A program made the position numbers and the translations under genes. From a virus: a stretch of DNA of 25,172 nt. Positions 1-25,172 of this stretch are shown one piece after another. Numbering within the stretch: the stretch's first letter is position 1; the number at the start of each line of letters is the position of its first letter. The notes under the pieces were generated by a model that saw nothing but the letters and a program-made list of their open reading frames with translations, ran no database searches and was not told the origin of the DNA. The stretch covers positions 1 through 25,172 of the IMG/VR virus record IMGVR_UViG_3300012204_000252. The stretch is one strand, 5' to 3'.

Positions 1-1236
1 TCATCGAAATGCGATGCCGAGGGGCATCTGCATGACTTTTCGGCTGCCGGCGAGATCGTGTTCGTCGGGGAGAATTGCCCACCACTTTTTTGCGATCGCG
101 GCGGGCTGAGGATGATAGTAAAAGCGGCGGTTCACTTGCTCGCTGTTGCCCATTTCTTCTTTGAGCCTGGCTATGTCTTTGTGGAGCGATTGCCAATAAC
201 TCGCGTAACTGTGTCGTAGGCCGTCGCTGATCCAATCGAAGCCTAACAGCTCGCCCAGGCGGCCGGTCTCGCGATCGGGGCGATCGTGCACGCAGACCGG
301 GCCAATTTCGCCGCGGTGATGGCCGCACCAGGCGAGCAAGGTATCGTTCATCGAGATGTAGCGATCGCGGCCGGTTTTTGAAATGAGGGCGACGATCCTG
401 ATCTGGCGTTCGTCCCACAGGAAATCGGTCCACATCAATTTGCGATGCTCGCCATTTTTCTTACTGATGTGCGGTCTGCCCGCTTCTTCCGGACGAATGC
501 CGGCGAAGGCCTGGCAACAAATCCAATCGATCCATTCGGGAGAAATGTGCTCGAGTATCACTCGGAGTTGCGGCGGCGTGTAGATCCGCGGGGCGCCGTG
601 CTCGAGATCGATGCGCTTCACTTTCTCAGCTTCGGTGATGCGGTCCTGCGGAAGCCTGCCGTGTTCTTTTGCGAAAAGAAAAAGCGTGACGATGACGTCG
701 CGAATGTTGTTGCGCCTGCGATCGCCGACGCCGAGATCGCGCAAATAATTCTCGATCGGTAAGGCGCGGACCTCGTCGATGTGCTGCTGAAATTTGCCGG
801 CGAACGCGCGCAGATCGCGTTTGAGGGCGCCCATGTATTTTACCGAGAGTTTGTGATCGGCTTTCGAAATGAGCAGTTGTTCGACGATCTCCGGAACACG
901 TGCGCGCCGGGCGCCGGCGGATCCGCGCGCTTTCCATTCCGACCATTGCTCGAGCGCCGTCGCAATCCCGATCCGGAATGGCGTGACGATATTTTTTGCG
1001 TGCAAATAAATTTCGCGGTCCGCTGCTGTGAAATCGGCAGCTTCGCCGCGGCCGTTTGAAATTGCGATCGCTTTCTCCTGGGCGACTTGCCTGGCTCTGG
1101 AGAGAAGTTTGTATGGGAGAACTTTGCGTTTCGCTTTAGGCGCCGGCCGATACACGACCGCGAAGCGGCCGTCGCGCAATGCGTAAATGGGGATCGTGAC
1201 GTTGCCGATTTTTACCAGGATCGGCTTGTGCTTCAT
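1..1236 (-). CDS. int: Tyrosine recombinase (phage integrase)
   Basis: This 411-residue protein would catalyse site-specific integration and excision of the phage genome. The C-terminal catalytic domain is visible: Arg248 in AFAGIRPEE, Lys287 in LISKTGR, Arg341-His342 in DGLRHSYAS, and the nucleophile, probably Tyr373, in RRFYYHP. The usual GH box is GN (Gly363-Asn364), a replacement I have seen in related integrases, so I do not read it as inactivating. Residues about 90-200 form the SAM-like core-binding domain. The gene starts with the ATG at 1236, overlapping the stop of the upstream zinc-ribbon gene by ATGA, so the two are translationally coupled. Its stop codon is the first triplet of the window, so attP, if it lies next to int, is outside the window. 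Confidence 0.93.
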   Translation of the reverse strand: MKHKPILVKIGNVTIPIYALRDGRFAVVYRPAPKAKRKVLPYKLLSRARQVAQEKAIAISNGRGEAADFTAADREIYLHAKNIVTPFRIGIATALEQWSEWKARGSAGARRARVPEIVEQLLISKADHKLSVKYMGALKRDLRAFAGKFQQHIDEVRALPIENYLRDLGVGDRRRNNIRDVIVTLFLFAKEHGRLPQDRITEAEKVKRIDLEHGAPRIYTPPQLRVILEHISPEWIDWICCQAFAGIRPEEAGRPHISKKNGEHRKLMWTDFLWDERQIRIVALISKTGRDRYISMNDTLLAWCGHHRGEIGPVCVHDRPDRETGRLGELLGFDWISDGLRHSYASYWQSLHKDIARLKEEMGNSEQVNRRFYYHPQPAAIAKKWWAILPDEHDLAGSRKVMQMPLGIAFR

Positions 1237-1895
1237 TTGAGATCGGTCGATGAGAGGGGGATTTCGTAGTAGGTGCCGCCGTAGACAATGCGAGCGATGT
1301 AATTGTCGCGAAATGTGTACTGGACCGATTGCCCCTTTTCGAGCCTGGCTACGACGCGACCGACGCTATCTTTGAGCTCTGTGGGCTTGTTGAGCGTGAG
1401 CGACCAGTGATAGCTTTCTTGCGGAGTCTCCGCAGCCGACGTTGGCGGCGCTGGAGCGGGTCCACCCTCCAACCGAGATTCTGAGAGAGCGTGATTGAGT
1501 TCGTCACGAAGCTTCTGGCTTTTTTGGTTTTGTTTCACGCCCACTACCACCGCGGCGAGCACAATTACCACAATCGCTGAGACGGTGATGATTGCCGCAG
1601 AGCTTAGGGGCGGGACTTGCGGCGCTTCCGTTTTTGGAGCCGCTGCTGGCGGCGCTGGCGCGGGAAGCTCCGGGAGATCCTTGCCGCAGTGGTGGCAAAC
1701 TTTAGCCTCGGGTTTAACGTGCTCGGCGCAGAATGGGCATTTGCGAAGATTACCCTTCGATAACAGCGCGACGATCCAACCGATCGGGCCTAGCAGGATC
1801 GAAATCGTGATTGCGCCGGCGACGTCGTTTCGCTCTTTGCCGATCAGGTAGCCGACGATGCAGTTGACGATGAGCCAGAAAATGAACCATTCCAT
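1233..1895 (-). CDS. Zinc-ribbon membrane protein in the lysogeny block
   Basis: A 220-residue protein of unknown function. It has two N-terminal hydrophobic segments (about 3-18 and 25-46), a zinc ribbon with Cys53, Cys56, Cys67 and Cys70 (KCPFCAEHV...VCHHCG), a Pro/Ala-rich linker (74-97), a third strong membrane segment (about 99-120), a second Pro-rich stretch, and a C-terminal domain rich in beta strands (about 162-217) resembling an SH3-like fold. It lies between repressor and integrase on the same strand and overlaps integrase by four bases, so it is probably expressed in the lysogen. By position it could be a superinfection-exclusion or lysogenic-conversion protein; that is inference only. 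Bacterial zinc-ribbon membrane proteins of unrelated function look similar. Confidence 0.8.
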   Translation of the reverse strand: MEWFIFWLIVNCIVGYLIGKERNDVAGAITISILLGPIGWIVALLSKGNLRKCPFCAEHVKPEAKVCHHCGKDLPELPAPAPPAAAPKTEAPQVPPLSSAAIITVSAIVVIVLAAVVVGVKQNQKSQKLRDELNHALSESRLEGGPAPAPPTSAAETPQESYHWSLTLNKPTELKDSVGRVVARLEKGQSVQYTFRDNYIARIVYGGTYYEIPLSSTDLK

Positions 1896-1917
1896 TTTTT
1901 AGGCGGCGTTTTTACTT

Positions 1918-2334
1918 TCAGGTCGAATGCTCCGAGAGCTTGTGCGTGTTGATGAGCATTTGTGCGATCGCCGGCTTCTCTAAGGCGGCGCTGCCCAAAT
2001 AATCATAAGCTTCCCGAAGTTTTCGCGGCATCCGCGAGCGATAGACCGGCGATTCTTCCGCCGTGCGCGCGCTTTTCTCTGTGGGTTCAATCGATATGAG
2101 GTTCCGATAGCGCACAGGGACGTCGTCAGCGAGATAAGCGACGATCAGCCGCACGCGCTCCTCCGTCGGAAAAATCTCGCACAGCTTTTCGAAAACATCC
2201 GGTTCCGGCCGGTTCTCGCCATTGACGTATCGGCTCGTTTGGCCTTGCGAGACCCCGATTTTCTCGACGATCTCGACCTGGCTGAAGCCCTGGGCCTCAA
2301 TCGAAGCCTGAAGCTGATTAGAGAATTGGCTCAT
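1918..2334 (-). CDS. XRE-family helix-turn-helix repressor (CI/Cro-like)
   Basis: A 138-residue protein whose first 65 residues form an XRE helix-turn-helix domain; the recognition region is FSQVEIVEKIGVSQGQTSRY (17-36), followed by the usual NGENRPEPDVFEKLCEIF continuation. The C-terminal part (about 85-138) has no LexA-type peptidase motif, so this repressor would not undergo RecA-stimulated self-cleavage and any induction must use another route. It is divergent from the early operon, with a 100-bp control region between. A perfect palindrome 13 bp upstream of its ATG is the likely operator, which suggests autoregulation. Its position between integrase and early genes fits a lysogeny repressor. 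Confidence 0.85.
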   Translation of the reverse strand: MSQFSNQLQASIEAQGFSQVEIVEKIGVSQGQTSRYVNGENRPEPDVFEKLCEIFPTEERVRLIVAYLADDVPVRYRNLISIEPTEKSARTAEESPVYRSRMPRKLREAYDYLGSAALEKPAIAQMLINTHKLSEHST

Positions 2335-2346
2335 AAGCTTTGAGCC

Positions 2347-2361
2347 ATTCGTTTAACGAAT
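2347..2361. promoter_or_regulatory. Candidate repressor operator (15-bp perfect palindrome)
   Basis: ATTCGTT-T-AACGAAT has two perfect 7-bp arms around one base and lies 13 bp upstream of the repressor start. It overlaps the position expected for the -10 box of a minus-strand promoter whose -35 would be TTGACT (complement of 2373-2378). I see only one full copy in the region. Confidence 0.6.
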
Positions 2362-2367
2362 ACTTGA

Positions 2368-2392
2368 AAAAAAGTCAACTTTTTTCTTGACG
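2368..2392. promoter_or_regulatory. Divergent promoter elements with A/T-tract inverted repeat
   Basis: AAAAAAGT-CA-ACTTTTTT (2368-2385) is a perfect inverted repeat whose centre contains TTGACT on the minus strand. TTGACG at 2387-2392 is a plus-strand -35 candidate for the early operon, with only a weak -10 (around 2408-2415, GATAGTTC). The A/T tracts may bend the DNA or bind a second regulator. Start sites cannot be fixed by eye. Confidence 0.4.
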
Positions 2393-2434
2393 GGGTTCTG
2401 TTCGGCAGATAGTTCTGTCAGACATCGAGCACAA

Positions 2435-2608
2435 ATGGACGCAAAAATACACGTAGCTGAGGCCATGCGCGATTACGCGCGATCGCTGGAAACCAGCGAC
2501 GATCCGGACATAACCATCGCCGCAGCGGAATGGGAAAAGCGCTGCATCGAAGAGCTGGAACGGCTGCGCAAAGCGCAAAAACGCGCGGAGGCGCGGGGGG
2601 GGGCATGA
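2435..2608 (+). CDS. First early-operon protein, small charged, unknown function
   Basis: A 57-residue protein, MDAKIHVAEAMRDYAR onward, predicted almost entirely helical and rich in Arg, Glu and Ala, with a possible short coiled coil from about 30 to 52. I use the ATG at 2435; an in-frame TTG at 2387 would add 16 residues but lies inside the promoter region. It is the first gene rightward of the operator, the place of cro in lambda, but no helix-turn-helix is visible, so I do not call it Cro. It ends in ATGA overlapping the next gene. Confidence 0.6.
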   Translation: MDAKIHVAEAMRDYARSLETSDDPDITIAAAEWEKRCIEELERLRKAQKRAEARGGA

Positions 2609-2727
2609 AGCTGATTATTTTTGCCGTGATATTGGCGCTGGCGGTGTGGCTTGGGGCGACGGCGGGACACTGGATGGATCGGCGCGTTAAAGCCCGGGAG
2701 ATCGCGATGGAGCAATCGACGCCATGA
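2605..2727 (+). CDS. Small single-helix membrane protein
   Basis: A 40-residue peptide with one N-terminal hydrophobic helix (MKLIIFAVILALAVWLGATA) and a short basic tail (HWMDRRVKAREIAMEQSTP). It is too short for most gene callers, but both ends are ATGA overlaps (2605-2608 and 2724-2727), which strongly supports it. A GGAGG stretch lies upstream. It is probably an inner-membrane anchor peptide of unknown role; it lacks holin features such as two helices or a dual start. Confidence 0.6.
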   Translation: MKLIIFAVILALAVWLGATAGHWMDRRVKAREIAMEQSTP

Positions 2728-3488
2728 GCGCGGTAACGAAACTTCCGCTGCTCGGACTGGATGGGATCGAGCTGAAGAAGGGCAATCACTATGAGCGAGG
2801 CCAAGGCGTGTGCGTGATGGAGGCCGTGGCCTGGGTTGCCGGCGAGCCGCATAGCGATCATCCGCAATGCGCGTGCCCGGTGATCACTTCGTTCATGATC
2901 AAATGGAACGACAGGTTGCTGAGCGACGCGGAGCGGAACCGACTTTTGAAGCCGTTGGTGCCGCTGCTTGTTGGCACGCGATCGACGCGCGAGATCGAAC
3001 AGCGACGGCTGGAAATGATCCGCGATTTTGTCGCGCGCGATGCGGCGCCGGCAGCGCTATCGCTGGCCGGCTTAGACGCCGCAGCTGAAATGCTGAGAGC
3101 GAATCCTACCTTTGAGAACGTTCGCAAGGCCCGTGATCTAGCGTGGAAAGCAAGGGCTGCGTCTATGGAGAGGGCACGTAAGAAATTTGTCGATGCGGGC
3201 GTCGATGCGGTCGTCGTCGCGGGCGTCGATGAGGTCGTCGATGCGTTCGTCGATGCGGTCGTCGTCGCGGGCGTCGTCGCGGGCGTCGATGAGGTCGTCG
3301 ATGCGGTCGTCGAGTGGAACAAACTGGATTACTTGGGGCGGCGAGCGAAGGCCAGAGAAATCATCGAGAAATCTGCGGCCGCCGAAATCCTGCTGAAAAA
3401 ATTCGCGCCGATCAAAGCGGCGCTTCAGCTCGGCGCGCAAGACCTGGTGCGCAAGATGTGTACGCTCAAAGCGGAGGAGGCAGCATGA
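2724..3488 (+). CDS. Conserved phage protein with Val/Asp tandem repeat
   Basis: A 254-residue protein. The N-terminal part (about 18-85: GNHYERGQGVCVMEAVAW, then AGEPHSDHPQCACPVI and a WND-LLSDAERNRLLKPLVPLLVGT stretch) matches a family I recall from many actinobacterial and other phages, function unknown; Cys30, Cys49 and Cys51 with nearby His residues may bind metal. Residues about 156-197 are a low-complexity VDAVVVAGVDEVVDA repeat, followed by a charged helical tail with WNKLDYLGRRAKAREIIEKSA. The repeat looks inserted into an otherwise ordinary protein. Both ends are ATGA overlaps. Confidence 0.8.
   Translation: MSAVTKLPLLGLDGIELKKGNHYERGQGVCVMEAVAWVAGEPHSDHPQCACPVITSFMIKWNDRLLSDAERNRLLKPLVPLLVGTRSTREIEQRRLEMIRDFVARDAAPAALSLAGLDAAAEMLRANPTFENVRKARDLAWKARAASMERARKKFVDAGVDAVVVAGVDEVVDAFVDAVVVAGVVAGVDEVVDAVVEWNKLDYLGRRAKAREIIEKSAAAEILLKKFAPIKAALQLGAQDLVRKMCTLKAEEAA
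3187..3312 (+). repeat. In-frame tandem repeat coding for VDAVVVAG/VDEVVDA
   Basis: Units based on GTCGATGCGGTCGTC and GCGGGCGTCGATGAGGTC are arranged as two long copies (about 50 bp) with an additional partial GTCGCGGGC. The units are multiples of three, so the reading frame is kept. Probably a minisatellite that varies in copy number. Confidence 0.8.
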
Positions 3489-3559
3489 GCATGAGGCACC
3501 TTAATTTTCCGTTCATGCAACAGCCCGCGGCAACTCTTTTAAGGAGGGGGGCGGCCTGA
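3485..3559 (+). CDS. Possible 24-residue leader-like peptide
   Basis: MSMRHLNFPFMQQPAATLLRRGAA starts in an ATGA overlap with the previous gene and stops in a TGATG overlap with the next one. Its last codons contain the strong ribosome-binding site (AAGGAGG, 3541-3547) of the next gene. It may only keep ribosomes moving across the gap; there is no sign of a folded domain. Confidence 0.35.
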   Translation: MSMRHLNFPFMQQPAATLLRRGAA

Positions 3560-3684
3560 TGCAACCGCTGGACCTCATCATCATCGATCCGTTTGGCGTT
3601 GTGGTCGTGCTCGCGCTTTATGCGGTCTATCTGGCGGCGAAGCCGGAGAGGCGACGACGGATCGCGCGGATTCCACGGATATGA
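3559..3684 (+). CDS. Small membrane protein with strong ribosome-binding site
   Basis: A 41-residue peptide, MQPLDLIIIDPFGVVVVLAL continuing AVYLAAKPERRRR, with one membrane helix (about 12-27) followed by a strongly basic tail, giving a predicted N-out, C-in orientation. AAGGAGG lies 12 bases before the ATG. The start is in a TGATG overlap and the end in an ATGA overlap (3681-3684), so this short gene fits the operon exactly. Function unknown. Confidence 0.6.
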   Translation: MQPLDLIIIDPFGVVVVLALYAVYLAAKPERRRRIARIPRI

Positions 3685-3986
3685 ATTCAGGCGCGCAAAG
3701 TGTCGAAGAAGACACGGCGGCCGTCCAGGCCGCAGAGCCAGGTTCGAGTCCTGGGGCGCGCTCCAGTTATCAATTGGGACAGTCGCTCCTGGTGCGCTCT
3801 CGAATCGAACTGATCGGGCTACGGCAATCTGGCCGCGGCGTGCTGTACATTTACGAAGCGGAATCTTTCAGCCAGTTCTTCGGTGAGCTCGAAGCACTGC
3901 GTGAATACGCGAGACAGCGGTACCCGGAAGCGGAATTTCACGAGACGTTGCTGGACGGTTTTTTTGAGGTGTCGGAAAAACTTTAG
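3681..3986 (+). CDS. Unknown early protein whose first codons overlap a tRNA-like fold
   Basis: A 101-residue protein. The first about 28 residues (MNSGAQSVEEDTAAVQAAEP and on) are translated from the tRNA-like element at 3691-3765 and look unstructured. The rest (IELIGLRQSGRGVLYIYEAES, then a helical SQFFGELEALREYARQRYPEAEF) reads like a compact alpha/beta domain I do not recognise. The start is an ATGA overlap. If the RNA element is cut out of the transcript, only an internal start after 3765 could give protein, and no clear ribosome-binding site is visible there. It ends just before a host-like CACAGATG repeat. Confidence 0.55.
   Translation: MNSGAQSVEEDTAAVQAAEPGSSPGARSSYQLGQSLLVRSRIELIGLRQSGRGVLYIYEAESFSQFFGELEALREYARQRYPEAEFHETLLDGFFEVSEKL
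3691..3765 (+). ncRNA. tRNA-Gly-like cloverleaf with encoded CCA
   Basis: Seventy-five bases fold into a full cloverleaf: acceptor GCGCGCA/GGCGCGC (6 of 7 pairs), D-stem GTGT/ACAC, anticodon stem GCGGC/GCCGC, variable AGAG, T-arm CCAGG-TTCGAGT-CCTGG, discriminator T, then CCA. The T-loop is canonical. Positions 34-36 read TCC, the glycine anticodon for GGA, and G1-C72, C2-G71, G3-C70 and U73 also match glycine identity. Against a normal tRNA: base 33 is G, base 8 is A, and the 8-nt D-loop CGAAGAAG has no GG. It lies inside a predicted coding sequence. Confidence 0.6.
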
Positions 3987-4015
3987 CCACAGATGGACAC
4001 GGATTTTCACAGATG
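3987..4015 (+). repeat. Host-like nonamer repeat CCACAGATG/GACACGGAT/CACAGATG
   Basis: Degenerate 9-bp units fill the only 26-bp spacer in this part of the operon and supply the ATG of the next gene. The pattern resembles intergenic repeats I recall from Verrucomicrobia and Planctomycetes chromosomes. Confidence 0.55.
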
Positions 4016-4266
4016 ATTTCTCACGAAACGGCAGTCGCTTGTCCCTATTGTGGCGCGGAGCACGAGCTCTCAACGGGAATTGCCAAGGCTGAATCCCATA
4101 AGCCGGAACCCGGCAGCGTGAGTCTTTGTATTCGGTGCGGACTGAGGATTTGGCGCTGCGAAAACCGACTCTCGAGGAAGCGAGTGTGTTCGCGCGCGAT
4201 CCGCGAATTATCGAGGCGCAAATCGTGATAGCCGGATTTCCTCGAACCGGAAAAACAACCGTATGA
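4013..4266 (+). pseudogene. Frameshifted zinc-ribbon phage protein
   Basis: The first frame (ATG 4013, stop 4226-4228) encodes a zinc ribbon, CPYCG at residues 10-14 and CIRCG at 39-43, separated by a KPEPGSVSL loop typical of a small phage protein family. In that family the second ribbon is followed by an acidic helix of the type DLALRKPTLEEA. That segment is present, but in another frame: from 4141 the reading TEDLALRKPTLEEASVFARD continues to a TGA at 4264-4266. That stop forms an ATGA with the next gene, exactly as elsewhere in the operon, whereas the 4228 stop leaves a 34-bp gap. So the original gene most likely ran to 4266 and was broken near 4139-4141 by a small indel, unless a -1 shift is programmed; I see no classic slippery heptamer. 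Confidence 0.6.
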
Positions 4267-4625
4267 GCGAACCGGCCGGAGAGAAATTGAACGCGAGCGT
4301 GAAAGTGATGCGCTCGCACGATTATTGTCACTTCGAAGTGCAGCTGAGCTCGCCGCTTCCGGTGAGCATCTCGGAGATCGATGAGCTACGGAAAAAAGCT
4401 GCGCGCCTAACGGATAAAGCCGTTGAGCAGTACAAGATCGCGAAGAAGGCCGCGGCAGAAGCTGCGGACCGAGAATATCTGCAGAGTCGTATCGAGCGAT
4501 ATCGCCAAATTCCTGAGTCGGAGCGAACGCCTGAACAAATCGCCGTCATCAAGAATTTTGAGGACGAGCGCTACGAGGCGCGGAAGGCGTACGACTATGA
4601 CGACGATTGGATCACCGGCCCATGA
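4263..4625 (+). CDS. Conserved early phage protein with coiled coil, unknown function
   Basis: A 120-residue protein. The N-terminal strand region KLNASVKVMRSHDYCHFEVQ is followed by a helical segment (about 36-70: ISEIDELRKKAARLTDKAVE then a KKAAAEAADREYLQSRIERYR stretch) typical of a coiled coil, and an acidic end DYDDDWITGP. I recall similar small proteins (MRSHDYCHFEV motif) in other phage early regions, none with a known role. Both ends are ATGA overlaps. Confidence 0.72.
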   Translation: MSEPAGEKLNASVKVMRSHDYCHFEVQLSSPLPVSISEIDELRKKAARLTDKAVEQYKIAKKAAAEAADREYLQSRIERYRQIPESERTPEQIAVIKNFEDERYEARKAYDYDDDWITGP

Positions 4626-4828
4626 GCAAGGCGATCGCGATTCCGACTCTCAAAAGCGCCGTGGCCGGCACCTGGCGCAACAATTTTGATCGAGTGGTCG
4701 GGCGGCTGCGATCGCAGCCGAACGACGATCGGGCGCGCATTGTTCTTTTAGCGTTGAGCCAGGGGCCGACGCTGACCGGCACGCAAATGAGCCGCGAAAT
4801 TTTCTATTACGCGAACAGCCGCGATTAA
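4622..4828 (+). CDS. Small early protein, unknown function
   Basis: A 68-residue protein starting at the ATG of an ATGA overlap: MSKAIAIPTLKSAVAGTWRN onward. It is mixed alpha/beta, basic in the middle (NNFDRVVGRLRSQPNDDRAR) with a hydrophobic strand IVLLALSQGP. No recognised domain. It is followed, after six bases and without an overlap, by the next gene. Confidence 0.6.
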   Translation: MSKAIAIPTLKSAVAGTWRNNFDRVVGRLRSQPNDDRARIVLLALSQGPTLTGTQMSREIFYYANSRD

Positions 4829-4834
4829 CTCACA

Positions 4835-5335
4835 ATGAACGCGGAGCTGACGTACAGGATGGAAATGGCGCGCGTGCTCGAGGCGCGGATCCGTGAGGCA
4901 GAGACGGTACAGGAGTGCGCTGGTTCGGACCTGGCTTTTCATCGTGCGCTGAAATTCTGGCACGAACAAATTATTGGCGGATTGCAATTGTCAGTTGAAG
5001 AGCTTGCGCCGATCCGGGCGGAAGTTTTGCCAAACGGCGGCGGTGAGCTCGCGGAATTTATTCGAGCGCTGGAGTACGGCGAAGTGCCGGCACCGCAAAT
5101 TTCAAATGGCGCGGGAAGCATAGAGTCGATGTGCCTTTCTACCGGGAAGGAGAGTTCGGTTAAAGTCCGGGCTCGCGCTCCAATTTCTAAAACAAAGGGA
5201 CGGAGTCTTTTCGAGAAGCGCGCGCGCGACCCGATAGCTGCTGGCAAGAGCTCGCCAGACGCGACAAGAGACTCCGTCCCGCTCGTTCCAAGCGACGAGA
5301 AATCCCGGGAGGTGATGGCGCAATGGCGAGAGTGA
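4835..5335 (+). CDS. Early protein with repeat-derived C-terminal half
   Basis: A 166-residue reading frame. Residues 1 to about 88 (MNAELTYRMEMARVLEARIR, then a helical, acidic region to LEYGEVPAP) look like an ordinary helical phage protein of unknown function. From about residue 90 on, the frame runs first through a tRNA-like cloverleaf (5109-5182) and then through a long inverted repeat (5197-5280), and the residues become Arg/Lys/Ser-rich and disordered. I infer that the original C-terminus was replaced by these elements. The end overlaps the next gene by 13 bp. Confidence 0.55.
   Translation: MNAELTYRMEMARVLEARIREAETVQECAGSDLAFHRALKFWHEQIIGGLQLSVEELAPIRAEVLPNGGGELAEFIRALEYGEVPAPQISNGAGSIESMCLSTGKESSVKVRARAPISKTKGRSLFEKRARDPIAAGKSSPDATRDSVPLVPSDEKSREVMAQWRE
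5109..5182 (+). ncRNA. Second tRNA-Gly-like cloverleaf with encoded CCA
   Basis: Seventy-four bases in which every arm pairs: acceptor GCGCGGG/CTCGCGC (7 of 7, one G-T), D-stem GCAT/ATGT (4 of 4, one G-T), anticodon stem CCTTT/GAAGG (5 of 5, one T-G), variable AGAG, T-arm TTCGG-TTAAAGT-CCGGG (5 of 5, two T-G), discriminator T, then CCA. Anticodon loop CTACCGG has the expected T33; 34-36 read ACC, the glycine anticodon for GGT. As in the first element, base 8 is A and the D-loop (AGAGTCG) lacks GG; here the T-loop also departs from TTCRANT. Confidence 0.5.
5197..5280. repeat. Long inverted repeat (15-bp arms, 54-nt loop)
   Basis: GGGACGGAGTCTTTT (5197-5211) pairs with AAGAGACTCCGTCCC (5266-5280) with a single T-G wobble. 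Inside the loop CTGGC/GCCAG forms a second hairpin (around 5240-5257). It starts 14 bases after the second tRNA-like element. The arms resemble chromosomal repeats rather than a terminator, and no T-run follows. Confidence 0.65.
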
Positions 5336-5568
5336 TTCAGATGTCGGATGTCGGATGTCGGATGTCGGATTTATCGGGCTGGCAGATCGCCGCTTGTGTC
5401 CTCGCGGCGATATTTATCGCGGCGCTGCTTTTTGCAACATGGGTTTTTATTGAGTCCCGGCTCCACGCTAAGCGGCTGCGTCGGTTGCAGCGTGAGACGA
5501 ACGAGCAACGGCAACGGCAAGATGCGCCGACTGAGCAGATGCCACGGCGCCCAAAATTTCTGCCTTAA
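5323..5568 (+). CDS. Small membrane protein, unknown function
   Basis: An 81-residue protein. After a short N-terminus partly encoded by the heptamer repeat ATGTCGG x4, residues about 19-43 form one strong membrane helix (GWQIAACVLAAIFIAALLFA then TWVFIE). A basic, Gln/Arg-rich helical tail (RLHAKRLRRLQRETNEQRQR) follows and probably faces the cytoplasm. GGGAGGTGAT lies just before the ATG at 5323; an in-frame ATG at 5341 is an alternative. The layout, with one helix and a charged coiled tail, is spanin-like, but there is no overlapping lipoprotein and no lysis context. Confidence 0.6.
   Translation: MARVIQMSDVGCRMSDLSGWQIAACVLAAIFIAALLFATWVFIESRLHAKRLRRLQRETNEQRQRQDAPTEQMPRRPKFLP
5341..5368 (+). 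repeat. Heptamer tandem repeat ATGTCGG x4
   Basis: Four exact copies of ATGTCGG at the 5' end of the membrane-protein gene. Related heptamers (A-K-R-T-C-R-G) recur at 5864-5891 and, on the other strand, at 21157-21191. Confidence 0.85.
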
Positions 5569-5573
5569 CGGCG

Positions 5574-5921
5574 ATGAGCATCGAAATATCCGAGGAGACA
5601 ATTATCGGCATGGCGCGCGAAGCGATAACAAAAGAGGTCTCAGACCTCCGGCCGTTGTTGCGCGATGAGATGTTGAAATCGTTGCAGCTCGTGGATGAAG
5701 ACGGCGCGCTGGCGATTCTGCCGATAAAAGGGAAATACCCGCGCCGGACATTTCGTCGCCTGGCAAATAAATATCAGCTCGAGTACGTGCGGATCGACCG
5801 GTTCAAGTGGTGGAAGCTGAGCTCGATCGAAGCGTTGATTGAAAATCACACGGTTAATCGTAAGAGGTCGGAGGTCGGAGATCAGAGATCAGCGGGAACG
5901 CAACTGAGGGCGGTGGCATGA
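5574..5921 (+). CDS. Early protein, possible DNA-binding, unknown function
   Basis: A 115-residue protein. Residues 1-95 (MSIEISEETIIGMAREAITK, then GKYPRRTFRRLANKYQLEYV and RIDRFKWWKLSSIEALIE) look like a small helical domain. A segment around 54-85 resembles the MerR/excisionase-like winged-helix pattern in which a short helix pair is followed by a basic strand and W-K-x-S-S-I-E-A, so a DNA-binding or excisionase-like role is possible. The last about 20 residues come from a heptamer repeat. The end is an ATGA overlap. Confidence 0.65.
   Translation: MSIEISEETIIGMAREAITKEVSDLRPLLRDEMLKSLQLVDEDGALAILPIKGKYPRRTFRRLANKYQLEYVRIDRFKWWKLSSIEALIENHTVNRKRSEVGDQRSAGTQLRAVA
5864..5891 (+). repeat. 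Heptamer tandem repeat (GAGGTCG x2, GAGATCA x2)
   Basis: Four consecutive heptamers at the 3' end of a coding sequence, translated as part of KRSEVGDQRSA. In another register they read AGGTCGG/AGATCAG, the same family as at 5341 and 21157. Confidence 0.8.
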
Positions 5922-6133
5922 GCAACGCGCCGCCGATGGAAAAGCCGGGCGCCGGCCTTGAGGGGAACGGCGCCCGAGGTAAAAAGCGCCGGACAGCCAC
6001 GTCGGAACCGCGTAAAAGAGCAGAGCTCTCACGCGGCCAGCGCAATACCGGGCTAACAAGTAAAGGCAAGAGCGCGTCGGTGCAAGCCTGGGATGAGTTC
6101 GCGGAGCGATGCTCGAAGAAAGGGCGACGATGA
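5918..6133 (+). CDS. Basic early protein, unknown function
   Basis: A 71-residue, strongly basic and probably disordered protein (MSNAPPMEKPGAGLEGNGAR, then GKKRRTATSEPRKRAELSRG) with a short end motif SASVQAWDEFAERCSKKGRR. Both ends are ATGA overlaps (5918-5921, 6130-6133), which is the main evidence that it is translated. The coding DNA contains a nested inverted repeat (CCGCGT...ACGCGG with AGAGC/GCTCT inside, around 6008-6036). No function can be assigned. Confidence 0.6.
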   Translation: MSNAPPMEKPGAGLEGNGARGKKRRTATSEPRKRAELSRGQRNTGLTSKGKSASVQAWDEFAERCSKKGRR

Positions 6134-6237
6134 ACCGGCCGCTTTTATCCAAGCGCCGCGTGGCGAAGGTGGCCGCGTTATTTCAGTTGCCGAAAGCAGC
6201 CGGCACGGCTGCCGCCACAAGAAAGAAAGCGGCATGA
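6130..6237 (+). CDS. Small basic protein containing a dispersed repeat copy
   Basis: A 35-residue frame, MNRPLLSKRRVAKVAALFQL continuing PKAAGTAAATRKKAA. It starts and ends in ATGA overlaps (6130-6133 and 6234-6237), so translation is plausible although it is tiny. Its last third is encoded by a diverged copy of the 24-nt palindromic repeat (6196-6219). Confidence 0.5.
   Translation: MNRPLLSKRRVAKVAALFQLPKAAGTAAATRKKAA
6196..6219 (+). repeat. 24-nt dispersed palindromic repeat, copy 1 (diverged)
   Basis: Core AGCCGGCACGGCT within a 24-nt unit; two differences from the copy at 8369-8392. It lies within a 35-codon frame. Confidence 0.65.
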
Positions 6238-6419
6238 AGATCGTGCTGGTTATTTGCGTGACGCTGCTGGTGATCACTGGCGAGCGGTTCGTTGTCCAGA
6301 TGGAGGATATCGGGATCCGGAAACGGAAAGTGGCGCTCCAGGAGGAAGCGATCCGGATCATCAGGAGCCGTGGTGGATTGGCGGTTCCGCAGGCTGCGAC
6401 GGACGAGGAAAAACTTTAA
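6234..6419 (+). CDS. Small membrane-anchored protein, unknown function
   Basis: A 61-residue protein with an N-terminal membrane helix (MKIVLVICVTLLVITG) and a charged helical tail (ERFVVQMEDIGIRKRKVALQ, then EEAIRIIRSRG). It starts in an ATGA overlap. It is the fourth one-helix peptide of this operon (with those at 2605, 3559 and 5323), which suggests a shared membrane-linked role of the early region; this is inference. Confidence 0.6.
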   Translation: MKIVLVICVTLLVITGERFVVQMEDIGIRKRKVALQEEAIRIIRSRGGLAVPQAATDEEKL

Positions 6420-6422
6420 GCC

Positions 6423-6731
6423 ATGCGGAATTTTACCACGAAGGACACGAAGCTCGCGAAGGCGAGATTTGTTGTTTGTGCTGCAATACGAAGCAGAATG
6501 AGTGGCCGCATTATCTGCGGCGCCAGGCATCTCGACGACGTCATGCGGTCGCACGCGGCGGGCAAGCGCAATTTGCGCATTGAGTGGCGCGGCGCGGAGC
6601 AGGGTTTCATTGATCAATTCGGCAATTTTCTAACGCGCGAGCGGGCGTGGAAAGTCGCAGCGAAAGCTGGCCAGATTCGAAACCCACTCGACGGTCGCCG
6701 CGGCTATTTGTTCAGCGAACACCTGTACTGA
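6423..6731 (+). CDS. Conserved phage protein (IICGARH...AGQI family), unknown function
   Basis: The first about 26 residues (MRNFTTKDTKLAKARFVVCA and on) are translated from a nonamer repeat and are probably not native; the functional start may be the ATG at 6501 (MSGRIICGARHLDDVM). From there the protein resembles a short phage family in which an I-x-C-G-x-RH start is followed by EQGFIDQFGNFLTRERAWKV and an AGQI end; the biochemical role is unknown. It ends in a TGATG overlap with the next gene. The break in the ATGA chain upstream coincides with the repeat. Confidence 0.7.
   Translation: MRNFTTKDTKLAKARFVVCAAIRSRMSGRIICGARHLDDVMRSHAAGKRNLRIEWRGAEQGFIDQFGNFLTRERAWKVAAKAGQIRNPLDGRRGYLFSEHLY
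6435..6461 (+). repeat. Nonamer tandem repeat NNCACGAAG x3
   Basis: ACCACGAAG, GACACGAAG and CTCGCGAAG follow each other directly at the gene boundary. The pattern resembles a chromosomal repeat known to me from Verrucomicrobia and Planctomycetes. Confidence 0.7.
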
Positions 6732-6949
6732 TGAAGAGCTATTTGATTTCCTTCACTGTCGATCCTCGGAGAGCAAGTTGGCCGCGTATTTTCGATGATA
6801 TCATTTCGCACGATCTCCCTCGTTTATCGGACCTTCCGCGTTTGAAGAAACTTCTTCACGATCGCACGAAGGAAAAATACTCGCTGGCCGATTTCAAACC
6901 GCAGGACGTTGTGATCCTGAACATCGTAAAGCTGCGCTCCGATTCATGA
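6731..6949 (+). CDS. Small early protein, unknown function
   Basis: A 72-residue protein starting in a TGATG overlap: MKSYLISFTVDPRRASWPRI, then a helical LSDLPRLKKLLHDRTKEKYS and a hydrophobic C-terminal strand DVVILNIVKLRSDS. It looks like a compact alpha/beta fold with a ferredoxin-like pattern. It shares a theme (short beta start, basic middle, beta end) with the next gene, and the pair is joined by ATGA. Confidence 0.6.
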   Translation: MKSYLISFTVDPRRASWPRIFDDIISHDLPRLSDLPRLKKLLHDRTKEKYSLADFKPQDVVILNIVKLRSDS

Positions 6950-7182
6950 GCAAGCTGAAACCTCCGTCGATGCATCCTGAAGACATGTACGAAGGCAAGG
7001 AGATGTTCGCCATATTCATTCGGCGCAAAGACGGCTCGGAATTCATATCGCACGGTCAACCGTCCGGACCCGCGCTGTTCTTTCAACGTTTCCGAGCTCG
7101 TGATTGCCAGCGCAAACTCAAAGAGCACAAGCTCAGCGGAGTCGTTCGCCGGGTCTCCGTCACGGTTCGTCCTCTCAAATGA
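6946..7182 (+). CDS. Small early protein, unknown function
   Basis: A 78-residue protein (MSKLKPPSMHPEDMYEGKEM, then FAIFIRRKDGSEFISHGQPS and a basic end VVRRVSVTVRPLK). The predicted structure is mainly beta with one central helix. Both ends are ATGA overlaps, placing it directly before the HerA-like ATPase. No family recognised. Confidence 0.6.
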   Translation: MSKLKPPSMHPEDMYEGKEMFAIFIRRKDGSEFISHGQPSGPALFFQRFRARDCQRKLKEHKLSGVVRRVSVTVRPLK

Positions 7183-8975
7183 GCAAGCTGCATATTTCTT
7201 CTTCGCTTTCGTTGCCGATCGATGCGGTGACGCAGAAGTTCGGGATCCTGGGCCGGACCGGGAGCGGCAAAAGTTATTTCGCGACAAAGCTATGCGAAGA
7301 AATGCTGGACGCGAAAGCGCAGATCGTGGCGTTGGACCCGGTAGGCGTGTGGTGGGGTTTGCGCGTGGGCAAAGATGGAAAAAGCGATGCGTACAAGATT
7401 CCAGTTTTCGGCGGGTTGCACGGCGATATTCCGCTGGAACCAGGCGGCGGCGCGCTGATCGCGGACCTGATCGTCGATAAAACGATTTCGGCGGTTGTCG
7501 ATCTTTCCAATTTTCTTTTAAGCGAGCAACGCCGGTTCGCGACGGATTTCGCGACGCAGCTTTTTCATCGGAAGAAATCGCAACGCTCCGCGCTTCATCT
7601 TTTCGTTGAGGAAGCGCAGGAGTTCGTGCCGCAACAGGTGCGCGGCGACGTGGCGAAGATGGTGGGCGCGTACGAGCGACTGCTGAAACTCGGCCGTAAT
7701 TTCGGGATCGGCGCGTCTTTAATTTCGCAGCGGCCGCAATCGGTGAACAAGGACGTGCTGAACCAGACGGAATGTCTGTTCGCGTTTCAAATGACCGGGC
7801 CACAGGAGCGCAAAGCGATTGAATCCTGGGTGGCCGAGAAAGGGCTCGACAAAGATATCGTGGGCGAGCTGCCGAAACTGAAAATCGGTGAGGCGCACGT
7901 GTGGAGTCCGCAATGGCTGGAGATTTCTAAGACGGTCAAGATCGCGGAAAAGAAAACTGCGGACGTGAGCGCGACGCCGAAGCCGGGTGTAAAACCGATC
8001 GAGCCGAAACAGCTATCACAGATCGAGCTGGAAGATCTGAGCGACAAGATGCTGGCCACGATCGAGCGGGCCAAGCAGGAAGACCCGAAAGAGCTGAAGA
8101 AACAAATTTTCGAGCTGAAACGCGAGCTGGCATCCAAAAAGGACCGAGCCGGTCAGGCGGTAATTGAAAAGATACGGACCGAATCAAAGCGCGTAGAGGT
8201 TCCGGTTTTGAAGGACGGGCAGATTACGCGCTTAGAGAAAGTCGCGGACCGAATCGACGCAAGTTTTGATCGCGCAGCGCGATCGCTCAAAGAAGCGTGG
8301 GAGGCTTGCGTGTCGCAATTCGAGCCAATCAACGCAGCAATTGCAAAGATTCGCGACGTCGGGACATTGCAGCCGACACGGCTGCCGCTACAGCCAAACC
8401 ACTATTTAATAAAACGAAAGGAGCGAGGCGGAACAGTTGTGCCGAGTCGCGCTCGGCATCAGGACGCAAGTGCACATAGCAGAGGCAGCGGGGCAACTGG
8501 CACTGTCTCTGCGGATGAGGTTTCGCTCGGCATTGGCGAGCGGCGGTGCGCGATCGCGATTGCGCAGCATCCGAACGGCGTGATGCGGGAGCAGCTCACG
8601 ACGCTCACTGGTTACAAGCGATCGACGCGCAATACTTATCTGCAGCGGTTGCTGGCAGCCGGCTGCGTGACGCAAGTCGGGGAACGTTTCGCGATCACCG
8701 AAGCAGGGATTGATTGGATCGGCAGCGATTATCAGCTGTTGCCGACTGGCGCGGAGCTGCAGCGTTATTGGATCGATAAATTGCCTGCCGGCGAGAGCGC
8801 GATTTTCCAGGTTGTTCTCGATAATCCTGGCGGCATCACGCGTGAAGAGATCGGCGAGAAAACAAATTTCAAGCATTCGACGCGCAACACTTACATCCAG
8901 CGCCTGGCCGCGCGCGAGCTCGTTACCATTTCCGGCGACGTGGTGCGGCCGAGCGAAACGCTTTTCGAATCATGA
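7179..8975 (+). CDS. HerA/FtsK-like ATPase with two C-terminal winged helices
   Basis: A 598-residue protein of the HerA/DUF87 ATPase type. Walker A is GRTGSGKS (25-32), Walker B is ALHLFVEEAQEF with Glu145-Glu146, and RNFGIGASLISQRP (174-187) is the sensor region usual for this class. Residues about 255-345 are a charged, coiled-coil-like stalk (KELKKQIFELKRELASKKDR). The C-terminal part holds two related winged helices with STRNTYLQRLLAAG and STRNTYIQRLAARE, an internal duplication. The linker between (about 398-446) is encoded by repeat DNA, including a perfect copy of the 24-nt palindrome. The start is ATG 7179 in an ATGA overlap; the frame is open further upstream. HerA-like enzymes move along double-stranded DNA; here a role in replication or recombination of phage DNA is likely but not proven. 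Confidence 0.85.
   Translation: MSKLHISSSLSLPIDAVTQKFGILGRTGSGKSYFATKLCEEMLDAKAQIVALDPVGVWWGLRVGKDGKSDAYKIPVFGGLHGDIPLEPGGGALIADLIVDKTISAVVDLSNFLLSEQRRFATDFATQLFHRKKSQRSALHLFVEEAQEFVPQQVRGDVAKMVGAYERLLKLGRNFGIGASLISQRPQSVNKDVLNQTECLFAFQMTGPQERKAIESWVAEKGLDKDIVGELPKLKIGEAHVWSPQWLEISKTVKIAEKKTADVSATPKPGVKPIEPKQLSQIELEDLSDKMLATIERAKQEDPKELKKQIFELKRELASKKDRAGQAVIEKIRTESKRVEVPVLKDGQITRLEKVADRIDASFDRAARSLKEAWEACVSQFEPINAAIAKIRDVGTLQPTRLPLQPNHYLIKRKERGGTVVPSRARHQDASAHSRGSGATGTVSADEVSLGIGERRCAIAIAQHPNGVMREQLTTLTGYKRSTRNTYLQRLLAAGCVTQVGERFAITEAGIDWIGSDYQLLPTGAELQRYWIDKLPAGESAIFQVVLDNPGGITREEIGEKTNFKHSTRNTYIQRLAARELVTISGDVVRPSETLFES
8369..8392 (+). repeat. 24-nt dispersed palindromic repeat, copy 2 (reference copy)
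   Basis: Core AGCCGACACGGCT, flanked by GC before and GCCGCTACA-type sequence after. It is an exact reverse complement of the three copies inside the 16605-18692 gene. Confidence 0.85.
8440..8458. repeat. Perfect hairpin in the ATPase linker region
   Basis: TGCCGAG-TCGCG-CTCGGCA gives a 7-bp stem with a 5-nt loop, translated in frame. Together with the 24-nt repeat at 8369 it marks the inserted linker. Confidence 0.6.
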
Positions 8976-9325
8976 GCGCGAATTCGAAAATCGAATGGAC
9001 AGAAAAAACGTGGAACCCCATCGCGGCCTTCCTGAAGCGCGACATCACAGTAAACATCGGCGGCAGAGATCGCGTAATTCCAAAAGGCACACGTGGCTGG
9101 TTCTGTGTGAAATGCTCGCCTGGCTGCGCGCATTGCTATGCGGAAGGAATCAATCTGCGGCTTGGCAACGGGCTCACGTATTTGCATCGCAATCTCAGCG
9201 ATATCGAGTTTCGCCTGGTCAAGTATTCGGCGTCATTGCCGAATGAATGGACGGCCGATTTGCGAATTCGTGAGTTTCCAACGCCGCAGTCAGCGCCAGC
9301 GGCTACAGCGGAGATCGCGCGATGA
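8972..9325 (+). CDS. Short phage Gp37/Gp68-type (DUF5131-like) cysteine-cluster protein
   Basis: A 117-residue protein beginning MSANSKIEWTEKTWNP, the signature start of the phage Gp37/Gp68 family, followed by a cysteine cluster CVKCSPGCAHCYAE (Cys45, Cys48, Cys52, Cys55) that would bind a metal or iron-sulfur centre. Family members I remember are around 230-300 residues; this one stops after about 100 recognisable residues and ends in PTPQSAPAATAEIAR, encoded by low-complexity sequence. So it is probably a truncated version, or a short natural variant kept for the cysteine domain alone. ATGA overlaps at both ends show it is still part of the operon. Confidence 0.75.
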   Translation: MSANSKIEWTEKTWNPIAAFLKRDITVNIGGRDRVIPKGTRGWFCVKCSPGCAHCYAEGINLRLGNGLTYLHRNLSDIEFRLVKYSASLPNEWTADLRIREFPTPQSAPAATAEIAR

Positions 9326-9588
9326 ACTTGAAGGACGCGATCGTCGGTACGCGCGAGATGCTGAAGTATCGCGATCAGAAGATTCTTCAGTTGAACATCG
9401 GATTGCCCGACGCGTGCATTCTTGTTTCGCAATTACAGCTCGCGATCACGCATCCTGAGAATCCCGCTGCCGAAACGTCGCGTTCACATTGCGAGGCAAT
9501 CATCGGCCAAATCGAACGATTGAGTAAAGACCTGGCTGATTTTCTGAGGCTCGGCTTCGATCCGAAGCACGACGTGAAAACCACATGA
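9322..9588 (+). CDS. Small early protein preceding the replication gene
   Basis: An 88-residue protein, predicted mostly helical (MNLKDAIVGTREMLKYRDQK, then CEAIIGQIERLSKDLADFLR). No family recognised. It starts and ends in ATGA overlaps with the Gp37/Gp68-type gene and the replication gene. The position suggests a role linked to replication, without direct evidence. Confidence 0.65.
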   Translation: MNLKDAIVGTREMLKYRDQKILQLNIGLPDACILVSQLQLAITHPENPAAETSRSHCEAIIGQIERLSKDLADFLRLGFDPKHDVKTT

Positions 9589-10502
9589 GCGCGGACTTTG
9601 CACAGCTCGCGCGAATTAGCCGGCGTGCGTTGCACATGTACGATCTGACGGAACGTGAGCGGCGGGTCAGCGAAGTAATAATCGAATGGTCGTTCGGGCG
9701 CGGGCGCGAAGCTGCGCTGATCCCGGAGCTGGATGCCTTTGTGGATCTGACCGGATTGGATCGGGGAGATGTTTCGCGCGCGATGCAGCGGTTGGTTGAT
9801 CGCGGCATCGTGCAGTTAAGCGGCAATCGGGGCGCGCGAACGTACGCGTTTATTCCTTCGGCCGCGTTCTGGAACGAACGGAAACCGCTCTACGATATGG
9901 AGCGGGCACTCGCTCGAGCACACGAGCTCGAGAAGATCAACGTGATGGCAAATGAAACGCCGGCTGTTGAGCCGAGCGGACAATCGAAATTGCCGTTGCC
10001 GGCTGATGAGCCGGGCCTTGATGAAGGCGTCGCAATGGCTGCGCGTGATGACGCGCTGGCGATTGGTGAATCGCCAATGACGGGGAGCGTTGGTAAAACA
10101 CCAATGACGGGCAGCGTTGGTGAATCACCAATTCCGCCACGAGACGCGCGTACGTGTGCGCGCGACGTATTGCAAAACGTAAGTACAAAACGTATTGCAG
10201 TACACGTAGGCGGTTCGCCTAAAACGCAGAAACGTTTCGCTAATGATGAAAAGAACCACGTGTTCGAGCTGCTCGAATCACTGGCCGGCCGACAACAGCG
10301 CGACCGCGATGATTTTTCGCGCAATCGGTTCACCTGGCTGCGGAGATTTGGCGATCAAGATTTCTCGATCATCAGACGCGCACTCGGGATTGTGAGAGAT
10401 CACGAACAAAACCCGAAAAACAAACGGGACAAGCCACTCGGCGCAGTGCTATTCCGCGAATGCGTGAAACTCGCGCAGGCCGTCGGCAAGACTTTTCGGT
10501 AG
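9585..10502 (+). CDS. Winged-helix phage replication protein (lambda O-like)
   Basis: A 305-residue protein with an N-terminal winged-helix domain (about 18-92: LTERERRVSEVIIEWSFGRG, VDLTGLDRGDVSRAMQRLVD, RGIVQLSGNRGARTYAFIP), as in phage O-type replication initiators. A disordered centre (about 120-210) contains three repeats of the kind GESPMTGSV encoded by dyad-symmetric 27-bp units. The C-terminal part (about 225-305, with WLRRFGDQDFSIIRRALGIV) is helical and may bind the host helicase or loader. As in lambda, the likely origin lies inside the gene. It is the last gene of the early operon; a minus-strand remnant converges on it 21 bp after its stop. Confidence 0.75.
   Translation: MSADFAQLARISRRALHMYDLTERERRVSEVIIEWSFGRGREAALIPELDAFVDLTGLDRGDVSRAMQRLVDRGIVQLSGNRGARTYAFIPSAAFWNERKPLYDMERALARAHELEKINVMANETPAVEPSGQSKLPLPADEPGLDEGVAMAARDDALAIGESPMTGSVGKTPMTGSVGESPIPPRDARTCARDVLQNVSTKRIAVHVGGSPKTQKRFANDEKNHVFELLESLAGRQQRDRDDFSRNRFTWLRRFGDQDFSIIRRALGIVRDHEQNPKNKRDKPLGAVLFRECVKLAQAVGKTFR
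10062..10132. other. Candidate replication origin: three dyad iterons at 27-bp spacing
   Basis: Three 17-mers, ATTGGTGAATCGCCAAT (10062-10078), GTTGGTAAAACACCAAT (10089-10105) and GTTGGTGAATCACCAAT (10116-10132), are each an inverted repeat, separated by GACGGGGAGC and GACGGGCAGC. Just downstream, the repeated ACGTATTGCA and AAAACGTA motifs (about 10168-10205) form a somewhat AT-richer stretch that could unwind. The arrangement copies that of lambda ori within gene O. Confidence 0.6.
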
Positions 10503-10523
10503 TGGGCTACTTCGAGTTTTCAT

Positions 10524-10757
10524 TCACCAGCCCGTTTCCTTGAAGCCGGTTACGAAATCGGCGTGAAACCAATCAATTCCGCTTAGCTTGTCATAGTCGT
10601 GTTGGCCCGCCGCCTCGATTAACTTGCCAACGAACGCCAACGCCTTCACAATGTCTCTGATATGCTGGCGGCTGGATGCCAGTAGCGTTTCCCTGCCGGT
10701 GTTCGCGAAGTCGCAAGTTCGTGTGTCAGCAGTTTCTGATTTTGTAATTTCAATCAT
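10524..10757 (-). pseudogene. Truncated minus-strand phage protein (HDYDKL...FHADFVTGF)
   Basis: A 77-residue frame on the minus strand from ATG 10757 (TTG at 10769 is an alternative start). The sequence IRDIVKALAFVGKLIEAAGQ then HDYDKLSGIDWFHADFVTGF resembles a phage protein family in which HD-x-DKL is followed by a histidine-rich segment after TGF...W. Here the frame stops straight after KETGW, so the second histidine motif is missing. It fills most of the 349-bp gap between the replication gene and the next plus-strand gene and is not part of the early operon. Probably a remnant. Confidence 0.5.
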
Positions 10758-10851
10758 AAATTTGTTCAAAGTAGCCTACTACCGACTTTCATCTCTGGTA
10801 GCGGATTGCTTAATCTCGCGCAATGGCGTAAAAAGCGCGCGTGATTGACTG

Positions 10852-11226
10852 TTGATCGATCAATTTCTAAAGCTTCTCGGCGCGTCGCCAAATCAGATCG
10901 ATGAGCTTTTCATCAAAAGGCTGGAAACGCGGGGCTATATCGTGGAGCTTCGCGGCCCGTGGGAGACAGTGAAGCATGTCTGCACGCGGCTGCATATTTC
11001 CCAAAGCAAATTCCGGCGCCGGATGAAGCGCCGCCCAAGGCCGCATCCGTCCGATATCGATGTGGGAGAAAGCGGCCGGATTATACTCATCAGGAGTAAT
11101 CCGCAGTTGGACAGGTTTTTGTTAGCGCTTAGGCAACCACCTGAAAAATTAACTGAGAAAAAGACCGTCAAGGTTATTCTCAGAATTCCGCCTGAGCCGG
11201 CCAAGGCGCGCAAGAAACGCGCATAA
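10852..11226 (+). CDS. Basic DNA-binding-like regulator
   Basis: A 124-residue protein, very basic, with a helix-turn-helix-like stretch WETVKHVCTRLHISQSKFRR (about 39-58) followed by RMKRRPRPHPSDIDVG, a strand pair ESGRIILIRSNPQLDRFLLA and a lysine-rich tail. The only upstream start is TTG at 10852 (or CTG just before), as the frame is closed just upstream. It could be a phage middle or late regulator; this is inference from position between the early operon and terminase. Confidence 0.6.
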   Translation: MIDQFLKLLGASPNQIDELFIKRLETRGYIVELRGPWETVKHVCTRLHISQSKFRRRMKRRPRPHPSDIDVGESGRIILIRSNPQLDRFLLALRQPPEKLTEKKTVKVILRIPPEPAKARKKRA

Positions 11227-11450
11227 ATCGGGTAAATGCGGTCAGGTTAGCACCACAATTCGCGCGCTGGCGTATTGAAACGCTGGGGCGCGCGCGAAAT
11301 AATCCATTTCGATCAAAGCGATTGTTCATCCCCCGGAACGGTCATTCGGTCCCGCTGCAGCGGGATCGCGTCTCGATTTTTGGCATCTAGCGCGGACGCC
11401 CCACAACAATTTGCCCGCCGAAAGTTCTATCCCTTCGGCGCGGCTACTCA
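11227..11450. other. Non-coding stretch with several hairpins
   Basis: No credible gene on either strand. It holds CGAAAT/ATTTCG (about 11296-11312), a strong hairpin centred on a perfect 16-bp palindrome (11350-11365) and GCCGAA...TTCGGC (11416-11440). A T5 run follows the second hairpin at a distance of about 11 bases. It may be a leader or terminator region for the next gene. Confidence 0.5.
11347..11368. terminator. Strong hairpin, possible terminator
   Basis: TCCCGCTGCAGCGGGA is a perfect palindrome, extended to 11 bp per arm with one G-T pair. GATTTTTGG follows about 8-10 bases later, too far for a classic intrinsic terminator, so termination is only a possibility. Confidence 0.35.
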
Positions 11451-12197
11451 ATGCCGGATGATTCAATTCGGTTGCAGCAACATCGGGAATATCTCGCGGC
11501 GTTTGCGAAAATGCGAGAAAACTGGACGCCGGCGCAGCTGCGGCACGCGATCGAGAACGGTTACGATAAGCCGTTGCCGTTTGAGAAATCGCGCCCTGGC
11601 TGGAAGGGCGACGGCGATAACGAAGACGAGCAAGGCAATCCGGCTGATGACGTGGTGGATTCAAATACGCCATTGGACGCCCTCGAGCCTTTGGGCGTGC
11701 GCGATGACGATCTGGGAAAGATCGGGGAATGTTTCACTGCCGCGCTGATCTGGGCGAGCGAGGCGAAGACGGTTATTGAAATGGGTTGGCGCATTCATGC
11801 AATGATGGCGGTTTTCCGGCCTGCGCTCCTGGAAGGAATGGAACTGGAAACGCAGCTGGATCGGGAGCTGGGATTGCGCGAAGCGATCGGGCTTCGCCGG
11901 CGGACGGTCCTTAAAGTGGGCGAATATTATCGGGGCGTGTTGGCGTGGTGCCGGCGTTGCAATTCGCTATCGCAACTCGGCCAGCGCGGATTCGCGATGA
12001 TCTACGCGATGCGGCGGGATCTGATCGGCAAACTCAATACGAACGCTGCGCTGGGCGGATTAAGCAATAAGACGCGCCAGGCGTTTAACAGGACTGTCGG
12101 AGATTTTCGGGACAGCAACCACGGGTTCCGGAATGGAGTAATGCGTGGTGAATCAACGAGGATAAAATGCAAAATATCACAGACATCAGAAAGTTAA
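11451..12197 (+). CDS. Unknown protein of the middle region
   Basis: A 248-residue protein. The N-terminal part (MPDDSIRLQQHREYLAAFAK) is helical, a Asp/Asn-rich linker lies at about 53-75, and residues about 85-200 form a helical domain (IGECFTAALIWASEAKTVIE, MGWRIHAMMAVFRPALL). The C-terminal end, GFRNGVMRGESTRIKCKISQ, resembles the tail of an uncharacterised protein group I associate with verrucomicrobial prophages, function unknown. It overlaps the next gene by 31 bp in another frame. Confidence 0.65.
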   Translation: MPDDSIRLQQHREYLAAFAKMRENWTPAQLRHAIENGYDKPLPFEKSRPGWKGDGDNEDEQGNPADDVVDSNTPLDALEPLGVRDDDLGKIGECFTAALIWASEAKTVIEMGWRIHAMMAVFRPALLEGMELETQLDRELGLREAIGLRRRTVLKVGEYYRGVLAWCRRCNSLSQLGQRGFAMIYAMRRDLIGKLNTNAALGGLSNKTRQAFNRTVGDFRDSNHGFRNGVMRGESTRIKCKISQTSES

Positions 12198-12700
12198 CGG
12201 CGGAAGGCAAGAAGCTCTTCGCACAATGGCAACATGCGGAAGGCTCGATCTATTCGGGCTTCGATGATGCGATCGATCGGGCCTGGCGCTTCGGGAAAGT
12301 TCTCAATCAGCTAAAGGCTAATGTTGCGCACGGAGATTGGGAGAACTTCCGGAGCAGCGCTTATCCGAAACTCAGCAGGGATAGAGCGTGCAAAGCGATG
12401 ACGTTGGATCGGCTCAATCCAAATGTTGTGAATTCACAACATTTGAGCGCGGAATCGATTCGCAAATTCCGTTTTGGCTACGTGCCGGTGAAAGATCGGA
12501 AGAAATTAAAGGGCGATAAAAAATTCGCCCTGCCATCGCATCACGGCGCGCTGGTGAACGAATGCAACAAGCTGATGCACAGAGTAGATGTCGGCTTGTA
12601 CAAGCCCGACATGCGCGAGCTCGTGCAAGACTTTGATCCATTCTATCAATGGCTTACGAAGCTACGCGCCAGCGCCAGCTCACTAAGCAAAGCGGCATGA
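12167..12700 (+). CDS. DUF3102-like protein with internal 26-bp palindrome
   Basis: A 177-residue protein. Residues about 30-75 (DDAIDRAWRFGKVLNQLKAN then VAHGDWENFRSSAYPKLSRD) follow the pattern of DUF3102 proteins, which are small helical proteins of phages and plasmids thought to act in DNA binding or partition. GAGGATAA precedes the ATG at a good distance. The middle of the gene contains a perfect 26-bp palindrome (12420-12445), translated as NPNVVNSQHLS. That arrangement suggests that the protein or a partner binds its own gene. It is the last gene before the terminase block. Confidence 0.65.
   Translation: MQNITDIRKLTAEGKKLFAQWQHAEGSIYSGFDDAIDRAWRFGKVLNQLKANVAHGDWENFRSSAYPKLSRDRACKAMTLDRLNPNVVNSQHLSAESIRKFRFGYVPVKDRKKLKGDKKFALPSHHGALVNECNKLMHRVDVGLYKPDMRELVQDFDPFYQWLTKLRASASSLSKAA
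12420..12445. promoter_or_regulatory. 26-bp perfect palindrome inside a coding sequence
   Basis: Half-site CAAATGTTGTGAA followed directly by its exact reverse complement, with no spacer and no mismatch. The centre is GAATTC. A site of this size by chance is very unlikely; it is a candidate for a dimeric protein-binding site. Confidence 0.6.
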
Positions 12701-12789
12701 GAGGGCACAAGGAATCTATTTGCCAGCCCCCATATCGGGCCGTTTTCCAAGCTTTCGTCGTTTTTGCACGAATGGTCTGAAAATCTGAA

Positions 12790-12829
12790 TTGATACCATG
12801 ATACCATCTTGACTATCGCGCTTCGCGCG
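12790..12829 (+). promoter_or_regulatory. Candidate late promoter with GATACCAT direct repeat
   Basis: GATACCAT occurs twice in tandem (12792-12807). TTGATA (12790-12795) and TATCGC (12814-12819) are possible -35 and -10 boxes 18 bp apart, both imperfect. CGCGC-TTC-GCGCG forms a small hairpin ending at the GTG of the small terminase gene. The 128-bp gap 12701-12828 is the main break before the packaging genes; cos or pac could also be here. Confidence 0.35.
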
Positions 12830-13614
12830 TGACTCGAGAGCGACCGATTCAGCGCGGTGGACAATTCAATGGCGAGCCATACAAACTTTCCCAAGCGAAG
12901 TACGCCGACAATTACGGTGTAACGATTCTTACAGTGAAGCGCTGGTGGAAACGCCAGCTTCCATGCGATGACACGGACGCGATGGGCGAGTTCCTGTCGA
13001 ATGCCGGCCGCAAATCCGATGATAAAACTGGCGCGGATTATTCCGACGTCGACGACACCCTAGCAGAATCGCGCGCACGGCTCGAGGAAACATTTCTCGA
13101 AGGCGAGGGGCTCGTCGCCGCGATCAAGCGCATCAACAAAATCGAGCTCGCGCTTGCCGACGCCATTCGCGATACGCTGAACGATCCCCGCCCCGACGTC
13201 CGCAAGCTCCTCAACCGCCTCGCCGCCTGGACACAGATGCTCGAGGCGATGCGCAAACTTGAGAAAGACACGCCTGGCATTCTCGAGCAGCACAAAAAGC
13301 AGATCGATATAGGCGAAGTCGAAGAAGGCGTCACGCGCTTGCTGTCCGCCATTATCGGACGTCTCCAAATGTTGCCCACCCGCGCGATGCACACCATCGC
13401 CGGCTTCACCGATCCGCAGGACATCCGGGACGAGCTGGAGAAAGAAATCGCCGCCTGCCTCGCGCCCATCCGCGACTGCGAATGGATGCCGGAACAATTC
13501 CGGAAAGAGATTTCCGCTGATGAATCTTCGCCTCCGGCAACAACAGATCCACAAACGCCGGCGAACGCCGTTTGTGTAAAGCGCATGCGACGCAAACCTC
13601 GTTGTGTGAAGTGA
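12829..13614 (+). CDS. terS: Terminase small subunit
   Basis: A 261-residue protein. The N-terminal helix-turn-helix (about 18-45: YKLSQAKYADNYGVTILTVK then RWWKRQLPCDD) is typical for DNA-recognition domains of small terminases (Nu1-like). The following long helices (about 80-165) would mediate oligomer formation. It starts at GTG 12829; the frame is closed by a TGA at 12799 and no ATG lies near. The stop overlaps a GTG start of the large subunit (13611-13614). The subunit recognises the phage packaging site and recruits TerL. From here on the coding strand becomes C-rich, unlike the early region. Confidence 0.8.
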   Translation: MTRERPIQRGGQFNGEPYKLSQAKYADNYGVTILTVKRWWKRQLPCDDTDAMGEFLSNAGRKSDDKTGADYSDVDDTLAESRARLEETFLEGEGLVAAIKRINKIELALADAIRDTLNDPRPDVRKLLNRLAAWTQMLEAMRKLEKDTPGILEQHKKQIDIGEVEEGVTRLLSAIIGRLQMLPTRAMHTIAGFTDPQDIRDELEKEIAACLAPIRDCEWMPEQFRKEISADESSPPATTDPQTPANAVCVKRMRRKPRCVK

Positions 13615-15500
13615 GCGTGCGCATTTACGCCACGCTGCAGCGCGCAGTCGGCGCGGCGCTGGTCATCCGCGAAAAGCTGAACCTCTGGGAATGGAGCGAT
13701 CGCTACGTATCCCTCGATGCCCGATTCACTGCGCGCGCGGGCAAATACGATAGCGCCTACACCTTTTACATTCGCGGGCCGATGGAAGCGCTTAGCGACC
13801 GGCGCATTCGCCAGGTCAGCATCGTCAAAGGCGCGCAGATCGCGTTCACCACCATGCTCGCGAACTGGATCATGTTCCTCGTCGATATGGATCCCGGCCC
13901 CACCATGCTCGCGCAACCGTCGCGCCGCATGATGAAGCGTTACGTGAAAAAAGAATTGCATGATCGCTTTACCAACACGCCGCGGCTCACAAAATATCTG
14001 CCCGCCAATCGCCGCGAGAAATTCACCACAGAAGAAATGTATTTCTCGTCGATGGATTTTTTCGCCACCGGCGTCGGCTCGCCCGCGCTCGTCTCATCGC
14101 TGCCGATGAAAAACGTCGCGTGCGACGAGATCGACAAATGGAATACCGAAAATGATATCGAAGCCGGCACACTCGATCTCATCGAGGTCCGGCTCATCAC
14201 GTACAAAGCTCAGGGCACATCGAAATTCGTCGTCGGCAGTACGCCCACCGTCCCCGAGATGCCCATTAGCCAGGAAGCAGCCAAAGGCAGCCAGGAACGT
14301 TTCTTTGTGCCGTGTCCTGAATGCGGCCACATGCAAGGGCTACGGTTCGAGCACTTCATTTGGAGCCACATCAAAGGCATCAAAAACAAAGATGGCTCCT
14401 ACAATCTCGATCTCGTCGAGAAACACACCGCTTACGAATGCCAATCACTTGAGTGCTCCGCGAAAATTCCGCACGAGAGAAAACAATGGATGATGCGCCG
14501 CGGCGAATGGCGCGCGCAAAATCCGAACGCGCCGGCAGATCATCGCAGCTTCTATATCGGCGGCGAGCTTTCAACCGCGCTCACTTGGGGAATGATGGCA
14601 AAGAAATTCCTCGAGACCCAGCATCTCCCAGGCGGCCTCCACAATTTTTACAATTCATATCTCGGTCGCGCCTGGGAACGAAAGACCGGCGGCGTCACCC
14701 GCAAAGCTATCCAGCTCATCCAGGAAGCCAGCCCGAAATTCACGCTCGGTGCCGTGCAAGATCCAAACGCCGAGCTCGTGCTACCATTTCGTCCCGTCGT
14801 AATCACCATGCAGGTCGATGTCCAGCAGCTCGAGTTCTACTACACGCTACGCGCATGGATGGTCGATGGCGCCCGCGCCACCATCGCGCTCGGCCAATGC
14901 GTCTCCTACCGCGAGATCGTCGATATCTCCAATCGCAAATGGAAATTCATCCATAACGACGGCGGCCCGCCGGAAGAATTCGACGTCTGGCATGGACTAA
15001 TGGATTCCGGCTACAAAGCCAAAGCCACCACCGGCGTTTACAACTTCGCCGACGAACAAGGCGGCCGTTGGACTGTAACCAAAGGCGGCAAATACGCCGG
15101 TGGCAGAGACCTGCCGATCAACGAAACCACCATTTTGCACAACACCGACGCCGGCCAGGTCGAGATCGCTCTTGTTCATTACACAGACGATTTGATGAAA
15201 GAGCACCTTTACCGGTTCGTCATCAAAGAGCGCAAACAACCGCCATACTGGTTGCCGCAAGATCTCCCCCCGGATTTCATCGAACAAATCACAGCCGAAC
15301 GACTCATCCGTAAACGCAATGACGAAGGCCGCACCGTACTCAAATGGGATGCCGGCGGCGTCGATCCCCACTTCGGCGATTGTGAGAAGATCGCCGAGAT
15401 TTTTAATTTCATGTTGCCCGCGGAACTTCGTCAGCGCGTTCGCGCGAAACAGGACGCGGACCGCGCCGCGCTGCTAGAGCGGTTAAACCCGGGAGCATAA
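13611..15500 (+). CDS. terL: Terminase large subunit, lambda GpA type
   Basis: A 629-residue motor and nuclease of the GpA family. The deviant Walker A is VKGAQIAFTTML (72-83), with the lysine early in the loop as in lambda gpA. Walker B is NVACDEIDKW (168-177) with Asp172-Glu173, and SKFVVGSTPT (204-213) is the coupling motif. A zinc-binding insert has CPEC (235-238) and Cys277/Cys282. The nuclease domain starts near ITMQVDVQ (398-405) and includes MDSGYKA and the late acidic HFGDCEKIAEI. I prefer the GTG at 13611 (GTGA overlap with terS); an in-frame ATG at 13572 would add 13 residues. Packages DNA into the prohead with TerS and portal. Confidence 0.92.
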   Translation: MSVRIYATLQRAVGAALVIREKLNLWEWSDRYVSLDARFTARAGKYDSAYTFYIRGPMEALSDRRIRQVSIVKGAQIAFTTMLANWIMFLVDMDPGPTMLAQPSRRMMKRYVKKELHDRFTNTPRLTKYLPANRREKFTTEEMYFSSMDFFATGVGSPALVSSLPMKNVACDEIDKWNTENDIEAGTLDLIEVRLITYKAQGTSKFVVGSTPTVPEMPISQEAAKGSQERFFVPCPECGHMQGLRFEHFIWSHIKGIKNKDGSYNLDLVEKHTAYECQSLECSAKIPHERKQWMMRRGEWRAQNPNAPADHRSFYIGGELSTALTWGMMAKKFLETQHLPGGLHNFYNSYLGRAWERKTGGVTRKAIQLIQEASPKFTLGAVQDPNAELVLPFRPVVITMQVDVQQLEFYYTLRAWMVDGARATIALGQCVSYREIVDISNRKWKFIHNDGGPPEEFDVWHGLMDSGYKAKATTGVYNFADEQGGRWTVTKGGKYAGGRDLPINETTILHNTDAGQVEIALVHYTDDLMKEHLYRFVIKERKQPPYWLPQDLPPDFIEQITAERLIRKRNDEGRTVLKWDAGGVDPHFGDCEKIAEIFNFMLPAELRQRVRAKQDADRAALLERLNPGA

Positions 15501-16092
15501 GATTCAGTCTTCCGCTTTCGCACAGCCAGCAGTTGCATCTCGCGCGTGTTCCTGGTCTTCCGATCGTGATCTTTTCATCGACCGTGCGTTCGCCGGTTAG
15601 CTCGTTTCCAGTGTGATAGTTCGCGAAAACCTCCGCGCTCGGAGGCGAGATCGCCGGATCCGTAACTTCCATCACACAAACGTCGAATCGTGTTCCATCG
15701 GATCGTCTGAAACGGCCGTGCGGATGATCGATCTCGCGCACGGTCGCCGCGATCGGCGTACCGTTCGGGGGAAGAAAACAATTGGGGCTCGCGCGATGCC
15801 TCGTCATCTCGCGGACCCTTTCGTGCGTAAATCCCTCGAAATCGACGCCAGGCCTGTCCATCAAATTTTCTATCTGTCCGCCAGGACTCGCGCTCTCAAA
15901 GAAAATTGCGACGGGCCGACCGTATTGGTCGGTGAAAATCCTGTCTGGCACGCAGCGCTTCCTATCAGTTTCCGCATAATTGCGCAATCTGGATAAAGAA
16001 CCGCCATTCCGGCTCCGGAACGAGACAGGCCGGTCCTCGTGAAAGGAGCCGGCCTGTTCGCAGTTTGGAAACGAGAGACCCGTAGGAGTCAA
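15409..16092 (-). CDS. Minus-strand accessory gene (moron), unknown function
   Basis: A 227-residue frame read against the late genes. Its composition is that of a real protein (balanced Asp, Glu, Phe, Pro: DRIFTDQYGRPVAIFFESAS; VDFEGFTHERVREMTRHRAS; TRFDVCVMEVTDPAISPPSA), whereas the plus-strand frame over the same bases is Arg-rich and artificial. A late RARCNCWLCESGRL has three cysteines that may bind metal. The last about 30 residues overlap the 3' end of terL, so the true C-terminus may be shorter in other strains. Lone opposite-strand genes between late genes are often expressed from the prophage. No family recognised. Confidence 0.55.
   Translation of the reverse strand: MTPTGLSFPNCEQAGSFHEDRPVSFRSRNGGSLSRLRNYAETDRKRCVPDRIFTDQYGRPVAIFFESASPGGQIENLMDRPGVDFEGFTHERVREMTRHRASPNCFLPPNGTPIAATVREIDHPHGRFRRSDGTRFDVCVMEVTDPAISPPSAEVFANYHTGNELTGERTVDEKITIGRPGTRARCNCWLCESGRLNLMLPGLTALAARRGPRPVSRERADEVPRAT
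16008..16057. other. Two strong hairpins between the moron and late genes
   Basis: TTCCGG-CT-CCGGAA (about 16008-16020) is followed by ACAGGCCGG...CCGGCCTGT (16025-16057), the latter with an inner TCCT/AGGA extension. No T-run follows. They lie over the N-terminal codons of the minus-strand gene and upstream of the plus-strand gene, so they may control either one. Confidence 0.45.
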
Positions 16093-16113
16093 TTGACAGG
16101 CGCCCGTTGGGCA

Positions 16114-16539
16114 ATGAGCAAAGGCAACACGTTCGAGGATGATATCCTAAAGCTGATTTTCAACGCCACGGCGATCGCCGACTTGGCAGACAACGATGCT
16201 ACTTCACCTGCAACAACGCTTTCCGTTGCTTTGCATACCGCAGACCCCGGTGAAGGCGGAACACAATCCACCAGCGAAACTGCCTATACCGGCTATGCGC
16301 GGGTCACGGTTGCTCGAACGACCGGCGGATGGACTGTGGCTTCCGGCAGCGTCTCGCCAGTCGCAAACATCGATTTCGGCGAATGCACAGCCTCGCCAGG
16401 CGGCGCAATCACGCATTTCTCGGTGGGCACCGGCGTCTCAAACAAGCTTCTCTACAGCGGCACGGTCACGCCAAATATCACGATGGCTGTCGGCGTGATT
16501 CCGCGGCTCAAAACCACGTCCACCGTCACGGAGGATTAA
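16114..16539 (+). CDS. Phage tail-fibre-like structural protein
   Basis: A 141-residue protein starting MSKGNTFEDDILKLIFNATA. The sequence ATTLSVALHTADPGEGGTQS then TSETAYTGYARVTVARTTGG and SPVANIDFGE matches a small beta-rich family annotated as phage tail fibre protein in many prophages; ITHFSVGTGVSNKLLYSGTV continues the pattern. I take the ATG at 16114 because the family starts there; an in-frame ATG at 16039 would add 25 residues that run through the hairpin region. The usual place for such a gene is near tail genes, here it follows terminase. Confidence 0.75.
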   Translation: MSKGNTFEDDILKLIFNATAIADLADNDATSPATTLSVALHTADPGEGGTQSTSETAYTGYARVTVARTTGGWTVASGSVSPVANIDFGECTASPGGAITHFSVGTGVSNKLLYSGTVTPNITMAVGVIPRLKTTSTVTED

Positions 16540-16604
16540 CGGAAGTGTGGTTGGCTGAACAGCCACCGCATTTCGAATCGGCCTGCCAGGGGCGGGAATA
16601 ATTT

Positions 16605-18692
16605 ATGGCCGACGTCTCCATTGATAGCACGATCGGCACCGCCACCGGCCGCGGAATGCGGTCGATCGTTTTCACGACCACCTCGGTCGGTTATCAGTTC
16701 TACATCGATAGCGGCGGCACGTTCGTCTATTCCAAGACCAGCGACGGCGGCGCCACCTGGGGCGCGGCGGTCACGATCAACTCAGCCACCACGCAAGTCG
16801 CGTTCGATGTCTGGTATGATCGCTGGACGCCGGGCGATACCGGCACAAAAATTCATTGCTGGTATTTCGATACCACCAACGACAAAGTTTTCTATCGACA
16901 GCTAGACACCAACGGCGACTCGCTCGGAACCGAGCGCACAGCGTTCACTGGCGCCAGCGCCGTCGCCGGTAACAACGCCTACGTCTCCGGCACCAAGACG
17001 CGCAGCGGCTACCTCTATTGCTGTTCGGCCATAGACGCCAGCAACGAACAATATTTCGGGAGATCGACAGACGGCGGGACGACGTGGGGCGCAGCACTCT
17101 CCGCTACGTTTCAAGAAGCAAATCCGGATCACGCCCTGCTTTTCCCAGCGACGGGAACCGGGGATGATAACGATTGCTGGGCCATATATCACGATTCCAG
17201 CGCAACCGCGTTGACCATGAAGATGTGGGATTCGAGCGCGGTAGCGCAAGTCGAGTCCTCAACGATTCAAACGATTGTCGCTGTTGGCACCGATCTTACG
17301 GTCTACCAATACCCGTTCTCTGGAGCGATTCGAGAGAGCGATGGGCATCTGATATTCGTCTCGTCCTCCGATCGGGACACCGCAACCGCGGACATGCAGG
17401 TATGGGAGGTCAGCGGTGTTACTGCTGCCAGTCAGTCCGGCATAACACACCTGACCGACATCACCACCGACAAAGACGATAACTACAACCCGGCCATATT
17501 CATCAACAAGGGCAATGGCGATCTTTACGTTGCCTACAATGGCAAACGCGACGGCTCGGAAACGATCGGGACAACCACCAAGGTTTACTATACCAAATCG
17601 ACCGATAACGGTTCAACCTGGTCGGCAGGCGATACTGCCTACATGGAGGGCTCGACTGCGGCTGTGTTGCAAGTCTGGGTGCCGCTTACCGGGCCATTTT
17701 TTTACTCGAGCTGGCGCACCGGCACCACACTTAACGGCAACAAAGTTAATGCCATTGCGGTCAAGGGCGAAGCAGCCGGAAGCTCGGCCGGCGCGGCAAC
17801 GCCCTCGGGCGTTTCGGGCAGTGTATCAGGAGCTGACGGCAGCTCCGCTGGTGTAGGCTCGTCGTCAGTTGTTGGCGTTGCGCTTTGGGATTCAATCGGT
17901 AGCTCTTCTGGTGTAGGTGCGTCATCGGTCGTAGGTACGGCGCTGTGGGATTCGTCAGGTAGTTCATCCGGGGCAGCTGTAGCGGCAGCCGTGTCGGCTG
18001 CTCTCTGGGATTCAGTCGGCGCTTCAACCGGCGCAGGGACAGCCGCAGCGAATAGCTCCGCCCAAGCCCAGGTAGTAGGAAGTTCGGATGGGTTAAGCGC
18101 GGTCGCTGGCGTTGGCGTTGATTTCGCTCAGGCCGACGCAAGTTCGGCAGGGATCGGATCCGCAGCGGGCGTCGCTTCAAATATTGTTGGAGCTGATGGC
18201 AGTTCATCCGGAGCAGCTGTAGCGGCAGCCGTGTCGGCTGCTCTCTGGGATTCGTTAGGTAGCTCTGCCGGTATTACAACAGCCGATGCCGAAGGCGCTG
18301 ATGCCGGAACGCCTGGCTCGGATGCCACCGCTGCCGGCTCAGCTGTAGCGGCAGCCGTGTCGGCTGCGATCGTGCAAGCTACAGGCGCGTCCTCTGGCGC
18401 AGCCAGTTCGAGCGTAATCGCTGCGGTGATTGCCATTGCCGCAGGCTCTTCGGCAGGGTCCGGCGCTGCGAGTGCCAGTGCGCAGATTTTCTTTGTTGCC
18501 ATCGCTTCTGCCGCAGGCACAGGGGCAGCTATCGGTCAAAGCGACGCTCCTGACGGCGAAGGCGGCTCAATCGCTGCCGCCGCGGGAATTGCTATTGCGA
18601 TCGCCGATTCCGAAACGGTCTTCGCCCGCAAGTTACTGCTCAACGCCGTCCTGCTCTCACGCCTTCAGATGTCCGGTGCTGACACGCTTTAG
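16605..18692 (+). CDS. BNR/Asp-box beta-propeller protein with Ala/Ser repeat tail
   Basis: A 695-residue protein. Residues 1 to about 388 form a sialidase-like beta-propeller with three Asp boxes: SKTSDGGATW (43-52), STDGGTTW (154-161) and STDNGSTW (332-339). From about 390 to 670 the chain is a low-complexity Ala/Ser/Gly/Val repeat with recurring ALWDS (four times) and SSSG, in roughly 20-residue units. The DNA of this tail contains three exact copies of the 24-nt palindromic repeat. A short unique end (ETVFARKLLLNAVLLSRLQM) closes the protein. It is probably a virion surface or tail-fibre protein binding a glycan; the catalytic residues of a sialidase are not evident. Confidence 0.78.
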   Translation: MADVSIDSTIGTATGRGMRSIVFTTTSVGYQFYIDSGGTFVYSKTSDGGATWGAAVTINSATTQVAFDVWYDRWTPGDTGTKIHCWYFDTTNDKVFYRQLDTNGDSLGTERTAFTGASAVAGNNAYVSGTKTRSGYLYCCSAIDASNEQYFGRSTDGGTTWGAALSATFQEANPDHALLFPATGTGDDNDCWAIYHDSSATALTMKMWDSSAVAQVESSTIQTIVAVGTDLTVYQYPFSGAIRESDGHLIFVSSSDRDTATADMQVWEVSGVTAASQSGITHLTDITTDKDDNYNPAIFINKGNGDLYVAYNGKRDGSETIGTTTKVYYTKSTDNGSTWSAGDTAYMEGSTAAVLQVWVPLTGPFFYSSWRTGTTLNGNKVNAIAVKGEAAGSSAGAATPSGVSGSVSGADGSSAGVGSSSVVGVALWDSIGSSSGVGASSVVGTALWDSSGSSSGAAVAAAVSAALWDSVGASTGAGTAAANSSAQAQVVGSSDGLSAVAGVGVDFAQADASSAGIGSAAGVASNIVGADGSSSGAAVAAAVSAALWDSLGSSAGITTADAEGADAGTPGSDATAAGSAVAAAVSAAIVQATGASSGAASSSVIAAVIAIAAGSSAGSGAASASAQIFFVAIASAAGTGAAIGQSDAPDGEGGSIAAAAGIAIAIADSETVFARKLLLNAVLLSRLQMSGADTL
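17978..18001 (-). repeat. 24-nt dispersed palindromic repeat, copy 3
   Basis: Exact reverse complement of the 8369-8392 copy, translated in frame as part of an AVAAAVSAA segment. Confidence 0.85.
18218..18241 (-). repeat. 24-nt dispersed palindromic repeat, copy 4
   Basis: Exact reverse complement of the 8369-8392 copy, in the same codon register as copies 3 and 5. Confidence 0.85.
18344..18367 (-). repeat. 24-nt dispersed palindromic repeat, copy 5
   Basis: Exact reverse complement of the 8369-8392 copy; the flanks differ from copies 3 and 4 after the first bases (it runs into GATCGTGCAAG rather than TCTCTGGGA). Confidence 0.85.
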
Positions 18693-18700
18693 ATTATCGG

Positions 18701-19018
18701 ATGACGATCAGCCAAACAGGAATTTTCGAGCATGGGACGTTTGGATTTCCCGTGCAGATCCGATTATCCGGCCAGCCAGCTTCGCTGATCAACGCGACGA
18801 AAATTCATCTCGCCTGCAAACGGCCGCGCGAAACAGATTACAACATCTCGCGAGATCTCGTTATTCCAGACGACGTTCTTGATGAAAACCTCGGCATCGT
18901 GAGCTGGATGACCCGCAACGGGGAACTCGCCGTGCGCGGTCGTTATCGAATTATGATCACCGTCACTTTTGCGGACAGCTCGCAGTCAGTCGTCAGCGGA
19001 TTGATGAACGTTTCGTAA
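18701..19018 (+). CDS. Beta-sandwich phage structural protein (BppU-like N-domain)
   Basis: A 105-residue protein: MTISQTGIFEHGTFGFPVQI, then LSGQPASLINATKIHLACKR and ELAVRGRYRIMITVTFADSS. The layout (opening strand, polar linker, I-x-L-x-C-K-R strand, then G-x-Y strands with V-x-F) is like the N-terminal beta-sandwich of BppU/DUF2479-type baseplate or fibre proteins. The assignment rests on pattern only. It follows the propeller protein after an 8-bp gap, so the two may form one fibre or baseplate complex. Confidence 0.5.
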   Translation: MTISQTGIFEHGTFGFPVQIRLSGQPASLINATKIHLACKRPRETDYNISRDLVIPDDVLDENLGIVSWMTRNGELAVRGRYRIMITVTFADSSQSVVSGLMNVS

Positions 19019-19021
19019 TCC

Positions 19022-19045
19022 CGAGCCGACACGGCTGCCCCTACA
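19022..19045 (+). repeat. 24-nt dispersed palindromic repeat, copy 6 (diverged)
   Basis: Same core AGCCGACACGGCT as the reference copy, three differences outside it. It lies in the 72-bp gap between two late genes, right after a stop codon. Confidence 0.7.
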
Positions 19046-19090
19046 GAAAGAGAAATCCGCGCGGGGCTTTGACAGTGGCCGCACAGCGAA

Positions 19091-19405
19091 ATGCCCGCGC
19101 TGCGCCAGGTCTCTCTTATCCCGCCCGGATTCGTCCAGGCTCTCGTCACTTATGTCGATGTAAACGGCGACGACGGCGTCCTCGAAATCGAGAATGAATT
19201 CAATGCGCTCTACGCGCGGATCAAAGCCGGCGAAGGCAGCGCGGTCGTCAGCACTTCCACGAATGGCAAAGCGTTCGGCTACGAAGTCACTGTCACCGTC
19301 GAAGAGTTGTTTGCCGCGTATGCCGAAGCGCTGCGCCAAATCAATGACGACGCCTCCGGCGGAATCGTCGCCACCTACGCGGATTTCTCGGACCTGCAAA
19401 GATGA
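19091..19405 (+). CDS. Small head protein upstream of portal (gpW position)
   Basis: A 104-residue protein: a beta-rich start (MPALRQVSLIPPGFVQALVT), a helical middle (EIENEFNALYARIKAGEGSA) and an acidic helical end (VEELFAAYAEALRQINDDAS). Its place directly before the portal, with an ATGA overlap, is that of gpW (head-tail joining) in lambda. The sequence does not clearly match gpW and it is longer (gpW has 68 residues), so I propose the role by position only. Confidence 0.55.
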   Translation: MPALRQVSLIPPGFVQALVTYVDVNGDDGVLEIENEFNALYARIKAGEGSAVVSTSTNGKAFGYEVTVTVEELFAAYAEALRQINDDASGGIVATYADFSDLQR

Positions 19406-20919
19406 AACTGCCCGCCTTCATTTCGCGGATCTTTAATCCCGTGGTGCGCATGGACGCGTCGCAGCCGGGTTTTTCTAATTCAGGCGGCAGCTTTTACGAT
19501 GCCGCGTTCGATTCAGCGTCGCGCTCCAGTTTTGTAGCGTTTCCAGTCGTCGCGCGACGCGAGTTCACCCGCACCAATCGCGTTAATATTCTAAAAAAGG
19601 TGCGCGCGCTGGAGGCGAATCTCGGGCTCATCTCGCGCATGAAAAGCCAGGTCGGCAAATACGCGGTCGGCTTCGGCGTGTTCCCATTTCCACAAACCAA
19701 GGACGCGCCTTGGAACGAGGAATCGCGCACCAAATTCATGGATTGGGGAAATAACCCGAACGTGAGCGACGTGGCCGGCGCGATGACTTTTTGGGAGCGG
19801 CAACGGTTTCACGCCGAAACAATTTTCGCCGAAGCCGAGAGCTTCGATGCGCTCGTATCGAGCAGCATTTCCGGGTTCCCCCAGCTGCAGCTGTTCGATT
19901 CCAGCGAGATCGGGATGCCGTTCTACACCCCGCCGGATGGCCAATTTGTCGTCGACGGCGTCCGGGTGAACGACAATAACAAGGCGGTCAGCTACATCGT
20001 CGCCACGCAGCCGCCCAGCGCAGGCATCTTCAGTTCCACCTATGAAGTCCGCGAGATCGACGCCGCGGACATGATCCACGTTATCCGGCGCAAACGCGCC
20101 AACCAGCTCCGGGGCGTATCGCCGTTCGCGCCTGGCGTGAACAGCGCGATCGATCAACTCGATCTGCGCTCGGTCATCACCGCCTCCGCGAAGCTGCATG
20201 AAGCCCTCGGCCTGGTGGTAAAGAAAAAGTCCGGCGACGCAGGCAAAAAAGGCATCACCGGCCAGGTCAAAAAACTGGTCGATGGCGACGGGAAGGTCAC
20301 CCAGGTCGATGAAAAATTTATTCGTGGCGCCATCATTCAATATCTGGGGATCGACGAGGAGCTGGACATCGTCAGCTCCGATCGGCCTACCCAAAATATT
20401 CTCGATTTTCTCGTTTTTCTGATCCGCGACATTTGCCTGGGAACGGGACTGAGTTTTGAGATTGTGTGGAACCTGGCCGATCTCGGCGGCGCCACAGCGC
20501 GCATCGCGCTGGCCGACGCGCAATGGTTTTTCGACAGCATCCAGGACACGCTCAACGATCGTTTCAATCAGCGCGTCTGGGTTTGGTGGGCCGCGTCGAT
20601 GATGAAAAACGGGCAGCTCTCGCGCTGCTCGGATCCGCGCTGGTGGAATTGCCACTGGCAAGGCCCGGCCAAACTCACTGCCGACGAAGGCTACACCGCG
20701 CAGGCGCAGATCGATCGTCTCTATTCCGGCCAGGATAACTGGCAGGATCAATACGGCCGCCGCGGGCGCGCATGGAAACCGGCGCTCACCCAGCGCATCG
20801 ACGAAATGGCATGGCTCAACGAGCAATGCGCGAAAGCCGGCGTGGACCCCAATCTCATCTTCGCGCCCAAGCCCGGCACCGTCGTACAGGTCCACGGCGC
20901 TCAACAGGAAGGACAATGA
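19402..20919 (+). CDS. Portal protein, lambda gpB type
   Basis: A 505-residue portal of the lambda-like family (Phage_portal_2). It forms the dodecameric ring through which TerL pumps DNA. Features: an N-terminal clip/wing region (NRVNILKKVRALEANLGLIS), AADMIHVIRRKRANQLRGVS then PFAPG (about 221-245) as the conserved H-x-x-x-x-R-x-x-Q-x-RG-x-SP-x-A box, RDICLGTGLSFEIVWNLADL (about 345-364), and a Trp-rich crown region (WVWWAASMM, RWWNCHWQGP). It starts in an ATGA overlap at 19402 and ends in another at 20916. Length is normal for the family. Confidence 0.93.
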   Translation: MKLPAFISRIFNPVVRMDASQPGFSNSGGSFYDAAFDSASRSSFVAFPVVARREFTRTNRVNILKKVRALEANLGLISRMKSQVGKYAVGFGVFPFPQTKDAPWNEESRTKFMDWGNNPNVSDVAGAMTFWERQRFHAETIFAEAESFDALVSSSISGFPQLQLFDSSEIGMPFYTPPDGQFVVDGVRVNDNNKAVSYIVATQPPSAGIFSSTYEVREIDAADMIHVIRRKRANQLRGVSPFAPGVNSAIDQLDLRSVITASAKLHEALGLVVKKKSGDAGKKGITGQVKKLVDGDGKVTQVDEKFIRGAIIQYLGIDEELDIVSSDRPTQNILDFLVFLIRDICLGTGLSFEIVWNLADLGGATARIALADAQWFFDSIQDTLNDRFNQRVWVWWAASMMKNGQLSRCSDPRWWNCHWQGPAKLTADEGYTAQAQIDRLYSGQDNWQDQYGRRGRAWKPALTQRIDEMAWLNEQCAKAGVDPNLIFAPKPGTVVQVHGAQQEGQ

Positions 20920-21188
20920 ACGCGATCGCACGAAACCGCCCGTCGGGCATCGGACTTCATTCGCGATCGCTCGCTTTCGCTCAGCGCGAAGTAAATTGCG
21001 CGCGCTCCTCCGTGCGCCGCGCGATCGCGCACACCGAACAAATTCAAGAGCTCGAGATCCCCGCGCTCCGCGAATTTTCGCATCGCCAACTCGGTATCGC
21101 GCTCCGGCGATATCGCAATGCGATCGGCAAACGCGCCTTCGAAATTAGACAGCTTTCTGACCGCCGACCTCTGACATCTGATCTCTGA
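20916..21188 (+). CDS. Small basic protein between portal and protease
   Basis: A 90-residue, Arg-rich, helical protein (MNAIARNRPSGIGLHSRSLA, then VNCARSSVRRAIAHTEQIQE and REFSHRQLGIALRRYRNAIG). The start is an ATGA overlap with portal. The last about 10 residues (SDRRPLTSDL) are encoded by a heptamer repeat and may be acquired. Role unknown; nothing similar sits between B and C in lambda. Confidence 0.6.
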   Translation: MNAIARNRPSGIGLHSRSLAFAQREVNCARSSVRRAIAHTEQIQELEIPALREFSHRQLGIALRRYRNAIGKRAFEIRQLSDRRPLTSDL

Positions 21189-21191
21189 TTT
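21157..21191 (-). repeat. Heptamer tandem repeat, five units
   Basis: CTGACCG, CCGACCT, CTGACAT, CTGATCT and CTGATTT in a row; the complement is the same A-K-R-T-C-R-G family as at 5341 and 5864. It covers the end of one gene and the spacer before the protease gene. Confidence 0.8.
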
Positions 21192-21193
21192 GT

Positions 21194-22042
21194 ATGAGAT
21201 ACGACCGACTTTTCAGAAAACTTTATTGCGAGCCGCTACTTGTAAAAGCCAGCGCCTGGCGCGGGTTCGAGCGCGCTCTGCTAACCCATGCCGCAAACTT
21301 CGCAGCCACCGGCGAGAAAAGCCCGTCACGGCGGCTGGGCAAACAATCCGAGCGCTCCGTGCGATCGCGATTGAACAACATTCTCGAGATGGCTGGAACC
21401 GATATGGCCATTATTCACATCGATGGCGTGATCGACAAAAACATTTCCGATTTCGAAATGGAATGCTATGGCGGCTATGATCTGCGCGATCTCGATAACG
21501 CGTTGGCACTCGTTGCCGCAGATCCCGCGATCCTAAACGTGATGCTCTTGATCGATTCGCCAGGCGGCAGCGTTACCGGCGTTCCCGAATCAGCCGCAAA
21601 AGTGGCAGCGCTCGCCAGTATGAAAAACGTTTTTGCATTTACCGAAGGCATGATGTGCTCCGCAGCCTATTACATCGCCAGCCAAACCGATCAGATTTTC
21701 GGCACGGAGAGTTCCGATGTTGGTTCAATCGGCGTTTATTGCGCATTGCTCGACGCAACGGTTGCGCTCGCAAACGAAGGCTTGAAAATCAATTTCATTT
21801 CCGATGGAAAATTCAAAGGCATGGGCGCGCCATTCAAACCGCTCACCGACGAAGAGCGCGCGATGTTCCAGGAAGAAGTCGATCGCATTGGCGAAATGTT
21901 CCGGGAAGCGGTCAGCTCGAAGCGCCCGAATGTTTCCAATGACGTCATGCAAGGCCAATCGTTCTTCGGCTCAGCCGCGCTCGACGCAAATCTGATCGAC
22001 GCGGTCCTTCCCGATCTGGCAACCGCCTTGGCTCAGTTCTGA
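21194..22042 (+). CDS. S49-family prohead protease (lambda gpC-like)
   Basis: A 282-residue serine peptidase of the SppA/S49 class that would process the prohead. The ClpP-like fold is seen in AIIHIDGVID (72-81), VMLLIDSPGGSVTG (116-129) and GMMCSAAYYIAS (152-163), where Ser156 is the probable nucleophile. SSDVGSIGVY follows, and the general base is probably Lys208 in ISDGKFKGMGAPF (202-214). The first about 60 residues are basic and not conserved. Position after portal and before scaffold is as in lambda (B, C, Nu3). In lambda the scaffold is an in-frame internal product of C, but here a separate scaffold-like gene follows. Confidence 0.9.
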   Translation: MRYDRLFRKLYCEPLLVKASAWRGFERALLTHAANFAATGEKSPSRRLGKQSERSVRSRLNNILEMAGTDMAIIHIDGVIDKNISDFEMECYGGYDLRDLDNALALVAADPAILNVMLLIDSPGGSVTGVPESAAKVAALASMKNVFAFTEGMMCSAAYYIASQTDQIFGTESSDVGSIGVYCALLDATVALANEGLKINFISDGKFKGMGAPFKPLTDEERAMFQEEVDRIGEMFREAVSSKRPNVSNDVMQGQSFFGSAALDANLIDAVLPDLATALAQF

Positions 22043-22048
22043 AAAACA

Positions 22049-22077
22049 ATTCGCGTTAATTCGCGTGATTCGCGGGC
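22049..22077. repeat. ATTCGCG tandem repeat, left of a minus-strand cassette
   Basis: AATTCGCGTT, AATTCGCGTG and ATTCGCGGG in succession. A related, more diverged run (ATCGCGATTGCG...ATTCGCGTTTTCG) lies at about 22299-22323. Confidence 0.65.
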
Positions 22078-22295
22078 AACCCTAAAATCATCGCCCGGTA
22101 AGCCGCGCGCCGGCGCAGCTTTTTGATTTCGCGCTGGATCTCGCGATGCCGCTCGTACCAGCGACGATCGCGCGCGCGTTTCTTATTCCTGTCTGGCAAT
22201 CTTTTCCTGGCTTCCTGGTTTGCTTGATTAAAGCACGTCTTTGGAAGCGTCGGAAACAAAATCTTCCATTTACCGCATTTTTTCGCTTTCCGCAT
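22056..22295 (-). CDS. Small basic minus-strand protein in the head operon
   Basis: A 79-residue frame from ATG 22295 (an upstream start at 22364 is possible): MRKAKKCGKWKILFPTLPKT, then EARKRLPDRNKKRARDRRWY and ERHREIQREIKKLRRR. The repeated W-Y-E-x-H-R-E pattern resembles the basic linker repeats found in HNH-endonuclease-associated proteins, but no HNH motif is present. It fills the 283-bp gap between protease and scaffold-like gene, on the opposite strand, and ATTCGCG repeats lie at both ends; its stop codon is inside the left repeat. It may be an inserted moron or mobile fragment. Confidence 0.45.
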   Translation of the reverse strand: MRKAKKCGKWKILFPTLPKTCFNQANQEARKRLPDRNKKRARDRRWYERHREIQREIKKLRRRAAYRAMILGLPANHAN

Positions 22296-22325
22296 ATCGC
22301 GATTGCGTGTATTCGCGTTTTCGTA

Positions 22326-22904
22326 ATGCCAGAGCCAACCACGCAGAAAGCGCAGCTCCAGCAAATCTTCGAAGTATGCGGCGCCACTGATTTCTCGGGC
22401 GCGCTGGCCTCCATCGCAGGCTTGAAAGAAACCGCAGGCACCATCGGCGATGTGCAGGCGAACATGAAATTGTTCTTCGACCTCGCGGGCTCAGGCGACG
22501 ACGGTGCCGCCGCGCTGGCCACGTTCACAGCCTGGCGCGATCAGCAAGCTGCGATCTTCAATCTTTTCGGCGTCGAAAATCACGACGCGCTCCTGGCGGC
22601 CGTCCAAAACACGCTGGCCGATGCCAACGCGAAAGACGCCAGTGTCGCCGAGGCCACCAACGCCAATGAAGGTCTCAAAACCGAAAACGCGCAGCTTACG
22701 GTGCGTATTGGCGAACTGGAAATGTCCCAAAAAGATTTCGACGCCCGCGTCGAGAAAGAAGTCATCAATCGCGCCGCCGCTGCGGGCATCACCGAGCCGG
22801 TAAAAAAACCTGCCGGCGGCGCAACGGCAGCTTCGCAGCTCAGCGGAATCGACCGCGTCCAGGCGGCGATCTCCGAAGAACTCGCTCACGCACAAGCAGC
22901 ATAA
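22326..22904 (+). CDS. Scaffold-like head assembly protein
   Basis: A 192-residue, Ala-rich, acidic, mostly helical protein. I start at ATG 22326 (MPEPTTQKAQLQQIFEVCGA); the frame is open further upstream but that part is antisense to a probable gene. A coiled-coil segment spans about 105-150 (EATNANEGLKTENAQLTVRI then GELEMSQKDFDARVEKEVIN), and the end SGIDRVQAAISEELAHAQAA is a likely capsid-binding helix. Gene order (protease, this gene, major capsid protein) and composition support a scaffold role. Confidence 0.65.
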   Translation: MPEPTTQKAQLQQIFEVCGATDFSGALASIAGLKETAGTIGDVQANMKLFFDLAGSGDDGAAALATFTAWRDQQAAIFNLFGVENHDALLAAVQNTLADANAKDASVAEATNANEGLKTENAQLTVRIGELEMSQKDFDARVEKEVINRAAAAGITEPVKKPAGGATAASQLSGIDRVQAAISEELAHAQAA

Positions 22905-22910
22905 AATTCT

Positions 22911-23855
22911 ATGGCCTACCAATATTTAACCGCTCTCGATCTGGCGAAGATCAACGGGTCCGACATGACCGTCGGGCTCATCGAAGAAAACCTGAACGCA
23001 GCGCCCGAGCTTCAGGTGGTCCCCGCGCGCGCCATCAAAGGCACTTCGTTCAAGGGACTCATTCGCACCGGTTATCCGGCCACCGGGTTTCGCAAGCTCA
23101 ACGTAGGCGTCGAGCCGACCAAGAGCACCTACGTAAACAAAATTTTCGAATGTTTCTATTACGACGGTCAGATGGAAATGGACCGCGCCGCAGCTTCTGC
23201 CGATGAACAGGGCGAAGCGCACGCGCTGGCACTCGAGGCTGATGGCCACGGACGCGCGTTTCTTCTCACCACCGGCAAGCAAGTTTGGTACGGCACCGGC
23301 ACCGGCGGTGATCCGGATGGTTATCCCGGCGGCGTGCAGGTAGTCGATAGCGGCCTGGTCGTGGACGCCGGCGGCACCACTGCCGACATTTGCAGCTCCG
23401 TTTATGCCATCGTCGCCAGCCCGAAATTCATGGGCCTCATCTTCGGCAATAACCAGGTGTTCGATGTCGGCCAATGGCGTGTCCAGACGATTGCGCGGAG
23501 CAGCAAGGAAATGACCGCCTGGAAAAATTCGCTCGAAGGCTGGATCGGCGTGGAATGGCTCAGCAAATATGCCGTCGGCCGAATCAAGAAACTCACCACT
23601 GACAGCGGCAAAGGGCTCACCGATTCGTTGCTGGCAGATCTGCTCGCCAAATTCCCAATCGGCGTAAAGCCAACGCACCTTTTCATGTCCCGCCGCAGCC
23701 GGGCGCAACTGCAAAAATCGCGGACTGTAACGCTCTTCGGCCAGGGCGCAGGCCGTCCGAATCAGCCCACTATCGCGCCGTTGCCGACCGACTACGACGG
23801 CGTCCCAATCATCGCCACCGATTCCATTATCGATACCGAAGCGCTCACTCTGTAA
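22911..23855 (+). CDS. Major capsid protein (HK97 fold)
   Basis: A 314-residue protein forming the head shell. The sequence MAYQYLTALDLAKINGSDMT, an N-arm-like start, is followed by ELQVVPARAIKGTSFKGLIR then TGYPATGFRKLNVGVE, a central AFLLTTGKQVWYGTGTGGDP, and an end KPTHLFMSRRSRAQLQKSRT with YDGVPIIATDSIIDTEALTL. The last pattern (K-P-x-x-L-x-M-S-R-R-S, then G-V-P-I-I-x-T-D-S-I) is typical of short HK97-fold coat proteins. It has no long N-terminal delta domain, consistent with a separate scaffold gene. Position fits. Confidence 0.88.
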   Translation: MAYQYLTALDLAKINGSDMTVGLIEENLNAAPELQVVPARAIKGTSFKGLIRTGYPATGFRKLNVGVEPTKSTYVNKIFECFYYDGQMEMDRAAASADEQGEAHALALEADGHGRAFLLTTGKQVWYGTGTGGDPDGYPGGVQVVDSGLVVDAGGTTADICSSVYAIVASPKFMGLIFGNNQVFDVGQWRVQTIARSSKEMTAWKNSLEGWIGVEWLSKYAVGRIKKLTTDSGKGLTDSLLADLLAKFPIGVKPTHLFMSRRSRAQLQKSRTVTLFGQGAGRPNQPTIAPLPTDYDGVPIIATDSIIDTEALTL

Positions 23856-23856
23856 T

Positions 23857-23893
23857 CTCTCAACTACCAACCCTCAACTAAGGACTTCTTAAA
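23857..23893 (+). promoter_or_regulatory. Unstructured C/A-rich leader with ribosome-binding site
   Basis: CTCAACTACCAACCCTCAAC precedes AAGGA and the ATG at 23894. A similar TCAACTCACAACTA leader with AAAGGA precedes the gene at 24672. Free of G and hardly able to fold, such leaders favour strong translation. Confidence 0.45.
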
Positions 23894-24313
23894 ATGGCTC
23901 TCCCTCTCGCAAGAAACATCCAAGACGCCAGCATTAACCCTGCCGCGTTCGCACTTCCCGCCGCCGCGAGCTCGAGTACCACTTCCGCGGTAATCGATCT
24001 GGGCACCGATGCCGTAAAAGGCGAGGGCATCGAGCTTAACCTCACCGTGCCCGCGCTGAGCACTGTCATCGTTCCAGACACGCGCACGGTCACGTACATC
24101 ATCGAGACGTCGACCACCGCCGTTTTTACCGCAGTCGCGGCTACGATTCTGAGCGTGGTCCAGACCGGCGCCGGGGGCGCAGGCGTTGCGGCATTCGACC
24201 GCCGCTGCAAAATCCCGGCGGACTGCGAGCGTTACGTCCGGGCAAAGATCACTTTCGGAGCCAGCACCACAGACGGCTCCGCAATCAGTGCGACTCTCGC
24301 TGCGAAGTTTTAG
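23894..24313 (+). CDS. Capsid cement/decoration-like protein (Bbp16-like)
   Basis: A 139-residue beta-rich protein: TTSAVIDLGTDAVKGEGIEL, VPALSTVIVPDTRTVTYIIE, and PADCERYVRAKITFGASTTD with a DGSAISATLA end. This matches the pattern I remember for Bbp16-like capsid cement proteins, which lie next to the coat gene. A clear AAGGA ribosome-binding site behind an unstructured leader suggests high expression, as expected for a virion component present in many copies. Confidence 0.65.
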   Translation: MALPLARNIQDASINPAAFALPAAASSSTTSAVIDLGTDAVKGEGIELNLTVPALSTVIVPDTRTVTYIIETSTTAVFTAVAATILSVVQTGAGGAGVAAFDRRCKIPADCERYVRAKITFGASTTDGSAISATLAAKF

Positions 24314-24315
24314 CC

Positions 24316-24567
24316 ATGGCCACGCCCGCGAAAAAAGCGGGGGCCGTAACCGCTAATGGCAACGGCATACAGTTTTCGTTTGTTGCCGCGCGCAAAACCG
24401 ATGGCGCCCTGGAAATTCTCGCGCTGTCCGAGAGCTCCGATCCCGCGCTCGATTGCCATCAGCGCCTGAAAAAAATGAAAGGCCGCGATGAGAACGGCCG
24501 TCTCGTTTACACCGATGCCGCGCTGTTCATCCGCCCCAAAACAAATCGCAGACTGCACTTCGCATGA
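24316..24567 (+). CDS. Small structural-region protein, unknown function
   Basis: An 83-residue protein (MATPAKKAGAVTANGNGIQF, then SFVAARKTDGALEILALSES and RLVYTDAALFIRPKTNRRLH). The start follows the previous stop by two bases. It is beta-rich with a basic end. It may be a head-completion factor by position, but no family is recognised. Confidence 0.55.
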   Translation: MATPAKKAGAVTANGNGIQFSFVAARKTDGALEILALSESSDPALDCHQRLKKMKGRDENGRLVYTDAALFIRPKTNRRLHFA

Positions 24568-24591
24568 ATGCGTATAGCCCTTCTCCCCTTT

Positions 24592-24630
24592 ACGCGGCTC
24601 TAAAACCGCGTGAGAAGCGCAGCTTCTTTT
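24592..24630 (+). terminator. Two hairpins, the second terminator-like
   Basis: ACGCGG-CTCTAAAA-CCGCGT (24592-24611) is followed directly by AGAAGC-GCA-GCTTCT and T4 (24613-24630). TTTACGCGGCTC occurs on both sides as a direct repeat. A weak intrinsic terminator or attenuator between head genes is plausible. Confidence 0.45.
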
Positions 24631-24671
24631 ACGCGGCTCAATTCTCAACTCACAACTAAAGGATACATCTA

Positions 24672-25172
24672 ATGCTCGACGCCAATTACGTTAAAGTTTT
24701 CAAAATTCTCGGGAAACTCTGCTACGCCTACGACCTCTGCGCAGCCGAGGAAACTAATCTCGACGCCATCGTCGCCACTATCCAGGATCAAGCCGCAACC
24801 GGCGATCCCGCCGAGAATCCCGTCCTCGATACGTTGCGCCAGCGCATCATCCAGCTCGAAAACGCGCGAGACACCTCAGGCGCGAGCGTATGCCAGGCTG
24901 CCGCGTCAGATTTTTTCACCAGCCCATATTTCACCAGCAAGCTGGTGCACAATACGCCCGCCGGTAACAGCGTGGCCGACGTCCTGGCCGCGTTTCAGCT
25001 CGAGATGTCCGCCGCCGGCGGGGACGACGACAAAACTCTCACCACGAAACATTCCAGCGGCCTCATCAATTTCTTCGACAGCTTGCTCGCCGCGCCCGGA
25101 ACGTGGAACAACGAAGCCGACGCCACCGCTGATTACAAAGACACCGTTTACGTCGTCCTGGCCGTCATCTGA
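24672..25172 (+). CDS. Unknown protein of the head region
   Basis: A 166-residue, acidic, helical protein (MLDANYVKVFKILGKLCYAY, then CAAEETNLDAIVATIQDQAA; later ASDFFTSPYFTSKLVHNTPA and SSGLINFFDSLLAAPGTWNN). It has a good AAAGGA ribosome-binding site after an unstructured leader, hinting at strong expression. Location after capsid and cement genes suggests a virion or head-tail connector protein. It ends exactly at the window border. Confidence 0.6.
   Translation: MLDANYVKVFKILGKLCYAYDLCAAEETNLDAIVATIQDQAATGDPAENPVLDTLRQRIIQLENARDTSGASVCQAAASDFFTSPYFTSKLVHNTPAGNSVADVLAAFQLEMSAAGGDDDKTLTTKHSSGLINFFDSLLAAPGTWNNEADATADYKDTVYVVLAVI

Follow-up and report, generated by a model that had tools for sequence, protein, structure and literature searches.

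The stretch analysed here (the window) is an IMG/VR virus record of 25,172 bases, which comes with no completeness estimate and is possibly partial. It opens on the minus strand with a gene (1-1236) that we call integrase-like from our reading of its sequence and position; the gene has no Pfam match of its own and is 93% identical to the gene at the corresponding place in L034, a 31-kb contig and the sole relative found with the window's early region. A Cro/CI-type repressor gene (1918-2334, HTH_3) is followed by plus-strand early genes, a HerA-like ATPase, a replication-O-like gene, terminase, a lambda-type portal, an S49 protease and capsid. The HerA-like ATPase, which has a MarR-type C-terminus (7104-8975), is a conserved gene of the window's phage group, with 95 IMG/VR relatives by alignment scan. 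The window resembles a temperate phage of the lambdoid kind, and its right end is probably missing. A truncated DUF5131 gene of 117 amino acids (8972-9325) covers profile positions 17-72 of 243. Two short stretches, 3982-4014 (CACAGATGGACACGGATTTTCACAGATG) and 6435-6465 (of the ACCACGAAGGACACGAAG type), are common to L043, a contig that we take to belong with Verrucomicrobiota genomes, which may hint at the host.

Two tRNA-Gly-like elements, E1 (3691-3765) and E2 (5109-5182), lie on the plus strand between the repressor gene and the HerA-like and replication genes, a position that fits the early operon to which a previous sequence-only reading had assigned them. E2 consists of an acceptor stem (5109-5115/5172-5178), A8-A9 (5116-5117), a D arm (5118-5132), an anticodon arm (5134-5150) with anticodon ACC (5141-5143), a variable loop AGAG (5151-5154), a T arm (5155-5171) with the loop TTAAAGT, U73 (5179) and an encoded CCA (5180-5182). 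Its stems pair at 7+4+5+5 = 21 of 21 positions, five of them as G-U (6-67, 10-25, 31-39, 49-65 and 50-64), and its anticodon loop, CTACCGG, has seven nucleotides and U33; a cloverleaf scan confirmed these features as they had been read. The sister element E1 forms 20 of the 21 stem pairs and carries the anticodon TCC (3724-3726) within the loop CGTCCAG, which has G33, as well as the T arm CCAGG TTCGAGT CCTGG (3738-3754) and CCA (3763-3765). In both elements C32 could pair with G38, making the anticodon loop smaller.

Both E1 and E2 depart from the canonical tRNA core (U8-A14, G18-G19 with U55-C56, and U33). Position 8 is A in both, and the D-loop GG that had been reported missing is lost by half, as G18 is kept and G19 lost in each. 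Compared with canonical phage tRNA-Gly(UCC), the D loop of E2 reads AGAGTCG instead of AGAGGTT, so that G18 stays and G19 becomes U, and its T loop reads TTAAAGT instead of TTCGAGT, with C56 replaced by A. From our reading of the alignment, the tertiary pair G19-C56 would therefore have been exchanged for U19-A56 in E2; A19-U56 is found in three members of the model alignment described below. The main determinants recognised by bacterial glycyl-tRNA synthetase (GlyRS) are G1-C72, C2-G71, G3-C70, U73, C35 and C36, and all of them are present in both elements. E1 and E2 are divergent phage tRNA-Gly genes that have kept the main GlyRS determinants.

On neither strand of the window does any CCA-ended cloverleaf besides E1 and E2 reach 18 of the 21 pairs. 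Among 400 first-order Markov copies of the window, searched on both strands, two cloverleafs had 19 pairs and none had 20 or more, which rules out chance cloverleafs, as had been argued from the sequence. One other CCA-ended cloverleaf with at least 20 pairs was found in 1.49 Mb comprising the window and other loci, mainly those of relatives; it has no tRNA-like T loop and was not called by ARAGORN. ARAGORN reported 0 genes in the window, missing both elements, and an Rfam scan of the window reported no tRNA, presumably on account of the atypical D loop and position 8. A weak Rfam match of the SpF41 sRNA over E2 (E 0.9, under the gathering score) was at chance level. Against annotated phages, blastn found no match for the region or for E2; for E1 it gave no more than short half matches, to mycobacteriophage tRNA-Trp, which we discarded.

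Each element lies in frame inside an open reading frame, and neither frame encodes a recognisable enzyme. E1 falls within the first 29 codons of an ORF of 101 amino acids (3681-3986, plus strand), the ATG of which overlaps the stop of a preceding short ORF (ATGA); in L034 the E1 stretch is swapped for a different sequence of about 230 bases between the same flanking genes. E2 lies inside an ORF of 166 amino acids (4835-5335, plus strand), and a search with this ORF found no locus encoding a relative. L034 has a gene sharing its N-terminal part and C-terminal tail, with a different linker in place of the one that bears E2, and E2 is thus not conserved with its surrounding gene. The sequence-only reading had set conservation of the protein frame against conservation of the stems; in L034 the former is seen for the N-terminal part and the tail, and neither the linker nor E2 is kept. 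Conservation of the tail may not be for coding, because it coincides in part with the next gene's ribosome-binding site. Just 3' of E2 and still inside the ORF is a long imperfect hairpin on the plus strand (GGGACGGAGTCT...AGACTCCGTCCC, 5197-5280), over whose stem a mir-967 match was at chance level. The L034 linker has other hairpins (GGGCGCGCGCGGG...) where the window has E2 and this hairpin, so that the linker seems to collect palindromes.

We also considered a tRNA-type attachment site and rejected it: E1 and E2 are complete cloverleafs that lie 2.4 and 3.9 kb away from the integrase gene, and not the 3' part of a host tRNA beside it. About 0.3 kb beyond the L034 integrase gene, the 3' half of a tRNA ending CCCGAGC-A-CCA (L205:540-572), which is not of glycine type, is the probable attachment site.

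To place E1 and E2 among phage tRNAs we used a covariance model of 29 phage tRNA-Gly sequences, 27 with A8-A9 and none from the window. It matched both elements over their full length, E1 with 71.4 bits (E 2.4e-17) and E2 with 53.0 bits (E 2e-12); the third match in the window had 10.3 bits. On the contigs that carry A8-class tRNAs, members of the class mostly score 59-89 bits, and the remaining tRNAs mostly do not exceed about 55, which makes E1 a clear member and E2 borderline by score alone. The covariance analysis that had been suggested, made on an alignment of ten, showed pairing in 94% of cells, and 13 pairs had changes in both partners. The relatedness and glycine identity proposed for the two elements are therefore borne out, as both match the class model and keep the determinants. 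They are not two independent sequences, being members of one large phage tRNA-Gly class, and not a private two-member family, as dozens of IMG/VR contigs proved to hold tRNAs of this type when scanned with a pattern.

A narrow A8-A9 glycine-type pattern was found in at least 80 IMG/VR contigs, where most of the matches are tRNA-Gly(UCC) according to ARAGORN; an example of the type is GCGGGTG AA GTGT TTGTGGTT ACAC G ... CTTCCAA ... TTCGACT ... CGC T CCA. A first pattern built on AGAG had returned nearly all canonical U8 tRNA-Gly, so that AGAG is a usual variable loop of tRNA-Gly(UCC). The narrow pattern occurred in 0 of 247 bacterial genomes from the phylum of an Acidobacteria MAG (G013) and in 1 of 249 from that of a Hyphomicrobiales MAG (G015), and this single match among 496 genomes is not an evident A8 cloverleaf and is probably due to chance. 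Judged by narrow-pattern sequences in these two phyla, A8 marks a virus-typical class of tRNA-Gly. Positions 8-14 in the sampled phage tRNA-Gly, a sample partly selected for A8, are U-A 33 times and A-U 33 times, so that A8 represents a swapped tertiary pair. Many members of the class have canonical CTTCCAA loops, are placed in tRNA arrays and look like decoding tRNAs.

A query of the A8 type matches Streptomyces phage genes annotated as tRNA-Gly over their full length. E1 and E2 share the cloverleaf, the glycine acceptor end and CCA with such A8-A9 phage tRNA-Gly(UCC) genes, for instance gene 19 of Streptomyces phage Alone3, but differ from them in lacking G19 and in being uncalled by ARAGORN, E1 further by its G33 and E2 by its anticodon ACC and A56. 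The T arm of E1 is identical to that of the L146 tRNA, and its loop CGTCCAG recurs in L130 and in the mom-adjacent tRNA of L229. One further tRNA-like sequence (L183:5470-5541), also uncalled by ARAGORN, has a glycine-type acceptor end and T arm and an anticodon-arm loop without a glycine anticodon. A search of related prophages for the pair had been suggested, and it was not found: L034 has neither E1 nor E2, and no A8-class tRNA-Gly occurs in 98 loci of relatives (terminase and HerA type), the stronger model matches there being other tRNAs that ARAGORN calls.

The product of Mom is N6-carbamoylmethyl-adenine, in which a glycinamide is carried on C6. A link between the A8 class and mom was found post hoc through unusual members of the class, and was then tested once on a mostly independent set of Mu-type mom genes. 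The A8 tRNAs of two AT-rich contigs, L125 and L136, lie wholly within ORFs of 274 and 246 codons, both of which encode Mom (PF25680, E about 1e-43 to 1e-44). Searching 48 contigs with an A8-type tRNA and the window for PF25680 gave Mom in seven, L215 and L218 among them, and a tRNA-Gly is in frame within the 3' end of mom in L125/L148 (mom 1547-2371, tRNA 2257-2330 in L125), L136/L157/L160 (mom 129-869, tRNA 737-810 in L136), L215 (mom 1000-1839, tRNA 1037-1110) and L218 (mom 541-1545, tRNA 569-639). In L215 and L218 the tRNA comes after the Mom domain and before the stop codon; Mom of L215 and Mom of phage Mu share 48% identity. Together the embedded tRNAs of L125, L136, L215 and L218 span three diverged lineages.

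For the Mu-type set, an alignment scan for Mom was followed up in 80 of 410 IMG/VR loci. The tRNA model gave ten matches in these 80 loci, eight of them with E < 1e-5, and all eight are in frame at the 3' end of mom, with nothing comparable elsewhere in 393 kb. The eight loci represent six distinct ones, L233 being the same contig as L215, and L234 and L236 close kin. The elements at L234:2668-2742, L236:3167-3241, L239:1199-1268 (T loop TGCAACC), L242:3176-3244 (a 3-bp D arm and a 6-nt anticodon loop) and L266:3212-3280 belong to this group. In structure the elements of the group vary between a complete cloverleaf and heavily reduced versions of it, and all have GCG...CGC, U73, CCA and CC in the anticodon loop. 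Several have 6-nt anticodon loops or 3-bp D arms while keeping the glycine acceptor end and CC, and by sequence some of the mom-embedded tRNAs look unable to decode. Their alignment, which was fitted to the model (favouring the result) and includes two weak matches away from mom, has 95% of cells paired and 15 of 20 pairs changed on both sides, equalled by 0 of 500 shuffles. The constraint appears to be on the RNA, because the amino acids encoded there differ between lineages.

Most Mu-type mom loci (72 of 80) do not have the tRNA, and Mu mom itself has none of the A8 type; such mom genes could use the host's own Gly-tRNA. Counted by whole contig, Mom exceeds the cut-off in 7 of 49 contigs with an A8 tRNA-Gly (the window included) versus 4 of 48 without, a weak co-occurrence, and the argument therefore rests on the exact position of the tRNA in mom. 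The L130 and L143 contigs have a common tRNA-Gly with the CGTCCAG loop and two Mom genes each. Adjacent tRNA-Gly variants (L208:700-773 and 777-849) occur in a contig with two Mom genes; one has the E1 loop CGTCCAG, and the other is labelled tRNA-??? by ARAGORN, which gives it an anticodon of two letters. Nine diverged Moms, when aligned, varied too much to be used in a scan. In the open-access literature searched we found neither a tRNA-Gly in mom nor Gly-tRNA as donor described, and both may already be published.

The link from mom back to E2 comes from Salinibacter phage B2_17 (OR896349.1), in which an annotated tRNA-Gly (L229:2085-2160) starts about 15 bases after the Mom match. Of some 700 phage tRNAs compared, this one is by far the closest to E2 (76% identity, score 38, the next scoring 22), and it resembles the window elements in its GCGC start, its AGAG variable loop and the CGTCCAG loop of E1. 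It differs in ending TCTA and in directly following a Mom gene, which the window lacks; the Mom gene of B2_17 appears frameshifted. The tRNAs nearest to E1 are mostly not linked to mom (L169, L146 and L184, then the mom-embedded L219). No PF25680 match was found in the 25-kb window, where a home-made Mom profile reached 4 bits only, and E1 and E2 adjoin no mom gene in this possibly partial record. The 31 kb of L034 contain neither Mom nor an A8-class tRNA-Gly.

We tentatively prefer to see E1 and E2 as glycine carriers to a non-ribosomal enzyme, although we put this somewhat short of an even chance; the role is one that we infer, since this possibly partial contig has no Mom gene. E2, with E1, would be made as part of the early operon transcript, with host RNase P/Z doing the trimming, and from the determinants present both are predicted to be charged by host GlyRS. 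Normal decoding by E2 is doubtful because its core and anticodon loop are altered, and the Gly-tRNA would instead pass to a non-ribosomal transferase of the Mom type that the phage encodes, presumably beyond the 25 kb; in some other phages with the A8 class, Mom shares a transcript with the tRNA. The glycyl group would move from the tRNA to adenine N6, giving N6-glycyl-adenine, the free amine of which would attack C6, and a rearrangement would leave the carbamoylmethyl (glycinamide) group on C6. A part in glycine supply had been among the functions suggested from the sequence, and it draws indirect support from the A8-type tRNAs within or beside mom in other phages, against which stands the lack of Mom in the window. 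For the cell-wall crosslinking and mRNA-processing roles suggested alongside it we found no support. A cellular parallel is the non-proteogenic tRNA-Gly of staphylococci, which has an altered D loop and feeds FemX/A/B in building the pentaglycine bridge. E1 and E2 resemble it as glycine tRNAs with altered D loops, and it too works outside the ribosome, but it has another sequence and no enzyme of the FemX/A/B type was seen in the window.

Alternatively, E1 and E2 may be ordinary if divergent translational tRNAs (Gly-UCC and Gly-ACC) that aid protein synthesis by the phage or stand in for host tRNA that defence nucleases cleave, their anticodon loops changed to escape these nucleases. We take this as a serious possibility without leaning towards it. 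E2 has U33, a 7-nt loop and a restored 19-56 pair, some members of the A8 class lie in tRNA arrays, and one study (PMC10264068) describes how phage tRNAs whose anticodon loops are altered escape host defences that target tRNA. Against it, E1 has G33, the C32-G38 pairing possible in both elements would give a smaller loop, and the nearest relative of E2 is mom-linked. Moreover, neither UCC nor ACC suits GGC, which makes up 309 of the 466 glycine codons counted in the window (GGT 46, GGA 55, GGG 56). One paper (PMC6720975) describes tRNA-Gly with A34, as in the anticodon ACC, as excluded from almost all organisms; ARAGORN calls ACC for the L125/L148 tRNAs as well.

It is improbable that the two are relics, copies of tRNA-Gly that were inserted in early ORFs and are now drifting without function. 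The L034 gene that lacks the tRNA and has other hairpins in its linker would agree with this, as would the deviating positions in the D and anticodon loops. However, 20 and 21 of the 21 pairs are intact even though the sequences of E1 and E2 differ widely, the 19-56 pair of E2 is compensated and the glycine determinants are kept in both. Still less probable, and by a wide measure, is a cis-acting function as tRNA-shaped RNase P/Z sites at which early mRNA is cut: this would suit the in-frame placement of both elements inside ORFs and that of E2 just before a long hairpin, but U73, the anticodon CC and an encoded CCA would be unnecessary for it and yet are all kept. We give almost no credence to tRNA-dependent lysogeny, known in mycobacteriophages (PMC10865867), in which the phage tRNA would stand in for a host tRNA-Gly gene broken by integration. 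The phage is temperate and its integrase gene is close to the tRNAs, which would suit this reading, but the tRNA end beside the 93% identical L034 integrase is not of glycine type, and L034 lacks E1 and E2.

The reading of E1 and E2 as glycine carriers bears on the donor of the group that Mom places on DNA, which appears unsettled; the sole statement that we found names an acyl-CoA such as glycyl-CoA (PMC7824862). The predicted structure of Mom has a GNAT fold and matched Mu Mom (PDB 8BV8), no aminoacyl-tRNA transferase being among the structure matches listed. The fold suits acyl-CoA donors at least as well and leaves the donor undecided. Mu itself has no such tRNA, but an A8-type tRNA-Gly sits at the 3' end of mom (PF25680) in several other phages, and a seemingly non-decoding tRNA-Gly inside the mom of several diverged phages points to Gly-tRNA as donor. 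More broadly, phages may carry a family of non-decoding tRNA-Gly, often within the mom frame, that brings glycine to DNA adenines or another non-ribosomal target, with E1 and E2 as free-standing members, although we hold this wider proposal to be rather doubtful. Standard tRNA finders miss some viral tRNAs, as they did here. If true, the proposal would amount to a tRNA-dependent modification of DNA and would give a new reason for phages to carry tRNAs.
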